NCBI RefSeq assembly: GCF_028550415.1
Contig: NZ_JAQQKX010000001.1
Span: forward strand, 496,001 to 560,000
From: Asticcacaulis aquaticus
Lineage (GTDB): Bacteria; Pseudomonadota; Alphaproteobacteria; Caulobacterales; Caulobacteraceae
Direction of reading: 5' to 3'
DNA: 64,000 bases
Position 1 is the first letter of the stretch, and each line of letters begins with the position of its first letter. Under the pieces are notes generated by a model that had not been told where the DNA came from, made no database searches, and saw nothing but the letters and a program-made list of their open reading frames with translations. The translations under genes were made by a program, and so were the position numbers. Positions 1 to 64,000 of this stretch are shown here, piece after piece.

Positions 1-330
1 CCACACCTCACCGATTAGGATGTCTTTCACCGTCAGGGTGTTTGCCTTCCCTTTGACGATCATGTCGATTGGTTGGCTGGAAGACTTCATAGGCTTCAAC
101 TGCACCCGCCATTGGCCGCCCAAACCTGCCTTCGTTTTAACCGTCTGACCCGCAATCCGAACATCGACCTTTTCACCCGGATCGGCCCAACCCCAGACGC
201 TAACGGACTGTCCCCCTTGAAGAGTCATATGATCTGAAAGAATAGCCGGTAGCCGTACGTCCGACCAGGCGAAGGTCGGCGTCAAAATGGCGACCGTCAG
301 GGATATTATTTTGATGGTATTCATGTGCAT
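1..330 (-). CDS. Sialate O-acetylesterase-like protein, N-terminal part only
   Basis: The gene runs off the left edge; only the first 110 codons are present. The reading frame begins with a short hydrophobic signal peptide, then the stretch DVRLPAILSDHMTLQGGQSV, and reaches the motif GEVW at the window edge. That opening (LP..LSD.M.LQ) and the GEVW element are typical of the SIAE/DUF303 carbohydrate acetylesterases that remove O-acetyl groups from glycans. The start at 330 is preferred because GGAAGA lies just upstream; a second ATG at 324 is possible. It is downstream of the GH35 gene on the same strand and is probably the last gene of the FecI-FecR-receptor-GH35 operon. The catalytic part lies outside the window, so activity cannot be judged. 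Confidence 0.72.
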   Translation of the reverse strand, partial: MHMNTIKIISLTVAILTPTFAWSDVRLPAILSDHMTLQGGQSVSVWGWADPGEKVDVRIAGQTVKTKAGLGGQWRVQLKPMKSSSQPIDMIVKGKANTLTVKDILIGEVW

Positions 331-427
331 GATCTTTCTTCCGGTATCTTCGGCGTCGGCCGTCTATTGTCTAGGATTTGGTCGCGGCAATCCTCGCGAG
401 TTCGATGCGCTCATTCGCACTCTTCAA

Positions 428-3370
428 TCACCGTGCTTGGCGCATATCGACCAGTTTCACGCCTTCCAAGGCGTTGCCGGGCTTGCCGTCGGTCGTGACG
501 GCAAGCGCGATCGTGTTGGCGCCGTTCGGGTTCAGGAATGCCGGAGGTATGACAAAGGTATTCTGCGGCCCGACGTTTGAGACATAGTTGCCAGCATGCC
601 AGCCGTTGACGAAGATCAGAACGCGCGTGTGCCTATCGGTTTTTGTCTGTGTCGGATCGCCGAAAACCAGGGCGAGTTGCGTATCGACATCCTTGGGCAG
701 ATCCAGCTTGAAGGCAGTGCGCAGCCAGTAGGTACCCGGTGCAGGCGGGGCGGCGGTGACGTTGGCGGGCGTCCACCCGTCGGGTCTGGCGTCGGGTAGG
801 TGCCAGCCCTTGCGTTCACCGTAGAGCCCGCCGTTGTTGAACGTGCCCCGCACGGGGTCCATGGTCTCGCCCTGACCCTGAATTTTCCACGTGATCGGCG
901 TGGTGAAGCGTTGCGTCTCGTCAGGGCTGAGCGAGGCCGAGATTAGGCCGCGCCCCTCCTTGTGTTCCTCATTGGCGAACAGATCCCAGTTGTGCGACAT
1001 GTTGCGCACCATCACCGATATCTGGTGCGTGCCGGGTTTCAGATCGACGTCGAAGCTGGCCTTACCCACCGTTGGGATTTTCGGATAGGTGAAACCGCCC
1101 GGCAGCTCGTTCTGACCGACGAACCTGCCATCGATCCACACCTGCACGAGACCGACCGCGCCACCGCCATAGGTCAGCTCCAGTTTTTTCTGAGTGGTCC
1201 TCGCCGTCAAGCGGCCCCGATACCAGACATCGCCCTGATGGAAACCGTAATCGCTCATCGCCAAAACCGGCTGCCCCGGCGGCGGCTGGGTCGGCACGGT
1301 GGCGGCAGAAACCTTCAGGTCCGCCACGCGCCATGCGCTGTCGTCGAAGGCGGGATCGGCTTCACGCGAATCCCAACGGATTGTCCATTGCGCCGCCATC
1401 AGATCAGGCAGCACGACGGCTTTCGGCTCCGCGAGGTACGAGGTCAACAGCGATCCGGAGGCCGTTGAATGGGCGTCCAGCGGTGTTCCGTTGAAAGTCA
1501 GCGTTTTCGCCGTCGCCCAGACTTCGATGGCCTCGGCTGTCTGACCCTCACCGGTCAGGTTCAGGCGCTCGCCATCCCACACCGCGCCTTTGACGATCGC
1601 GCTCGTGCGTTGCAGAACAGGCCCTTTGTCTGTCTCTTGCCGCCAGAATTTCTGGGTTTCGGCATCCTCACCAATGAGTAGCAGCAGCGGGGCGGCATCG
1701 CCCGTTATACGCAGTCGGATTAGGCCTTTGTGCTGATAGTTCAGACGCAGGTCGCCGGTCTTGGCGTCGTAAACCGTGGTCGCCAGACCCTCGATCACCT
1801 CGACCTTGGGCTTAGTCTTGAAACGCAGGACGGTCTCGCCATCCTCACCGACCCGACCATACAACAGAGCAATATCGGTCGCGCCCTGTTGAAGGTGGGT
1901 TTGCAGGTCCGACGTCGTATAGACCAGCTTTTGTCGCTCCAGCCCGTAATCGGCCAGCAGCAGCTTGGCGTCCTGCCCCTTGAGCCGCAGCGTGCCTTGT
2001 TGCGGGATCAGGTACGATCCGGCCTTCGTCGTCAGGCGAAATTTGAACGCATCATCACCCATGCCGTCGTGCGGTTCGTGGATGGCGAAGACCAGATGCC
2101 CAGCAGGTCCTGCGTTATGATAGAGCTTGACCTTGTCGGACGTCGGATAGAGCGGCTCGGCCTTGTCCATATGGGTCAGGAGCGGTTCCGCGGCCTGAGT
2201 GAACTGACCCAGTTGCTTCAGGGTATAGGCTTTGTCACGCAGTTGCCGCGTCTCAGAGATCGGCGCACCGTAGTCGTAGGAGGTATAGACGACGCTGGCC
2301 GGCATCCAGCCCCACGAAGTACCGCCGAACGCCATATAGATATTGTGGATAGTCACGCGGTTGATGATATTGGCGCCATAGAACGTCCGGACATAGCCCG
2401 GCCCGAGGCGTTTGGCGTTGCATTCGTAGTTCCCGACACTGCCCCAGTAGTCGAACCAGCCCGCGCCATATTCGGCGGCAAAGCCCGGCGTCTTCGGCGA
2501 TGCCAGCGAACCGATCTGCGGCTGGGTCGTCGAATAGATGCCGTTATTGGGCGCAGGGTTGTGGGCTCCGACCTCGCCCTTCTCGTTGCACGATCCACCC
2601 GGATAGCCGTCGAAGGCATAGAGGTCGAGACCGGGCGCGGCGACCGTATAGTAGGTCTCGGAACCCTGCGGCACCCAGTTGGGCAGGGAGTTGGGGGAAT
2701 TATGGAACAGGGGCACATCGATACCGTCGGCACGAGCCTTCTTGATCAGGTGATCCATATAGCGACGGTGTTCGTCGGAGGTGTCGAACAGTTCGTTCTC
2801 GACCTGATAGAGGATGACCTTGCCGCCGCGGCTGATCTGATGTCTGGCGATGATGGCGTTGATATGGGTCAGCCAGTCGTCGGCTTCCTTGAGGTAGTCC
2901 GGCGCCATCGTCCGCGCCACACCTGTTTGACGCGCCAGATAGCCGGGGAAGCCGCCGCGGGAGACCTCGGCATTGATATAGGGGCCGGGACGCACGATGA
3001 CGTAGAGCCCCTCTTCCTCGGCCATGCGGATCGCCAGATCCATGTCGCGGATACCCGTGAAGTCGTACGCGCCCGGCGCGGGCGAGTGATAGCCCCAGTT
3101 GAAATAGAGTGCGACCGTGTTGAACCCCGAGGCCTTCATCTTGCGATAGACGTCGCGCCAAGCGTTTGTATCCGGCAGTCGGAACGGATGGAACTCGCCC
3201 GACCAGATGAACTCGCGATGGCCGTTGATCATCAGGGAGTGTTCATCCCAGCTTACGGCCTTGGTCGAGGAAGCGATGACAGGCGCATCTGCTGCCCTCA
3301 CCGCTGCGGCTCCCGAAGAGGCCGCCAGGCACAGCCACATTGCGGAACAGAGTTTTAGCTTAAAGCGCAT
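428..3370 (-). CDS. GH35 family beta-galactosidase, secreted
   Basis: About 980 residues with a signal peptide. The (beta/alpha)8 domain shows WSGEFHPFRLP near residue 60, VALYFNWGYHSP near 90, RPGPYINAEVSRGGFP near 130, QVENELFD near 193-198 (the Glu after Asn is the expected acid/base) and AAEYGAGWF near 300 (the expected nucleophile Glu). C-terminal beta-sandwich modules follow, with jelly-roll-like segments such as DVWYRGRL and GTYWLRTAF. The family removes terminal beta-linked galactose, here probably from pectic galactan or arabinogalactan, in the periplasm or outside the cell. The ATG at 3370 is chosen over 3379 because AGGATGG sits at proper spacing before it. It follows the TonB receptor after about 50 bases and is presumably cotranscribed with it. 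Confidence 0.9.
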   Translation of the reverse strand: MRFKLKLCSAMWLCLAASSGAAAVRAADAPVIASSTKAVSWDEHSLMINGHREFIWSGEFHPFRLPDTNAWRDVYRKMKASGFNTVALYFNWGYHSPAPGAYDFTGIRDMDLAIRMAEEEGLYVIVRPGPYINAEVSRGGFPGYLARQTGVARTMAPDYLKEADDWLTHINAIIARHQISRGGKVILYQVENELFDTSDEHRRYMDHLIKKARADGIDVPLFHNSPNSLPNWVPQGSETYYTVAAPGLDLYAFDGYPGGSCNEKGEVGAHNPAPNNGIYSTTQPQIGSLASPKTPGFAAEYGAGWFDYWGSVGNYECNAKRLGPGYVRTFYGANIINRVTIHNIYMAFGGTSWGWMPASVVYTSYDYGAPISETRQLRDKAYTLKQLGQFTQAAEPLLTHMDKAEPLYPTSDKVKLYHNAGPAGHLVFAIHEPHDGMGDDAFKFRLTTKAGSYLIPQQGTLRLKGQDAKLLLADYGLERQKLVYTTSDLQTHLQQGATDIALLYGRVGEDGETVLRFKTKPKVEVIEGLATTVYDAKTGDLRLNYQHKGLIRLRITGDAAPLLLLIGEDAETQKFWRQETDKGPVLQRTSAIVKGAVWDGERLNLTGEGQTAEAIEVWATAKTLTFNGTPLDAHSTASGSLLTSYLAEPKAVVLPDLMAAQWTIRWDSREADPAFDDSAWRVADLKVSAATVPTQPPPGQPVLAMSDYGFHQGDVWYRGRLTARTTQKKLELTYGGGAVGLVQVWIDGRFVGQNELPGGFTYPKIPTVGKASFDVDLKPGTHQISVMVRNMSHNWDLFANEEHKEGRGLISASLSPDETQRFTTPITWKIQGQGETMDPVRGTFNNGGLYGERKGWHLPDARPDGWTPANVTAAPPAPGTYWLRTAFKLDLPKDVDTQLALVFGDPTQTKTDRHTRVLIFVNGWHAGNYVSNVGPQNTFVIPPAFLNPNGANTIALAVTTDGKPGNALEGVKLVDMRQAR

Positions 3371-3420
3371 GGTTTCCATCCTGATGGTGTTATGGGTTTT
3401 GAATCGAAATCGTTGGGGTC

Positions 3421-6400
3421 TTAAAAGGTCGTCTTAAGGGCGACTTGAAAAGTCCGGCCCAGCACGTCGTAGGTGGCGGGCCATGTGTTCGAGAGGTACT
3501 GAGCTGAACCGGGTATCGGCGGCTCCCGATTCATCACATTCGTGACGCCCCCAAAAAGACTCGTTCGCTGTCCGAGCTTTAACATAATGGATAAATCGAC
3601 ATAGACCTGTGGCGCGATGCGCGGGCTGGTCATGTTTTCGAGGTCGGGCACGTTGCCACCGGCACGCCGGGGAAGCCGGTAGCTGTCCCGCCAGACTTCG
3701 CCGATATAGCGTACCTTAAGCGACACTGATTTTGCTTCCCCACGCCAGGTGAGAGTCGAGACGCTTTTCCATCGCGGTACAGGCTGACCACAGGTGCCAC
3801 CAAACGCGCCTACACATTCGTTGTTGAAATGGCTGAGCGCCTGAACTGGATTGATCGTGAACCTCTGTGTATATGTGGCGTCTACCGCCACCTCCACGGT
3901 CCCGATCAGGCGAGATAGGTATCCCGACGCGGACAGGGTGTCTCGCAGACTCAGGTCGACGCCCGACACTCGGAGGCCACCGGCATTAGCGTTTGTTGTC
4001 TGGACGTAAGTCGGTTGCGAGATTTCGCCCGTCAACCTGTCCCGGTGGATCGCTTGGCAATACGTGTTCTCCGCCGCGACAAATTCGTAGTAGCAGAGGT
4101 TCAGCGTACTTTGCAGACCGCCACCGCCTGAGCCGATGGCGCCGTCTACGCGAATATCGAAAAAATCCACACTCATGACCGCCGTCGGCCGGTGGGTGGG
4201 CTGATACGTGGCCCCAAATGTCAAGGTATCTGACTCTTCCTGCCCCACCAAGGGGTTTCCACCCGACGTCACGCCGATGATGCCATTCGGCTGGACGAGT
4301 TCAGTGAAGACGGCATGGTCGGGCACGCCGGTCTGGATGCACAGCTTTCGAACCGCATCCGTCTTGTGATCGGCGGCAGCCCGGCTGGAACAGGGGTCCA
4401 CGGCCGGCGTGAATATTGCGGATTGCTGATTATAAAGTTCGCCGATGCTGGGCGCGCGAATGGAATGCTGAAGTTGAGACCTGACGCTAAAGTCAGCCGA
4501 AGGCTGCCATTGCAGTCCTGCGGAGTAACTCCAGACCCCGCCGACACCCGCTAGGCTATAGTCGGAATACCGCAGCGCCGCAGTCATATCCAACCGGCCG
4601 ATATGCCGTTGATTGGCGATGAGGGGTAGTCGGACCTCTCCGTAAACCTCCTTGACCGACACCGATCCCGATGTCGGGCGCAACGCCGTAAATCCGGCGA
4701 TATCTCCGAGGTCCGCAGGGTAGTCGGGCTTAAGAATGGCGGTATTGCGGCGCCACTCAAAGCCGAGACTGTAAACGATCCGTCCCGTACGCAATGTCGG
4801 GCCGCTTCCCCTGACGTTCCCGGCGAAGACGTCCTGCGCGGCGTACTGGTAGTTCGTCGAACCAAAGGTGACGGACTGTGCGGCGGTCGGCGATATATTC
4901 GCGCCGAATATGTTTAGCACAGGCGGCTGTCCATTGTGCGACAACAGGCCCAGCGCAAATCGCGATCGAGAGACCGCCCCAGTCTGCCTGTCGCGATTTC
5001 GCATTTTGGCATAGGAATAGTACACATCATATTGCAGGCCGTATCGGCTGCCTCTAATCCCTACGACGCCCCGCGCCAAACGCCGTTCCGAGACATTGCG
5101 TCGCACGGGAATTTCAGCCATTCGCCGCCCAATTCCAATGGCGATTAGGCCGTCCTGCGGCCGGTTTGTAAAATCGATACCGCCTTGATTGATGGTAGTC
5201 GTCGTTGTCTCCAAGGCATCGATCTCTCGAAAAACAGCTTTCATCTCAGACGATAGAAATGGATTGGTCGTTTCGAGCAAAAACGTTCCGTTGATGTTGG
5301 TGGGCGCGAATTGCATCCGGGTGGTGTTTTGCGACGCGTGCAACTCGGCGTACGCGGTATCGGCAGACGTCACCTGAAATGTGAAGAACGCATTGGCCGT
5401 GCGCCGTTTGAGCGGGATGATCAGATAATTCGGCGGGCTATTATTATAATCGTCCTCCGGCGTCAGGGCGGGGCGCGCCGTCATGCCAGCATCGTCGAAG
5501 GTGAAACCCCGCCCGCCGGCACTTTGCAGGCCTGCCGCCGTCAGACTCATATCGAGTTGCGGGCTGGAACGGACGGCCCCGTACTGAGGTATTCCAAAAA
5601 AGCGCCCGTTGGGCAGGTCACCCGAACCCGTAGCGATCAAGCCAGGCCGACCGCCAGCCTCTGTACAGGTCTGACCCGTCGGCACCGCCAAAGCCTGACC
5701 CGGCCGGCTAGCACTCCAGCTTTCCTTCGTTACGCACCCATCGCCTGCGGCAAAATAAGCCCAGCCACCCATCTCACCGCGCGTGATGGCATCCCGATCC
5801 GTCGCATTGACGGCGACCATAACTATTCCCCGATCTTCGGCAAAGGCGCGGCCGACGGTCAGTTCGATCTCATGGGTTCGCCTGCCGGTGGGTTCGTCCC
5901 AGTCCGTCCGAGCCGATAGGTCTACACCCTTCAGATCGGTCTTCATGATGAAATTCACGACTCCCGAGATAGCGTCCGACCCATACACTGCGGACGACCC
6001 GCCCGTGACCACCTCGATCCTGTCGACCAGACCGGGCGGGATGGCGTTCAGATCCGTCGTCTGATCTATCCCCGCTATGGCAAAGCGGCGTCCATTTACC
6101 AGTACCAGATTGCGCTGCTCGCCCAGTCCGCGGAGATTGAGCGCCACGCTACCGCCGGGTACGGTATTGCCGGTGGAGCTGTTGGTCTGGGAACCGAGAA
6201 ATTGCGAACCCTGGCTCAGCAGGGTCTCAATCGTCTGATCACCGGAAAGGTCTATCTGATCGCGCCTGATCCCCAGCAACGGTGCCGGGGACCGCGCCCC
6301 CCGGACGAGTAGTCTAGAGCCAGTAATTATCACTTCTACCGGCTCGACCTGTGTTTCGGCAACGGGATCAGGTCGGGATGATAGCAGCTTCGTCTCCGGT

Positions 6401-6711
6401 ACCGATGTCCTCACCCTTAAAGAGATCACGGTCCCAGTGTCCGACGCGACTTCCAGACCTGTACCCTCTAGTAAAAATCCTAAAGCCGCCCTGACCTCCA
6501 TGTGGCCCTTAAGAGGGCGGGTCCGAATACCCTTCAATGTGTCAGCAGGCGCAAAAATTTGTATGCCAGCCTGACGGGCAAACTCCGATATTGCCTTTGT
6601 AGCCGGTTCCGACGGGATATCGAATCGTTTCACTTGCGCCACCGACGCACTGGCGAAGCCAAAACCGACGGCAATAAGACCGGCCGCAAGTCCTGCCCTC
6701 CGACTTACCAT
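3421..6711 (-). CDS. TonB-dependent receptor with N-terminal signalling (STN) domain
   Basis: 1,096 residues. A signal peptide ending near ASASVAQ is followed by an STN/secretin domain (about residues 28-100, FDIPSEPATKAISEFARQAG), a plug domain (about 125-260, with VEVIITGSR and NLRGLGEQRNLVLVNGRR) and a 22-strand-type barrel ending in Phe. The STN domain is the part of FecA-type transducers that contacts the FecR anti-sigma protein, so this receptor probably both imports an oligosaccharide and signals its presence. The fecR-fecI pair lies directly upstream and the GH35 gene downstream, which suggests a galactose-containing ligand. GGGAGG precedes the ATG at 6711. The ligand is inferred from context only. 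Confidence 0.92.
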   Translation of the reverse strand: MVSRRAGLAAGLIAVGFGFASASVAQVKRFDIPSEPATKAISEFARQAGIQIFAPADTLKGIRTRPLKGHMEVRAALGFLLEGTGLEVASDTGTVISLRVRTSVPETKLLSSRPDPVAETQVEPVEVIITGSRLLVRGARSPAPLLGIRRDQIDLSGDQTIETLLSQGSQFLGSQTNSSTGNTVPGGSVALNLRGLGEQRNLVLVNGRRFAIAGIDQTTDLNAIPPGLVDRIEVVTGGSSAVYGSDAISGVVNFIMKTDLKGVDLSARTDWDEPTGRRTHEIELTVGRAFAEDRGIVMVAVNATDRDAITRGEMGGWAYFAAGDGCVTKESWSASRPGQALAVPTGQTCTEAGGRPGLIATGSGDLPNGRFFGIPQYGAVRSSPQLDMSLTAAGLQSAGGRGFTFDDAGMTARPALTPEDDYNNSPPNYLIIPLKRRTANAFFTFQVTSADTAYAELHASQNTTRMQFAPTNINGTFLLETTNPFLSSEMKAVFREIDALETTTTTINQGGIDFTNRPQDGLIAIGIGRRMAEIPVRRNVSERRLARGVVGIRGSRYGLQYDVYYSYAKMRNRDRQTGAVSRSRFALGLLSHNGQPPVLNIFGANISPTAAQSVTFGSTNYQYAAQDVFAGNVRGSGPTLRTGRIVYSLGFEWRRNTAILKPDYPADLGDIAGFTALRPTSGSVSVKEVYGEVRLPLIANQRHIGRLDMTAALRYSDYSLAGVGGVWSYSAGLQWQPSADFSVRSQLQHSIRAPSIGELYNQQSAIFTPAVDPCSSRAAADHKTDAVRKLCIQTGVPDHAVFTELVQPNGIIGVTSGGNPLVGQEESDTLTFGATYQPTHRPTAVMSVDFFDIRVDGAIGSGGGGLQSTLNLCYYEFVAAENTYCQAIHRDRLTGEISQPTYVQTTNANAGGLRVSGVDLSLRDTLSASGYLSRLIGTVEVAVDATYTQRFTINPVQALSHFNNECVGAFGGTCGQPVPRWKSVSTLTWRGEAKSVSLKVRYIGEVWRDSYRLPRRAGGNVPDLENMTSPRIAPQVYVDLSIMLKLGQRTSLFGGVTNVMNREPPIPGSAQYLSNTWPATYDVLGRTFQVALKTTF

Positions 6712-6811
6712 TCCTAAAACCTCCCTGGGTATCCGCTTGTTTTGTGATGCGGACTTCCCTTTAGTTAGAGGCGCAGAGGGTCAATGTTCCGCCATCCGAC
6801 ACAATATCTTT

Positions 6812-7831
6812 CTAACTTGCCTTGGCTACGAGGCGATACTGGTGGGTGTCTTCGATAACCGTAAGGCTGTAAGCTGCGGCTACGGCGCTGGCGAAACCGC
6901 CCGGGTTGCGGGCTTCGAAAAGCCCCGTAATCTCGTGGGCCGCGATAGCCGGGTCCGTAATGACTATAACCTTGTCATTGTAGCGCGCGAACTCGGCAAC
7001 CGCCTCCGCAAGGGTTTGTCCTTCAAGGGCGATGTGTCCACCCTGCCACGCCAGCGAACGTGATAACTCGTCAGGGGAAAGCGATTCTGGGGTCGCGCCC
7101 GCCGTTCTCCACATCCGACTATCGACTTTCAGGCGTTCGCCCGCGCCAACGCGGACAATCGTATCTGAGCCCGCTAGACGCACGTCGACGAGCCCATCCC
7201 TTACAAGAAGAACTACCTGATGGCTGTTCAGGCGCCGCACCACGAAGCTAGTCCCTAAAGCGACAAATTCCACATTTTCAGTATTTACGGTAAAGGGTCG
7301 GGTCGGGTCCTTCGCAACCTCAAACAAGGCTTCACCCGCTTCGAGGTCAACGCGGCGATGCCGTGCATTAACCAATGCTCGTAAATGCGTATCGGTATTC
7401 AGATTTACCAACGATCCATCCTTCAGCGGGACCGCTCTCGCTTCACCTTTTTCCGTCGTCAGTACCTGCGCCTGGCTATCGACAGCGGACAGTACGACCA
7501 GCGCGCCTGCCATTGACGCAGCGACCGCGCCGCCACCCCAGAAAACCTGACGACGTGACAGCCCCCCCGGGACAAGTTTGAAGCCCTTCCCGTCCCGCAC
7601 CTCGGCCCGACCACGATAGTCCGGCCCCAAGGCCACCGCGCGCTTTGCATAGATCAATACGGCTTGTGCGCGTCCATACGCGCCTGGCCGACGGACGTCG
7701 CCTGATAGCCAAGCCTCAAGTTCGGACATTTCGTCTGGTGTCAGCGGACGCCGATCGGCCCTCGCTACCCACTTCGCCGCTGTGGCGTCAATATCTACCG
7801 CCGTCTCAATCGCCGCCACGATGGGGTTCAT
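6812..7831 (-). CDS. FecR family anti-sigma regulator
   Basis: 339 residues. The N-terminal cytoplasmic domain (DUF4880 type) carries the pattern AAKWVARADRRPLTPDEMSELEAWL in slightly varied form, followed by DVRRPGAYGRAQ. One transmembrane segment lies near residues 97-118 (GGAVAASMAGALVVLSAV), and the periplasmic FecR domain contains LTTEKGEARAVPL and DGSLVNLNTDT. A C-terminal STN-like segment ends the protein. It is expected to hold the neighbouring ECF sigma factor inactive until the receptor reports ligand. It overlaps the sigma gene by 26 bases, which implies translational coupling. Confidence 0.9.
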   Translation of the reverse strand: MNPIVAAIETAVDIDATAAKWVARADRRPLTPDEMSELEAWLSGDVRRPGAYGRAQAVLIYAKRAVALGPDYRGRAEVRDGKGFKLVPGGLSRRQVFWGGGAVAASMAGALVVLSAVDSQAQVLTTEKGEARAVPLKDGSLVNLNTDTHLRALVNARHRRVDLEAGEALFEVAKDPTRPFTVNTENVEFVALGTSFVVRRLNSHQVVLLVRDGLVDVRLAGSDTIVRVGAGERLKVDSRMWRTAGATPESLSPDELSRSLAWQGGHIALEGQTLAEAVAEFARYNDKVIVITDPAIAAHEITGLFEARNPGGFASAVAAAYSLTVIEDTHQYRLVAKAS

Positions 7832-8408
7832 CCCTACTCAATGCCATACCTATTCTCTTAGATGCGCGTTCAAAGTCTTTGCCACTATCGAAAAGCGTAC
7901 GCATGAGCAAAAAAAGACTGCGGCTCATATGTTTTTCAACGGTGCTTTCAGAAAGTCCGAGCGTTTTGGCTACCTCTTTCTGCGACATTTCCTGAACCCG
8001 TCGCATCAGGAACACCTCTCGAATTTTCCCCGGGAGCCGGTTAACGGCCTCGGCGAGATGTCGCAGCTCCTCGCGCCCACCCGCATGGTCCTCTGGAGAG
8101 GGTTCGATGGCCGCGACGTTCAACTCCTCAATTTCGGATACGGCATCGATGAATACGACGCGGGCGCGACGGATATGCAATGCCAGAATGGAGTAGGCGA
8201 CCTGATAGACGTAGTTCCGGATGTTCAAAATCTCTGCCACCGACTCCTTCATAATCAGACGGGTGTAGGTTTCTTGAAGGATATCATCGACATCGATGTC
8301 TGGTGGCACCCTCCCGTTAAGCCACTTACGAAGCGCTCGCTCGTGCGGGAGTACATGGCGCGCCAACCATTCCGCGCGATCCGGCGATACGATGCCCCGT
8401 TCAGGCAC
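7806..8408 (-). CDS. FecI-type ECF RNA polymerase sigma factor
   Basis: 200 residues with region 2 (DVDDILQETYTRLI, near residues 38-52) and region 4 (MSQKEVAKTLGLSESTVEKHMSR, near 155-178 in interrupted form), as expected for FecI-like ECF factors. It should direct RNA polymerase to the promoter of its cognate receptor operon. The frame begins at a GTG at 8408; no strong ribosome-binding site is visible, so the start is uncertain by a few codons. It overlaps fecR by 26 bases and is the first gene of the module. Confidence 0.9.
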   Translation of the reverse strand: MPERGIVSPDRAEWLARHVLPHERALRKWLNGRVPPDIDVDDILQETYTRLIMKESVAEILNIRNYVYQVAYSILALHIRRARVVFIDAVSEIEELNVAAIEPSPEDHAGGREELRHLAEAVNRLPGKIREVFLMRRVQEMSQKEVAKTLGLSESTVEKHMSRSLFLLMRTLFDSGKDFERASKRIGMALSRDEPHRGGD

Positions 8409-8926
8409 GGTACAGCCCGCTTGAGATTAGGTTCATGTCCTTGCGCACACGGCGCCCCTGCCTATTTATTTGTTCGGTCAGACAGGCCCGGACGGATTCA
8501 TGTCCAAAGGCCGACCCTCAACTAACTAGAGTTGGAGTTCATCCTTCTTCCGCTATTTAGGTCTCGGTTTATTTTCGACGGCGCCTTCCCGCATCGCAAA
8601 AAAAGGGCGGACCTTTCGGTCCGCCCAGTCTCGACCAGTTGCAGGGAGTTTGCTTAGTCTGGCCGCGCATTGATGCTCTCACTTGTACAGCGAAGAGATC
8701 ACATGCGAACAGGAAACGCAGGCCAATCACCCAAGAGAGGCGATGCACCAGGACGAGCGCGGCAGCCACTGCGGAAAAGCTGGATCACTTCTCCAAAAGT
8801 TCAAAAAACGGATTGTGCAGTGCCGCGACGCTCACATTAGATTAGAGAGCTGGGCGAGCTGATTTCCGCCATAAACCTGCAAAAAAATTTCGGCGTTGCG
8901 GCGGCACCTAACGCCCGCGACCCCAT
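8409..8926. other. Intergenic region between two FecI-receptor modules
   Basis: About 520 bases without a convincing gene. It must hold the promoter of the first fecI (right of 8408) and the 3' untranslated end of the second receptor transcript. Apart from the terminator at 8598-8626, listed separately, no repeat or conserved element was seen. Confidence 0.6.
8598..8626 (-). terminator. Rho-independent terminator
   Basis: A perfect nine-base-pair stem, GGGCGGACC (8605-8613) with GGTCCGCCC (8618-8626) and a four-base loop, lies beside an A7 run at 8598-8604. Read on the minus strand, the hairpin is followed by a T run, so it ends transcripts coming from the receptor gene at 8,927-12,790. Confidence 0.9.
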
Positions 8927-11900
8927 TCAATGGAGTTTATAAACCACACCTACAGTGAAGCGACGCCCGCCGTAATTGTAGCTAAATGGGTAATTCGAGT
9001 CGGCAAACCCGCGGCTTCCATCGACAACGCTGGCTTCCTTGAGGAGGTTTCGGCCTTCCCAGTAAATTTCAAACCCAGGCGCAATTTCGTGGCTGACCTT
9101 GGCATCAAGGTAGGCATAGGCGCGGCTGTAGTAGGGCTCACTGGGGTTATAAGGCAGCCCCACAAAACTGGTGCTGGCCGGATTGGAAGATGGAAAATTG
9201 TAAGCGAGCTCGGTATTGGTGCCACATCCCGTCAAACACCGTAACATGGCGTCACGGGCCTGATAGGTCAGGCGTGCGATCGTTTTTCCATCGTCATACC
9301 AAAGGCCTATATTGAGGAAATAATCGGACCGGCCCGGAACGCCGACTTTTTCTCCTGTAACCGGATCAATCAGGCTCGCCGCCCCCTGTGCCCGGTTCGT
9401 CGAAATATTGAAGTCGGTGCCCGTGTGGCGCAATGGACCGGGCAACCTCGTCCAGGCCGCTTTGGCGGCAATCTCCCAGCCTGCGTAGGTGTAGGCTGGG
9501 CCATTTACATAGGTCGAGTAATCTACGGCGTAGTCGCTTAGAATACGGCCCGTATTCGGGTCAGCGTCCGAGCTGTTTTCAAACAGAGGTCCGCCTGGCA
9601 CACGAACAAGAATAGGCGCACCTATTTTCACCTTTTGACGGTAATAGGTCACTGTAAAATAGCTATCGCGATTGATGTACCATTCCAGAGAGGTATTGAC
9701 CCGGCTAGCCCTGTAGGGCTTCAGATCAGGATTGCCGACCGTGCCGCATGCCAAGTATGGCGCGGTGTCGCCCGATATGACGACACGCTCATCAAAGGTA
9801 CAATTTCCGGACGGCCACAGACGGCTGATGGGCGGTCTCGCGACGGCGATTGCCCAATTGTATCGCGCTACGATTTTGCCCGGCACAAACCATAACGCCA
9901 AATTGTAACTCGGGAGCCAATCACTTGAAATGGCACCCAGACTTACCGGTCGCGCTGTTACGCTCGTCGTCACACGGTCCGCCCCTTCGTTTGCATTCCA
10001 GTCCGCATTCTTGGTTATCGCGTTGAACGTAACGAAGCCTGATGTGCGCAAATCTGTCCGAATGTAGCGCACACCGAAGTTTCCATCGAGCCTCATGCCG
10101 AGGGGCAACGTTCGGTCGAAATTGACCATGTAGTAAGCCGCATACACCTGTTCATTGGCTGAACTGATAGGTGTCGAATAGATGATCCCATCACTGCCGC
10201 GACACCATTTCATGCAATCTAGGTTGAAGTGCTGCGTGCCGACCATAAGCGCAAAGGCGCGCTGCACGTCCACCGTGTTCCAGAGACGGGCATCGGCATA
10301 GCCGTCTATTCCGGGGAGAAACCCGTTGGAATTCATCTGGACACTATTTCGATAAACATCGAGCAATTGCTCTCGCGTCACTGTTTCAACACCGTAGAGC
10401 GCGCCATTGGAGATGGGCGCGTAGCCATAGGCACACCGGTTAGCCAGCGCTGTGGTCGGCGTATTCTCACAAGCGCGAATCGTCCCCCTCATGGTGCTTG
10501 CCGGAACCGTGACGCCGTTCCCCAATGCGTATCCGCCCCCGGACCAGTAATCTGTTTGGAGGTTCCGGTAACTCACACCGACCTTGATACGCGATAAGAC
10601 ACTGGCGTCTGGCCTGCGATAGGTCAGATCGACCTTAGCCGCATCCTCAGCGTTCTCGCTTAACTTGGGATCGTAGGTGACCTGCACCGGGTTCGTAAAT
10701 TGGGCGGCGTCTGCATTGGTGGCTGGGTTTAACGGATAGGCACTCTCAATCTGATCGGGATCGAATCCCGCCGGGAAAGTTACACGCCATAAACCCTGCT
10801 CCGTGGCCCGTAAGGTTGCCTGAGAATAAAGGATTGATCGGCGAAAGCGCGCGTCTGTCCGTTGATAGGCGGCTTGGGTGTGGCTGGCCTGAAAATCAGC
10901 GCTTAACGACCCATTTTTGTACGCCCCGCCGACTTGCAGGTAAGAGCTTTTCCATTTCTGATCATTCTGGATGTTGTCGTAGGCCAGCGCCGGATTGGTG
11001 ATCTCAAGACTGGTGGCGTAGTGATTGGAGTCGATTCTCAGCGACCCTGGAACCACGTTGAGCGCTACGCCATAGATCGGAAACGCGTTGAGAACATTTC
11101 CGCCGCCTAACGTGCTATCCAATCGGATGCTTCCCGTCGGTTGGCCCGTGTTGAAAAGCGAATACCCGCTACCGGCCACAGGGCTGAGGGTATTGAGACT
11201 TCCGATCGGAATAGCGGTGTTGTTCGATAGGGACTGCGAGACGTAACGGGCGTCGGTGTAGCTCCACAAGACCGAGCCCAGGCCCCGGGTGCGAACCTGT
11301 TCGTCCATCTCACGACCGGCATACTGATACTTCGCGAAAACGGTCAATTGCGCATTGACGCGATAGTCCAACCGGATGTCCCACGCGGTGCGATCCTCGT
11401 AGTTCGACTTAAAGCGTTCGTTGACAGTGTTGGGTAAGTAGTCGTTCCACTGGTTCAAACATGTCACTTGCTCCCGTATGCGTTGTTCCTGAAGGGCCGC
11501 GCGGTTGGCGTTGTTTGTGCCGGGCTGTATACGGTTCAGATCGGTTTCGGAATAGAGCGGAAAGGCCGACAGGCATTCCGCCTTGGACTGAGCCTGGGAT
11601 GACAACCTCACGATGTCGAGAGCTGAGTTCGTGCTGAAGGTACCGGTTCCAGAGGCAAGCGCAAAGGTCTGGAGCGGCGCATTAAAAGCCACATTGTTCC
11701 GATCAACACCGCTGACCAGCGCTGGATTGAGCGCGTAGGTCTTTTCGGGCGAATCATCCAGATCAAATAGTCGAACATAGCCCTGAGAGTTGTTCACCCC
11801 GGCCTGAGCGACCTGATGGCTATCATTTAAGCGGCGCGTTTGCGTCAGATTGAACAGAACGCCCAGTCGACCATCCAGAAATGTTCGCGTGGCGACGAAG

Positions 11901-12790
11901 TTGGTATCCGGAGACCATCGCTGGCTCAATGAATTTCGATCGAGCGAAACGCGCATGGAGAGATAGGGGCGCGGAAATTCAAATGCTGTTCGGGTTGTAA
12001 TCACCACCGTTCCGCCAAGCCCGCCCTCGGTCATATCGGCTGTCTGACCCTTTATGACGTCGACGGACTTGATGATGTCGGCGGGCAGTTCACGCAGATC
12101 GGCGGCGCGCCCCCCACCATTGACGGCCAGATCGAACCCCGAGGCGGCGACACCCATGCCGTCGATTTCCACACGCGTCAGGTCGGGACCGTTGCCCCGC
12201 AAGCTGATATCGGCTCCCTCCCCCATGTCGTTCCGCGCTAGCGCTACACCTGCAATCCGAGAAATCGCTTCATTGAGGTTTCGATCGGGGAAAGACCCCA
12301 CGTCTTCGGCGACAATGGACTCCGCCAAGGTCGCCGACATTCGGCGGCGCTCGATCGCCGATTGCTGAGCACGCCGTACCCCCACGATGATTACTTCCGG
12401 AATAGGCTGATCGAGCGACGACGGTTGCGCGGCGTCCACTTGAGGTGGCGGCGGGAGGCGTTGGGGATCGGACGGCACCGAACGCAAACGAAGCGCGATG
12501 ACCGATCCGCGGTCTGAAGCGATCTCCAGACCCGTCCCTTCGATCATTCTCGCCAAGGCTTCACGTGGCAGAAAGCGTCCGCTAACCGACCGGGTTTTTA
12601 TGCCTTTGATGCGACCCGTGGGCGCAATAATCTGCAAACCGGACTGACGACCGAATTCGGGCAGCGTTTTCGATGCCAGGTCAGAGGGGATGTCGAAGGC
12701 TTGGCTTTGCGCGGAAGCGACCGGCGCGAGGCACATAGCCGTCGCGACCACACCCAGTAAAACAGGGGTGTTCAGTCCTCTGCGCATCAT
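8927..12790 (-). CDS. Large TonB-dependent receptor with STN domain
   Basis: About 1,287 residues, large even for carbohydrate receptors. It has a signal peptide, an STN domain (FDIPSDLASKTLPEFGRQSG near residue 35), and a plug with AEDVGSFPDRNLNEAISRIAG and a GKG-type stretch KGQTADMTEGGLGG. The barrel includes the domain-typical DRNSLSQRWSPD and ends FTVGVVYKLH. It is clearly homologous to the receptor at 19,286-22,855 across plug and barrel, but that one lacks the STN domain. The ATG at 12790 (or 12787) follows GGGAG; the TTG further upstream is less likely. The fecR-fecI pair directly upstream is its probable signalling partner. Confidence 0.92.
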   Translation of the reverse strand: MMRRGLNTPVLLGVVATAMCLAPVASAQSQAFDIPSDLASKTLPEFGRQSGLQIIAPTGRIKGIKTRSVSGRFLPREALARMIEGTGLEIASDRGSVIALRLRSVPSDPQRLPPPPQVDAAQPSSLDQPIPEVIIVGVRRAQQSAIERRRMSATLAESIVAEDVGSFPDRNLNEAISRIAGVALARNDMGEGADISLRGNGPDLTRVEIDGMGVAASGFDLAVNGGGRAADLRELPADIIKSVDVIKGQTADMTEGGLGGTVVITTRTAFEFPRPYLSMRVSLDRNSLSQRWSPDTNFVATRTFLDGRLGVLFNLTQTRRLNDSHQVAQAGVNNSQGYVRLFDLDDSPEKTYALNPALVSGVDRNNVAFNAPLQTFALASGTGTFSTNSALDIVRLSSQAQSKAECLSAFPLYSETDLNRIQPGTNNANRAALQEQRIREQVTCLNQWNDYLPNTVNERFKSNYEDRTAWDIRLDYRVNAQLTVFAKYQYAGREMDEQVRTRGLGSVLWSYTDARYVSQSLSNNTAIPIGSLNTLSPVAGSGYSLFNTGQPTGSIRLDSTLGGGNVLNAFPIYGVALNVVPGSLRIDSNHYATSLEITNPALAYDNIQNDQKWKSSYLQVGGAYKNGSLSADFQASHTQAAYQRTDARFRRSILYSQATLRATEQGLWRVTFPAGFDPDQIESAYPLNPATNADAAQFTNPVQVTYDPKLSENAEDAAKVDLTYRRPDASVLSRIKVGVSYRNLQTDYWSGGGYALGNGVTVPASTMRGTIRACENTPTTALANRCAYGYAPISNGALYGVETVTREQLLDVYRNSVQMNSNGFLPGIDGYADARLWNTVDVQRAFALMVGTQHFNLDCMKWCRGSDGIIYSTPISSANEQVYAAYYMVNFDRTLPLGMRLDGNFGVRYIRTDLRTSGFVTFNAITKNADWNANEGADRVTTSVTARPVSLGAISSDWLPSYNLALWFVPGKIVARYNWAIAVARPPISRLWPSGNCTFDERVVISGDTAPYLACGTVGNPDLKPYRASRVNTSLEWYINRDSYFTVTYYRQKVKIGAPILVRVPGGPLFENSSDADPNTGRILSDYAVDYSTYVNGPAYTYAGWEIAAKAAWTRLPGPLRHTGTDFNISTNRAQGAASLIDPVTGEKVGVPGRSDYFLNIGLWYDDGKTIARLTYQARDAMLRCLTGCGTNTELAYNFPSSNPASTSFVGLPYNPSEPYYSRAYAYLDAKVSHEIAPGFEIYWEGRNLLKEASVVDGSRGFADSNYPFSYNYGGRRFTVGVVYKLH

Positions 12791-12876
12791 TACTCCCAAG
12801 GCCTTTTTTATGCCCTCTTAGACTAGAGCGTCCCGGCGTGGCATTTCCGCCATCTCGCTCTGCTGTCTCAGGCTTT

Positions 12877-13887
12877 TTATTTGTAAGCCAGGACGATTTC
12901 GTCCCCAGAAACGCTGAGTTTGAGGTCAAGGCTCTCGGCGACGGCTCTGGCGAAACCTACGGGATCGCGTAGGTCGAACATTCCGGAAACTTCTTCCTGG
13001 CCAATTTTCGGATCGGACCAGACAATCTTCACGTCCCCGTATCGTCGAAATTCCGATACGGCGTCTTGCAAGCGCTGTCCCTCAAGCCCTACTTTTCCGA
13101 CACGCCACAGCGACGCCTGCTCGATCTGGCCCGGCGCAAGTGGCACCAAACGAATGGCTGGTGTCTGCGCATCGGCGACGTCCGGGACGATGGCACCCAT
13201 ATTCGCATTGAGTCGAACGCGTTGCTCGGCGGTTCGCCCGCGCAACTCTGCAACGCCGGCCGATACTAACACTTTAATCGGAGCGCCCGGCAAATTCTGA
13301 ATTAGCAGTCTCGCGTTGCTCGATACAACTTCGACGCCGCGAACGAAGACGATGAACGGTCGCGCGATATCATTCAGAATCGAAAAATCCACCTCCCCGG
13401 AATCCAGCCATATTTCCCGTCGTTGCGGCGAGTATTTGGTTCGGATGCTGGTGTCGGTATTCAGACTGACCGCAGATCCGTCTGCCAGCGGGATGGACCT
13501 GATTTCGCCGCGCCGCGTGACTAGGGTCAAAGGCGCGTCTGCTTCGATCATCTTGTAGACAGCTAAACCTGAGAGACCCGCCGCAACGGCTCCGCCGCCC
13601 CAGAGCCATTGACGGCGCGTTATTATTCGTCCTGACCCAGCTCCCGACGGGTTACGTCCTGACTGACGCTGAGAATCTATGGCGACCGCCCGCTGCAAGA
13701 TCAGGCTGGCAGCCCGCGCGCGCGCAAACGCGCCGGGATGCCTGACATCAGCCGCCAACCATTCGTCCAAAGCCGATTCTTCGCTCGGATTCAGGTCGCC
13801 ACGATCCACACGCGCCGCCCAATCGGCGGCCGCTACGTCAATCTTATTGGCGCTGTCTCCTGACGTCACGGTCCGAACTATCCTCAC
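12877..13887 (-). CDS. FecR family anti-sigma regulator
   Basis: 336 residues with the same layout as the FecR at 6,812-7,831. A DUF4880-type N-terminus (AADWAARVDRGDLNPSEESA, then DVRHPGAFARAR) is followed by one membrane span near residues 92-112 and a FecR domain with LVTRRGEIRSIPLADGSAVS and LNTDTSIRTKYSPQRREIW. The start is a GTG at 13887 that lies inside the upstream sigma gene (44-base overlap), so the two are probably translationally coupled. It should gate the sigma factor that serves the receptor at 8,927-12,790. Confidence 0.88.
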   Translation of the reverse strand: MRIVRTVTSGDSANKIDVAAADWAARVDRGDLNPSEESALDEWLAADVRHPGAFARARAASLILQRAVAIDSQRQSGRNPSGAGSGRIITRRQWLWGGGAVAAGLSGLAVYKMIEADAPLTLVTRRGEIRSIPLADGSAVSLNTDTSIRTKYSPQRREIWLDSGEVDFSILNDIARPFIVFVRGVEVVSSNARLLIQNLPGAPIKVLVSAGVAELRGRTAEQRVRLNANMGAIVPDVADAQTPAIRLVPLAPGQIEQASLWRVGKVGLEGQRLQDAVSEFRRYGDVKIVWSDPKIGQEEVSGMFDLRDPVGFARAVAESLDLKLSVSGDEIVLAYK

Positions 13888-14449
13888 TCAATCTCTTCCC
13901 CCATGCTTTAGAGGCGCGAGCGCCCTCATTTCCGCCATGGGTCAGCAGATTTAATACCATCAGAATTCCGCGGCTCATATGTTTTTCCACGGTACTCTCG
14001 GCGAGGCCTAGCTTTTGCGCCACTTCGCGTTGGGACAATCCATCCACTCTGCGCAACAGAAAAACCTCTTTCATCTTCCGTGGCAAGGCTCCGATGGCGC
14101 CATAGACTTGCGACAACTCGTCTCGACCCAAAAGATAATCTTCTGGAGTTGGGTCCGACACATAAGCTTCGTACTCATCGACATCGCTTAGGACTTCGAT
14201 CGGCACGATTTTCGAACGTCGAACTGTGTGGACCAGAACCGAATGCGCGACCTGAAAAATGTAGCCTCGAACGTTTCGAATATCCGCTACCGAATCCAAA
14301 CCAATCAAGCGCGAATAGGTTTCCTGTACGATGTCATCAACCTCGATGCCCGCAGACGTTCGCCTTCGCAACCACACTCGTAAGGCCGGCTCATGTGGAA
14401 TCACAAACCGTGACAGCCAGATCGTCCGCTCTTCAGACACGCGTAGCAT
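13844..14449 (-). CDS. FecI-type ECF sigma factor
   Basis: 201 residues. Region 2 is visible as EVDDIVQETYSRLIGLDSVADI and the region 4 helix-turn-helix as LSQREVAQKLGLAESTVEKHMSRG. It resembles the sigma factor at 7,806-8,408 along its length, so the two modules look like paralogues. It is the first gene of the fecI-fecR-receptor unit reading leftward, and it is preceded by a perfect 14-base palindrome at 14524-14537. Confidence 0.9.
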   Translation of the reverse strand: MLRVSEERTIWLSRFVIPHEPALRVWLRRRTSAGIEVDDIVQETYSRLIGLDSVADIRNVRGYIFQVAHSVLVHTVRRSKIVPIEVLSDVDEYEAYVSDPTPEDYLLGRDELSQVYGAIGALPRKMKEVFLLRRVDGLSQREVAQKLGLAESTVEKHMSRGILMVLNLLTHGGNEGARASKAWGKRLSEDSSDRDVRRQRQ

Positions 14450-14523
14450 TTAATGAAATCCCTGCGCCGTTCCCTTGGAACCTGTCGTTACCGGTGAAAT
14501 CCGAACGCAGGCTTTTTTATTTT

Positions 14524-14537
14524 TGACAATATTGTCA
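14524..14537. promoter_or_regulatory. Palindrome upstream of fecI, candidate operator
   Basis: TGACAATATTGTCA is a perfect 14-base palindrome about 75 bases before the fecI start at 14449. It could be the binding site of a dimeric repressor controlling the second receptor module. No second copy was noticed in the window, and no cognate regulator is encoded next to it. Confidence 0.35.
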
Positions 14538-14670
14538 TATGCGCGGCGGGTTTTCAATGTGTACGGTTCATTTTGTCGTACATATTCGAGGGGTGTTGTT
14601 GGCGAGCACCAGTGAGCGTTAACATTCAATTTCGTCGCCTAGTCGCTGAGCGAACCATTATGGCAACTGG

Positions 14671-15669
14671 TTAGACATTCGCGTCGATGAAGCCCATGAA
14701 CTGGCTCGGCCATCGCAGATACGCGTCCAGCAACAGGTCACCCTTTCGAAAGCCATGACCGCCCGTCGCAAAAATGTGCATCTCTGTGCGTACGCCGTGG
14801 CGCACGGCTTCGGCTCTGAAACGCAGGCTATTCTCCACGACAACGACCTTATCGTCCTCGGCATGGGTTAGAAACACGGGAGGCGTTTGAGCGGTGACGA
14901 GCTGGTCAGGGGAGTAACGATCCATTTCCTGCACGGTCGGCATCCGCCCGAATAAAGCCGGATTGGCGCCCGCCCATGCGATTGCCGGATCTAGTGACAG
15001 GACACCATAGGCCAAGCCAATGAAAGCCGGTTTCGAACTATGAGAATCCATCGGATCGGTGGGGTCGTACAGGGTTTCGTTGAACCGTGTGGCAAGGCTC
15101 GCGACGACGAAACCACCGGCGCTGAAACCAACCGCGCCCACCTTCTCAGGATCGATATTGAAACGGGAGGCGTTGGATTTGATGAGACGCAACGCCCGCT
15201 GTGCGTCCACTGTCCCCACATCAGGCCGTGACTGCCACCCATTGTCGGCAAGCCGGTAAAACAACACGAAACAGGTATAGCCTTTCGAGGCAAATACGGT
15301 CGCGGGCATGTATCCTTCCGGGTCGAAATAATTGGTCGCGAACCCACCACCCGGAATGATGAGGATAGCTTTTCCATTGGGATGCTTCGGTCGGAAGACA
15401 GCCAGCCGAGGTCGAGTGGTACCGGTTAGGCGGCGCACCACCTCACCTGGAACCCGCGAAATATTCTCGATTTGCTCAGAAAAGTCCTTCGTCGCCATCA
15501 GCGGTGCCTCGTGCGACCATAACGCTAAGACTTCTGACGGGACGGTTCGTCCGGACGGGACCGGTGCGGCAATGGGGTCTGAGGAGGTGCCATGGGCAAG
15601 ACCCGCGGTCGCCGCAAGACTCGATGCCCCGAATGCGAATGTACGGCGATTCACGACAGGCGACGACAT
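14671..15669 (-). CDS. Tat-exported alpha/beta-hydrolase carbohydrate esterase
   Basis: About 332 residues. NRRTFAFGASSLAATAG at the N-terminus looks like a twin-arginine signal. The hydrolase core has the oxyanion element IIPGGGFA, the nucleophile elbow GFSAGG, the acid segment THAEDDKVV and the histidine segment GGHGF, in the order of the BD-FAE/acetyl-xylan-esterase-like family. It probably removes acetyl or feruloyl esters from oligosaccharides released by the neighbouring pectinase. The ATG at 15669 is preferred over a GTG at 15696 because the Tat motif then sits at the usual distance. It is the last gene of a four-gene leftward operon beginning at 19043. Confidence 0.83.
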   Translation of the reverse strand: MSSPVVNRRTFAFGASSLAATAGLAHGTSSDPIAAPVPSGRTVPSEVLALWSHEAPLMATKDFSEQIENISRVPGEVVRRLTGTTRPRLAVFRPKHPNGKAILIIPGGGFATNYFDPEGYMPATVFASKGYTCFVLFYRLADNGWQSRPDVGTVDAQRALRLIKSNASRFNIDPEKVGAVGFSAGGFVVASLATRFNETLYDPTDPMDSHSSKPAFIGLAYGVLSLDPAIAWAGANPALFGRMPTVQEMDRYSPDQLVTAQTPPVFLTHAEDDKVVVVENSLRFRAEAVRHGVRTEMHIFATGGHGFRKGDLLLDAYLRWPSQFMGFIDANV

Positions 15670-15700
15670 GAGGACCTCGGTCTTTCCGCCCGACACGGGC

Positions 15701-17107
15701 CTATACTGACAATCCGACGACGTTGTCCGTTCTTACCGGTGTACCCGTAACCTTGTCCACCTTGACGTTTTTCAACGACACGTTCCGAACGGGCAACTCC
15801 GCTTCACCTTTAATAAAACACAGGTTCTTCGCCTCACCGACCTTGATGCCTGAAACGTGCAGGCCTTCGATTGGCGTGAGCTTGCGCACATAGGTCGGCA
15901 TCAGGGTGCGCCACTGGTAAAGGACGTCGGTCTCTACCGCCACGACGCTGCCGGCGATCTTTGTGGCGGAGACGTTCGACATGTGGATATTCTTCACGTA
16001 GCCCCCGCGTCGCTCGTTGGTCTTGACGTAGAGCAGGTTGTTGATCGCCACGGCCCAGCCGTCGCCGCGCTCACCCGACCCGACGAAGTGGCAGTTGTCG
16101 ACGAAGACGTTCTCGATCCCGCCCGACAGTTCGCTGCCGACAGCCATGAGCTGGTGGCCGTTTTTGACCTTGCAATTGCGCATGACGACATTTTTGGTTG
16201 GGGTATTGAGCCGCCACGCGTCCATGTCGCGACCCGACTTGACCGAGATGGCGTCATCGCCCTGATCGAAGACGCAATCCTCGATCAGCACGTTCTGGCT
16301 CATTTCCGGATCGACGCCGTCATTGTTATGGCCGTGGGCGCGGACCTTGACGCGGCGAATGACCACGTCGCGGCAGAGCAGCGGATGGATGCACCAGAAG
16401 GGGCTGTCTTCGAGCGAAAAATCCTCCAGAAGCACGTTCTTACAGCGGTTGAGCTGCACGAAATGCGGACGCAGGTGGTTTTCGCCCACGACCATCTGAC
16501 GCTCGCTGACCGGCACGTTCTTGTACGCCATGTTATATAGGGCCACCAAGGCATCCATGTGAGGCTTCGGCCGCGCGTACCACAGCTTCCACACGTCGAG
16601 TTTGGCCTTCAGCTTGCCCTCGCCGGTGATCGCCACGTTTTCGCAGTCGAACGCATAGACCAGCGGCGAATAGTTCAGGCACTCGATGCCTTCCCACGAG
16701 GTCTGTACCGGCGGCAGGTAGTCTTCGGGCTTTTCCGAGAACAGCAGGGTCGCGCCCTTGCTGAGGTGCAGATTGACGTGGCTTTTCAGGTGGACCTTGC
16801 CGGTCGGCCATGTGCCTTCAGGCACGACGACGACGCCCTGCCCTGCCGTATGGGCCGCGTCGATAGCTTTGGCGATGGCGGCAGAGGTGGCGGCCTGATC
16901 GTCCTGACGCGCGCCGAAGTCGGTGATCAGGAAGCGTTTAGCCGACCCAAAATCTGGCACGGTGATCGAGGGCATGTCGAAGGGCGCGCTGGCTGACACC
17001 GTTTTACCGGTCGGGCGCGGCAGGGCCATCGTCGAACAAGCCCCCAGAAGCGGGACGGCAAAACCGGCGTAGAGTACCGAACGGCGGGACAGTGAAAAGT
17101 TTGGCAT
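15701..17107 (-). CDS. GH28 polygalacturonase-like glycoside hydrolase
   Basis: 468 residues with a twin-arginine-like N-terminus (SRRSVLYAGF) and a lipobox-like LLGACS, so it may be an exported lipoprotein. The right-handed beta-helix begins with FLITDFGARQDD and VVVPEGTWPTGKVHLKSHV. Catalytic-type motifs are NNDGVDPEMSQNV and FDQGDDAISVKSGRD (the Asp residues expected in GH28), with GHQLMAVGSELSGGIENV corresponding to the family's GHG/GS region. The family hydrolyses alpha-galacturonide linkages in homogalacturonan or rhamnogalacturonan. GGAGG precedes the ATG. It sits between the deacetylase and esterase genes in one operon. Confidence 0.9.
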   Translation of the reverse strand: MPNFSLSRRSVLYAGFAVPLLGACSTMALPRPTGKTVSASAPFDMPSITVPDFGSAKRFLITDFGARQDDQAATSAAIAKAIDAAHTAGQGVVVVPEGTWPTGKVHLKSHVNLHLSKGATLLFSEKPEDYLPPVQTSWEGIECLNYSPLVYAFDCENVAITGEGKLKAKLDVWKLWYARPKPHMDALVALYNMAYKNVPVSERQMVVGENHLRPHFVQLNRCKNVLLEDFSLEDSPFWCIHPLLCRDVVIRRVKVRAHGHNNDGVDPEMSQNVLIEDCVFDQGDDAISVKSGRDMDAWRLNTPTKNVVMRNCKVKNGHQLMAVGSELSGGIENVFVDNCHFVGSGERGDGWAVAINNLLYVKTNERRGGYVKNIHMSNVSATKIAGSVVAVETDVLYQWRTLMPTYVRKLTPIEGLHVSGIKVGEAKNLCFIKGEAELPVRNVSLKNVKVDKVTGTPVRTDNVVGLSV

Positions 17108-17133
17108 TTGGCCTCCAGAATGCGGGTATCAGA

Positions 17134-18081
17134 TCAACGGCACAGCGTGTCGAGGTTGGGCGTGGATTTGACTTTCGGCAGATCACTCAGATCGAGAGCG
17201 TGCCGCTTTGCGGCGCGCTCCATCACCGGCCCGTTGCCCCAGTCGCTCTCTGGCTCCAGATAGGCTGGATCGGCCTGTGCCTTAGCCAGAGTGACAAAAC
17301 GGGCGCCAGCCTTGTCGAGCCGCGCCATGACCTGGGGCAGCATATGGGCTGACCAGGCACTGAGATGAGTCAGAAGGACTTGAGGCACGACGCGTCCATA
17401 GACTTTCCGCGACAGGGCCTTCATCCTAACGATACCGTCGTCGACCTGAGCCAGATATTGAATTTCCATCGCCCCAATGGCCACGGCGTCCCCTTTGGCG
17501 CGGCAACGATTATAGGCCTCCGTGTAGGCCCAGTCGCTGAAACTCAAAGTGACCTCGGCAATACTGTAGCGTTCGGCCTTGAGCCAAGCGATAGCGCCGT
17601 CGTGACGTTCGCCCTTCCCACCACCTGAGAGGTTCGGAAACCGGAGGACGCGCCAGGCCTTTCCGTTCATTCGGGGCTTGATGAAGGGCTCATTGGCCTC
17701 CATGTCGCCGATCCAAGCCGCCAGCGACTCAGCCCGACCAAGATTCATATGGGTCAGACCGTGATTCCCGAGCGGGTATCCAGCGCTTCTCCAGTAATCT
17801 AAGACCTCTCTGCCGTCAGATGCGGTGGCCAACTTACCGCCGTTTACAAACCCGTACGCCTCTTTTACGTGGTACGCTTTCAGCGTTTTCACGTAAGATT
17901 TTGCAATCTCAAGACGCGATGGTCCCTCTGTAAAGGCGCCTTGAAGCGGTAGATCGTCAACGGTAATGGCTATCTCAAATCGTTCCCCCGCTAACCCAGA
18001 CGTTCCCACACACATCCAGGCGGCCGCGGACCCGATAATGGCGGCTGTCAACTTCTGGAGGTTCAGGCGGCTATACTTCAC
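17134..18081 (-). CDS. Polysaccharide deacetylase (NodB-type, CE4-like) domain protein
   Basis: 315 residues with a signal peptide. The NodB fold is indicated by IAITVDDLPL (metal-binding Asp pair), GNHGLTHMNLG (metal-binding His pair) and RFPNLSGGGKG. The last third includes LLTHLSAW, consistent with motif 5. The substrate is unknown; the operon context suggests N- or O-deacetylation of a plant or microbial glycan. The start codon is a GTG that overlaps the stop of the upstream gene by four bases (GTGA), so the two are translationally coupled. Confidence 0.82.
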   Translation of the reverse strand: MKYSRLNLQKLTAAIIGSAAAWMCVGTSGLAGERFEIAITVDDLPLQGAFTEGPSRLEIAKSYVKTLKAYHVKEAYGFVNGGKLATASDGREVLDYWRSAGYPLGNHGLTHMNLGRAESLAAWIGDMEANEPFIKPRMNGKAWRVLRFPNLSGGGKGERHDGAIAWLKAERYSIAEVTLSFSDWAYTEAYNRCRAKGDAVAIGAMEIQYLAQVDDGIVRMKALSRKVYGRVVPQVLLTHLSAWSAHMLPQVMARLDKAGARFVTLAKAQADPAYLEPESDWGNGPVMERAAKRHALDLSDLPKVKSTPNLDTLCR

Positions 18082-19043
18082 GGCAACACCTGCTTCTGCA
18101 ACTCCGGTGCGATCGTGACCAGAGTTTGAGCCACCTGCCTAGCGAACAGTTCCGCGCCGCGCGCCCCCAGATGCGTGTAGTCGAAAGTCTGGGTCTGAGG
18201 CCTATTCTCGGTGACAGCGACCTCCACAGTCGGTGCCGCTGGCTTGCGGGCACCGCGGCTGGTACCCGTTTTGGCAGCGGCCAGTTCCTCAGTCGATGGC
18301 GTTTTTGACGACAGACTGAGGCTCTCCACAGGCCCCATGGCCTGTACGGTGTCGACCGACATTGCGTGAAGGTCAATGAGGGGCACCCCCATCTCGTTGG
18401 CTACCTTTCGTGCCGCAGCGGCCCAAGGTGCCAAACTGTCTTGCAGCGATCCGTCGACGAAGACCCGCCGAGTTAACGGCGTAACGAGGATAGGCACTGC
18501 CCCCGTTGCCCTCGCATCCACTACAAACTGCGTCAGATTCTGGGGAAATTCCGACTGGAGGTCCGTCGAGTGACCAGGCTTACCCGGCTGGTCGTTGTGG
18601 CCGAATTGGATGAGGATGAATACCTGGCTGTAACCCGGCACCTTCGCTTCGTTGAGAGCGTAATCCCACGACCCTTCGGTCCGATAGCTTAAGGTAGAAC
18701 GCCCGCCGCGCCCCATGTTCACGCAAGCCACATAGGTTGTGACATGATGCGCACAAAACGCGCCACCCCACCCACTGTTCACCTGCACGGTGGAATCCCC
18801 GACAAGTATAATCTTCCGCAGTGTTACCTTTCCTGTCTTTCGGCGCGCTGCGGCGTCGCTTACGGAAACTGGAATGTCCAGAACAGGTGCCGGCAGATAG
18901 GTCGGCGTCGGTTTGAGTGCCGCCTGCTCAGCCAAACTTGATGTCGGGCAGACGCTTAGAGCGACACCGATAAAAGCGGCCACGCAAGAACGCGCGAGTT
19001 CATAAATGTCTGAGCCGATAGGCTTATGGCTGGGGTTCATCAT
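18078..19043 (-). CDS. Rhamnogalacturonan acetylesterase-like SGNH hydrolase (CE12-like)
   Basis: 321 residues with an N-terminal signal segment. The SGNH blocks are IILVGDSTVQVNSGWGG (nucleophile Ser and block I), a central GRGGRSTLSYRTEG (block II), QFGHNDQPGK (block III) and DYTHLGARGAELFAR (block V, Asp and His). This layout matches CE12 rhamnogalacturonan acetylesterases. A low-complexity insertion near residues 230-265 (TPSTEELAAAKTGTS, then KPAAPTVEVAV) separates blocks III and V. It is the first gene of the leftward operon, so its promoter should lie between 19044 and 19121. Confidence 0.87.
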   Translation of the reverse strand: MMNPSHKPIGSDIYELARSCVAAFIGVALSVCPTSSLAEQAALKPTPTYLPAPVLDIPVSVSDAAARRKTGKVTLRKIILVGDSTVQVNSGWGGAFCAHHVTTYVACVNMGRGGRSTLSYRTEGSWDYALNEAKVPGYSQVFILIQFGHNDQPGKPGHSTDLQSEFPQNLTQFVVDARATGAVPILVTPLTRRVFVDGSLQDSLAPWAAAARKVANEMGVPLIDLHAMSVDTVQAMGPVESLSLSSKTPSTEELAAAKTGTSRGARKPAAPTVEVAVTENRPQTQTFDYTHLGARGAELFARQVAQTLVTIAPELQKQVLP

Positions 19044-19121
19044 TCAGCCTCTGGGTATTGGCATGGGCAGAGCATGGTGTGGATTATATCAGCACACGGC
19101 AGAACCTGACGGCCCAAAGAA

Positions 19122-19159
19122 GAAAAAAAGAGGCAGGCACCTTTGTAAAAGTGCCTGCC
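19122..19159 (-). terminator. Rho-independent terminator
   Basis: GGCAGGCAC (19132-19140) pairs with GTGCCTGCC (19151-19159), and an A-rich run at 19122-19129 becomes the U tract on the minus strand. It ends the transcript of the receptor gene at 19,286-22,855 and insulates the operon that starts at 19043. Confidence 0.88.
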
Positions 19160-19285
19160 AGTTGCGATCTGGAGTCGCGGTATCCAACAGCGCGGGGAGT
19201 CCGGATCGGGGAAACCGACGGGCCGCCAGTGATCTGGAAGGCCCATCTTATCAACAGGACAGGTCCTATTGAAACGACATCCGCC

Positions 19286-22200
19286 TTACATCTTGTAGGT
19301 CAGACCGAACGTAAACCGGCGACCGCCATAGCGATAGCTGAAGGGGTAACCGTCGGCATTCGAGAATTCACGCACGCCTTCGATAACTGTTGCTTCTGCT
19401 AGCAGATTGCGCCCCTCCCAATAGATTTCCACGTTCGAGTTGAACTTGTGGGTCACCTTGGCGTCGAGGTAGCTGTATGCGCGGGTATAGTAAGGTTCGC
19501 CGGGATTGTAGGGCAGAGAAACGTATTGGTTCGTGTTCTGAGTGGGGAAAGCGTAGGCACTAGTCTGATTATCGCCACAAGCCGTAATACACCGCAGCAT
19601 CGCGTCTCGGGTTTGGTAGGCGAGACGTGCATTGGTCTTGCCGTCATCGTACCAGAGCGCCAGGTTGATGAAATAGTCGGAACGATCGCGAGCACCCAGA
19701 TTTTCACCGGTAATCGGATCAATCAGAGTAGCCGCCCCACCCGTCTTATTGGTCGAAATGTTGAAGTCGGCACCTGTATAGCGCAACTGCCAAGGCAGGA
19801 AGGTAAAGGCAGACTTAGCTGTCATTTCCCAGCCAGCATAGACGGAGCCCGGACCGTTGCGATAGGTGGTGTATCTAAAACGATAGCTGTCCAGACGCTG
19901 CCCAGTGGCCGGATCGACTTCATCGGTTCCCGCGAACAAGGGTTGATCGCTGACGGAATAGGCCTCCGGCGCGCCTATTTTCGTCTTCTGACGGTAATAG
20001 GCGAGAGATAAGAACGTGTCCTTATTAACGTACCATTCGAGCGATGTATTGTTCTTATTGGCCGTGTACGGTTTCAGTTCCGGGTTGCCAAATGTGCCGC
20101 AGGTCATGTCCAGATCTTCGCCAAGTTCTACCAAGTCGGCGATGCGTTCGTCGTAGGTACAGGAACCGGCCGGCCACAGGCGGCTCACGGGGGGACGGGT
20201 GACGGTTTTAGACCAGTGGTAACGAAGCACCAATTTGTCATCCAGCAGCCACAAATTGGCGTTGTAGCTTGGTAGCCAATCAGTGACCGTCCGGTCGATT
20301 GTGATCGGTTTGTTAATCGTCGTGGTCGTAATATTGGAATCAGGCGTGAGAGCATTCCAGTTGGCGTTCTTCGTGATCGCATTCAGCGTCACATTACCAC
20401 GACCCGCTGTTTCGACCTGAACCATACGTACCCCGAAATTACCGTCGAACGTCATATCCCACGGCAGCTTCTGCTCGAACTCGGCGACGTAATATGCAGC
20501 AGTGATCGTTTCGGTCGTGACGTTGACCGGCATCTCATACATTTTGCCGTCGGAGCCTTTGCAGACCTTCATGCAGTTCAGGTTGAAGTTCACAGCTCCA
20601 GCCATCTGCGACAACGCCTTGTTCACATCGACAGAGTCCCAGACTTCGAACCCTTCAAAGCCCTCAATGCCCGGCATAAACGGACCGTCATTTTCAAGCA
20701 CCGAATTGCGATAAATCGCCTCCAGTTGCGCACGTGTAACCGTTTCGGTCCCGTAAGACGCGTTGTTCCCCGTAAGCGGCACATAGCCGTATACGCAGGG
20801 GATGGTCGACGTGGACGTCGCTTCGCAAGCGCGAATGTTTCCGCGCAGTGTGCTGGTCGGTACGAAGACGGTAGATGTCGGCGAATACCCACCGCCGCCC
20901 CAGAGACGCGTCGTGGCCTTGCGCATGCTGGCGCCCGATTTGAAAGACTTCAAGAAAGGCAGGTTTGGCGTACGATAGGTCACATCCAGCTTTAGCTGAT
21001 CTTCACCGCTTTCCGACAGCCGGGGATCATAGGTTAGCTGGATATTCTGAGTATATTGCGGCGAGGCAGCGTTCGCGGCAGCCTGGAGGGGGTAGACCCG
21101 GCTGATATCGTCGGGGTTGACGCCGGCCGGGTACTCCGACACCCAAAGCCCCGAAGACGTCACCCTCATGGTCAGAGTCGGCGCCAAAACCGAGCGCCGG
21201 AAACGGGCATCCGTCCTTTGATAGGTGCCTTCACTACGGCTGGCGAGGAAGTCGATGCTCAGCGGGCCTTTTCTGTACTGAGCGCCGGTCAGCAGATAGT
21301 TGTTTTTCCACTCCTGATCGTTCTGGATGTTATCGTAGCCCAGACCAATATTGGTAACCTGGAGTTCGGTCACGTGGTGGGTATCATCGACCTTGGCAGA
21401 GCCTGGCACGATATTGGAGGCGAAGCCGTAAATCGGGTAGGCAAGCCCGCCAACTGTGTTGGTGCCGAAAGGCTGGCTGTCGTTGTACCGGTAGAAACCC
21501 GAAACCGGATTGATTAGGTAATTGGTCGTGTTCGGGATCAGGGTGCGTGCGCCGTACGTCGTCGCAACGCCTCCGTCAGTGAAACCACGGTTACGCGTAC
21601 GCGTATAGTCTTCGGTGAGACGGTTGGCGACCTGATACTTGGCATAGACCGTCAGATTGTCATTCACCCGATAATCGAAGCGAACATCCCAAGCGAGCCG
21701 GTCTTCATAGAGTGTCTTATTCCGATCGCTGGCAGTGTTCGGGACGTAATCGTTCCACTGGTTCAGACAGGTGATTTGTTCCTTAATGCGTTGGTCCTGA
21801 ACGTTCCACCGGTTAACACTGCTGGCACCCGGCGTAATGGTGTTGAGCTGCGTCGTAGTGTATAGGGGAAACGCCGCTATACAGTCGGCCTTGGTTTTGG
21901 CAGCCGCCGACTTAGTAAGAATATCCAGAGCCGAATTCGTGTTGAAAGTCCCACCAGCGAGGAGGGTATAAGATTGCATGGGCGCGTCATACGCCCGTGC
22001 CGGATTGGACGTGACGTACCGGTCCGAATACTCGCCACTCGCGATAGACGGGTCATATGTAAACGTCTTCTCCGGAGACCCGTCCACGTCAAACAGCTTG
22101 AGGTATCCTTGACGATCGCTGGAGCCCGCTTGCGAGACCTGATGGCTGTCATTAAGGCGCCGGCTCTGATTGACATTCACGATGACGCCCAGTCGGCCAT

Positions 22201-22855
22201 CGAAGAATTTGCGGGAAGCGACAAGGCCGATATCCGGCGACCATCTCTTGCTCAACGTGTTTTGGTCCATGCCCACGCGTAGGGATAGGTACGGCTTTTT
22301 AAAGTCCAGACCCGAGCGGGTCTGAATGATCACCGATCCTCCCAAACCGCCTTCGGTCATGTCCGCCGTCTGACCTTTTACGACATCGACGCTCTTGATG
22401 AGATCCGCCGGAAGTTCACGCAGATCCGCAGCGCGACCCGTCCCGTTGGAGCCGTTGATGGCCAACTCGGACCCGCCGCTGTTCACCGACATCCCGTCCA
22501 TCTCGACGCGGGTGAAATCGGCCGAGTTGCCTCGCAGATTGACCGACGCCCCCTCACCGTAATCGTCACGTGCAATAGCCACACCGGCGACCCGAGAAAG
22601 CGCTTCGTTGAGATTGCGGTCAGGAAACGACCCCACATCTTCCGCGACGATGGAGTCAGTTGCCGTCTTGGCGCGCTTTTTCCGGTCAATGGCGCTCTGC
22701 TGCGAACGCCGCGTACCGACCACGACGACCTCTGTCGTCTCATCGGCCTTCGCGGCTACAGGCGCTTCTTGTGCATGCGCGCTATTAACCGCAGCGGCAA
22801 AACTAATCAGACTCGCGCCCGCCAGCAGGCACTTAGCAAAATGGCTCGTTTTCAA
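19286..22855 (-). CDS. TonB-dependent receptor without STN domain
   Basis: 1,189 residues. The signal peptide ends near SAHAQEA, followed directly by a TonB-box-like TTEVVVVGTRRSQQSAIDRK and the plug (AEDVGSFPDRNLNEALSRVAG, ADLRELPADLIKSVDVVKGQ). The barrel ends FTFGLTYKM. It is homologous to the receptor at 8,927-12,790 but lacks the signalling domain, so it probably only transports its ligand. The start codon appears to be a TTG at 22855, supported by GGGGAG six bases upstream and by the signal peptide that follows. No FecI/FecR pair adjoins it. Confidence 0.92.
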   Translation of the reverse strand: MKTSHFAKCLLAGASLISFAAAVNSAHAQEAPVAAKADETTEVVVVGTRRSQQSAIDRKKRAKTATDSIVAEDVGSFPDRNLNEALSRVAGVAIARDDYGEGASVNLRGNSADFTRVEMDGMSVNSGGSELAINGSNGTGRAADLRELPADLIKSVDVVKGQTADMTEGGLGGSVIIQTRSGLDFKKPYLSLRVGMDQNTLSKRWSPDIGLVASRKFFDGRLGVIVNVNQSRRLNDSHQVSQAGSSDRQGYLKLFDVDGSPEKTFTYDPSIASGEYSDRYVTSNPARAYDAPMQSYTLLAGGTFNTNSALDILTKSAAAKTKADCIAAFPLYTTTQLNTITPGASSVNRWNVQDQRIKEQITCLNQWNDYVPNTASDRNKTLYEDRLAWDVRFDYRVNDNLTVYAKYQVANRLTEDYTRTRNRGFTDGGVATTYGARTLIPNTTNYLINPVSGFYRYNDSQPFGTNTVGGLAYPIYGFASNIVPGSAKVDDTHHVTELQVTNIGLGYDNIQNDQEWKNNYLLTGAQYRKGPLSIDFLASRSEGTYQRTDARFRRSVLAPTLTMRVTSSGLWVSEYPAGVNPDDISRVYPLQAAANAASPQYTQNIQLTYDPRLSESGEDQLKLDVTYRTPNLPFLKSFKSGASMRKATTRLWGGGGYSPTSTVFVPTSTLRGNIRACEATSTSTIPCVYGYVPLTGNNASYGTETVTRAQLEAIYRNSVLENDGPFMPGIEGFEGFEVWDSVDVNKALSQMAGAVNFNLNCMKVCKGSDGKMYEMPVNVTTETITAAYYVAEFEQKLPWDMTFDGNFGVRMVQVETAGRGNVTLNAITKNANWNALTPDSNITTTTINKPITIDRTVTDWLPSYNANLWLLDDKLVLRYHWSKTVTRPPVSRLWPAGSCTYDERIADLVELGEDLDMTCGTFGNPELKPYTANKNNTSLEWYVNKDTFLSLAYYRQKTKIGAPEAYSVSDQPLFAGTDEVDPATGQRLDSYRFRYTTYRNGPGSVYAGWEMTAKSAFTFLPWQLRYTGADFNISTNKTGGAATLIDPITGENLGARDRSDYFINLALWYDDGKTNARLAYQTRDAMLRCITACGDNQTSAYAFPTQNTNQYVSLPYNPGEPYYTRAYSYLDAKVTHKFNSNVEIYWEGRNLLAEATVIEGVREFSNADGYPFSYRYGGRRFTFGLTYKM

Positions 22856-23130
22856 TGTACTCTCCCCGTTGAGAAGGAGTTCCTTTGGAACTCTTATAAA
22901 TAGGGCCTAGACACCGGTGTCATGCGAACAGTTTGCTTGACGCGGATTTTGGCCAACAGCGGCTGAAACGTCCGCTCTCATTGGTAGGAGTTTTGAGGCG
23001 AAAAATTTCCGCCATAGATTTTTAAAAAATATTTTGAATTTCAGACCAAGGCCAAAATAGCTCAACCTATGGCGGATTTTTACACCTCCCCCACTCTTAC
23101 AGGTGAGGCTGCAAAACAAGGAGGAATAAA

Positions 23131-23559
23131 ATGAAGTTTATTTACGTCAAAAGATTTACATCTTTTGTGATAACATCTTTATTTGCCGCGTTTGTATTTT
23201 CTACAGCAAATGCACAGGAATGTGTGACCGCTGAAGAAATTTTCGCTGCGGCAAATCTAGTCGAAAGTACAAATGAAGCGGCGATTGACGCATATGAAGC
23301 CGTGTACATGTATTACACCAGCCCTCTGTATTCATTTGTCGATCTGCAATATGGTCGCTATTCGGAGTGGTGTGCCAATGGCGACCCTCTTCCCGTTGAA
23401 ATATATGAATGCAGAGAAAGAGTCGAAATCGAGAGAGTAGCTGAACACCACAGTAATATCCTTGAGTTAGAGATCGCGGCAGAAGCACGCCATGATGAAT
23501 GGATGGCCGCAGACGCCGATTTCGTGTACCTGCAATCACTTACGCCCTGCCCGATCTAA
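23131..23559 (+). CDS. Small secreted protein of unknown function
   Basis: 142 residues with a strong ribosome-binding site (GGAGG) and a clear signal peptide cleaving after TANAQ. The mature part is acidic, probably largely helical, and holds four cysteines (QEC, SEWC, YEC, LTPC), which could form two disulphides in the periplasm. The gene is richer in A and T than its neighbours and lies on the opposite strand from everything on its left. It stands at the junction between the polysaccharide region and the conjugative element. I do not recognise the family. Confidence 0.72.
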   Translation: MKFIYVKRFTSFVITSLFAAFVFSTANAQECVTAEEIFAAANLVESTNEAAIDAYEAVYMYYTSPLYSFVDLQYGRYSEWCANGDPLPVEIYECRERVEIERVAEHHSNILELEIAAEARHDEWMAADADFVYLQSLTPCPI

Positions 23560-23988
23560 TCTTCAAATTAAGCCGCAGCCTCACCTAAGCCGTAAGTGTA
23601 TAAAGCTTGCCGTTCCCGGCGCGCGGCAGCCATTCCGGCAAGGCCTTCAATCTTGCTATCATATTCGTCAGAGGCGCCGGAGCGACGAAGGCCTCGTCAG
23701 AGCGTGGATGCGCTTTCGACGCCGCCCGTCGCGCTGGCCACCCCAAGGCAACCCTCGCTCAAAACAGATAGATAGCCTCCTGACCGAGACGGAAAAAACT
23801 GAACTGGACCAAATTCTCTCACCGAAAACCTGAGCCATGTTTTCGAATGAGTTTTAACTCTTTTATGGAAGGTCGTCGCGCACGTCTGATGCTATCTCTA
23901 AGGTGGGTCAGGTCGACTTTTGGCTCGTGATTTTACAGACGTCATCGCTGACGCTGGCGTGCGCCAAAACCCAGAGTTCGTTCGGACG
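23560..23988. other. Gene-free junction region
   Basis: About 430 bases between the small secreted protein and the trb operon. Short open stretches on the plus strand (for example DAARRAGHPKATLAQ, ended by TAG near 23770) look like fragments of a decayed gene but cannot be assigned. This is a plausible place for an element end or an old rearrangement. No att repeat or integrase can be recognised. Confidence 0.35.
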
Positions 23989-24198
23989 CTACTTTTTGGC
24001 TGGTCGGAAATTCTTATCGCTCGCCAAAAAGGCTTCGAGCATAAACGGGATTAGTTCTACGACACTTTCCGGGCTGCCATACGTCGTTTGATACAGGTCT
24101 GCATAGTCCTTCAGTGCCTGATTTAGTTCCGCACCTAACGTTACCGTAAGTTTCACCGGCGTCCGGTCAGGCAAGCGCGGTAATTTCAACTCAGCCAC
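23989..24198 (-). CDS. DUF2274 family conjugation-associated protein
   Basis: About 70 residues from a GTG at 24198, which is preceded by AAGGAGG; longer versions from upstream codons lack such a site. The sequence KLPRLPDRTPVKLTVTL followed by LNQALKDYADLY resembles DUF2274 proteins that habitually follow trbI in alphaproteobacterial conjugation operons. It overlaps the trbI stop by eight bases. It is a ribbon-helix-helix-like small protein with no established function and is the last gene of the trb operon. Confidence 0.8.
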   Translation of the reverse strand: MAELKLPRLPDRTPVKLTVTLGAELNQALKDYADLYQTTYGSPESVVELIPFMLEAFLASDKNFRPAKK

Positions 24199-25267
24199 GG
24201 GCGCCTCCTTCTTCGTTCGACACCAGTAGATCATTCGTGAGAATGATACGTACCGTCCACCCCGGGCGCACGGTGATCGTTACCGGCGCATCGACGGCCT
24301 GCTGCACGAGGCGTTGCCCGGTTTGGTTGAAGGTCCGTCCTGCGGCTTCGCGGATGGCACGGGTCAACTCACCTTCTTCGCCTTCGGCGCGCGTGTCCGC
24401 TAAAGACAGGATGGCGGAGAGCCCCACCCCCTTAGCCAACGCCGCGGGATGGTAGTCGACGCGATCCTTCAGGCCGACAAACCCCGCTTCATCTGCGGCG
24501 ACACTGTCTTTTAGCGTCAGGGTTAGGCCGTCAGGGAGTATCATCTTGTCCCAACGCACATTGATACGCTGCTGGCGCGAGCCGGTCGCCCGCTCGTATC
24601 TGCCGATCAGACGGCTCCCCGCAGGAATGACGACCTGCTGACCGGTTCGGCTGTCGAAGACCGGTTCCGTCACCTGTGCCAGCACGACACCCGGCAAATC
24701 GGAATTCAGGCCGGTAATCAACGTTGCGGCTATGACGGTCCCCGCCAGCACCTTTGGCGCGGCTCCCGTTTGAACGACAGGCTCCCGGTTCTCAAGCTTG
24801 AGGGCCTCCGGGATTGGGGACCGCTGAGACACGGATACAAAGAGCCCGCTCGTCTTTGTTTGCGCCTCGGGTTCGGCGGCCGACGCGGGCATCGAATCTG
24901 TCGTCGCATCCGTACCCACTGGATTTGCAGCCACCTTGGCCTTTTGCGCTTCGAGCAAAGGGCCGCCCAAGTCCCCAGGAAGGGGTGGGCCGAGTTCGGG
25001 CACGTCCGCGTAGGATTTCGGCAGACCGCTCAGGGTTTCCGTCGGTGGCCGAACCCGCTTTTGGAGGTCGCCCGATTTATCTGCCGTCTCCACCGCCTTG
25101 ATGATCGGCGGTGACAGGCCGAGCCAAGTCACCCCGGCCAGCGCCAGCGCGCCTACGGCACCCGCGCCGATCAGCAGATTACGGCGAAACCGTACGGCGC
25201 GCCGCGGCTTGGCCCGCAGGACGAGCGTTTCCGGATCGACCTTCTCGGTCGGGATGGGCTCAGTCAT
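24191..25267 (-). CDS. trbI: Conjugal transfer protein TrbI (VirB10-like)
   Basis: 358 residues. A short cytoplasmic N-terminus precedes one transmembrane helix (LLIGAGAVGALALAGVTWLG, about residues 31-50), a proline-rich linker, and a conserved C-terminal TrbI/VirB10 domain with TVIAATLITGLNSDLPG, VVIPAGSRLIGRYE and DRVDYHPAALAKG. It spans the envelope and links the inner-membrane machinery to the outer-membrane core of the type IV secretion channel. It overlaps trbG by eight bases. Confidence 0.95.
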   Translation of the reverse strand: MTEPIPTEKVDPETLVLRAKPRRAVRFRRNLLIGAGAVGALALAGVTWLGLSPPIIKAVETADKSGDLQKRVRPPTETLSGLPKSYADVPELGPPLPGDLGGPLLEAQKAKVAANPVGTDATTDSMPASAAEPEAQTKTSGLFVSVSQRSPIPEALKLENREPVVQTGAAPKVLAGTVIAATLITGLNSDLPGVVLAQVTEPVFDSRTGQQVVIPAGSRLIGRYERATGSRQQRINVRWDKMILPDGLTLTLKDSVAADEAGFVGLKDRVDYHPAALAKGVGLSAILSLADTRAEGEEGELTRAIREAAGRTFNQTGQRLVQQAVDAPVTITVRPGWTVRIILTNDLLVSNEEGGARG

Positions 25268-26171
25268 GGCGCACCCCTTTTCCTTTGATGGCTGATCCGG
25301 TCGCCTCCGCCCGGCGCAGTCGTACGACCGTCTGCGGCGCGGTGCCCAGACGCAGTTCAGCTACGTCGATCAACCGATCGAGGACGTAATAACCGGCCTG
25401 CACGCGATAATTTACAATCTGGGCCTCGCCGTTCGGCCCAATTAGAAACAGCGGCGGTGCGGCGGACGTCGCCGTTTCTGCGGGAAAAACGATGTACGTC
25501 TTGGCGCCATCGTCGAAGACCTGCCGCGGTCGCCAGGCCGGAACCGCGCCTTCGATGACATAGTGGAAATTCAGCTTGGTGACATCGAGAGACGGTTCGG
25601 TAGGTTTCAGTGGCTCGACCTTTGGCGTTGGCTCGATCTTCACGACTGGGAGGGCGGGATAGCGCCAAGAGACCGCTGCCATATAGGTGGACGGCGTGCT
25701 TTCAAGCTGAAGATGGTAGGTGCGGCTCGTCGTCAGAACCACCAGGTTGGTTTTCAGGCCAGATGTATGGGGCTTGATGAGGATATGGGTGCGGACGCCC
25801 GCCCCCTCGCCGCTTTTGGTGTCGCCGATAATCCAGCGCGCGGTGTCGCCTGCGGAAATCGCCATAACCGTTTCGCCGGGCTCAAGCATCAGGTCCGTCA
25901 CCCGGTCCGGAGCAGAGTATACCCGGTACAGGGCGCCCTCCATATAAGCGTAGGTCTGGATCGCGTTCAAATAATTCTCAGTGGCCGGTTCGCGCGCCGC
26001 CGCCCGGTTGGCAGCCTCGACGCGCCCTGCCGGCGGCAGCTTTTCCACGCGCGCGGAGGCTTCCGATGGCGCAACGGTGTATTTTACCGGGGGTTTGGGC
26101 GCGGGCGTCGCGACGGCGACGCTGGCGAGCAATGAGAGGGGCGCAAGGCCCCACAGAACTTGGGGTTTCAT
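25260..26171 (-). CDS. trbG: Conjugal transfer protein TrbG (VirB9-like)
   Basis: About 303 residues. A signal peptide (WGLAPLSLLASVAVA) is followed by the VirB9/CagX domain with YRVYSAPDRVTDLMLEPGE near residue 80 and TNLVVLTTSRTYHLQLEST near 150. The C-terminal part has FNFHYVIEG-like and DGAKTYIVFPAE segments. It forms the outer-membrane-proximal core with TrbI. The ATG at 26171 is chosen because AAGGAG lies six bases before it. Confidence 0.95.
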   Translation of the reverse strand: MKPQVLWGLAPLSLLASVAVATPAPKPPVKYTVAPSEASARVEKLPPAGRVEAANRAAAREPATENYLNAIQTYAYMEGALYRVYSAPDRVTDLMLEPGETVMAISAGDTARWIIGDTKSGEGAGVRTHILIKPHTSGLKTNLVVLTTSRTYHLQLESTPSTYMAAVSWRYPALPVVKIEPTPKVEPLKPTEPSLDVTKLNFHYVIEGAVPAWRPRQVFDDGAKTYIVFPAETATSAAPPLFLIGPNGEAQIVNYRVQAGYYVLDRLIDVAELRLGTAPQTVVRLRRAEATGSAIKGKGVRHD

Positions 26172-26188
26172 CAATGTCTCCTTCAAGG

Positions 26189-26887
26189 TTAGGGTTTAGC
26201 GGGATCAGGGGCGTAATCGCTCGACCAGGCGAGATCGGTGACGTAAAGGCCGAGCGGGTTCCTTCTCAGAACGTCTTCGCGCGTCGGCGGCTGCACCTTC
26301 ACACCGAGGATGGCCGTCCAGCGGCTGGTGCGCACAATCTGTCCGTTTTCAAAGACCTGTTCGGCCCACTTCACCTGGAACGAGGACTTCGAAGCGCGCA
26401 CGACGCTATTGATCGACACGGTCACAGAGTTCCGTCCCACCTGCGCGAACGGATCATTCAGGCGCGCATGCTCGGAAAGAAAGGTGGCAGCGTCGCCGGT
26501 GGCGATCTCGTAGGCTTCCAGCCATTGACCGCGCACCAGCACCGGGTCGGTCGGCAGCGATCGAACAAGGGTGATGAATCGCCCGATGTGCCACGCCAAT
26601 TGCGCCTCCGTCGGCGTGTAGGTGGTGGTCGCTGCCGCCACGTTGCGCACCGCGCCCTGCTGATCGACTTCGACAACGTATGGGACCACCCGACTCTGGG
26701 TCGTACTCCAGATCAGCCCGCCCCCAAGGCCGAAACTGAGGGTGAGCGCCCCGAGCGCAAGCAGGCGCCAGTTGGCGGCCTGCACGACGGCCGAGCCGAT
26801 GCGATCGTCCCAGACCTGTGCGGCTTTCTGATAGGGTGTGACGGGTTCGGGCGTGCCACCGAACCGCTGGAGCGGGCGTTTGAACAT
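26189..26887 (-). CDS. trbF: Conjugal transfer protein TrbF (VirB8-like)
   Basis: 232 residues. An N-terminal cytoplasmic part with TPYQKAAQVWDDRIGSAVVQ is followed by a membrane helix near residues 42-62 (LLALGALTLSFGLGGGLIW) and a periplasmic VirB8-type domain with VVPYVVEVDQQGAV and VKWAEQVFENGQIV. It is an inner-membrane scaffold of the channel. It sits in the usual order between trbL and trbG. Confidence 0.95.
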   Translation of the reverse strand: MFKRPLQRFGGTPEPVTPYQKAAQVWDDRIGSAVVQAANWRLLALGALTLSFGLGGGLIWSTTQSRVVPYVVEVDQQGAVRNVAAATTTYTPTEAQLAWHIGRFITLVRSLPTDPVLVRGQWLEAYEIATGDAATFLSEHARLNDPFAQVGRNSVTVSINSVVRASKSSFQVKWAEQVFENGQIVRTSRWTAILGVKVQPPTREDVLRRNPLGLYVTDLAWSSDYAPDPAKP

Positions 26888-26890
26888 GGA

Positions 26891-28087
26891 TCAGTCCTTC
26901 TGTGAGAGATTGGGAGACGCCGAACCGGAGGCCTGATCCCCGGCGATGATCGCGGCCTGCACCATTTGCACCCGGCCACGCGTGCGCTGCTCGGCCTGCA
27001 TTTTTCTCGCCCAGACCGGTGGCGCCGCATCGCCGCCGGGCGTGCCTGACCCTGTCGCACCCGGGCTCGATCCGGCCGAGGGCGACGGCGGTGGTGGAGG
27101 TGGTGATGCGCCGGCGGAGGCCCCGCCCCCGCCGCCGAGTTTCGACGCGGCGCTCGATATGGCCTGCATGCCACCACTGCCAGCCCCCGCGAGCGCTCGG
27201 GCAGCGCCGGAGACAGCGCCCCCGGCCAGAAGCCCAGCCCCGGCGGCTGCGCCGAGCGTACCCGCCACCGATCCGGCGCCGAGTTGCGGCGCTCCGGAGA
27301 CGAGACCGGACGCAACAGTCGGACCGAACAAGCCGAGGCCCAGAAGGGTAAGAGACGCCAGGGCCAGCGTCATGGCCTGCATAAGATCAGGCTCCTGACC
27401 GTCCAGCGCGGTGATGAAGGTGTCGAAAAAGCCCGATCCGATACCGACGATCACGGCCATGACCATGACCTTGATGCCGGAGGTGACGACGTTCCCGAGT
27501 ACGCGTTCGGCCAGGAACGCCGTCTTGTTCCACAGAGCGAAAGGCACGAGCACGAAACCGGCCAGGGTCGTCAGCTTGAATTCCAGAACGCAGATGAAAA
27601 GCTGAACGGCCAGCAGGAAGAAAGATAGAATGACGAGCAGCCAGGCGACGAGAAGCACGACAATGGTCAGCAGGTTGCCGAAAACCGTATCGAGTCCAAG
27701 CAGGTCGGCGATCTGCTCCAATAAGGGATGCGCCGCGTCGAACCCGGTCGCCGCGAGTTTTCCGGGTCGTAATAGATCATGCGCCGATACACCGCCGCCG
27801 CCGGCGCGCAGTCCAAGGCCCGCGAACGAGTCGTAGATGACCTCGGCCAAAAAGCTGAAATGGGTGATGATGAAAGCGAAGGCACCGACATAGAGCACCT
27901 TGCGGATCAGGCGACCGAACAGATGCGCCTCTTCGTCCAGTAACCAGAATAAAGCGGCGAGCGTCACGTCTATCGCGATCAGGATCGCCGCCAGATGTCC
28001 GACGTCGCCCTTCAGGAGGCCAAACCCCGAATCGAGATAGGCCAGAAAGGTATCGAGAAAGGTGTCGATGATGTTGAGGTCGGTCAT
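26891..28087 (-). CDS. trbL: Conjugal transfer protein TrbL (VirB6-like)
   Basis: 398 residues. The N-terminal two thirds is a polytopic membrane domain with at least five hydrophobic segments (for example LLTIVVLLVAWLLVILSFFL). The C-terminus is a low-complexity tail rich in Gly, Ala, Ser and Pro (GGGGGASAGASPPPPPPSPS). It is the inner-membrane channel component. A tail of variable length is usual in this family. It lies 23 bases downstream of trbJ. Confidence 0.94.
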   Translation of the reverse strand: MTDLNIIDTFLDTFLAYLDSGFGLLKGDVGHLAAILIAIDVTLAALFWLLDEEAHLFGRLIRKVLYVGAFAFIITHFSFLAEVIYDSFAGLGLRAGGGGVSAHDLLRPGKLAATGFDAAHPLLEQIADLLGLDTVFGNLLTIVVLLVAWLLVILSFFLLAVQLFICVLEFKLTTLAGFVLVPFALWNKTAFLAERVLGNVVTSGIKVMVMAVIVGIGSGFFDTFITALDGQEPDLMQAMTLALASLTLLGLGLFGPTVASGLVSGAPQLGAGSVAGTLGAAAGAGLLAGGAVSGAARALAGAGSGGMQAISSAASKLGGGGGASAGASPPPPPPSPSAGSSPGATGSGTPGGDAAPPVWARKMQAEQRTRGRVQMVQAAIIAGDQASGSASPNLSQKD

Positions 28088-28110
28088 GACGCTTCGCCGT
28101 ATCTGGAGGG

Positions 28111-28830
28111 TTATTGTCCGGCCTTGCCGGTACCGAGGAAGCGGCGCGTCGCGGCCTTAGCGGCCGCTTCCGCCTCGGCCTTGCGGGCCGCATCCAGCGC
28201 TTCCGCGCGACCTTGGGCTGCGAGCAAGGCCTGGATTTGCATCTGCTGCTTGGCTGTGAGGGCAAGAAGTTGGTTCGAGGCCTGTTGCGCCTCAAGCGCC
28301 CCCTCCGACCCTTCGGCTGCCGACATGATGCGACTGAGGGCGGCGGCGTCTTCGGCGAGCGTTTCGGAGATCCTAGCTTGGACGTTGAGGGTCTGGCCGT
28401 AGGCTTCCATGGCCGACTTCCAGCGCGTCTCCGCCCCCGAGAGGAGATCACCCAGTTTCAGGTTGCTTCCGTAGGCACCGGGGAATTGGGTGGCGAAGGC
28501 CTGCCGGGTGGCGGTCAGATTTAGGGCGATGCCCCGCGCCTCTTTCATCAGGGCGTCGATGGCGGCCATGTTCTGGTTGAGGCCGGCAAGGGCGCTGACA
28601 TCGAATTTCTTCAGGTTTTTGGCCATGTTCTGGAGCATGACCGCTTCGTTCTGGAGGCTGAGAATCTGGTTGTTGATCTGTTGCAGGGCACGCGTCGCCT
28701 GAAGGACGCTCTGGACGTAGTTGCTGGGGTCATAGACCACCATCTGCGCCTGTGCTGCGGGCACCAACGAGAGGTTTGGAACCGCTGTAAACAGGCCGGC
28801 AGCGAATAGGGATAAGGCATTCAATTTCAT
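28111..28830 (-). CDS. trbJ: Conjugal transfer protein TrbJ (VirB5-like)
   Basis: About 239 residues from the ATG at 28830, where AGGAG is well placed and a signal peptide ending AAQAQ begins. The mature protein starts MVVYDPSNYVQSVLQATRALQQINNQ in interrupted form and is predicted to be mostly long helices rich in Ala and Gln. It is the minor pilus-tip-type component. In some Trb systems a small TrbK entry-exclusion lipoprotein follows trbJ; none is seen here. Confidence 0.93.
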   Translation of the reverse strand: MKLNALSLFAAGLFTAVPNLSLVPAAQAQMVVYDPSNYVQSVLQATRALQQINNQILSLQNEAVMLQNMAKNLKKFDVSALAGLNQNMAAIDALMKEARGIALNLTATRQAFATQFPGAYGSNLKLGDLLSGAETRWKSAMEAYGQTLNVQARISETLAEDAAALSRIMSAAEGSEGALEAQQASNQLLALTAKQQMQIQALLAAQGRAEALDAARKAEAEAAAKAATRRFLGTGKAGQ

Positions 28831-28873
28831 GACGAATAGCTCCTTTTGTTGAGACAATGATTTCGGCTGAAAG

Positions 28874-31300
28874 TTACCCAACCGACGGGGGATCGGTGAC
28901 CGCGAGCAAGGTGCCCGCCCAGGACAGTCCGCGCGCGGTGAGGTAACGCGCAGCAAAGGTTTCAGGCGGTCCTTCGGCGAGCACGGTGTCGATCAGCCGC
29001 TGGTCATCCGGGCTGGATGCGGCACAGATGCTCAGCGCCACCTGACCCAACCGGAGATCAAACAGCCGGTTGCCGCGTCGGGATTGCAGGTAATACTGAC
29101 GCTTGGGCGTGGCCTGCCCGATCAGGGTGATCTGGCGGTCGTTGAGGCCGAGTCGCTGGTAAGCCCCCCGGCTCTGCGGTTCGACGGCCCGCTCGTTCGG
29201 GAGAAACAGGCGCTGCGGGAAGGACTCGATCAAGACCGGCGCGATCGGGCTGTCCACCACATCGGCGAGACTCTGCGTGGCGAACAGGACACTGACATTC
29301 TTCTTGCGCAGCACCTTCAGCCATTCCCGGATGCGGGCCGCAAAGAGCGGGTGATCGAGGAACACCCAGGCCTCATCCAGTATCATCAGGGTGGGACGGC
29401 CATCGAAGCGCGCTTCGAGCCTATGAAAGAGATAGGTCAGAACGGGCGCGACGAGCAGGCGCTCCCCCATCAGGCTTTCCATCTCGAAGCCGTGGATCGC
29501 GGTCAGTTCCAGCGTCTCATGATCGGCGTCGAGAATATGGCCGTATGGACCGTCGAGGGTGTAGGGCCGCAGCGCGACCTTGATGTCATTGAAAGCCAGG
29601 ACGGCACAGAGGCCTGTTAGGGTGCGCTGTTCGACGGGCGCTCCGGCCAGAGTCTCCAGTGCGGCCCAGAGGGCGTCGCGTCCGTCGAGGGAAAGGTCAA
29701 AACCCTGTTGATCGAGTAAGGCGGACAACCAGTCCAAGGCCCATGTGCGTTCGGCATAGTCGTCGATGTGACGCAGCGGCTGAAACGCCACCTGCCCGTC
29801 CCGGCCGATTTCATGATGGCTGCCGCTGAGCGCCAGGACGGCGGCGCGCGCCGAGCCCCCCTTATCGAAGACAAAGACCTGTGCATCGGGGTAGCGGGTG
29901 AACGACACCGCCATGAAGGCCAGCAGAACCGACTTACCCGCGCCGGTCGGACCCAGCACGAGCATATGTCCCACATCGCCGACGTGGGTTGAAAAGCGGA
30001 AGGGCGTGGCGCCGGAACTCACCGCATGAAACAAGGCTGGTCCGTCAAGATGCCGATTGCGCTCCGGCCCGGCCCACAGGGTCGACATCGGCGCCAGATG
30101 CCCGAGGTTCAAGGTGTGAATCAACGGTTGACGAACGTTGGCGTAGAGGTGGCCGGGTATACTGCCGAGCCACGCTTCCACGGCGTTCAGGCTTTCGGCT
30201 ATAGCGGTGAAGCCCAGACCATTGATGACCCGTTCCACCTGACGCAGGCGTTCATCGGCTGTGTCGCGGTCGGGGCCCATGACGCTGAGCGTGGTGGTCA
30301 GATAACCGAAACCGACATGGTCGCCACCTATGGCCTGCAAGGCGAGATCGACATCGGCGACCTTATTGTCGGCGTCGGTGTCGGTGAGTGCCGAGGCTTC
30401 CTTGTAGAGGACCTCGCGCATCAGAGCGGCGACCGATTTTCGTTTGGCGAACCATTGGCGCCGTAGTTTGGTTAACGTCTTGACGGCTTCCGCCTTATCC
30501 AGCGCAATGAAGCGCGTGGTCCAGCGATATTCCATATCGAGGTGATTAAGGGCGTCCAGCATGGCCGGTCGCGTGTTGTTCGGAAAGCCGAGGAGCGTCA
30601 GGCTGCGCAGGTGCTGATCGCCGAGACGCGGTTCCAAGCCGCCCGACAGCGGCGTGTCGACCAAGATGGCATCGAGATAAACCGGTGTCTCCGGCATCGC
30701 TACAGGATGGGCCTTCGTCGAGACGCAGGCATGCAGATAGGTCAGGGTGTCAGCGTCGTCCAGGGCGCGGATATACGGCAACACGGTTGCCAGCAAATCG
30801 AACACCGCGTCGGTGCGGTCAACGAACCGGCGCAAAACGTCATGCCAATCGCGACCGATGACTTTTTCTTCGCGTTCGACAAAGGCCTCGCCCATGCCAT
30901 CAAGCTGGTCGGCCGGGGGCATGTAGACGAGTGTCAGGTGATAGCGGGATTCGAAATGGTGCCCTTCCTCGCCGGCAAAGGCGGCGCGGCGCTCCTCGTC
31001 GATCAGACGACCCAACCCCGTCTCCGCACCGGAGCCGGGATAGGCCTGCGCGCGACCACGCCGGGCGTCGAAGAATACCGCCCAGCCAGAGCCCAGGCGG
31101 CGAAAGACATTATTCAACCGCGCGGAAAGCGCGACCAGTTCTTCCGGGGTCGCGCTCTCCACGTCCGGCCCTTCGTAACGGGCGGTGCGTTGGAAACTGC
31201 CGTCCTTGTTGAGGACGACGCCGGGCGCTGCCAGCACAGCCCAAGGCAGGTGATCGGCCAGACGGTCGGCCGTCTGGCGGTATTGGCGCAGGTTCAGCAT
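28874..31300 (-). CDS. trbE: Conjugal transfer ATPase TrbE (VirB4-like)
   Basis: About 808 residues starting MLNLRQYRQTADRLADHLPW at 31300. A Walker A motif LGPTGAGKSVLLAF lies near the middle and a Walker B segment PTLMILDEAWVFL further on, with the VirB4-type LFATQSLADV and GQATPKRQYYLQSRRG motifs. It powers pilus assembly and substrate transfer at the inner membrane. The start overlaps the trbD stop by seven bases, and GAAGGG upstream supports it over longer frames. Confidence 0.96.
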   Translation of the reverse strand: MLNLRQYRQTADRLADHLPWAVLAAPGVVLNKDGSFQRTARYEGPDVESATPEELVALSARLNNVFRRLGSGWAVFFDARRGRAQAYPGSGAETGLGRLIDEERRAAFAGEEGHHFESRYHLTLVYMPPADQLDGMGEAFVEREEKVIGRDWHDVLRRFVDRTDAVFDLLATVLPYIRALDDADTLTYLHACVSTKAHPVAMPETPVYLDAILVDTPLSGGLEPRLGDQHLRSLTLLGFPNNTRPAMLDALNHLDMEYRWTTRFIALDKAEAVKTLTKLRRQWFAKRKSVAALMREVLYKEASALTDTDADNKVADVDLALQAIGGDHVGFGYLTTTLSVMGPDRDTADERLRQVERVINGLGFTAIAESLNAVEAWLGSIPGHLYANVRQPLIHTLNLGHLAPMSTLWAGPERNRHLDGPALFHAVSSGATPFRFSTHVGDVGHMLVLGPTGAGKSVLLAFMAVSFTRYPDAQVFVFDKGGSARAAVLALSGSHHEIGRDGQVAFQPLRHIDDYAERTWALDWLSALLDQQGFDLSLDGRDALWAALETLAGAPVEQRTLTGLCAVLAFNDIKVALRPYTLDGPYGHILDADHETLELTAIHGFEMESLMGERLLVAPVLTYLFHRLEARFDGRPTLMILDEAWVFLDHPLFAARIREWLKVLRKKNVSVLFATQSLADVVDSPIAPVLIESFPQRLFLPNERAVEPQSRGAYQRLGLNDRQITLIGQATPKRQYYLQSRRGNRLFDLRLGQVALSICAASSPDDQRLIDTVLAEGPPETFAARYLTARGLSWAGTLLAVTDPPSVG

Positions 31301-31557
31301 ATGAAATAGCCCTTCTGACGCAGGTGGCGCAGGGTGACGGCGACGCAGTGAGGATCGTGTTTGGCGGCGAAGACTGCGAGGGTGTGGCCCGCGACCCAAA
31401 GCACGAGGCCGGGAATCCACAGTTGCAGGCCGAGCCCCAGCGCCGCGGCGAGCGTGCCGTTGAGCAGGGCCAGACCACGGGGCGCACCGCCCAGCAGGAG
31501 GGGTTGGGTGAGTGCCTGATGCAGGGGCACCTCGAAGCCTTCGACCGCCGCGCTCAT
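31294..31557 (-). CDS. trbD: Conjugal transfer protein TrbD (VirB3-like)
   Basis: 87 residues with two adjacent hydrophobic helices (ALLNGTLAAALGLGLQLWIPGLVLWVAG region) and the family-typical opening GFEVPLHQALTQPLLLGGAPR. It is a small inner-membrane partner of TrbE. Its start overlaps the trbC stop by four bases and its end overlaps trbE. Confidence 0.93.
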   Translation of the reverse strand: MSAAVEGFEVPLHQALTQPLLLGGAPRGLALLNGTLAAALGLGLQLWIPGLVLWVAGHTLAVFAAKHDPHCVAVTLRHLRQKGYFIC

Positions 31558-31892
31558 CGGATCAGCGCTCCGCCGCCGAAGCTGAAGAACGTCAGAAAGA
31601 AGCTCGACGCCGCAAACGCGATCGAGAGACCGAAGACGATCTGGATCAGCTTGCGGAAGCCACCGCTGGTTTCCCCGAAGGCCAAGGTCAGACCGGTGAC
31701 GATGATGACCATGACGGCCACGATCTTAGCCACCGGGCCTTGCACCGACTCCAGGATTTGCTGGAGGGGTTCTTCCCACGGCATGCCGGAACCGGCGGCC
31801 TGCGCGCCGGAGGTCGAGACCGCGAGCGCCAGACCCAAGGCGAGCGGCACGGCCATCCGCAAATGGATGGATTTGGAAATAGGCTTATACAT
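31554..31892 (-). CDS. trbC: Conjugal transfer pilin TrbC (VirB2-like)
   Basis: 112 residues: a positively charged start, a signal segment ending near GAQAAG, and two long hydrophobic helices (IVAVMVIIVTGLTLAFG and FGLSIAFAASSFFLTFFSFGGG). This is the standard pilin layout; the mature pilin is probably about 80 residues. An AAGGAG site precedes the ATG. Confidence 0.93.
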   Translation of the reverse strand: MYKPISKSIHLRMAVPLALGLALAVSTSGAQAAGSGMPWEEPLQQILESVQGPVAKIVAVMVIIVTGLTLAFGETSGGFRKLIQIVFGLSIAFAASSFFLTFFSFGGGALIR

Positions 31893-31918
31893 CAGATAGC
31901 TCCTTGTTTAGGTTGACG

Positions 31919-32905
31919 TCAGTTCTTCGCCGCTTCGAGCGGACGAAGGCGGTAATCGCCCTCAGCGGTCAGGCCATCGAGGGCCATGACGGCCTCGACG
32001 CGACGCGGCGTCTGGGTGAATGGGTTGGCGCTCTGGATGAAGACAACGATGTCGACGGCGTCGGCAATGAGGCGGCGGGGCACATGCACGACGGCCTCCT
32101 GAACAAGCTGTTCCAGGCGGTAGAGGGCACCGATCGCGGAGTTGGCGTGCAGCGTGGCGATGCCCCCCGGATGGCCGGTATTCCAGGCTTTGAGGAGTTC
32201 CAGCGCTTCGCCGCCGCGCACTTCGCCGACGATGATCCGGTCCGGCCGCAGGCGAAGTGTCGAGCGAACCAAATCGCTCAAGGACGCGACGCCGGGCCGC
32301 GTGCGCAAGGCCACCACATCGCGCGCCGCACATTGCAGCTCGCGCGTATCCTCGATCAGGACGACACGGTCATTGAGCGCCGCGACCTCGGCCAACAAGG
32401 CGTTGCCGAAGGTGGTCTTGCCCGAGGAGGTGCCTCCGGCGATCAGGATGTTTTTCCGGTCCTGCACGGCGGATTTGAGAAGTCGCGCCAGCGTCGAGGA
32501 CAGCATGCCATCGCTGACGTAGTCCCCCAACGACAGGATTTTGGCGGCGGGTTTGCGAATGGCAAAACAGGCGCCCTCGACGACCGGCGGCAGCAGGCCC
32601 TCGAACCGCTCTCCCCTGCGGCCTTGGTTCAGCGTCGGCAGTTCGGCGCTGACGATCGGGGCGTTTTCATGCACTTCGACCGCGACATGGCTGGCGACCA
32701 GACGGACGATCCGTTCGCGATCGGCAGCCGGAAGGGCCATGCCGGAATCGCTACGTCCTTGTCCTAAGCGATCAAGCCAGATCGATCCATCCGGATTGAC
32801 CAGGATTTCAATGACGTTTGGGTCGTTGAGTGCCGCCGCCAGGGTGTCCCCCATGGCGGTGCGCAGCATATCGCGCAGGCGGCGCGCTGACGGCAGCGTC
32901 GTCAT
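31919..32905 (-). CDS. trbB: Conjugal transfer ATPase TrbB (VirB11-like)
   Basis: 328 residues. The N-terminal domain contains NPDGSIWLDRLGQG. The RecA-like C-terminal domain has Walker A IAGGTSSGKTTFGNA, the Asp box VVLIEDTRELQ, and the Walker B and His box region IIVGEVRGGEALELLKAWNTGHPGG in interrupted form. It is the hexameric cytoplasmic ATPase that switches the channel between pilus assembly and DNA transfer. The start overlaps the ribbon-helix-helix gene by four bases. Confidence 0.96.
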   Translation of the reverse strand: MTTLPSARRLRDMLRTAMGDTLAAALNDPNVIEILVNPDGSIWLDRLGQGRSDSGMALPAADRERIVRLVASHVAVEVHENAPIVSAELPTLNQGRRGERFEGLLPPVVEGACFAIRKPAAKILSLGDYVSDGMLSSTLARLLKSAVQDRKNILIAGGTSSGKTTFGNALLAEVAALNDRVVLIEDTRELQCAARDVVALRTRPGVASLSDLVRSTLRLRPDRIIVGEVRGGEALELLKAWNTGHPGGIATLHANSAIGALYRLEQLVQEAVVHVPRRLIADAVDIVVFIQSANPFTQTPRRVEAVMALDGLTAEGDYRLRPLEAAKN

Positions 32906-33309
32906 GATGCGGTCTCCTCATCGTTTGAAAAGGTGGGCGTGCCCTGGGCCAGCTTGCGGCCGATCTGGGCGATGAACGCCTCGAACCGCTCGCGGCCCTT
33001 GGCGCGACTGTCGGCATCGGGGTCGGGCAGATGTGCATCCCGCTGGAGGGTCATTCGGACGTACAGAATGAGGCTTTCCAGAACGATCTTCTGATCGCGT
33101 TCGATGCGGTCCAACTGACGGCCCAATCGATTCAGGCGGTTGGCGAAGGCCGTCTCAAACGCCTGCGCATCGCGCCGTTCGACCCACGCCCGTGCGGCCG
33201 CTTCCAGCACAGCGGACTTGTTTTGGCCGGGCAAGGCGGCGAGTTGGTCCAGCCGCCGGCTTAGATCGGCGTCGGTATGGAACTGGTGGCGAATACGGGG
33301 CGATTTCAT
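32902..33309 (-). CDS. CopG-like ribbon-helix-helix protein of the trb operon
   Basis: 135 residues. The N-terminus (RIRHQFHTDADLSRRLDQLAAL, then NKSAVLEAAARAWVERR) fits a ribbon-helix-helix DNA-binding fold. The remainder is a helical region with QLDRIERDQKIVLESL. Proteins of this type sit between traG and trbB in many alphaproteobacterial elements and are thought to act in the relaxosome or as operon regulators. It lies 11 bases after traG. Confidence 0.8.
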   Translation of the reverse strand: MKSPRIRHQFHTDADLSRRLDQLAALPGQNKSAVLEAAARAWVERRDAQAFETAFANRLNRLGRQLDRIERDQKIVLESLILYVRMTLQRDAHLPDPDADSRAKGRERFEAFIAQIGRKLAQGTPTFSNDEETAS

Positions 33310-33320
33310 GGGGCGGGCTC

Positions 33321-35369
33321 CTAGAAATCGCTGAACAGGTCGAGATGGCGCGATTTGGCCGCCTTCGACTGGCTCTCGTGCAACGCATGCGCGCGTTGGA
33401 CGGGCGTCAGGGTGCGGACGCGATCGAGGGCGCGTTTGTCGGCCGCCAGGTCGCTGTCGTCGTCCGCCACCCGTTCGGTTGTCTCTGGCGCTTCCGTTGT
33501 AGCGGGTGCGTCCCCTTCACCCAGACCCGGGTGACGTTGTTGCTGCACACCGCCCTCGTCTTCAGCGGTCGCCTCGCCATCCAATGCGGCGGCCAGTTGG
33601 CGCGACGTCGCACGTACCCGCCCTTGCCAGTCGTCCGGGCGACCGGCGGGCCGGTCAACGAAGGCGGTCTCGGACAGCACGGGGGGCGGCAGGCGGCGGG
33701 TCGTGAAATTGGCGTCTTCGAAATAGCGTAGCTTTTTCGCGCGGATAGGCGCTATTCCTGAGACGAGGACCAGTTCGTCCTGCGGCGGAAGCTGCATGAC
33801 TTCGCCGGGGGTCAGGAGTTGGCGTGCCGTTTCCTGACGTGACACCATGACATGGGCGAGCCACGGCGACAGGCGGTGCCCGGCATAGTTCTTTTGCGCG
33901 CGCAGCTCCGTCGCGGTACCAAGGGCATCGGAAATCCGGCGCGCGGTGCGTTCATCGTTCGAGGAGAAGGCAATGCGGACGTGGCAGTTGTCGAGGATCG
34001 AATTGTTTTCGCCATAAGCCTTGGAAATTTGGTTGAGCGACTGGGCAATCAGATAGGTGCGGATACCGTAGCCCGCCATGAATGCCAGCGCCGTCTCGAA
34101 GAAGTCCAGACGCCCCAGCGCTGGAAACTCGTCGAGCATCATCAACAGTTGATGTTTACGACGCTTGTCGGGATCGCCTTCGAGGCGCTCGGTCAAACGA
34201 CGGCCAATTTGATTGAGGATGAGGCGGACCAGAGGCTTGGTGCGCGAGATATCCGATGGCGGTATTACAAGGAACAGCGACACCGGGCGCTCGGCGTCCA
34301 TCAGGTCAGAAATCCGCCAGTCGCAGCGTGAGGTCGTGGCGGCAACGACCGGGTCGCGATATAGGCCCAGGAACGACATGGCGGTGGACAGGACGCCTGA
34401 CCGTTCGTTTTCGGACTTGTTCAACAGCTCACGGGCGGCGGAGGCGACGACGGGGTGGACCTGCGGCGCGTCCTTGTCGCCCAGGTGGTTCGTCGTCATC
34501 ATCCGGTGCAGGGTGTAGACGAAGGTGCGCTGGGGATCTGACAGGAAAGTCGCCACCCGTTCCAGCGTCTTGTGCTCTTCAGCGTAGAGGATATGGAGGA
34601 TCGCGCCGACCAGCAGCGAATGGCTGGTCTTTTCCCAGTGCGAGCGCTGTTCGATCGAACCTTCTGGATCGACGAGGATGTCGGCGATGTTCTGGACGTC
34701 GCGGACCTCCTGCGGCCCCTTACGAACCTCCAGAAGCGGGTTGTAGCGGGCCGAACGCAAATCGGTCGGGTTGAACAGCAGGCAATGGGAAAATTTCGAG
34801 CGCCATCCAGCGGTTAGCTCCCAGTTCTCACCCTTGATGTCATGGACGACGACGGAGTTGGTCCACGACAACAGGGTCGGCACCACCAGTCCCACACCCT
34901 TCCCGCTGCGGGTCGGCGCGAAGGCCATGACGTGCTCGGGTCCTTCATGGCGCAAATAGTCCGCACCGAACCGGCCGAGGAAGACGCCGGCATCACGAAA
35001 CAGACCTGCCCGTTCGATTTCCGGGCGGGTCGCCCAACGCGCCGATCCGTAGGTGGTGACAAACTTCGCCTGACGCGCACGCCAGATGGAGCCCGCGATC
35101 GCCGCCCCGCAGCCCATCAGGCCGCTGGAGGCGGCCACTACACCGGCACGATGGAACACCTCTGGCGCATAGGCTTCGAAATGAAACCACCAGATGAAGA
35201 GTTGCCACGGGCGGTAGACCGGAAGCCCCCAAAAGACAAACCAGGTCGGGCCGAGCTGCGGCTGATAGGCGAGTTGGGCGGCGGCCCATTGGGTGGCGGC
35301 CCACACACCCAGCACCACGACGGCGAGGACGATCAAGATTTGACCGATGAGAAGTTTGGTGGGGGTCAT
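33321..35369 (-). CDS. traG: Type IV coupling protein TraG (VirD4-like)
   Basis: 682 residues. Two N-terminal membrane helices (ILIVLAVVVLGVWAATQW and a second near residue 75) precede the ATPase domain, which has Walker A FAPTRSGKGVGLVVPTL and Walker B LLMMLDEFPALGRLDF. The motif GYGIRTYLIAQSLNQI is also diagnostic. The C-terminal tail is charged and variable. It brings the relaxase-DNA complex to the channel. It is the first gene of the tra/trb block reading leftward. Confidence 0.96.
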   Translation of the reverse strand: MTPTKLLIGQILIVLAVVVLGVWAATQWAAAQLAYQPQLGPTWFVFWGLPVYRPWQLFIWWFHFEAYAPEVFHRAGVVAASSGLMGCGAAIAGSIWRARQAKFVTTYGSARWATRPEIERAGLFRDAGVFLGRFGADYLRHEGPEHVMAFAPTRSGKGVGLVVPTLLSWTNSVVVHDIKGENWELTAGWRSKFSHCLLFNPTDLRSARYNPLLEVRKGPQEVRDVQNIADILVDPEGSIEQRSHWEKTSHSLLVGAILHILYAEEHKTLERVATFLSDPQRTFVYTLHRMMTTNHLGDKDAPQVHPVVASAARELLNKSENERSGVLSTAMSFLGLYRDPVVAATTSRCDWRISDLMDAERPVSLFLVIPPSDISRTKPLVRLILNQIGRRLTERLEGDPDKRRKHQLLMMLDEFPALGRLDFFETALAFMAGYGIRTYLIAQSLNQISKAYGENNSILDNCHVRIAFSSNDERTARRISDALGTATELRAQKNYAGHRLSPWLAHVMVSRQETARQLLTPGEVMQLPPQDELVLVSGIAPIRAKKLRYFEDANFTTRRLPPPVLSETAFVDRPAGRPDDWQGRVRATSRQLAAALDGEATAEDEGGVQQQRHPGLGEGDAPATTEAPETTERVADDDSDLAADKRALDRVRTLTPVQRAHALHESQSKAAKSRHLDLFSDF

Positions 35370-35585
35370 GTGAGGCGTGCCGATTCAAACTGAACGCCTC
35401 CATCATCCCAATCGGTACCGGAATCGGCGAGATACCATGCGCCCCCAGCGACTACCCTGCTGCCGCCACGCCCGTTTGCGAATTGAAATTTAATCCTCTG
35501 CGCTTCGTGGAGAATTGGTGTTGAACTGATAGACTTACCGGAAAACCGGACCTAGTTTGCCGTTCGGTAAAAGGGGATATGAGGG

Positions 35586-36449
35586 ATGAACTGGGACATG
35601 CCTGACGGCGCGCGGCGTTACCTGAAGGGTATTTTTGAAGCCGCGAATGAGACGGTCTCTAGCGGTTATACGAAAAGCCCCCATCAACATGAGACCATGC
35701 TCGACAACAATTTGCTGAACAGCGTGTCAGACAAGCATACCCGATTGTTTGAGGGTGTTCCGGTCAACGTCACGGTCAAGACGCATTTTATCGGAAGTCG
35801 GCGTATGATGGGGAATTTCGAGGTTGCCGACATCGCGATTGATATCGGCTTGGCCCGCCATGGATTCGGCCGCCTGCGGAAAGTCGCTCTCCTTCAAACG
35901 AAACGCCTCTTCCCGGACCTCGTAAGCGGCCAGTTGCAGAAACCGGTCACACAGGGACACAAGCAACTGTACCGATTCGACGATTCGAGCCTTTACCAGG
36001 CGTTCGATACCGGCGGGCAGCAGATCGCCACGATAGATGCCTATATGCAATCCAAGGGCATTCCGGTGTACTACGGCTTCTATAATCCGCTCACCCTTTC
36101 GAGCCCGATGACCACGCGCCCCTCGCCGACCCACGGATTTCCATCGCAAAACGACTTCGGGATGCGCATCATGCGGGCTCAGGACGTTCACGGATTGGCG
36201 CGGAGGGTGACCACCACGCACTTGTCCGCAAAACAATTGGACACCCTTCCCCACAAACCTCGACATGGCAACGCGACGCATTCCGGTTGGCGCCTAGAGA
36301 CGTTCGTAGCCGACGAAGTACTCCTTTGCCACGAAGGCCAACAGGTGACGGCGCAGGCGCACGGCACTCTGCTCGACCTCTTGGATTTGCGAGACCGGCC
36401 GCTGTACGGCCAGATTGATATCGACGTCGAAGTCGGCTTCGACCATTAG
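35586..36449 (+). CDS. Unknown protein with PD-(D/E)XK-nuclease-like motifs
   Basis: 287 residues on the plus strand, with GAGGG before the ATG. HQHETMLDNNLL (residues 33-44), EVADIAIDIGL (79-89) and LLQTKRLF (102-109) are spaced like the helix-Glu, Asp and Q-x-K positions of restriction-endonuclease-like folds; this is an inference from pattern only. A competing minus-strand frame at 35,727-36,281 looks like an antisense shadow. The gene interrupts the otherwise uniform minus-strand transfer block and converges on the next gene, so it is probably inserted cargo. Confidence 0.62.
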   Translation: MNWDMPDGARRYLKGIFEAANETVSSGYTKSPHQHETMLDNNLLNSVSDKHTRLFEGVPVNVTVKTHFIGSRRMMGNFEVADIAIDIGLARHGFGRLRKVALLQTKRLFPDLVSGQLQKPVTQGHKQLYRFDDSSLYQAFDTGGQQIATIDAYMQSKGIPVYYGFYNPLTLSSPMTTRPSPTHGFPSQNDFGMRIMRAQDVHGLARRVTTTHLSAKQLDTLPHKPRHGNATHSGWRLETFVADEVLLCHEGQQVTAQAHGTLLDLLDLRDRPLYGQIDIDVEVGFDH

Positions 36450-36485
36450 CCTGTGGGCGCCATTGTTTGGACGGGATTATCCCTT

Positions 36486-37622
36486 TCAAAGCGGATCGGC
36501 GGCAGATTTTATATCTTCCAACCAGCGCACCCGGTAGGGTTCCGGCATGATCGCCGCAACCGGGGAGACGTCGTAAGTGGCCCCTTGCGCCGTGGCCTCA
36601 AAATTATCGGCCTGTATGCCCACCCAGAAGCGGGCCAGACCCTTGTCCGCCGTGAAGACGGCAGGGCGTTCGTTGGGGAATAGCGCCAACAGGTTCATCA
36701 GCAGTTCCAATGAACGTAAGTCGCAAAGCGTATTGTAAGCGTCTGCGGGGGTGTAGGCATCCTGAAATTTCAGCACCTTCGTCGCCGGGCTCCCTGCGTT
36801 CGGCACGACGACCAAACTGAGCGCCGCGAGAACTACCAGCGAGTGACGGGGCACGCCATGCTTTTTAGCGGCAGTTAGAACATCGACCCATCTTTCATCT
36901 TTTTGGGATTGCCTGACGTTGTTTTTCAGTAGCGGTGCGAGTTCGAGGAGAAAGCCCGCTTTCGCTTCAAACCCGCCGCGAGTGTCCTCAATGATGCCGA
37001 CGGCTCCCCGCAGACTGTCCGGGCCAAAGACCGGCTTCGCTTTCGGCAATGCCGACTGAATCAGATTAACGGCTTCGACGAGTTGGCTAGCCACAGTATC
37101 CACATCTGGGATTTGCCGAATATTTCCCTCGATGGCGAACAGCATCGGGTTTATCCGGCCCTGGAAGTCCGTCAAAAGATCGAGGAAGTCGTCATCTTGA
37201 CGGACGCTCGCGCCATCCTGAAACCGTCCCTTGATTTCGCAAAAAGTATTGCGGTCCGGCAGGATCGTCGTGTTGCCCGACAGCATCGCCAAACCCGAAG
37301 GCAGCCAACCCCCGCGTTGAAGGCTGACCGTCCGCGAAGAGAACGGGCTTTCCAGCAGGGCTTTTATGTGAGCGACGCTGTCAATATCGAGATCAGGATC
37401 ATCGGTTTCCACGATGCGCGCATTCCTCAAATCGAGGCGCGCAGACACCGGCTTGTGCAGCCGGGCGGCTTCAAGTTCAGCGTAGCCGAGCGGCATGGGC
37501 TCCGCCCCAACAAAAGTGATCGAGCGCGGCGGCTTGCCCCCCACGCCGTCGGTCTCCTGGTAGCGCATAATATAGTCGCCGGGTTTCGCCAGCCGTTTCA
37601 ATCGGAGTTCTCTCGTTTCCAT
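36486..37622 (-). CDS. Unknown protein, possibly with a PIN-like nuclease domain
   Basis: About 378 residues from the ATG at 37622 (purine-rich GGGGGCAAAGG upstream); a longer frame from 37712 lacks such support. GNTTILPDRNTFCEIKGRF near residue 120 and AVFTADKGLARFW near 330 recall the first and last acidic strands of PIN-like RNase domains, but the match is weak. No signal peptide or membrane span is evident. It ends 37 bases from the convergent gene 35,586-36,449, and the two may form a functional pair inserted between traG and the relaxase gene. Confidence 0.6.
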   Translation of the reverse strand: METRELRLKRLAKPGDYIMRYQETDGVGGKPPRSITFVGAEPMPLGYAELEAARLHKPVSARLDLRNARIVETDDPDLDIDSVAHIKALLESPFSSRTVSLQRGGWLPSGLAMLSGNTTILPDRNTFCEIKGRFQDGASVRQDDDFLDLLTDFQGRINPMLFAIEGNIRQIPDVDTVASQLVEAVNLIQSALPKAKPVFGPDSLRGAVGIIEDTRGGFEAKAGFLLELAPLLKNNVRQSQKDERWVDVLTAAKKHGVPRHSLVVLAALSLVVVPNAGSPATKVLKFQDAYTPADAYNTLCDLRSLELLMNLLALFPNERPAVFTADKGLARFWVGIQADNFEATAQGATYDVSPVAAIMPEPYRVRWLEDIKSAADPL

Positions 37623-37692
37623 GCCTTTGCCCCCTGAGTCGTGTGCGGGATCAGTTTGGCGCGAGGGAAACCTCGCGGCAAGGGAACGGTTT

Positions 37693-39630
37693 CTACTCCA
37701 AACCCCGGCCACGACTCCGCCCGATGGTCCAGTTTATCGGCCCTCCGTCCACGACGCCCGACACCTGCTTCCCGATATGCGGCTCCAGCACTGGGCGCCA
37801 TGGCACCAGCGTAAAATCCCGCGCGCGTTCAATGACCGCCAGACGGCCTTCCGCCGTGTCGCGGTAGCCGGTTAGTTTCCCGTCCAAACGCTCCCCGCGC
37901 TGTGTGGCCACATAGGGTTTGTCCAGCGTCCCCCTGACGTCTCCGGCGACGTGCTCCCACTCCCGTCGGCGCAGGCCTTCGCGCTCCGGCCGTGACAAGA
38001 GCCTCCGGCCATCGACGAGAACGCCGAGGCCTTCGGCGGCCAGCCATGCCGTGCGCACGGCCAGACCTTGCCGAACGCGACCGCCGAACCCGGCCTCCGT
38101 CTCCGGCACAGGGAGGTCCGCCCGATCAAGCCAGGTAAGGCCGGCATGGGTCGGCAACCGGTCGATCGGCACGGACGACACCTGCTCGATCTGCACCGGC
38201 CGCTGTGTCGCCAGAACCTGCTCATAGGTCAGCGCGGTTTGCGCATAGCGGTCACCGATGTGGAAAGCGCCGTCAGGCGTTCGTTCGATGGCCCCGCCGG
38301 CGCGTCGTATCGCCTCCAGCCGTCGCACGTGGGTTTGGGCGAAGGTCTCGGTGGCCGTGGGCTCCAGTCTGAGGTGGGCTTCGATCTCGTAGACGTCGCT
38401 ATTTCGGCCGGCGACGCTGAGAATGGCGTGATCGGCCGGTTTCAATGCGACCTCGACCGGGCGGACCTGAACGATTGCCCGGTCAGGCCAACCCGCATCG
38501 TCGCCACCTTTCCCGGTATCGAAGACGTGGACGCGGCCGTCCGTCGCGTTGAGGGCGACGAAGTGGCGGTCTCCAAAGTCGTCAAGCGGCCCCCTGCGCA
38601 GGACTTCGCCGGTCACCGGTCCCGGGGCGCGGGTCTCCGGTGTCAGATGCAGGACGGCGTGGCGCAGATCGACCCCGATGCTTTGCCCTTGAAGATCGTA
38701 GCTGAGGGATTTGATGATGTCGCCGCGTTGGCCCATGTCCCGCAGCGTGGTTTCCATCGCCGGATCAAGCCGCCAACGTCCGTTCCCCAGTTCCTCCGCC
38801 AGACCGAACGCGGCCAGGGTCTGGCAACGTCCGGCGCGCAGGGTCTGTGCGACCGAATCACGGTGTGCGGCATTGACGACGTTCTCGGCGTCCCGACCCG
38901 CCAGAAGTTGGCGGTCAATCCGGGTCAGCCGCGCCTGATCGATTTCGCGGCGCAGGCTGTTGTTGCGTTCCTGCTCGCTTTGCAGGCCAAGGTCGAGCGT
39001 CACCAGCGCCTCGGCGCGCTCCCGCATCCCTTGGCTGAGATAGGCTCGGGAGATCACCAGATCGCGGCCCTGATCGTCGATTCCGCGGACGACGATGTGG
39101 GTATGCGGTCGCCCGGTGTTGAAGTGATCCACGGCCACCCACTCCAGACGCGTTCCGAGGTCTTTTTCCATCTGCGCCATGAGGCGACGGGTGACGCTTT
39201 TCAGGTCGTCGTACTGGTCGCCGTCCTCGGCGGAGACGATGAAGCGAAACAGGTGCCGATCTTCCCGACATTGATCGAGAAAGGCGCGACCGTCGGCCCG
39301 ATCCGTGGCCTGGTCATAGAGGGTGCCGGGATTGCCCTCGCGGGTGGTGCCATCGCGTTGGAGATAGCGCAAATGCGCGCGGGCGGCGCGGAGGCCCTTT
39401 CCGGCAAGTTGGGTAAAGCGCGCCTTGATGACGACGCGGCGCGTGCCCGCGATCCGGCCGGACCCCAGGCCGCGTCCCTGTCCGGAGCGGGTGCCTGGCC
39501 CGGCCTTGCCAGCGCGGGCCTTGAACCCTCCGGCGCGCTGGATGGCCTTGAAAATCTGGCCACGGAAGCTGCCTTTGCCCTTGGCGCGGATGCGGCCCAG
39601 GCGCGGGGTGAACTTATCGTCCGTCGACAT
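37693..39630 (-). CDS. DUF3363 relaxase / mobilisation protein (VirD2-like)
   Basis: 645 residues. A basic, glycine-rich N-terminus is followed by the relaxase domain with FRFIVSAEDGDQYDDLKSVTR and the metal-binding HFNTGRPHTHIVVRG (His 169, 176, 178). The long C-terminal DUF3363 region contains WLDRADLPVPETEAGFGG. It should nick the element at its oriT and pilot the strand through the channel with TraG. The nearby intergenic stretch 39,631-39,783 is a candidate place for oriT, though no recognisable nick site was identified. Confidence 0.93.
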   Translation of the reverse strand: MSTDDKFTPRLGRIRAKGKGSFRGQIFKAIQRAGGFKARAGKAGPGTRSGQGRGLGSGRIAGTRRVVIKARFTQLAGKGLRAARAHLRYLQRDGTTREGNPGTLYDQATDRADGRAFLDQCREDRHLFRFIVSAEDGDQYDDLKSVTRRLMAQMEKDLGTRLEWVAVDHFNTGRPHTHIVVRGIDDQGRDLVISRAYLSQGMRERAEALVTLDLGLQSEQERNNSLRREIDQARLTRIDRQLLAGRDAENVVNAAHRDSVAQTLRAGRCQTLAAFGLAEELGNGRWRLDPAMETTLRDMGQRGDIIKSLSYDLQGQSIGVDLRHAVLHLTPETRAPGPVTGEVLRRGPLDDFGDRHFVALNATDGRVHVFDTGKGGDDAGWPDRAIVQVRPVEVALKPADHAILSVAGRNSDVYEIEAHLRLEPTATETFAQTHVRRLEAIRRAGGAIERTPDGAFHIGDRYAQTALTYEQVLATQRPVQIEQVSSVPIDRLPTHAGLTWLDRADLPVPETEAGFGGRVRQGLAVRTAWLAAEGLGVLVDGRRLLSRPEREGLRRREWEHVAGDVRGTLDKPYVATQRGERLDGKLTGYRDTAEGRLAVIERARDFTLVPWRPVLEPHIGKQVSGVVDGGPINWTIGRSRGRGLE

Positions 39631-39783
39631 GGATGGAGGCTCATTTTCCTGATATAAATCAATTGATTGACGCCAAACCGCCTCACGACAGACACCCCGG
39701 CCTCACGAAAAACCAATGTGCAGACAATGACTTAGCCGACATTTGAGGCATTGCTTTTATCTTGCCTTCCCTATCCCCCCGCC

Positions 39784-40392
39784 TCACGGTCCACCCTCCC
39801 GGCCTTGGGGATCGGCCAGGGGTACGAACAGCTCGCCGACCTTTGGGATTGCCTCGTTGGCGGTCGAGCGAACGAAAATCGCCAATCCCGAGGCCAGAGT
39901 GGGTTCACTGCGAATGACCTTTTTGAGGTACAGGCGCGTTTCGAGAGGCAGGGGCCGACCGCGCAGATAGGCTTCGTAGCGGGTCGGTCCGGCATTGTAG
40001 GCCGCGAACAGGCCGGGGTAGCCGAAGCGGTTCCACATGGCCCGGAGATAGGCGGTTCCGGCGGTGATATTGTCGCAGGGATCGTGCGGATCAGGACCCA
40101 AGCCGTAGGTTTCACGCAGATCGGCGTAGGTGCGGGGCATCAGTTGCATGAGGCCCATAGCCCCCGCTGACGACGTGATCGGCTGCCCATTGAGGTGTGT
40201 CTTGCCGCCGCTTTCCGCTGCCATGACAGCGTCGATCCACACAAGCGGCACGCCAAACCGCACGCTCGATTGCAGTTTGCAATCTTCCCATTTCGCGCGT
40301 CGCTCCACGGCGTGAACGGATTGGTTCGTCAGGGGTGCAAGACCGAGAATGATACCAATAGACACCGGCCTAACGATAGATTTCCGGATCAT
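39784..40392 (-). CDS. Lytic transglycosylase (VirB1-like)
   Basis: 202 residues with a signal peptide. The SLT domain shows WIDAVMAAESGGKTHLN (catalytic Glu), SSAGAMGLMQLMPRTYADLR, NITAGTAYLRAMW and AAYNAGPTRYE, the standard goose-lysozyme-like motif series. It opens peptidoglycan locally for assembly of the secretion apparatus. Its start overlaps the peptidase gene by four bases. Confidence 0.94.
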   Translation of the reverse strand: MIRKSIVRPVSIGIILGLAPLTNQSVHAVERRAKWEDCKLQSSVRFGVPLVWIDAVMAAESGGKTHLNGQPITSSAGAMGLMQLMPRTYADLRETYGLGPDPHDPCDNITAGTAYLRAMWNRFGYPGLFAAYNAGPTRYEAYLRGRPLPLETRLYLKKVIRSEPTLASGLAIFVRSTANEAIPKVGELFVPLADPQGREGGP

Positions 40393-40931
40393 AGCGGGTT
40401 CAGCTTTCCCTGAATCAACGCGACCGACACGACGCCGAAATAGCGCCCGTCGAACGAATGCGGTGCATCAGTATTGAGCGGAAAGAACTCGTCGGATCGC
40501 AAATGATGACACCCGTTCCAATGGGGTAAAGGGCGGCTCATTGCGTCGTGGCGTTGCCGCGTCGCCACCGGTCGCCCATTGATCAGAATGCGGTGATCAG
40601 AAGCACAGACCTCGTCGCCCGCCAGTGCGGCAACGGTCTTAATCATGGGCACGGTTGCGGGCAGATAGCGACGCCGATCCGCCATGTCGCGCACCAGTTC
40701 CGGCGTCGTCATCAATACGAGATCGCCGCGGTTAAGGGCCTTTATCGGTCGGACGTGATAGAATCCAAGGGGTGCGCTGGCACTGGCGTTATAGACGATG
40801 TGGGGGGTAATGCCGCCCCAATAGGAAGTCGCCAGCGCGATGCCGGCGACGCTGCTTATGGCGGCAATGATCCAGACGCGACGCCGACGCTGCCGACGTC
40901 TGGAGGTGGGAACGGGCTGCCAGAAGCTCAC
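40389..40931 (-). CDS. traF: TraF-like S26 signal peptidase
   Basis: 180 residues with one N-terminal membrane helix (WIIAAISSVAGIALATSYWGG). The S26 catalytic Ser is in NASASAPLGFYHV, and the catalytic Lys region is PMIKTVAALAGDEVC. In RP4-type systems TraF processes and cyclises the TrbC pilin. A GTG start overlaps the upstream regulator by four bases. Confidence 0.9.
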   Translation of the reverse strand: MSFWQPVPTSRRRQRRRRVWIIAAISSVAGIALATSYWGGITPHIVYNASASAPLGFYHVRPIKALNRGDLVLMTTPELVRDMADRRRYLPATVPMIKTVAALAGDEVCASDHRILINGRPVATRQRHDAMSRPLPHWNGCHHLRSDEFFPLNTDAPHSFDGRYFGVVSVALIQGKLNPL

Positions 40932-41164
40932 GCCTTTGGCTCCGTCGCGAGGGTTCCATTCGACTTTTCGAGCGACCAGGCGTTGAGGTCATCGATGTGA
41001 TAGCGAACGAAATTCCCGTGCTTACGGAAACGGGGACCGATGTCGCGTTTGCGCATCCGTTCCAGTGTTCGGCGTGACAGGCCTACGTAAAAAGCGGCCT
41101 GTGCGGTGTTTAAAAACGGGCTTCCCTTCTTGGCAGCGGTGGCGCGATCAATGTCTGAGGTCAT
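40928..41164 (-). CDS. AlpA/excisionase-like helix-turn-helix protein
   Basis: 78 residues: FLNTAQAAFYVGLSRRTLERMRKRD in interrupted form is a MerR/excisionase-type helix-turn-helix, and GNFVRYHIDDLNAWSLEK is the usual wing. It probably regulates the transfer genes it precedes, or acts as a recombination directionality factor; the latter role is suggested only by family resemblance. It is the first gene of the short operon that runs through traF and the transglycosylase. Confidence 0.87.
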   Translation of the reverse strand: MTSDIDRATAAKKGSPFLNTAQAAFYVGLSRRTLERMRKRDIGPRFRKHGNFVRYHIDDLNAWSLEKSNGTLATEPKA

Positions 41165-41415
41165 CTGAAACTCTCCGGATTTATGGGGGCGGGTCCGCGT
41201 CGGTGGATGCGGTTCCGGAGATCACCCTGACGGCGACTGCCCCTCTGCGGCAGGGTCGAAAACGGCCCCCCTTAAAATCGTACCTCGTGATTTCAGAGCG
41301 TTCCTGTGGTCTTCGCGAGCCATGCCGAAGGCATGGCGAGCCGCCGGACAGTGCCCCCTCCGGTTCGCCACAGGATAGGCCGCGCGGCCAGATCGACCGC
41401 GCGGGGTTGTCAGGA

Positions 41416-42606
41416 TCAAACCACGGCGGCCATGAGTTTCTTGGCCTTCATTTCGAGGTCCAAACGGCTGTCTTGATGCGGCTTTTGACGGGCCAAAGCC
41501 GTGATGCCCTGAACGAAATCGAAGACGCTTTCGGGCTTTTTGCCTTCCTCCTTCAAAACCGTTTCGATGATTTTTGCGGTCTCTGGCTTGGTAAATCCGC
41601 GCTTGGTGAGGAAGCCTGACCGCTCGTCGTCGGTCTTGGCCACCACGGTTTCGCGCGCCGCCTTGATGCCCTCGATGAACGGGGCCGGTGAGGAATTGGC
41701 GAAGCGGGTCAGGGCGGGTGCGGCCTCGTAGGCGAAACGTCCGGCGGCGAATTTGGAATGCCGGATGGTGATGGATTCGAAGTTTTCGACACCCCAGATA
41801 TTCCTATTTTGGCAAACACCGCGCAGGTAAAACGAGGCAATCCCGAGGCTGCGCGATCCCACTTCGGAGTTCCAACAATAGAAGCCCCTGAAATAGACAT
41901 CGGGGTCGCCGTTCGGTAACCGGCCCGCCTCTATGGGGTGGGTGTCGTCCACCAGAAACAGGAAGACATCCCGATCCGAGGCGTAAAGGGTGGTCGTGTC
42001 CTTCGTCACATCGACGTAGGGGTTATGGGTACGGGTGCCCCAATCCATGACACCGGGAACCTTCCACCGGGTTTCACCAAGGCCATTTCCGGCGATCTTC
42101 TGCACGGCGGCGACCAGTTCATGATCCCAGATACGGCCATAATCCGGCCCCGTGACGGCGCGCAGTTCAATGCCGCCGTCTGCGGTTTCCAGCGTCTTGA
42201 TTTGTTCGGCGCGGTGGTTCACCAAGCCGTGTTGCAGGTTGATGCCGGACAGGGGGGCGGGCAACTGGCGCAGGTATCCCGACGGTGCGCCGACCAGCGT
42301 ACACAACTGGCCGAAACTCCAGTGGGTAGGCGCAATCGGGTCGGGCCTGCCGGGGCAGATCAGGGTCAGGCGTTCGGCATCCTCGAAGCTGGCTTCCACG
42401 CGGACCTGATCGCTGGGGACGGTGCGGACGTGGGCGCTATCCGCGCGGCTTCGCACGGCGGCATAGAGGTCATTGAGGTTCAGGAACCGCTCGTCATCGG
42501 GGCGGGAGAACCATTGCGAGGACACGCGACCGTCGCGCTTGCCAAGAAACGGATTGACAGCGAAGGCCCCCGATACGGCGGTCGGGTCGGACTGGATATT
42601 AGACAT
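41416..42606 (-). CDS. DUF932 domain protein
   Basis: About 396 residues starting MSNIQSDPTAVSG at 42606, with AGGAGAG before it. The DUF932 core is visible as WSFGQLCTLVGAPSGYLRQLPA, FYCWNSEVGSRSLGIASFYLRGVCQNRNIWG and TIRHSKFAAGRFAYEA (given in interrupted form). Such proteins are common on plasmids and integrative elements; their molecular role is not established. It is headed by the long structured leader at 42,629-42,817, a relative of the leader of the ParB-like gene. Confidence 0.88.
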   Translation of the reverse strand: MSNIQSDPTAVSGAFAVNPFLGKRDGRVSSQWFSRPDDERFLNLNDLYAAVRSRADSAHVRTVPSDQVRVEASFEDAERLTLICPGRPDPIAPTHWSFGQLCTLVGAPSGYLRQLPAPLSGINLQHGLVNHRAEQIKTLETADGGIELRAVTGPDYGRIWDHELVAAVQKIAGNGLGETRWKVPGVMDWGTRTHNPYVDVTKDTTTLYASDRDVFLFLVDDTHPIEAGRLPNGDPDVYFRGFYCWNSEVGSRSLGIASFYLRGVCQNRNIWGVENFESITIRHSKFAAGRFAYEAAPALTRFANSSPAPFIEGIKAARETVVAKTDDERSGFLTKRGFTKPETAKIIETVLKEEGKKPESVFDFVQGITALARQKPHQDSRLDLEMKAKKLMAAVV

Positions 42607-43201
42607 TTGAAACTCTCCTATTGGGCTTGGGTTGCAGCGCACTTACCGCGCTGAAACCCTGCCCCTCGGCGAGAGCTGGGGTAGCAAGGGTCAAGGGCGT
42701 TTCCGGCGGAGGGGGATCACCCAACCTGCACGGAGGCGCAGCCGAAGGAAGGTTGGGGAGACCGCCGGAAACGGGACCGCAGGGACGCCCCCTTGACCCG
42801 CGCGAGGGCGGAGCCCTTAGCCTTAATTGTCTTATTGCGATCTCAATTCCGCTGCTTTTGACGCGCAGATTATCCACAGGCCGCTGGAACGCCCCTCACC
42901 CGGATGCCAGCGCCTTGCGGACGACCCTGCTTATGCTTGTTGGCCGTCCGCGCTCTCTCAAGGCTAAGACAGGCCCCGCCGTTGCCCCCGGCGGGGCTCC
43001 CTTGTTAGGGATTGAAGACGTTTGTCTCACGCCCTTGTGTGTGGTCAGGGCGCGCCCTTACCTTTAGCGTCAGGTCATGGTTATCGGGCTCATCCCCCCC
43101 CCCTCGACTCCGGTAACCGGAGCGGCTTCGCCCCCCGAAGCCGCTCCCAACCCTCGCACACGAAAAGACCCCGCAGCGATGGCCACGGGGTCCGTTGAGG
43201 C
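42607..43201. other. Long non-coding region upstream of DUF932
   Basis: About 600 bases with no supported gene. The left third is the structured leader element listed separately. The rest should hold the DUF932 promoter. It includes the sequence TTATCCACA at 42870-42878 (a DnaA-box match that may be chance) and a run of nine or more C near 43095. DUF736 ends at its right edge. Confidence 0.5.
42629..42817 (-). ncRNA. Candidate structured RNA leader, copy A
   Basis: Upstream of DUF932 and read with it. Nested stems are: GGGTTGCAGCGC (42629-42640) with GCGCTGAAACCC (42648-42659), one mismatch; GGGTCAAGGG (42688-42697) with CCCTTGACCC (42790-42799); GTTTCCGGCGG (42699-42709) with CCGCCGGAAAC (42762-42772); CCCAACC (42720-42726) with GGTTGGG (42751-42757); and the small hairpin AGGGC/GCCCT (42805-42817). 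Copy B at 46,271-46,487 keeps the stems while changing many paired bases, which is covariation. The function is unknown; the position 5' of the gene suggests a cis-regulatory leader or attenuator. Confidence 0.68.
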
Positions 43202-43510
43202 TTATTTCGACACCGGGCGGGTCCACAGCAGATTGTAGGCGTCCGGGTCTTCGTCCTGGAACAGGCTGGCATAGATCGGATGCGGGAAGCTCGGATCGTC
43301 CAGCTTGAGGGAGATGTATTCGCGCCCGTTGTCGGCGGTGCGCTTCCAGCCGGCACCGATTTCAGCCGCCCCGGTATAGATGCGGTAATCGGGGGCGTTT
43401 TCGGAGGCGGGTTCGTTTTCGACCAGACGGGCCTTGAAGTTCAGGGTCGCGGTCTTGACGGAGCCAGAGAAGCCGGTGTCGGATTTCACAAAAGTGCCGA
43501 TGATGGACAT
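43202..43510 (-). CDS. DUF736 family protein
   Basis: About 102 residues starting MSIIGTFVKSDTGFSGSVK. The family-typical elements are ENAPDYRIYTGAAEIGAGW, GREYISLKLDDPSFPHPIYASLF and the C-terminal DAYNLLWTRP. DUF736 proteins are small single-domain proteins common on alphaproteobacterial plasmids and conjugative elements, with no assigned biochemical role. The start at 43510 follows AGGAAC-type purines and gives the family's usual length. A decayed inverted duplicate lies immediately to the right. Confidence 0.9.
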   Translation of the reverse strand: MSIIGTFVKSDTGFSGSVKTATLNFKARLVENEPASENAPDYRIYTGAAEIGAGWKRTADNGREYISLKLDDPSFPHPIYASLFQDEDPDAYNLLWTRPVSK

Positions 43511-43615
43511 GGGTTTGTTCCTTTCTGCGTTCGAGCCGCGCCAATCGCGACCTCGATGAGGGTCGTGCGAACGGGGCCGGACCGCGCGCACCCGCAGGGC
43601 CGAAGGACTGGCGGA

Positions 43616-43668
43616 GGGGGCTTTTTTGCTTCGCGATGCAAAGCCGAAGGCGGCGGAAAAAAGCCCCC
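43616..43668. terminator. Hairpin at the centre of the inverted repeat
   Basis: GGGGGCTTTTTT (43616-43627) and AAAAAAGCCCCC (43657-43668) are perfectly complementary around a 29-base loop. The U/A tracts lie inside the stem rather than after it, so this is not a classical terminator. It may form a cruciform or be the remaining junction of the duplication event. Confidence 0.4.
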
Positions 43669-43773
43669 GGAGCCGGTTGCGCGCATAGGTCCGGTTGCGT
43701 TCAGACCTCTCATCGTCGAGGTCGCGCCTTGGCTTCGGCTAGGCCAGAAAGGGGCAAACCGTGCGCCGTCCTC

Positions 43774-44040
43774 GCCGGTTGCGACCTCCGACACCGGCTT
43801 CTCTGGCTCCGTCGGGGATGGGCTCCGTTTGGCTAGCGCGTGACGGGCGAAGGCGATGTCGCCTCCGAAAACGCCCCCGATTACCGTGCCGCCCACGGGA
43901 CGATCGGACCCGCGCGCTGGCGGACGCGCACCGCCGACACCGGGCGCGACAGCGCCCCCAAGATGGGCGAGCCGACGCGCCCGCATCCGATCTATGCCAG
44001 CCTGTTCCGGGGCGAAGCCCCGCCCCCTGCTCCTGCCGGG
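43774..44040 (+). pseudogene. Decayed inverted copy of DUF736
   Basis: Plus-strand fragments correspond to the neighbouring intact DUF736. One frame reads ATSDTGFSGSVGDG (about 43,780-43,822); after a frame change another reads SENAPDYR, then RTADTGRDS, then RPHPIYASLF (to about 44,015). The first frame ends in a stop shortly after, and no ribosome-binding site or start is retained. The C-terminal motif LLWTRP is absent. Longer open frames overlapping this stretch are therefore not real genes. Confidence 0.78.
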
Positions 44041-44161
44041 GGACTCGTCCGCCGTAGGGATAAGCCTCACCCGGACGCCGTGGTCCTCGCTGCGGGGTCT
44101 TTTCGGGGGCGACGGGACGACACAAAAAGCCCCGCGCCATTGGCGCGGGACCGTTTGAAAC

Positions 44162-44193
44162 AAAAAAGACCGGGACCGCCCAAGCGGTCCCGG
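44162..44193 (-). terminator. Rho-independent terminator of the ParB-like gene
   Basis: CCGGGACCGC (44170-44179) and GCGGTCCCGG (44184-44193) form a perfect ten-base-pair stem with a four-base loop. The A6 run at 44162-44167 becomes a U tract on the minus strand. It lies seven bases past the stop of the ParB-like gene. Confidence 0.92.
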
Positions 44194-44199
44194 CCCCCG

Positions 44200-46248
44200 C
44201 TACTCTGCGGCTTCGGGCAGGTCCGGCAGACCGTCCGTTTCCTCCGGCGCGGGCAAGGCCAGAGGCTCGTCCTGATCTGGGAGTGCCGGGGTACGGAGGC
44301 ACATCGGCAACCACCCCGTCGTCGCCACCAGTTGCTCGGCGGCAGCGGCCATATCCGGCTTTTTCAGCTTGACCAGACGGTCGGCCGCTTCGTCGCCGAC
44401 CGCTTGGCGGACGGCAGCCACTATCTGGCCCTTGGTCACGCGGCTGAAATAGCTACGGGCGGTCGGACGCCAGTGGCCCGTCATATCCAGACCGATATGC
44501 GCCGCCATTTCGACGGAGGCCGCATAAGCCGCCTTGGGCATGTAGGGCTGCACCACGGCAAAGACCGTTGACGCCGTGCAATGGGCCATGAGCGCGCCCA
44601 AGGTTTCCGCGTCCAGCTTCTGGATATGCGGCCATAACTCGCGCGGGTCTTCGGGAAGGCCCTCGGCCCAAGCTTCGTGACGGGTGTTCAGCGCCGCCGC
44701 CGTGGGTGTCTCGTCCAGACCGTCTGCAAACTGCTCGATGGGGGCTCTGCGGGCGGTGATGTCGAGACAGGTGACGCTGCGCTGGCTGTAGAAGGTGTCG
44801 AGCGTCAGCTTATGGACGAGGAAGCGCGCGGCCAGTTCCGGCTGTTCGGCCAAAGCGTAGCGCAGGGCGAGCGTCCGGTGGGTGGTCAGGTCACGCAACA
44901 GGATATCAGACAGAGGCACGTCTTCGGCAATGTCTCCGTCATCGTCCGCGTCCGGGTCGGTTGCGGTGACGTTGCGGACCAGACCGTCCGTTTCATCATC
45001 CGCGTCTTCGCCCGTTTCCGACGCGCCCGCCGCTTCGTCATCGGGTTCCGCCACCTCGTCTTCGGCGCGGATCAGGCCCCGTGTAAGGCTGACCGTGCCG
45101 TCATGGGCAAGGCTGACGAAGACACCGCCGCGCGCGATATCGTCAGGTAGGTACGCGTCCTCCAGCGCTTCAAGGCGCTCGATTTCCTTTTCCAGTTCCC
45201 CCGCCTGACGGTCGATGTCGTCGGGCAGTTCGTCGGCCCCTTCAAAGGGCGCAACGAGATTTTCGAGGGCTTCCTGCGCGGCCAAAAGGGCCGCGCTGTC
45301 ATCTGCTGACAGGTCTTGCGGCTCCTTGTAAATGCGGCCCCATCCGTTGCTATATGGGTAATCTATCGCGGCCTCGGCCCATTTCCAGCCTTCGGCCTGA
45401 CGGGTGGCGGCGGCGACCTGCGCCAGATGCTGCATGACCAGTTGGTCGAGCAGACCCGCGTCAGAAAAGTATCCGCCGCCCTCTTCGGTGAACAGGTCGC
45501 GCTCGATGACGCCCCCGGCGTTTTCATAGGCCTCCATTCCGACCAGCTTGGCGCGGCGGTCGGTATGGGCCACCCGCCCTTCCATCAGCAACCGCTTGAT
45601 GTGGAAAGCGTCATTATAGACGCCTTTCAGGCGGTCGAAGGCGGCTTCCTGACGCGCATGATCCTCGGTGATGGCGTAGGCCATCAATTGGCTGAGGGTC
45701 AGTTTTTCGTCGCGGTAGGCTTGCATCAGGACGGGCGACACCGCCCCCAAACGCAAGCGCTGCTTGACGGTGTGTTCCGACACACCAAAGCGGGCGGCGA
45801 TTTCGGCGGCGTCCATGCCGCGATCCGTATTGAGGGCGCGGAACGCTTCGTACTGGTCGGCGGGTGTCATGGCTTCACGGGTGACGTTTTCGTCCAGACT
45901 AACCTCATGGGCGTCATCGGTGTCACGTACGACGCAGGGCATGGGGGTGTCGCGGGGAATTTCGCCGTCCTTGGCGCGGGCGATCTGCGCCAGTCTGCGG
46001 CCTTCGCCCGCCGTGACGTGGAAAAAGCCGGTTTCGGCCCCCGCCTCGTCCACTTCGGGTTTGACGATCAGGTTTTGCAGGATGCCTTTGGCGGCAATGC
46101 TGGCCCTGAGCGCGACCAGAGCCGCCGCGCTGTGCGGGGTCTTGCGGGCGTTGTCGGGGGATTTCAGGAGGCGATCCAAGGGGATCAGGGTTTGAAAGCC
46201 GGACTGAACCGTATCGGTCGAGACGGGCTTAAGGGCAAGCTTAGACAT
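44200..46248 (-). CDS. ParB/RepB/Spo0J-like nuclease-domain protein
   Basis: 682 residues, longer than classical ParB. The ParB N-terminal domain shows LIPLDRLLKSPDNARKT near residue 22, GILQNLIVKPE and the box HVTAGEGRRLAQIARAKDG (interrupted); the helix-turn-helix is AEIAARFGVSEHTVKQRLRL. A central acidic segment (ASETGEDADDETDG) and a helical C-terminal domain follow. No ParA partner is encoded nearby, so a general regulatory or maintenance role on the element is more likely than chromosome-style partition. Its leader is the structured element copy B. Confidence 0.88.
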   Translation of the reverse strand: MSKLALKPVSTDTVQSGFQTLIPLDRLLKSPDNARKTPHSAAALVALRASIAAKGILQNLIVKPEVDEAGAETGFFHVTAGEGRRLAQIARAKDGEIPRDTPMPCVVRDTDDAHEVSLDENVTREAMTPADQYEAFRALNTDRGMDAAEIAARFGVSEHTVKQRLRLGAVSPVLMQAYRDEKLTLSQLMAYAITEDHARQEAAFDRLKGVYNDAFHIKRLLMEGRVAHTDRRAKLVGMEAYENAGGVIERDLFTEEGGGYFSDAGLLDQLVMQHLAQVAAATRQAEGWKWAEAAIDYPYSNGWGRIYKEPQDLSADDSAALLAAQEALENLVAPFEGADELPDDIDRQAGELEKEIERLEALEDAYLPDDIARGGVFVSLAHDGTVSLTRGLIRAEDEVAEPDDEAAGASETGEDADDETDGLVRNVTATDPDADDDGDIAEDVPLSDILLRDLTTHRTLALRYALAEQPELAARFLVHKLTLDTFYSQRSVTCLDITARRAPIEQFADGLDETPTAAALNTRHEAWAEGLPEDPRELWPHIQKLDAETLGALMAHCTASTVFAVVQPYMPKAAYAASVEMAAHIGLDMTGHWRPTARSYFSRVTKGQIVAAVRQAVGDEAADRLVKLKKPDMAAAAEQLVATTGWLPMCLRTPALPDQDEPLALPAPEETDGLPDLPEAAE

Positions 46249-46270
46249 AGCCAGTTCCTTTCGTAGGCTA

Positions 46271-46487
46271 GGGTTTCAGCGGGCAAAATGCCGCGCTGAA
46301 ACCCTGCCCGTCGGCGAGACCGGGGTAGCAAGCGCAAGGGCGACCGGGGCGGAGGGGGATCACCCGGCCTGCACAAGCGGTGTCTGAAATGCACTTTGTC
46401 TGAGGTGCGCGCGCGGAAGGCTGGGGAGACCGCCCCGGTCGGGCCGAAGGCCCCTGCCCTTGTGCGCGCGAGGGCGGAGCCCTTAGC
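46271..46487 (-). ncRNA. Candidate structured RNA leader, copy B
   Basis: Upstream of the ParB-like gene. GGGTTTCAGCG (46271-46281) pairs perfectly with CGCTGAAACCC (46294-46304). GCGCAAGGGC (46332-46341) pairs with GCCCTTGTGC near 46456, with a small irregularity. CGACCGGGGCGG (46341-46352) pairs with CCGCCCCGGTCG (46430-46441). CCCGGCC (46363-46369) pairs with GGCTGGG (46419-46425). Compared with copy A the helices persist while paired bases differ, and the unpaired framework (for example GGGGTAGCAAG, GGAGGGGGATCACCC) is nearly unchanged. The apical loop is longer here than in copy A. Confidence 0.68.
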
Positions 46488-46654
46488 TCTGGTCCCCGTG
46501 AAATCGACTCAAAGACCGTCGAATGGTGCCACCGGTGTCATTAGCGCGCGCATTTAAAGTGTGAAATTGCCGCCAAAACACAATCTGCGGTAATTGATGC
46601 TGCGAGTGTGACACTTTCGCATCGGTGGTCGTTAAGTCCTTCTCGCACTTGCGT

Positions 46655-46671
46655 TATAATCCGAATATATT
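46655..46671. promoter_or_regulatory. Operator-like sequence upstream of gntR
   Basis: The 17 bases here are the exact reverse complement of 47543-47559 in the lasso precursor promoter (AATATATTCGGATTATA in the latter orientation). The site lies about 190 bases before gntR. It is a candidate autoregulatory binding site for the GntR-family protein. Confidence 0.55.
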
Positions 46672-46859
46672 TGTCAGACAGATGAAAACTATAAGGGTTC
46701 CAACCACATTTGCGGAATCGAGCGGTATTCCGCGGCCCACAACTCTTGATTTTAGACGGTGTCTCAAACACACTTTCCACTCGCCCTCCCCCGGCGCGTG
46801 ATGTGCCCCCGCCCCATGGGGCTCCCACTTCGCCGGAGCGGCGTCAGGAGCGTGTACGA

Positions 46860-47489
46860 ATGGTGGGAAAACCGCTGGCTTATGAAAAAGTGTATGAGAC
46901 AGTCAAGCGGGCGGTCATGGAAGGCATGTTCTGGCCGGGCCAGCGCATTGAAATCGGACGCCTGAAAGCGTTGGTCGATACCAGCCACATCCCAATTCGA
47001 GAGGCGCTGCGACGCCTGTCGGCTGAGGGTCTGGTCGAGGCACATCGGCGGGAGGGGTTTTCCGTTCCGTTGGTAACGGAACCCAGTTTGCTCGGCCATT
47101 ACGAGTGGCTTGATGCGGCTGTGCGTTTTGCGGCCAATAAGGGGACACCCCCACCGGCACATATCCTCGAAGAGATTGACTTCGAGGGCATGCGCGCCCT
47201 GCCGATCGCCGACGCCACGTCGCGCTTCTTTCTGGCAGTGGCCATCGCTTCAGGCAATACGGGCGTGGAAGCCACCGTCCGGTATATCAACGACAGCCTG
47301 CACCTGGTGCGCACACTGAAAGAGTCACGTCTGCCCGACAGCCGTGCTGAACTCGACCGCCTCATCGACACGTGGCGCCGAGGCCCCCTCTCCGAGTTCG
47401 AGGCGGCTCTGAAGGCGTATTTCGACCTTCGGCATGCGCTTGTGCCGGAAGTCGTGCGCTTATTGTCTCGCCGTAAGAGCTTCGATTAA
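46860..47489 (+). CDS. GntR-family transcriptional regulator of the lasso locus
   Basis: About 209 residues from the ATG at 46860, preceded by CAGGAG. The winged helix-turn-helix is GKPLAYEKVYETVKRAVMEG, then PGQRIEIGRLKALVDTSHIPIREALRRLSAEGLVEAHRREGFSV (interrupted), typical of the GntR/FadR class. The C-terminal domain is helical and FCD-like (FDLRHALVPEVVRLLSR at the end) and should bind an effector. It is 150 bases before the precursor gene, on the same strand. The matching operator-like sequences before gntR and the precursor make it the probable local regulator. Confidence 0.88.
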   Translation: MVGKPLAYEKVYETVKRAVMEGMFWPGQRIEIGRLKALVDTSHIPIREALRRLSAEGLVEAHRREGFSVPLVTEPSLLGHYEWLDAAVRFAANKGTPPPAHILEEIDFEGMRALPIADATSRFFLAVAIASGNTGVEATVRYINDSLHLVRTLKESRLPDSRAELDRLIDTWRRGPLSEFEAALKAYFDLRHALVPEVVRLLSRRKSFD

Positions 47490-47513
47490 CAGACAAAAAT
47501 CGTCAAGTTTTTA

Positions 47514-47525
47514 AACCCCTAGTTC
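47514..47525. promoter_or_regulatory. 12-base element shared with the TonB receptor promoter
   Basis: AACCCCTAGTTC occurs here and again at 54940-54951 upstream of the lasso TonB receptor gene, which is transcribed the opposite way. It lies about 115 bases before the precursor start. It may be a site used by the cluster's sigma factor or another common regulator. Confidence 0.4.
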
Positions 47526-47530
47526 GCCGC

Positions 47531-47565
47531 GAATATATTCGGAATATATTCGGATTATATAATTC
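47531..47565. promoter_or_regulatory. Tandem palindromes in the lasso precursor promoter
   Basis: Two perfect GAATATATTC palindromes (47531-47540 and 47542-47551) are spaced one helical turn apart, followed by a degenerate third copy GATTATATAATTC (47553-47565). The segment 47543-47559 recurs inverted upstream of gntR. The A+T-rich block is likely to contain both the promoter and operator for the precursor operon. Confidence 0.6.
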
Positions 47566-47638
47566 ATATACCCGCGTTCCGCTCCTACGCTCGGTTTTGC
47601 CATGATGACCATGGTTCAACCTCAAATAGGAGCCTCCT

Positions 47639-47785
47639 ATGAAGACCCAAGCTGAAACCGCCGCCGACTACGCGCCTCTGGCCGATGATATCATCGAACT
47701 GGGCGTGGCTTCGACCGATACGCATGGTATCGTCGGCAACCAGGAGCCGAACGGCCAACTGTTCACCGGCATTTCCGAAGACTGA
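47639..47785 (+). CDS. Lasso peptide precursor
   Basis: 48 codons, with GGAG six bases before the ATG. The leader (29 residues) contains DYAPLADD and ends IIELGVASTDTH, matching the proteobacterial lasso pattern ELG-x-x-S-x-x-T-x before the core, with the required Thr at the penultimate leader position. The predicted core is GIVGNQEPNGQLFTGISED (19 residues). Gly1 is the expected ring nitrogen and Glu7 is the only acidic residue within positions 7-9, so a seven-residue macrolactam with a 12-residue tail is predicted. Candidate plugs are Leu12 and Phe13. The B and C genes follow immediately. Leader cleavage and ring size are inferences from the sequence. Confidence 0.93.
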   Translation: MKTQAETAADYAPLADDIIELGVASTDTHGIVGNQEPNGQLFTGISED

Positions 47786-47794
47786 ATGGCCACG

Positions 47795-47820
47795 GGCGTA
47801 CGGGCGTAAGCCCGTACGCC
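47795..47820 (+). promoter_or_regulatory. Intercistronic hairpin between precursor and B gene
   Basis: GGCGTACGGGC (47795-47805) and GCCCGTACGCC (47810-47820) form a perfect 11-base-pair stem closed by a GTAA tetraloop. No U tract follows, so it is more likely to attenuate or to protect the precursor message than to terminate fully. It would set a high precursor-to-enzyme ratio. Confidence 0.85.
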
Positions 47821-47829
47821 TGCCTTTCC

Positions 47830-48483
47830 ATGACCCTTCGCCTCGCCCCCCATATTTCCTATTGCCTGCTCGCGGAGCGACCTGTCTTTTTTGACGTGTC
47901 GAACGACCGCTATTTTCATCTGCCGGATGACCTGGAAAACCCTTTTCTCTTCGGATCAAAACACGGCAAAGTCGATCAAGCCGTCGCTGACCGCCTGATT
48001 CAACTCGGTGTGCTGGAAGTCTGTGCCCCCGATGCCGCGGGTTGGTGCCCCGTCGATCATTCACCGGCTGTCGTCAGCGTTCTGGAGCTTGACCAGCCCG
48101 AACCGCCCGTCACCCTGGCCGGGATATGTGAAGTCGCATGGATTGTTCTGACGGAAAAGGGCGGCCTGTCACACAAGAGTCTGCAAAGTCGCCTTCCGCC
48201 CGTTTTTCCCGCGCAGACGTCTGCCGATATCTCGAACACCACGATCATACAAAATGCCCTGTTTTTCCGGCGTGCCCGCAGGTACGTGCCGGTCGATACG
48301 ATCTGCCTTCTGGATTCACTGTCCCTTCTCATTTTCCTGCGTCGCCGGGGCATCAGCGCGACCCTTGTCTTCGGCGTGAATCTGACACCTTTTTCCGCGC
48401 ATTGCTGGGTTCAAGCCGGCGATCTGCTGCTCAATGATACGGTCGGGGGCGTTCAGTCTTACCTGCCTATCCGGGTGTTTTGA
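47830..48483 (+). CDS. Lasso peptide B protein (RRE plus leader peptidase)
   Basis: 217 residues. The N-terminal part (residues 1-75, LRLAPHISYCLLAERPVFFD and ISNDRYFHLP-like text) is the PqqD-like recognition domain that binds the leader. The C-terminal transglutaminase-like protease has the catalytic Cys in VDTICLLDSLSLLIFLRRRG (interrupted), His in AHCWVQAGDLLLND and the Asp in LLND. The fused B1-B2 arrangement is the proteobacterial form. It removes the leader to free Gly1. There is no obvious ribosome-binding site, so translation may depend on the upstream hairpin region. Confidence 0.92.
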   Translation: MTLRLAPHISYCLLAERPVFFDVSNDRYFHLPDDLENPFLFGSKHGKVDQAVADRLIQLGVLEVCAPDAAGWCPVDHSPAVVSVLELDQPEPPVTLAGICEVAWIVLTEKGGLSHKSLQSRLPPVFPAQTSADISNTTIIQNALFFRRARRYVPVDTICLLDSLSLLIFLRRRGISATLVFGVNLTPFSAHCWVQAGDLLLNDTVGGVQSYLPIRVF

Positions 48484-48484
48484 C

Positions 48485-50224
48485 GTGCTGACCTACGCTC
48501 TCACCTGGCGCGACGGCGTCCTCGGCGATTTGCCGATGGTCGGCGAGATGGGCGAGGAAAGCCTTGTCCGACATCTGCCAGGATCGAACGGTTTGTTGCT
48601 GGGACGGGTCTATCCCAACCATCCCGAACCCGCCCACCACTGGCTTACGGCGCTCGACGTCCTTCCGGCGGAAGACGCTCAAACCTTTCTCAAGTCGCAT
48701 TGCTGGGGCGATTTCATCGTCCTACTCCCCAATAGCCTGAAGGCGAATACCCTGGATGTGTTGCGATCGCCCTGCGGGCTGCTGGATTGCTTTCTGGCAC
48801 ACCAAGACGGCACGCTTTATATTTTCTCCGATCTTGCCCAAGCGCAACGATGCGGTCTGTCGTCCCCCCCTATCAACTGGCGGTTCATTACCCATTCGCT
48901 GTGTTATGCGGGTCTGCCCGAGTTCGACACCGGTCTCGACACCGTGCAACAGCTTCTTCCGGGCTTCAGCGCGACCTGTGACGACACTGCCATTACATTC
49001 AAGTCGTTCTGGTCTCCGTGGCCTGGCGCCGATCGCCGCCAGCAATACACAACGATGGCTGAATCCGTTTTTTCCCTTCGTGCCACGGTCGATCACGTGA
49101 TGCGCTCGTACAGCCATACGATCCAACATGGTTTCATCGAACTGTCAGGCGGGCTGGATTCCTCCATCGTCGCGACTTGCCTATCCCGCCAGAAAATACG
49201 GCTTTCCGGCTTCAACTTGGTGACCAGCGTGCCGGGCGCGGATGAACGTATCTATGCGCGTGACGTCGCCGAGAGCGCGCAGGTGTCGCTGGTCTACTGC
49301 CCCTTCGACTCATCGCGTGTTCGCGCCCTGCCCGAGCCGGCTCGACCGGGGCCATTGCCGGGCATGGAGATGCTTCAGGCCGCGGTCGACGATATTTCTC
49401 AGCCCCTGTATCAAGCGGCCAAAGCCGATGCGCTCTTTTCCGGTGCGGGTGGCGATAGCGTCCTTTGTTACTTACCTACGGCAGCGTCCGCCACCGACGC
49501 GCTTATAGCGTTTGGACCGGGGCGCCGGTTTCTAAGCGCGTTGCAGGATCTGAGCGCGCTACACAACATAACCCTGTGGAAGGCCGGAAAGCTGGCTATC
49601 AAAAAAGCGTTGCGGCGGTCCGGCGTCGACTGGAAGCGAAACACCTTGTTTTTAGCGCCCGATCTGAAGGTGCCGGTTCCGTTCAAGCACCCCTGGCTCC
49701 AACCTGAAGGTCGCGTCCTGCGTGGCAAAGCCGAGCATGTCCGTCAGATAATCTCGACGAAATTCTTCGGCGAAGTCATGGAGCGGCGTGCCAAGGTACC
49801 GGTATATCTCCCGTTGTTGGCACAGCCGGTTGTCGAAACCGCTCTGCGCATACCGACGTGGTTCTGGTTCGACGGCGGTTATAATCGGGCCGTGGCGCGG
49901 CATGCCTTTGCCGATCGTCTTCCGACAAGCGTTCGCCTACGACGGAGCAAGGGCAATTTCACGAGTTTCAACGGCCTGGTCTTCGACCGCAACCGCGCGG
50001 CTTTGCAAACCTATCTATGTGATGGCCAATTGGCCGGAGCGGGCATTCTGGATATCAAGCCCCTCGCCGACTATCTTAGTCGGCCTCTAAAGAAACGCGA
50101 TGCGGTGTTCCACCGCGTCTTTGAGCTAGCGCGCATGGAGGCGTGGGTTAGGGCAACCCTCAAGTCGTCGGACAGCCATCGGGACGAGCGGGACGACCTG
50201 CCTGATATTCCGCCTTCAGCTTAA
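48485..50224 (+). CDS. Lasso peptide C protein (asparagine synthetase-like cyclase)
   Basis: About 579 residues from a GTG at 48485, directly after the B stop; a longer frame from the ATG at 48434 would overlap B by 50 bases and adds residues unlike the family's start. The N-terminal glutaminase-like domain begins VLTYALTWRDG and lacks the nucleophile Cys. The synthetase domain has the ATP-pyrophosphatase loop ELSGGLDSSIVATCL and GAGGDSVLCYLP. It adenylates the Glu7 side chain and closes the isopeptide bond to Gly1. Its last 65 bases overlap the 3' end of the convergent isopeptidase gene. Confidence 0.93.
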   Translation: MLTYALTWRDGVLGDLPMVGEMGEESLVRHLPGSNGLLLGRVYPNHPEPAHHWLTALDVLPAEDAQTFLKSHCWGDFIVLLPNSLKANTLDVLRSPCGLLDCFLAHQDGTLYIFSDLAQAQRCGLSSPPINWRFITHSLCYAGLPEFDTGLDTVQQLLPGFSATCDDTAITFKSFWSPWPGADRRQQYTTMAESVFSLRATVDHVMRSYSHTIQHGFIELSGGLDSSIVATCLSRQKIRLSGFNLVTSVPGADERIYARDVAESAQVSLVYCPFDSSRVRALPEPARPGPLPGMEMLQAAVDDISQPLYQAAKADALFSGAGGDSVLCYLPTAASATDALIAFGPGRRFLSALQDLSALHNITLWKAGKLAIKKALRRSGVDWKRNTLFLAPDLKVPVPFKHPWLQPEGRVLRGKAEHVRQIISTKFFGEVMERRAKVPVYLPLLAQPVVETALRIPTWFWFDGGYNRAVARHAFADRLPTSVRLRRSKGNFTSFNGLVFDRNRAALQTYLCDGQLAGAGILDIKPLADYLSRPLKKRDAVFHRVFELARMEAWVRATLKSSDSHRDERDDLPDIPPSA

Positions 50225-52298
50225 ACCACCCGTCATACTGCGCTTTCTTTTCCGGCACGGCATCGGTCAGGTTCTGGAGCCAGAAGCGAAACCAATCGAG
50301 GTTTCGCTGATAGACGGCGGCCTTATGACGCGGCTGGAACTTCTGGTGCGGCTCGTCCGCGAACACATAGACGTCGATCGGCGTTCCGGCGAGTCGGGCG
50401 GGGACGATGTAGTCGAGGGTTTCCAGGTATTCCTGTTCAACGACCTGTGCGAGTAAGGGGGCGCGCAGCTTGTTGAGGCGAAAGGTGGGTGAGATGGCCC
50501 GCCATCTCTCGGGTGTGTCCTCGGGTGTGCCAAGTCCCCAAGACCTCTTTAATTCGTCTCTGAAACCTTGCTCCCGAAACCCTCTGAACCAGTAATAGCT
50601 GGGCGAAATCGCATTCGACGCCACCGAGGCCGCCGCCAAGAGATTGGTATGGGTCAAGGTCCAAAGCGTGACCTCACTGCCAAAGCTTAAGCCCCCCATC
50701 CCCACGCGGCATCGATCAATGGCGTCGAATTGAACTAGGTCGTCAACGGCCGCAGCAACCGCCGAACTGGCCTGGTCAAACCGCTGCACGGCGTCACGGG
50801 ACAGATCGGGCGGGTAGTTGATGCACAGGCTGGCGATGCCCTGGGCCGCGAGAATGGCCAAAGGCCATTCGTCGCCCAATCCCCCACGCACAAAGCCACG
50901 GCAGGTGTAGTAGGTGACGAAGAGCGGTGCGCCTTTGCGCTGGCCGGCCGCAGGATAGTACCAGCCGCTAAAGCGCGTGCCGGACTTATCGGTCCAGGTT
51001 CGCGGTTCGGCGCGTACCGCTGCCTGAAGTCCACGGTTCGGGTCGTCGAGGACGACGGCTTGCTTTCCCTGCTGTATCGAGACCAGCCGCGGTGGTACAT
51101 TGGGATCGGCCTCGACACATATCACGCGGTCATTTCCAACCCCGCAGGGGGCGTTCGGACTTCGCCCGCCTGATAAGAGCCCATTAGATCGGGCCAATAG
51201 CGTGACGTTCGACGTATTGGGCTTCCAGCGGAAGACTGATTGGGCGTTGCTGCGCCCATAGTCGCGGGCGGCGAAGACCACGGCCCCACCGTCGGGTTGC
51301 CAGACCAACCACTCAATCCCCGACGCGCATGCCGCCGCCCCGCAGGTGAAAATCTGGCCGTCGCGGGTTTTTACCGCCAACCGGGTGAGGCGACCGGAGT
51401 CAGCTTTACTCTGATCGGTTTCCGCGATGATGGCGGCGCGGCTGCCGTCGATCGACGAGACCCCCATGATTTCGCCGTCCAGGCGTTGGACGCCTAACGC
51501 CTTCCCGTCCGAAGGTTCACCGCCCTCACCTAAGACCTGACGTCGATCTTCGGTCGAAAACGTCCGTATGGTGGGCGCCCGCTCCGACAGGAGCGGACTG
51601 CGGTCCATCCAGCGCCCATTGTATCGCATGGTTGTCGCCCGGTCGTTCACCAAGGCGGATCGAAACAGGGGTTGCCCCACAGGGACGGTCGGATCGAGCC
51701 GCACGCCGTCGTCGTACTGCTGCGCTTCGGCCTGTGCGATCTCGGCGCGGGACGCCGCGAATGATACCGTAATCGCCTTTCCTTCGGCACTTAACGCGAA
51801 GCTGAGGACATCAGCACCTTCCTCGGTAAACATTTGCGCCTGTCCGGTGGAAAGTTCGATCCGCCAGACCTCGACCTTGCCCGACACCACCGCGCGAAAA
51901 TAGATCCACCTTCCGTCGGGTGACCATTTCGCGGGTTCATCGACGGACTGACCGGCACTGTCACGGATGGGCCAGCCGCCCGCCGCCAGCCATCGGACCG
52001 ACGACCCGTCCACTGCGGCGACATACCAGGCGGTTTCGAACCTATTGCCGTCAATGCGCGGTTGCTCCCGGCGGTAGACGATCCATTTTCCGTCGGGCGA
52101 CAGCGCCAGATTGGCTATATCGACGACTTCCACCAGATCGCGTACCGAGAGATCGGCACAAGCCGGGTATGCCAGCGCCGCAAACCCAGCCACGAGCGCA
52201 CTCAGGGCCACCACGCGCACACGCCGAAGCCCGGAAAGAGCGCGTGTGGGATCATGGGGGCGGCGATAGCCGCCCCTCCTTTCTCGTTTCACCAACAT
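50160..52298 (-). CDS. Lasso peptide isopeptidase (S9 prolyl-oligopeptidase-like)
   Basis: 712 residues. An exported N-terminus (VVALSALVAGFAALAYPACA) is followed by a beta-propeller (LSPDGKWIVYRRE, WSPDGRWIYFRAVVSG) and a C-terminal alpha/beta-hydrolase domain. The nucleophile elbow is GMGGLSFGSEVTLW, the acidic segment is AQVVEQEYLETLD, and the His lies in FADEPHQKFQPRH. This matches AtxE-type isopeptidases, which hydrolyse the ring isopeptide bond and linearise imported lasso peptide. It is the last gene of a sigma-regulated unit reading toward the biosynthetic operon. Confidence 0.9.
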   Translation of the reverse strand: MLVKRERRGGYRRPHDPTRALSGLRRVRVVALSALVAGFAALAYPACADLSVRDLVEVVDIANLALSPDGKWIVYRREQPRIDGNRFETAWYVAAVDGSSVRWLAAGGWPIRDSAGQSVDEPAKWSPDGRWIYFRAVVSGKVEVWRIELSTGQAQMFTEEGADVLSFALSAEGKAITVSFAASRAEIAQAEAQQYDDGVRLDPTVPVGQPLFRSALVNDRATTMRYNGRWMDRSPLLSERAPTIRTFSTEDRRQVLGEGGEPSDGKALGVQRLDGEIMGVSSIDGSRAAIIAETDQSKADSGRLTRLAVKTRDGQIFTCGAAACASGIEWLVWQPDGGAVVFAARDYGRSNAQSVFRWKPNTSNVTLLARSNGLLSGGRSPNAPCGVGNDRVICVEADPNVPPRLVSIQQGKQAVVLDDPNRGLQAAVRAEPRTWTDKSGTRFSGWYYPAAGQRKGAPLFVTYYTCRGFVRGGLGDEWPLAILAAQGIASLCINYPPDLSRDAVQRFDQASSAVAAAVDDLVQFDAIDRCRVGMGGLSFGSEVTLWTLTHTNLLAAASVASNAISPSYYWFRGFREQGFRDELKRSWGLGTPEDTPERWRAISPTFRLNKLRAPLLAQVVEQEYLETLDYIVPARLAGTPIDVYVFADEPHQKFQPRHKAAVYQRNLDWFRFWLQNLTDAVPEKKAQYDGWFKLKAEYQAGRPARPDGCPTT

Positions 52299-52312
52299 TG
52301 ATCAGCCTCCGA

Positions 52313-54874
52313 TTAGAAGCGCTTCTTCAGGCCGATCGACACAAACCGGCCTATGGCCGACGTGTTGGCGCTATCGAAATTTATGCCTTCCTGTGTTCGA
52401 CCGGGACCATAGGCATAGGGCGGGTCGGCATCGAAAAAGTTCTGCACGGCCAGAGTCAGATCGATATCCGAGAACATACCCTCCCCTGCCAATCGGTAGG
52501 CGATGGTCAGATCAACCGTGGTCCATGACGCCACAGTGCGTTCGGGCGTAACGTAGGTATCCGTGGCGCTCGATAGGTAGTTGACGATCCCGGTGGTCAC
52601 GATCGATCCGACCGACCAGGTCGCACCGGCTCGCGCCCTGACCTTCGGCGCGTTGAACACTTTTCCGGTAAGGGTTTGCGGCGGCATCGACGCGATGGTC
52701 TGCTGTACGACTTTGAGCCACGTCGCCGATGCAAACAGATCGAGATCGCCGGTAGGCAGCTCGACGGGACCGCGTATAGCGAGGTCGATCCCGTCAATTT
52801 CCTGGCGGCTTACGTTGAGTTTGCGGTCGTCGACCAGTGCGAGAAGGGTCGCGGGGTTATAGGTTTGGCCGCTGAAATTCGCAATCCGGCGCGCACCGGC
52901 GGTTGCTGTCGTCTGTTGTTGCGGCGTGGGGGCCAGAACAACGAACGACGCGAAGTACGGGTTTGACAAGGCCTGAGTGAACGGTGTGACGGGTGCCAGC
53001 ACCCGATCCCGGTAAGCGATGTTGAAGCGTGTGACCGACAGACGTGAACCCGCCCAAAGTTCGGGCGACCAGTCGACACCGACCGTCCAGGTTTTCGCAT
53101 GCTCAGGCTTGAGGTCGGGATTTCCGCCGACGAGCAGCATGGCGACGCCCGGCGTGGTCGATCCCATGACCTGTGCATTATACAGGATTGCGTTGAATGG
53201 CTGGGCCAGTTCGCTGAGTCCCGGCGCCTTGAAGGAGGTCCCCAGTGTTCCCCGGACGATCACACCCGGCACGGGTTGATACCGGACCCCATATTTGTAG
53301 GTCGAGGTCCGGTCATATCGGTCGTAATCTTCGACGCGCGTCGCCACGCTGAAGTCCAGCCGGTTCAGTCCGGTGCGGGTGTCCGATGGAGAAACCAGAG
53401 GCACGAGCGCTTCGGCATAGGCGAACGTTACGTTGCGACGAAACTGATCGACAAGCGGCGACCCCATGCTCGATTTCCGATAGTGCTCGTCGCGGTAGCC
53501 CACCCCGATTGCCAGCTTCAGAGGGCCCCCCGGCAGGGCCAGCAGCGTACCGTTGCCGGAGATTTCGCCAGACTTGAGTAGCGAACGGAACATATCCTTG
53601 TAAGGTGCGCTCGTTTGCGGGCTGTAGCGATAATATCCGTACCCCCGCGAAATGGTGGCATCGGCGGTAATGGTCCAGTCACCGCCTGCGCGGTAGGTTA
53701 GGCCCGGGGCGATCATATAGCTACGCGAGCCGTTTTGCCCGGCGATCCGTTGATCGGTCTTGAAAAACTGAATTTTGACGTCGGATTCATGCTGGCTGAC
53801 ATAGGCATCCGCATTAAAGGTCAACCGCTCCGTGATGTCCTGACCGATGTTGACGAAAAGGGACTTCCGCTCCGTTGGGCGCAACAGCGTGTTGAAGGGC
53901 GCGGCGCTGGCCGTTACCTCGCGATCGGTCGTCAGAATTTCGTCCTGCTTGCCGTATTCGACATTCGCGAGCAGATGCCCCCCTGTCCACGTATGGCCGG
54001 CGAGCACATTATAGACCTGCTCAAAACCACCACCTTGGGTCGCGCCGCCTATGCGCGCGCCCAGTTGAACCCCGCTGTAGTCTTTGCGGGTGATGAAATT
54101 TGCCACCCCCGCAACAGCATCAGACCCGTAGAGTGCCGAAGCTCCATCGGCGATAATCTCCACGCGCTCCAAAGCCCCCAATGGCAACCCCGAAATGTCG
54201 CTGCCACCGAACGGTCCGTCTGAGGCTAAGCGGTGGCCATTCACCAGCACGAGGTTGGCGTCCGTCCCCAGGCCGCGCAGGTTGAGGGTCGACGAATTGA
54301 ACGAGTTATTGTTTTGCTCGACCGGCGTTTGCATGACGCCGGGGTTCTGGCCGCCCGCGAAGGATTGGGGTATCGAACGCGCCAAATCCCCTGCATTGCT
54401 GTAGCCTGAACGTTCGATATCCTTACGCGTGATGAGCGTTACCGGTGAAGCGGGCGCGGCGTTCCGCAGCCGCGTACCCGTGACCACTACCTCGGTCGGT
54501 TCAGCTTCGACGGCAACGGGCGTGTTTCCTCCCCCTTGCCTCTCCGACACCTTTAGGTAAATCGCGCCGTCCACCTCCGATGCGATAACGAAACGGGTGT
54601 TGGCCAGAAGGGCCCCGAGGGCTTCCTTGCGGGTGTAGCTACCATTCAGAGCGGGCGCGGTCGTCTTATTTGCTTCGCCAAAGTCGAACATGATCGCAAC
54701 ACCGGCCTGACGGGCGTATTCGTTCAGGGCGGCGGCGGTCGATTTGGCTTCGATATGATATGTGCGCTTGCCATCATCAGCGCCGACACATGACACAGAC
54801 CCGATAATCATTGCGGTGGCGAGCGCCCAGGCCGAGGTGCGGCTGGCCCAGTAGGAACGCGATTTTACAAACAT
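52313..54874 (-). CDS. TonB-dependent receptor of the lasso locus, with STN domain
   Basis: 853 residues. A signal segment, an STN domain (YHIEAKSTAAALNEYARQAG near residue 40), then a plug (EVVVTGTRLRNAAPASPVTL, NLRGLGTDANLVLVNGHRL) and a barrel ending FVSIGLKKRF. It is shorter than the polysaccharide receptors in the window. In isopeptidase-type lasso loci such receptors are thought to recapture the lasso peptide, perhaps with a bound cargo, from outside. The STN domain indicates signalling to the FecR upstream. Confidence 0.92.
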   Translation of the reverse strand: MFVKSRSYWASRTSAWALATAMIIGSVSCVGADDGKRTYHIEAKSTAAALNEYARQAGVAIMFDFGEANKTTAPALNGSYTRKEALGALLANTRFVIASEVDGAIYLKVSERQGGGNTPVAVEAEPTEVVVTGTRLRNAAPASPVTLITRKDIERSGYSNAGDLARSIPQSFAGGQNPGVMQTPVEQNNNSFNSSTLNLRGLGTDANLVLVNGHRLASDGPFGGSDISGLPLGALERVEIIADGASALYGSDAVAGVANFITRKDYSGVQLGARIGGATQGGGFEQVYNVLAGHTWTGGHLLANVEYGKQDEILTTDREVTASAAPFNTLLRPTERKSLFVNIGQDITERLTFNADAYVSQHESDVKIQFFKTDQRIAGQNGSRSYMIAPGLTYRAGGDWTITADATISRGYGYYRYSPQTSAPYKDMFRSLLKSGEISGNGTLLALPGGPLKLAIGVGYRDEHYRKSSMGSPLVDQFRRNVTFAYAEALVPLVSPSDTRTGLNRLDFSVATRVEDYDRYDRTSTYKYGVRYQPVPGVIVRGTLGTSFKAPGLSELAQPFNAILYNAQVMGSTTPGVAMLLVGGNPDLKPEHAKTWTVGVDWSPELWAGSRLSVTRFNIAYRDRVLAPVTPFTQALSNPYFASFVVLAPTPQQQTTATAGARRIANFSGQTYNPATLLALVDDRKLNVSRQEIDGIDLAIRGPVELPTGDLDLFASATWLKVVQQTIASMPPQTLTGKVFNAPKVRARAGATWSVGSIVTTGIVNYLSSATDTYVTPERTVASWTTVDLTIAYRLAGEGMFSDIDLTLAVQNFFDADPPYAYGPGRTQEGINFDSANTSAIGRFVSIGLKKRF

Positions 54875-54939
54875 GAAGTTATCCCCTCAGACATACGTCA
54901 CTTTCGTGACAGGCGCGATATACAGCGCCGAGGACATCG

Positions 54940-54951
54940 AACCCCTAGTTC
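54940..54951. promoter_or_regulatory. Second copy of the shared 12-base element
   Basis: AACCCCTAGTTC, identical to 47514-47525. It lies about 66 bases upstream of the receptor start on the opposite strand to its use at the precursor promoter. The local sequence GAACCCCTAGTTC is itself a short interrupted palindrome. Confidence 0.4.
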
Positions 54952-54989
54952 TGACGGTATGCCTTGATCCCTAGACGGATGGTTCTCGT

Positions 54990-55928
54990 TTATCGCGAAA
55001 GAATGATGCTGTGGCCTTCCTGCGTCACATGAATACCGAATGAAGCTTCCAAACCGGCCAGTAGTTTCGCCGGATCTCGGTTGGTGAAGCGGCCCCCGAC
55101 GGGTATGGCCCCCAATTCGGGATTGGCGATAATGATCTTCTTGTCGCCGTAGCGATTCAGTTCTTCGACCACTTCACTCAGCACCTGACCGTTGAGCACC
55201 AGCTCGTCGTTGCGCCAGCCGGTCAGGAAATTGACATCGTCAGGTGAGACGGGGCGTACCCTGTCAGTTTCGGGGGTCAGCAAAAGCCCCTGATGCGCAC
55301 CAACCTGCACGACCTTACCCATAGCGGCCTCGACTGTCGCCGCGCCGGACAGGCTGATCAGGTCGAGCGACTGGTCGCGTAAACGGGCCACGTATTCACC
55401 CGGGCCCAGTTCCGCCACGTTTTTTCCGGCACGCAATCGAAGCGGCTGAGCGCCCACCGCGACCTTTATCGCCACCTCGCCGCGTTCCAGCCACAGATCC
55501 CGGCGGCCTTTGTCCAGTTTCCATGCGGCTTTGGTGTTGGTGTTCAGTTCGACCTGGCCCCCATCGGGGAACGGCACGATCTTGCGTTCGCCTACCGCGG
55601 TTTCCGCTTGAACGCGGGAGTTGCCAAAATTGATGGCGAGTGCGCCGATGGCAATAGCACCAATGACGGCCGCCGCCGCGCGGCCGGTGGTCAGAAACCC
55701 GCGGCGTGTCGGTCGCGGCAAAGGTTCGATAGGCGCGGTGAGGCCGCGTAATTTCTCCAGTTGGCGCATGGAGGCATACACCTTGGCGAAGGCGACGGCG
55801 TGCTGCGGATCAGCGTCGCGCCAAGCCTCGAAATCGGCATGGCTCCCCTCACCGCTATCCATCCGCGCAAACCACTGGGCGGCGGTTTCCGCGATGTCGT
55901 CGGCGGATGCTGGAGATTCCGATGTCAT
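54990..55928 (-). CDS. FecR-type anti-sigma regulator of the lasso locus
   Basis: 312 residues. The cytoplasmic domain (AAQWFARMDSGEGSHADFEAW, then DPQHAVAFAKVYASM) precedes a membrane helix near residues 82-102 (AAAAVIGAIAIGALAINFG) and a FecR periplasmic domain with VGERKIVPFPDGGQVELNTNT (interrupted). A C-terminal STN-like part follows. It should relay receptor occupancy to the ECF factor. Confidence 0.9.
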   Translation of the reverse strand: MTSESPASADDIAETAAQWFARMDSGEGSHADFEAWRDADPQHAVAFAKVYASMRQLEKLRGLTAPIEPLPRPTRRGFLTTGRAAAAVIGAIAIGALAINFGNSRVQAETAVGERKIVPFPDGGQVELNTNTKAAWKLDKGRRDLWLERGEVAIKVAVGAQPLRLRAGKNVAELGPGEYVARLRDQSLDLISLSGAATVEAAMGKVVQVGAHQGLLLTPETDRVRPVSPDDVNFLTGWRNDELVLNGQVLSEVVEELNRYGDKKIIIANPELGAIPVGGRFTNRDPAKLLAGLEASFGIHVTQEGHSIILSR

Positions 55929-56007
55929 ACGTGCGCCACCCCGTAGAGGCCCGAGACCTCACCCGGGCACCGATGGCCCGAAGCATAATGCAATTTAAAG
56001 CGGTAGT

Positions 56008-56613
56008 CTAATCGCGGGCGGGGCGTTTTCGAGTGGTGTGCTGGGAATCCCGCACCATTTCCAGCCCCTGGCGATCAACGACGCCCATATTGGCGGCTTC
56101 GACGGCTTGCTTAAACAGCAATGCCCCTCGGGTCAGATGATACTCGACGCCCTTGACGGTCATGCCTAAGCGATGGGCGATCACCTTGATCGGTAAGGCG
56201 TCCAGCCGGCGCATCAGCAACACTCGACGGGTCATATCCGGCAGGGAGTGAATGGCGTCCATGCCGACTCGCACCTGCTCGCGCACCGAGAAGGTCTCGT
56301 AACCGTCCAAGTCCTGCGCCGCATATTCCAGGGTCTCGAAATCCGGAAGGGCGGACATCCGTACGACCTGCGCGCGCCGGACGTGCTTCAGACCCAGATT
56401 GAACACCATGCGCATGACGTAGGTGCGGGGCACGGCAATCGACCGCCAAGCCTCCCCGGTCAACAAGGTCGCATAGACGTCATGCACCAGATCGCGGGCG
56501 CTCTCCCCCTCACCTGTCAGCCGCTTCGCAACCCACAGGTACTGTTTTTCGTAAGGCGCCACGAGGTCGGCGAACCAACGATCGACATCCCGTATCCAAA
56601 CACCGTTACTCAT
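56008..56613 (-). CDS. ECF sigma factor (FecI-type) of the lasso locus
   Basis: 201 residues. Region 2 is visible as LAPYEKQYLWVAKRLTGE and SARDLVHDVYATLL, and region 4 as LPIKVIAHRLGMTVKGVEYHLTRG. It is more diverged from the two polysaccharide-region sigma factors than they are from each other. It is probably the activator of the fecR-receptor-isopeptidase genes downstream. The promoter region is shared with the divergent XRE gene. Confidence 0.9.
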   Translation of the reverse strand: MSNGVWIRDVDRWFADLVAPYEKQYLWVAKRLTGEGESARDLVHDVYATLLTGEAWRSIAVPRTYVMRMVFNLGLKHVRRAQVVRMSALPDFETLEYAAQDLDGYETFSVREQVRVGMDAIHSLPDMTRRVLLMRRLDALPIKVIAHRLGMTVKGVEYHLTRGALLFKQAVEAANMGVVDRQGLEMVRDSQHTTRKRPARD

Positions 56614-56676
56614 GGCTTTCTCAGCGCCTATAAAATTATTTGTAGCGGCCTATCCTGACCTAAGTGAAATCTGAGT

Positions 56677-56692
56677 ATGGATCACGATCCAT
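56677..56692. promoter_or_regulatory. Palindromic operator, copy 1
   Basis: ATGGATCACGATCCAT, one base off a perfect 16-base palindrome; a family member of the sites at 56709-56724 and 57049-57064. It lies between the ECF sigma gene and the first XRE gene, so either could be regulated. Confidence 0.75.
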
Positions 56693-56708
56693 GAAATTCA
56701 AGCTAAAT

Positions 56709-56724
56709 ATGGATCATGATCCAT
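56709..56724. promoter_or_regulatory. Palindromic operator, copy 2
   Basis: ATGGATCATGATCCAT is a perfect 16-base palindrome 32 bases (three helical turns) from copy 1 and 36 bases before the first XRE start codon. It is a probable binding site of one or both XRE proteins. Confidence 0.8.
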
Positions 56725-56759
56725 GGCGGTAAACATCTGTTTGTTCGACGTTTACTCGT

Positions 56760-57032
56760 ATGAAGCCCGAAGCAATATTAGGTTGGAACTTAAGAAGAAT
56801 TCGACTGGAGAAAAACTTTTCCCAGGAAGAGGTTGCGTTTCGTTTGGGAACGGCAGATCAAAAATATATAAGTCGAATCGAAAGTGGAGACCAAAACATT
56901 ACCTGTCGAACGGCCTTTCGACTTGCAGCAGCGATATGTATAGATCCAAGCGAGCTTTTCGATACAACTAAATTGCCCCACAAATATCAATCGCTACTTA
57001 AGTCACTATACGACCCCCTTGTTAACAATTGA
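56760..57032 (+). CDS. XRE-family repressor-like protein 1
   Basis: 90 residues, mostly one helix-turn-helix domain: ILGWNLRRIRLEKNFSQEEVAFRLG, then KYISRIESGDQN and TAFRLAAAICIDPSELF (interrupted). It closely resembles the next gene, so the pair arose by duplication. The gene is A+T-rich relative to the lasso locus. Two palindromic operators precede it, which suggests autorepression. Confidence 0.88.
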   Translation: MKPEAILGWNLRRIRLEKNFSQEEVAFRLGTADQKYISRIESGDQNITCRTAFRLAAAICIDPSELFDTTKLPHKYQSLLKSLYDPLVNN

Positions 57033-57048
57033 TCGAATTTGACGCTTG

Positions 57049-57064
57049 ATGGATCATGATCCAT
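57049..57064. promoter_or_regulatory. Palindromic operator, copy 3
   Basis: ATGGATCATGATCCAT, identical to copy 2, in the short gap before the second XRE gene. This gives the second gene its own regulated promoter. Confidence 0.8.
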
Positions 57065-57097
57065 GGCGCGATTTTGTTACATTGCCATGCTTAACCC

Positions 57098-57385
57098 ATG
57101 GATGTTGAACGATTAATTGGCTGGAATTTCCGACGCCTCCGCATGCAGCAAGATCTGTCTCAGGAAGAGATGGCGTTGCGATTAGGCAGTGTGGATCAAG
57201 CTTACATCAGTCAGTTAGAGTCCGGAGGAAGAAACCCCACCGGGCGCACTATTTATAGATTGGCTCGGGTGCTCGACGTGAACCCTGGTGAATTGTTTTC
57301 AATTGAGGACGCGCCCTCTGATATTGTTGGCAATCCAGATGAAATCCTAACGTCGGTATCTACACACGGAAAAAGACGACGTTAG
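57098..57385 (+). CDS. XRE-family repressor-like protein 2
   Basis: 95 residues. The helix-turn-helix (LIGWNFRRLRMQQDLSQEEM, then AYISQLESGGRNPTGRTIYRLARVL in interrupted form) aligns along its length with protein 1. A short divergent tail ends in a basic cluster (GKRRR). It has an operator copy upstream. The two may act as a switch pair that controls the element's excision or the neighbouring lasso genes; this is inferred from position only. Confidence 0.88.
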   Translation: MDVERLIGWNFRRLRMQQDLSQEEMALRLGSVDQAYISQLESGGRNPTGRTIYRLARVLDVNPGELFSIEDAPSDIVGNPDEILTSVSTHGKRRR

Positions 57386-57424
57386 AGAAGTGATACTCAA
57401 GGCGATAGACGTTCAACGTTTGAG

Positions 57425-58438
57425 TCACTTTACTTCGGCCCACGTGTAGGTAAAGGAATCGGGTGAAGCACCGAAGGCATGTTGGAAGGCTTGCTTAGTG
57501 CTGTTCGTCATATCCTCTTTGGAATGCTTGCTGGTAAGCCAGCCAAATTCATAATTAAATGGCCCATCGGACAATATCCACTGCCTCACAAGATCATAGT
57601 TTATGACATTCGCGTAGAATGCAGTCAGTGTTTTTACTGCATTCTCCTCGCTTACGCCCGGTATTGCGCGGGGAAATATGCCATCATCGTCAGCTTTATC
57701 TGTAAAAAGCGATAGGTGTTTTAGGAATAAGTTCGTTATATCTTGCGACGCCCGCGCTCCAGTCATCCATGCACCAGGCCAGCAAAAAAATTCCGGACGG
57801 CTTAGTTTATCATCGCAAAATGCTAAAAAATGGGAGGACATCACTCTGACTACAATGTTGCTCAAGTCATATGTAAAGCCTCTTTTTTCCTCCATCAGCT
57901 TTGCTACTGGGCTGTGCTCCTGCCATTCTACGATATGCTCAATTACAGCAAGGGGATGATCATATCCGCAAGAGCTTGTAAGGATGTCCGCCGCCTCTGC
58001 GTATTGGGTGAACGAATATTCGGTTATTAGAGAAAGAACTTGTTTCTCGTCCCGGGCCGCTTGGCAAAGCCTCACAAAGCGGATTCCTGCATCGACGTCG
58101 ATTAGGAAATTTTCAAAAGATTCAATCTGAATCGGAAAACCACGCGAGGGATTTATTGCGATGTCCAGAATTAGCATAAACAATGCGACGGCGGGATCGT
58201 CAATTTCTGACGGCACCGCTCCAGTAATTTCAAGGAATGCGTCAAAAGCTTCGCCGTATTCGCCGTCCAACATTCCTTTTTGGCGCCAACCTGCTAAATT
58301 CGGCGCGTCTTCTAACGCGAATGATAAAAACTGGAGCTGGATAAATCGCGCCTGCCCCTCATACAAAGCATGCGTTCCAATCGGCGATACTCGAACTGGT
58401 CCTTGATAAACAAATCCATCAATTCCAGCACGTTCCAC
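57425..58438 (-). CDS. Unknown protein, downstream half of a split frame
   Basis: 337 codons beginning with a GTG immediately after the TAA of the preceding frame and in the same phase. No ribosome-binding site can exist in the usual sense except inside the upstream coding sequence. The product appears helical and has no motif I recognise; WPGAWMTGARASQDITNLFL is the most distinctive stretch. It may be the C-terminal part of a 560-residue protein interrupted by a nonsense codon. The region is A+T-rich compared with the conjugation genes, which suggests separate acquisition. Confidence 0.6.
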   Translation of the reverse strand: MERAGIDGFVYQGPVRVSPIGTHALYEGQARFIQLQFLSFALEDAPNLAGWRQKGMLDGEYGEAFDAFLEITGAVPSEIDDPAVALFMLILDIAINPSRGFPIQIESFENFLIDVDAGIRFVRLCQAARDEKQVLSLITEYSFTQYAEAADILTSSCGYDHPLAVIEHIVEWQEHSPVAKLMEEKRGFTYDLSNIVVRVMSSHFLAFCDDKLSRPEFFCWPGAWMTGARASQDITNLFLKHLSLFTDKADDDGIFPRAIPGVSEENAVKTLTAFYANVINYDLVRQWILSDGPFNYEFGWLTSKHSKEDMTNSTKQAFQHAFGASPDSFTYTWAEVK

Positions 58439-59101
58439 TTATTTAAAGCTATCCTCCCAATGTTTTACGCCCGGTAAAATTTTATTTTCTGAATCGAAAG
58501 TAGATTGCATCAACGCGACTGCATGAATATAAGATATCCAATAACTATGACCCATACTTTCAAAATAACGATCTTCAGAAGCGGCAAAAATATTTTTCGG
58601 TTTAAATGATAGATACCTATAATACATAGCGTCTATGGCATTATTGACTATTGTATTTGCTTGAGACAATAATTCAGAATCATCTCCACTACGCATCTTA
58701 CTTTCAGCCCATGATTTTATAGGTTTATGATTTACACCTCCTTCTACTAAGTTTGCCAGCCTCTGTGAATTTTCATGGACAATGGCAGGAATTTGAAAAC
58801 TTGTAATTAAGCCTGACGTAGATCCTACGTGTTGCCACCAGTGAACAGTCTCATGCAAATAAGTCGAATATGCAAAAACCATATCCGCTGTTATTTCGCG
58901 TGCCGGTATTAGACCATTTTGTGACTTTGCTGCCGCGACCGCAGCATCAACCAACCGGTGAACTTGCGGATTCAATCTTAATACGAACTTATCTGTAGTG
59001 TATGTACCGCGAGCGTTTAGACAGGCATTAAAATCTCCAGCCTCCAATTCAACTGAGGTTGGCGTATCCAGTAAGCCGACGTCGCCAGCGAAATTTGCCA
59101 T
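58439..59101 (-). CDS. Unknown protein with HExxH metallopeptidase-like motif, upstream half
   Basis: About 220 codons starting MANFAGDVGLLDTPTSVEL at 59101, where GGAGA is seven bases upstream; a longer frame from 59185 lacks such a site. YLHETVHWWQHVGS near residue 105 carries the HExxH zinc-protease signature with extra aromatic residues and a third His. No signal peptide is visible, so action in the cytoplasm is likely. The frame ends EDSFK then TAA, with the next codon (GTG) opening the following frame in phase. Strongly A+T-rich. Confidence 0.65.
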   Translation of the reverse strand: MANFAGDVGLLDTPTSVELEAGDFNACLNARGTYTTDKFVLRLNPQVHRLVDAAVAAAKSQNGLIPAREITADMVFAYSTYLHETVHWWQHVGSTSGLITSFQIPAIVHENSQRLANLVEGGVNHKPIKSWAESKMRSGDDSELLSQANTIVNNAIDAMYYRYLSFKPKNIFAASEDRYFESMGHSYWISYIHAVALMQSTFDSENKILPGVKHWEDSFK

Positions 59102-59265
59102 TTCAGTTCTCCAATTGACCTCTTCGATAGAAGCTGTATGCGATAAAAGCCACCACCTACGCAACCATATAGCGATTGAAATCAACCAAAACTTGGTAAA
59201 TTATGCCCTGCGTTTACTATCGGCGCTGCGTTTTTTTATGAAGCGATCCACGGTCAAAAGAGCAT

Positions 59266-59916
59266 CTATTTCAGCAAGTCACTATAGGCTCCGGCAATCA
59301 TTGACTTGGAATAGTTTATTAGCCTCTTAATTCTAAGACGCATAAAGTCTGAGCCATTCGACCAATTTTCCGTTGCCCTTTCTCCAAAAAGGGTAAGCGC
59401 GATCTCGCGCTGGCTCGCACCTGTAGCGTGCGCATCATAGGCACGGAGCGCTTGTACCCAGCGCTCTGCTTTCGTCTCAGCCGGATAAAGCTTGGAAACG
59501 AACTGGCCATGTTGATGCAGACCCACCAGTCGGCGCAGGCTCATTACTCGGGTTTCCAAGTGCCTGAATCCTGACAAGGCATATCGCAGATATACCGGTC
59601 CATTCAGCACTGTCCCTTCAAGTACAAAGAGTTGAAGGTGATGCACCCCATCTGTCAGCAATACGACTTCGAAGCCTTCCTCCAATACCAGGACCGTCGC
59701 GAGCCCGCGGTAGAGATGGATATCGAAAGCATTTTCGGTGGCGTACGCAGGTAAAGTGCGGACAAGCAGAACGGATTTATCCCAATCTGGCCGCCAGAAT
59801 ACCCGAGCGCGGTCACCCAACCGTCCTTCGTTATGGGCGAAAGGATACCCCCCAGTGGCCAGCATCCGTCGCGGAACGCGCGCGGATGATCTGAACTTCA
59901 TTTTGACTGTGGTCAC
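59266..59916 (-). CDS. DUF2285 protein, probable C-terminal part of an FseA-like excision activator
   Basis: 216 codons from a GTG at 59916; the conserved part starts at about ARVFWRPDWDKSVLLVRTLP. The DUF2285 helix-turn-helix region includes VQALRAYDAHATGASQREIALTLFG (interrupted) and ends with RIKRLINYSKSMI. Its first 86 bases overlap the previous frame in the +1 phase. In ICEMlSym-R7A, homologous genes msi172 and msi171 are joined by programmed +1 frameshifting into FseA, which activates excision. The same architecture is likely here. Confidence 0.85.
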   Translation of the reverse strand: MTTVKMKFRSSARVPRRMLATGGYPFAHNEGRLGDRARVFWRPDWDKSVLLVRTLPAYATENAFDIHLYRGLATVLVLEEGFEVVLLTDGVHHLQLFVLEGTVLNGPVYLRYALSGFRHLETRVMSLRRLVGLHQHGQFVSKLYPAETKAERWVQALRAYDAHATGASQREIALTLFGERATENWSNGSDFMRLRIKRLINYSKSMIAGAYSDLLK

Positions 59917-60058
59917 CGTCGTGCGACAAATCTGGTTTTGAGCGGACTTGGTACAGAGGGTTGCGACGTAACCAAGCCCATGCCCAGCCGACCCTATCCA
60001 TCTCGGTCAATGGCTGGTACGCAGCCGCGTCTTTCCAGTCTCCCGCATACAGGGGCAT
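59831..60058 (-). CDS. DUF6499-type protein, probable N-terminal part of an FseA-like activator
   Basis: 75 codons: DWKDAAAYQPLTEMDRVGWAW, then AWLRRNPLYQ (interrupted), the hallmark of the short transcriptional-regulator domain that precedes DUF2285 in alphaproteobacterial elements. It ends HWGVSFRP then TAA. In one-frame relatives the sequence continues straight into the DUF2285 part, here found in the +1 phase (HNEGRLGDRARVFW). A run of six G lies 15-20 bases before the stop, and the shift to +1 could equally occur at CGC-CCA-TAA. Confidence 0.82.
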   Translation of the reverse strand: MPLYAGDWKDAAAYQPLTEMDRVGWAWAWLRRNPLYQVRSKPDLSHDGDHSQNEVQIIRARSATDAGHWGVSFRP

Positions 60059-60411
60059 TAGCTCACTCCATGCTTAGGACATTGACTGCATTAAGATTAT
60101 CCATTCGCCAAAGTACCATAATGCCGTTTTCGCATTTGCGAAATAAATTTATCCACAGACCTCACTAAATAATCGCAAAAACCTCTTTTGGTTGTGAAAA
60201 GGTCACAAGCTCACGCGGCCCGTTAGGACGTGCGGCTAAATTCCCAACTTCTGAGGGAAAGCATACAGACCTAAGCTGTTCGATGACTCAAACGTGCCAA
60301 ATCGAGATGATGCAAAGGGAACTCCAATTTCTGAAGTGTCCGCTTATTTTACAGATTTGGCTGGTCAAGAATTTACGGATTTATTAATATGGTTCCGAAA
60401 ATGTTCTTTTT
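60059..60411. other. Regulatory region upstream of the FseA-like genes
   Basis: About 350 bases without a gene. It should hold the promoter of the leftward FseA-like pair and, on its right side, that of the rightward defence operon. It contains the palindrome at 60128-60143 and a TTATCCACA sequence at 60149-60157. Confidence 0.45.
60128..60143. promoter_or_regulatory. Palindrome upstream of the FseA-like gene
   Basis: TTTCGCATTTGCGAAA consists of the seven-base arms TTTCGCA and TGCGAAA around TT. It lies 70 bases before the start at 60058 and is a candidate operator controlling element excision. Confidence 0.5.
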
Positions 60412-60438
60412 TTAGCACTCCCCCCTCTTGAGTGCTAA
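60412..60438. promoter_or_regulatory. Perfect CIRCE element (HrcA-binding site)
   Basis: TTAGCACTC (60412-60420), nine bases, then GAGTGCTAA (60430-60438): an exact match to the CIRCE consensus TTAGCACTC-N9-GAGTGCTAA bound by the heat-shock repressor HrcA. TTTACG and TTAATAT in the preceding 50 bases could be promoter elements for rightward transcription. No groES or groEL gene is adjacent; the next gene to the right is the CBASS ATPase. Confidence 0.88.
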
Positions 60439-60883
60439 CCGGTCGATGTGTTACCATATCTGGTAGACAATCGAAAAATACACCCACTAAATCTGCCCCA
60501 ACACTGGACAACGACGCGGAATCAAACCACAAGTGGAAGGTTTAAAATTTCGTTAGCGCGAATCATCGAAGTGCGTTAACTGGATAATATGGGGGAGAAA
60601 TCTCACATCCCGACGCGACTTCGCTAGGCTCGAAGAGTCGAGCCCGCGCCTGAAAATCTTCGCGTAATGAGTAGCCCGGCTTTGGCCGAAATCGAAATTG
60701 GAAGAGGACACAAGCCTGACTTGGCGGTCCTAGATTGCGCCCTCTTCCTTCTTATCTTCCGACTCAAGTTGCGTCGGCAGATGGTCTTTAGCGTCTTTAT
60801 TCCCGTCTTTCAACGGGGTGTAAGTCACTAAAGCACCGGATGCTTGTCCGACTGGGTCCTATGAACCAGAAGGACAAAACTTA
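60439..60883 (+). other. Long untranslated leader or spacer before the CBASS operon
   Basis: About 445 bases with no supported gene and no groES remnant. A perfect small hairpin GGCTCGA-AGAG-TCGAGCC lies at 60627-60644. GGAAGAGG (60700-60707) could pair with CCTCTTCC (60741-60748). If transcription begins at the CIRCE-linked promoter this would be an unusually long leader; a second promoter nearer 60,884 is possible. Confidence 0.4.
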
Positions 60884-61807
60884 ATGTTGAACGCTCAAAA
60901 CGTCGCACAACTCGACGATGTACACGCCCCGAAGGGTATTCAGCGAATCCGGCGTCTTCCGGACAGCCAACTCGGTGCGATGTGGGATTCTATTATCCTC
61001 GACAGCGCAATAAAATCTCAATTGGTATCGCAGGCGGTCCTAAACTTTACGCTGCGTGGCAAAATCAGTCGAAATGTCATACCGTTGCACGGCGTGATAC
61101 TTCTGGTCGGCCCACCGGGCACCGGTAAAACTTCCCTTGCACGTGGCCTAGCAAATCGCGTGGCGGACATGTTTCCGCGCGGTGGTTTCAAGTTGCTGGA
61201 GGTCGACCCTCATAGCCTGACAAGCTCCGCCATGGGTAAAACGCAGCGTGCTGTGTCCGAACTTTTCTCTCAATCGATCTCAGAAGCCGCCTCGGCAGGA
61301 CCCACCATTGTTTTGCTGGATGAAGTGGAAACTTTGGCGGCAGACCGCAGCAAACTCAGCCTTGAGGCAAACCCGGTGGATATTCACCGCGCCACAGATG
61401 CCGTGCTCGTACAGTTGGACCAATTGGCAGAGCAGCATCCCAATTTGCTTTTCATCGCCACGAGCAATTTTCCTGAAGCGGTCGATGCCGCGTTCACCTC
61501 ACGCTGCGACCTGGTGGTAGAGGTCCCTCTTCCAGAGCGCACGGCTTGTGCTCAAATTCTGACGGATTGCCTGAACGGTTTGGCGCAGACATTCCCGGCT
61601 ATCGGTCAGTTGGCGCGCTCAAACGATATCGGCGCTCTGGCGGCGGAATGCGTTGGCCTGGATGGCCGCGCCATACGCAAAATGGTGGCAACAGCATTGA
61701 GCACGTCGCCGGAAACTGCGGCAGATCCGTCTCGATTGACCATGGCCAACCTGCTTCTCGCGGCCCGGGCCTCAAAAGCCAATCGTCTAAAAGGGGCGCG
61801 GAAATGA
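60884..61807 (+). CDS. TRIP13/Pch2-like AAA+ ATPase of CBASS (Cap6-like)
   Basis: 307 residues. Walker A is GPPGTGKTS (residues 76-84), Walker B LLDEVE (144-149), sensor-1 ATSNFPEAVD and arginine-finger region FTSRCDLVVEVPLPERT. The sequence GGFKLLEVDPHSLTSSAMGK is typical of Pch2/TRIP13 rather than classical clamp loaders. In HORMA-type CBASS this ATPase unfolds the HORMA protein to switch off the cyclase. AGAAGGAC precedes the ATG. It is the first gene of the operon, a position more often last in known loci. Confidence 0.9.
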   Translation: MLNAQNVAQLDDVHAPKGIQRIRRLPDSQLGAMWDSIILDSAIKSQLVSQAVLNFTLRGKISRNVIPLHGVILLVGPPGTGKTSLARGLANRVADMFPRGGFKLLEVDPHSLTSSAMGKTQRAVSELFSQSISEAASAGPTIVLLDEVETLAADRSKLSLEANPVDIHRATDAVLVQLDQLAEQHPNLLFIATSNFPEAVDAAFTSRCDLVVEVPLPERTACAQILTDCLNGLAQTFPAIGQLARSNDIGALAAECVGLDGRAIRKMVATALSTSPETAADPSRLTMANLLLAARASKANRLKGARK

Positions 61808-62271
61808 GCACGTTATATAGCCGCACCTTCCGAAGCACACCGCACCGCACGGCACGGGCTACTTGGGACGCGATCATCAGTTTGTTATGTCAAGGCCGTA
61901 ACGACACGAAATTTGCCGAGTTGTCTGCCGTTGCAGGCATTGCCTCTAGCCTGATCTCCGACCAAGCGCCGGCGTCGTCACCTATCGTCGTGACGTGCGA
62001 TGGTCCACGCACGCGGATTTACTGCACCTTCGATGATGCGGCGATCGAAGATGAAGGCAATGAAGACGCTTTGGGATTCGATCCCCTCGCTGGAAATTGG
62101 GCGATTTCCCTTCCCTGCCCGGCGGACGACCTGGCTTGGGTAGAGGTCGCTTTAGCGGCAAAGTCTACACGCATCACGGCCCGGGACTTGGCCGATAAGA
62201 GTGTCACTGAAACAAAGGCGGCGTCTCAGGACGGCCTTGTCCTCGATTTGCAAAGGTTCCTGGCATCATGA
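61804..62271 (+). CDS. Unknown CBASS-operon protein
   Basis: 155 residues, start overlapping the ATPase stop by four bases. The N-terminal half is helical ([19 protein letters not shown]); the middle has beta-like stretches ([21 protein letters not shown], interrupted) and an acidic linker ([12 protein letters not shown]). It is not recognisably a HORMA domain. In loci with two HORMA-class proteins the second one sits in this place, so a divergent partner of the HORMA protein or of the cyclase is possible. No catalytic motif is seen. Confidence 0.8.
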
Positions 62272-62768
62272 CAGCCGTTGCCGTTTACTCGTATACGCAC
62301 TCCGTTACGTACGTAACGGACAATATCTTAAAGAGCCTGAAGGATATCATTCGCCTAAGCGGACTTAATCCAAATGACTTTGTCAGCGACTGGGATATCA
62401 ACGCCCGCGGTATCCAGACCTGGATCGAAACCGGCGACTTGGAAAGCGTCAGCCTCGAAATCTACCACCCACGAACTGACGCACTGATCTTCCGCTGGGA
62501 GATTGAGATCGCGTACCAGTGGACTGGCGGAGACGGTAGCTTTTACACCGACACGGATCAACTCAAGTACGCGATCAAAAAGGCGGGCGTGGTGCCGTCA
62601 GAGGCGAAGTACCGCCTTTTGACACACACGAAGACCGGGCGACCTGACGTTAGCGGCTGGTCTCGTACTTCGGCACGCTCTACGACCGGCATGGTCAAAC
62701 AAAGTCTTGGGTCAACAATTGAACATAGTGGGCTTGGTGCAAGCACCGGCTACTGGAGGCATCCATAA
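62268..62768 (+). CDS. Bacterial HORMA-domain protein (family 1, Cap7-like)
   Basis: 166 residues. [20 protein letters not shown] at the N-terminus, then [21 protein letters not shown] and [20 protein letters not shown] (slightly interrupted), match the bacterial HORMA family 1. The C-terminal part, with Arg- and Ser-rich [19 protein letters not shown], corresponds to the safety-belt region. In CBASS, HORMA proteins sense a closure peptide and activate the cyclase. The start overlaps the upstream stop by four bases. Confidence 0.87.
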
Positions 62769-63667
62769 TGCTGAGTATCGACGAAGCGTTTCGCAAATTC
62801 AAAAGCCGCCTGGAGCTGAATGATAAGGAACAGTCAAATGCGTCTGCACGCCAGACTGAGGTGCGCGACTATCTCAACACGAAATTTGCGATTGATCGCA
62901 GCTTCTTGACTGGTTCCTACGCGCGATGGACTAAAACCAAACCTCTCAAGGACATAGATATATTTTTTGTCCTGAAGACTTCGGAAGATCATTACCGTAA
63001 ATCGGCACCATCCGTGATCTTGTCTGATTTCCACAAGGCCCTCGTCGAGAAATATGGCGACAGCAACGTGAAGAAACAGAACCGATCCATCAATGTGAAC
63101 TTCGGCGTGAAGGCGGACGCGGACGACAATACGGACTACCGCATTATCAGCGTCGACGTTGTTCCGGCGTTTACCAGCGGGAACGACTACGAAATCCCCG
63201 ATGACGAACTTGGACGGTGGATCAAGACCAATCCGGAAACACACGCTTCTAAGGCCGTCGCTGCGCACCAGGCTTACGGCAACGAATGGAAGGGTTTGGT
63301 CAGGATGATGAAATACTGGAACAATAACCCAAAGCACGGCGAAAAGCCCATAAAGCCGTCTTTCCTTATCGAGATTATGGCGCTGGACATTCTATATGGC
63401 GGCTGGGGTGGTCAGTTCGATCGTGAATTTCAGTCGTTTTTTGCCACCCTCGCAGACCGTATTCACGACAGATGGCCCGACCCCGCCGGCCTAGGTCCAG
63501 ACGTCAGTAACGGTATGGATGCTGCCCGCAAAGACCGGGCTAAACAACTATTGAAGGCCGCAGAGCGCGAAGCGTCAAACGCAATCGCATTGACGCGTTC
63601 GGGTCGAAACGGCGAAGCGCTAAAAGCGTGGCGCGCCCTGTTCGGCCCTAAATTTCCACTTAGCTAA
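62768..63667 (+). CDS. CD-NTase (cGAS/DncV-like nucleotidyltransferase) of CBASS
   Basis: 299 residues. The catalytic core is [20 protein letters not shown] with Gly49-Ser50, Asp62 and Asp64, plus Asp130 in [10 protein letters not shown], giving the expected metal triad. The C-terminal helical domain includes [14 protein letters not shown] and [13 protein letters not shown]. It should synthesise a cyclic oligonucleotide after infection. The start shares one base with the preceding stop codon. The clade (C or D) cannot be fixed without alignment. Confidence 0.92.
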
Positions 63668-63678
63668 GGAGTTCAATC

Positions 63679-64000
63679 ATGGCTGATTGGTCACTTTCCA
63701 CATTGCTGACCCAGTTGCACGATGACATCGAGCGACAGTTGGCTTTTGCGCGCAAAGGGATGGAGCATCCGGTCGTTAAGGGCGATGCAAGCGAGGCAAC
63801 TTGGCTCAAGCTTTTGAAAACCTATCTGCCTGAAAGATACAAAGCGGACAAAGCGTTCGTCGTTGACAGCCAAGGTCACTTTAGTGAGCAGATTGATATC
63901 GTTGTCTATGATCGGCAGTATTCGCCTTTCATTTTCACCTTTAATGATCAACTCTTCATTCCGGCCGAAAGCGTTTACGCCGTATTCGAGGCGAAGCAGG
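63679..64000 (+). CDS. DUF6602-like nuclease, probable CBASS effector (N-terminal part)
   Basis: The first 107 codons only; the gene continues past the right edge. AAGGAG precedes the ATG by eight bases. Visible features are [34 protein letters not shown] and [11 protein letters not shown] (interrupted where long), which place Asp and Glu-x-Lys as in a PD-(D/E)XK nuclease fold. The pattern resembles DUF6602 proteins. In HORMA/TRIP13 loci the effector is usually NucC, so a different nuclease is notable. The C-terminal part, which would hold any ligand-sensing domain, is not in the window. Confidence 0.78.

Follow-up and report, generated by a model that had tools for sequence, protein, structure and literature searches.

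A putative xanthomonin-type lasso peptide cluster with a predicted Gly1-Glu7 ring in Asticcacaulis aquaticus

The lasso peptide locus of Asticcacaulis aquaticus raises the question of which residue closes the ring of its product, and to which group of lasso clusters it belongs. In the initial annotation of the 64,000-nucleotide stretch of DNA analysed here (the window), a short precursor was proposed, with a core closed between Gly1 and Glu7, and a Glu-closed seven-residue ring was regarded as unusual. The latter view was mistaken. Xanthomonins I-III, described in 2014, have seven-residue rings closed by Glu7, replacements of the ring-closing residue in a passage of PMC4960549 include E7D of xanthomonin II, and a 7-residue ring was predicted for the core GILQGNEPMGGEPVPGISEE of Stenotrophomonas acidaminiphila in a passage of PMC4675943.

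The precursor and its gene cluster

The 48-codon precursor ORF exceeded the curated cut-offs of both Pfam PF24178 (32.7 bits against 27, E 7.5e-8) and NCBIfam NF033522 (34 bits against 33, E 2e-8). It is therefore a real precursor, and a chance ORF is ruled out. The precursor, B and C genes lie where the initial annotation had placed them (Table 1), while its worry that the precursor would be missed by gene calling is weakened, as NF033522 finds the gene, though by 1 bit only. A comparison of the precursor with solved structures gave just one unrelated match (E 0.17). The matched curated models are named after benenodin/subterisin. Subterisin has an eight-residue ring. A ring of the same size is given for benenodin-1 in a passage of PMC13352647.

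Table 1. Features of the lasso locus in the window
Feature	Position	Strand	Evidence or remark
GntR-family regulator	46710..47489	+	Pfam GntR 53.1 bits; 70% identity over 205 aa to A. machinosus neighbour
Shine-Dalgarno-like AGGAG, 5' of precursor	47628..47632	+	sequence
Lasso precursor A, 48 aa	47639..47785	+	Pfam PF24178, NCBIfam NF033522
Leader, 29 codons, ending Asp-Thr-His (Thr28 at -2)	47639..47725	+	Thr28 and Gly30 invariant in 7/7 aligned precursors
Core GIVGNQEPNGQLFTGISED	47726..47782	+	Glu7 codon 47744-47746; Glu7 likewise in A. machinosus and Luteimonas cores
B protein, leader peptidase	47830..48483	+	NF033537 71 bits (cut-off 33); Transglut_core3 65.9 bits
C protein, lasso cyclase	48485..50224	+	Asn_synthase 75.9 bits (cut-off 21)
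AtxE2-family lasso peptide isopeptidase E, 712 aa	50160..52298	-	NF033523 542 bits (cut-off 400); AtxE2 (5txc) E 5e-44
TonB-dependent receptor	52313..54874	-	Pfam TonB barrel 121 bits, Plug 70.7 bits
FecR-like regulator	54990..55928	-	Pfam DUF4880, FecR, FecR_C above cut-off
ECF sigma factor	56008..56613	-	TIGR02937 49.7 bits (cut-off 42.9); Pfam Sigma70_r2, r4_2

The C protein likely starts at the GTG directly after the B stop codon (the ORF as listed extends further upstream, to 48434), and the isopeptidase gene, which the initial annotation did not mention, is convergent with it, their ends overlapping. The regulator ORF is listed from a TTG; an ATG at 46860 agrees better with the aligned length of its neighbours. 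We infer for B a C-terminal protease joined to an N-terminal leader-binding part.

The catalytic columns of the enzymes are intact. Cys and His are identical in all 56 aligned B rows, and the S, G, G, D and S columns of the C motif SGGLDS in all 54 C rows (L in 53). The isopeptidase columns that we take to be the catalytic triad hold Ser in 54/54, Glu in 53/54 and His in 54/54 aligned rows. The parts of a proteobacterial A-B-C-E lasso cluster thus occur together: a precursor with Thr at -2 and Gly1, a B protein with Cys-His, a C protein with SGGxDS and an AtxE2-type isopeptidase with Ser/Glu/His. No solved structure matched the C protein at E 0.001.

Ring size and the closing acid in related precursors

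The 19-residue core carries Gly1 and Glu7, D and E being otherwise absent from residues 1-17; residue 9 is Asn and there is no Asp at positions 7-9, so that Glu7 was correctly counted as the only acid there. Glu7 is the sole side-chain carboxylate before residue 18, therefore cleavage before Gly30 allows a seven-residue ring only, as in a xanthomonin-type core. The position of the acid alone is weak evidence, because 13% of shuffles of the core also place just one acid within positions 7-9, at 7; the case for Glu7 closure is carried by the homologues that have an acid at the same position.

The precursor-alignment search of the genome collection returned five named loci, four of Asticcacaulis and one of Luteimonas; against 385 alphaproteobacterial genomes the precursor profile clearly matched the window alone (next best E 0.0018). 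The sister precursor of A. machinosus is 63% identical to that of the window, its core GPPGSGEANGFQPTGISED can be closed by Glu7 only, and its genes are arranged alike, with GntR, A, B and C followed by E and the TonB gene in convergent orientation. The core of Luteimonas suaedae, GPGGSVEPTGINVLPGITEE, likewise offers only Glu7. The remaining Asticcacaulis cores of the seven-precursor alignment have Glu8 (GGAQGGPEPSDQQNRMGISED and GGAPGGPEPSNQKAAIGISED), Glu7 together with Glu8 (GSENAGEEHGEPFLPGIAID) or Asp8 (GVGGDQPDGINQRFLNAGITQD).

Among the 23 Asticcacaulis precursors read, which are part of those in the genus, Glu7 with Glu8 or Asp9 occurs in three cores, Glu8 in two and Asp at 8 or 9 in 16; sole Glu7 is found in two, against none of the 23 read from other genera of the Caulobacteraceae. 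Two loci (L030 and L022) have Glu7 and Asp9 together. The L030 core is presumably astexin-1, closed at Asp9. Glu7 thus need not serve where Asp9 is present, an option closed to the window core by its Asn at residue 9.

All 23 cores from the other Caulobacteraceae genera have Glu8. They come from 15 of 18 regions chosen by isopeptidase similarity (20 were fetched, L170 being Asticcacaulis and L167 another family), after loose-pattern ORFs that are plainly no precursors had been removed by eye; L153, L155 and L156 gave no core because the search was restricted to the flanks of the C gene. The lasso clusters of these genera (L152-L166, L168, L169, L171) hold one to three precursors each, and most of their Glu8 cores finish with a short, acidic Gly-Ile/Leu tail. 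At L167 (7467-7949), the leaders of two precursors end unusually in Thr-Phe; the cores are GLPVNFESDIENPVNGTFE and GIIGGSGESERPIDGIFE, and the C protein of the cluster is distant.

In a sample of the Luteimonas family (Lysobacteraceae), the precursor profile matched 54 of 395 genomes at E <= 0.1, the weakest of them falling mostly within long frames and being probably chance matches. Thirty-seven precursors were collected from the loci of 30 of these genomes, 32 by pattern and five by profile (a pattern match on the other strand of L075 is no precursor). Several cores recur in sister species, which leaves 29 different ones. Glu7 is the sole acid at positions 7-9 in 14 of the 37 and is joined by another acid, at 8 or 9, in 15 more; six have Glu8 alone and two Asp7 with Glu8. 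The family also encodes GGPLAGEEIGGFNVPGISEE and GGPLAGEEMGGITTLGISQD (L073), which we take to be xanthomonins I and II.

The homologues support both the leader boundary after His29 and the predicted Gly1-Glu7 ring of seven residues, which we consider well supported. For the cyclised full-length core, the calculated monoisotopic mass is 1955.92 Da ([M+H]+ 1956.93), and forms shortened at the C-terminus would have masses such as 1840.90 and 1711.85 Da.

Three other readings were weighed against this ring. The precursor might be processed without cyclisation, as part of a decayed or mis-matched pair: its ring size would depart from the Glu8 of the other Caulobacteraceae genera, and ring length affects lasso production according to a passage of PMC13352647. 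However, the reading frames are open, the catalytic columns are conserved, and a Glu7 core is retained in A. machinosus (C protein 50% identical over 524 aa), which makes the loss of cyclisation improbable.

Still less probable is cleavage after Asp27, with Thr26 at -2, which would yield a Thr1-Glu9 ring of nine residues and a core beginning THGIVGNQE (calculated mass of a product beginning at Thr28, 2194.03 Da). The window leader does carry Thr at 26 as well as at 28, rings of nine residues are common, and some proteobacterial lasso peptides are known to begin with a residue other than Gly. Position 26, however, is variable across the seven aligned precursors (T, V, T, V, I, R, I), whereas all seven share Thr28 and Gly30. 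In A. machinosus, residue 26 is Val, and the -2 Thr of the leader fits only cleavage before Gly1. The invariant Thr28-x-Gly30 led us to discard His1-Glu8 as well as Thr1-Glu9.

It is just as hard to credit that the product is a branched, unthreaded ring with a tail that the ring does not lock. Threading cannot be seen in a sequence, and Arg, Trp and Tyr are absent from the tail, whose only bulky residues are Leu12 and Phe13; yet smaller plugs should suffice for a smaller ring, and an AtxE2-family isopeptidase adjoins the cluster, such enzymes acting on threaded lasso peptides only (passage of PMC13352647).

Enzyme phylogeny and comparison with known lasso systems

The C tree comprised 37 rows (22 Xanthomonad and 15 Asticcacaulis; L119 was left out as too short) and the E tree 34 (L113 was too short, and no E match was obtained for L044, L046 or L102). 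In the C tree, the window and A. machinosus are paired (100/100). A split supported at 100/99 separates 27 rows, namely all 22 Xanthomonads and five Asticcacaulis with the window pair among them, from 10 Asticcacaulis rows on the benenodin/astexin side. The corresponding E split (99/99) places 23 Xanthomonad rows and three of Asticcacaulis, including the window, opposite eight others, one of which (L108) has a very long branch. The enzymes of the window are thus found on the same side as the xanthomonin enzymes in both trees.

The closing acid follows this division: in the C tree, Glu occupies residue 7 or 8 in all 27 clusters of the window side, and Asp residue 8 or 9 in all 10 clusters opposite. 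An AU test rejected the placement of the window pair with the Asp-type Asticcacaulis (p 0.0008, for groups defined with the first tree already in view), and gave p 0.22 for the union of the five Glu-type Asticcacaulis clusters in one clade. A larger C tree of 52 rows added 15 rows of other Caulobacteraceae genera, one of Asticcacaulis and one of another alphaproteobacterial family; L102 and L108 were omitted for their long branches, and the stretches of L153, L155 and L156 held no C match. There, the window pair falls inside a 29-row group (99/94), together with all 22 Xanthomonad rows, two of another Caulobacteraceae genus and three other Glu-type Asticcacaulis rows; its direct sister relationship to the Xanthomonad rows received just 77/75. 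It counts against the seven-residue reading that Glu8 is common in the enzyme group of the window: it is seen in the 23 cores of other Caulobacteraceae genera (L171 falling outside the group), in the two GISED-tailed Glu8 cores of Asticcacaulis and in six of the 37 Lysobacteraceae cores. As the larger tree sets L171, a Glu8 row, apart from the Glu group, the closing acid tracks the C tree well but not perfectly. That the residue follows the tree in nearly all rows suggests that the cyclase lineage may set the choice between Asp and Glu.

In the Glu8 clusters of A. sp. YBE204 and A. endophyticus, the isopeptidase slot is occupied by S9 hydrolases of about 810 aa (L044, 8562-10985, and L046, 8555-10999, both on the minus strand). 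With the AtxE2 model, whose cut-off is 400 bits, they scored only 26 and 50, and are perhaps divergent lasso isopeptidases.

The window core resembles xanthomonins I-III of Xanthomonas gardneri in Gly1, in the (here predicted) seven-residue ring closed by Glu7 and in a short acidic GIS-type tail; the leader pattern is the same, and the C and E enzymes are related, the C proteins of the window and of L099 being 36% identical. It differs in lacking an E7-E8 pair and in its caulobacteral host, a member of the Caulobacteraceae. The surroundings also differ, as the window has a FecR gene beyond the TonB gene. FecR was matched in the six Asticcacaulis stretches that are long enough (68-69% in A. machinosus and A. 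sp. YBE204), whereas none was matched at E 1e-3 beside eight Xanthomonad clusters, whose stretches were extended because the originals ended close behind the TonB gene; two of the eight gave a distant sigma-factor match (26%). In the Xanthomonad locus L117, a distant FecR match (27%) accompanies a further TonB gene at the opposite end of the lasso genes. The best matches of the TonB receptor are 36-64% identical in Asticcacaulis loci and 33-37% in Xanthomonad loci, and the receptor tracks the C and E trees less clearly.

With benenodin-1 and the astexins, the window shares the genus, the leader family, the gene order and the AtxE2-type isopeptidase, and TonB/FecR genes occur in several of their loci. 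Those peptides, however, are closed by Asp8 or Asp9, and their C and E enzymes stand on the other side of the trees. Membership of that group, with an Asp-closed ring of eight or nine residues, was rejected on the lack of Asp at 7-9 and on the AU test given above. Huascopeptin is actinobacterial and closed by Asp7. Its ring has seven residues (passage of PMC12427821), the size predicted for the window core. A published likeness is the S. acidaminiphila core, with the motif G-x5-E-P-x-G, a GISE tail and a predicted 7-residue ring, from a different genus and class and itself known as a prediction in the passage of PMC4675943. The 19 residues of the window core did not recur exactly in the literature passages searched, but they resemble this published sequence.

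Proposed processing and its meaning

We suggest, with considerable confidence, that the locus is a xanthomonin-type lasso cluster (class II, no cysteine) that works as follows. B would bind the leader and cut after His29, whereupon C would activate the side chain of Glu7 and link it to the amino group of Gly1 around the threaded tail, giving a ring of seven residues and 23 atoms. The lasso peptide would be exported and re-imported via the TonB receptor, whose signal FecR and the ECF sigma factor would relay, and the ring would be opened by the isopeptidase. We infer production, ring formation, threading, export, uptake, signalling and hydrolysis from the families to which these proteins belong.

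The new part is small. The chemistry of the Glu7 ring is already known from the xanthomonins; what is added, from comparison of sequences, is a xanthomonin-type Glu7 lineage in Caulobacteraceae with its predicted ring, by which the smallest known lasso ring is extended, as a prediction, to this family. It is conceivable, if rather doubtful, that the Asticcacaulis ring arose apart from that of the Xanthomonads, from a Glu8 ancestor that lost one ring residue. If so, related Caulobacteraceae cyclases with GISED-tailed substrates would yield both seven- and eight-residue rings, and the control of ring size by the cyclase could be mapped by swaps.

The overall picture of lasso peptides is unchanged, and the remaining interest lies in the series of seven- and eight-residue rings within Asticcacaulis. 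Glu7 in the window and A. machinosus stands against Glu8 in A. sp. YBE204 and A. endophyticus, with a common GISED tail and similar leader ends. Such natural pairs may be useful, because a one-residue change of the ring usually reduces lasso production, according to a passage of PMC13352647.
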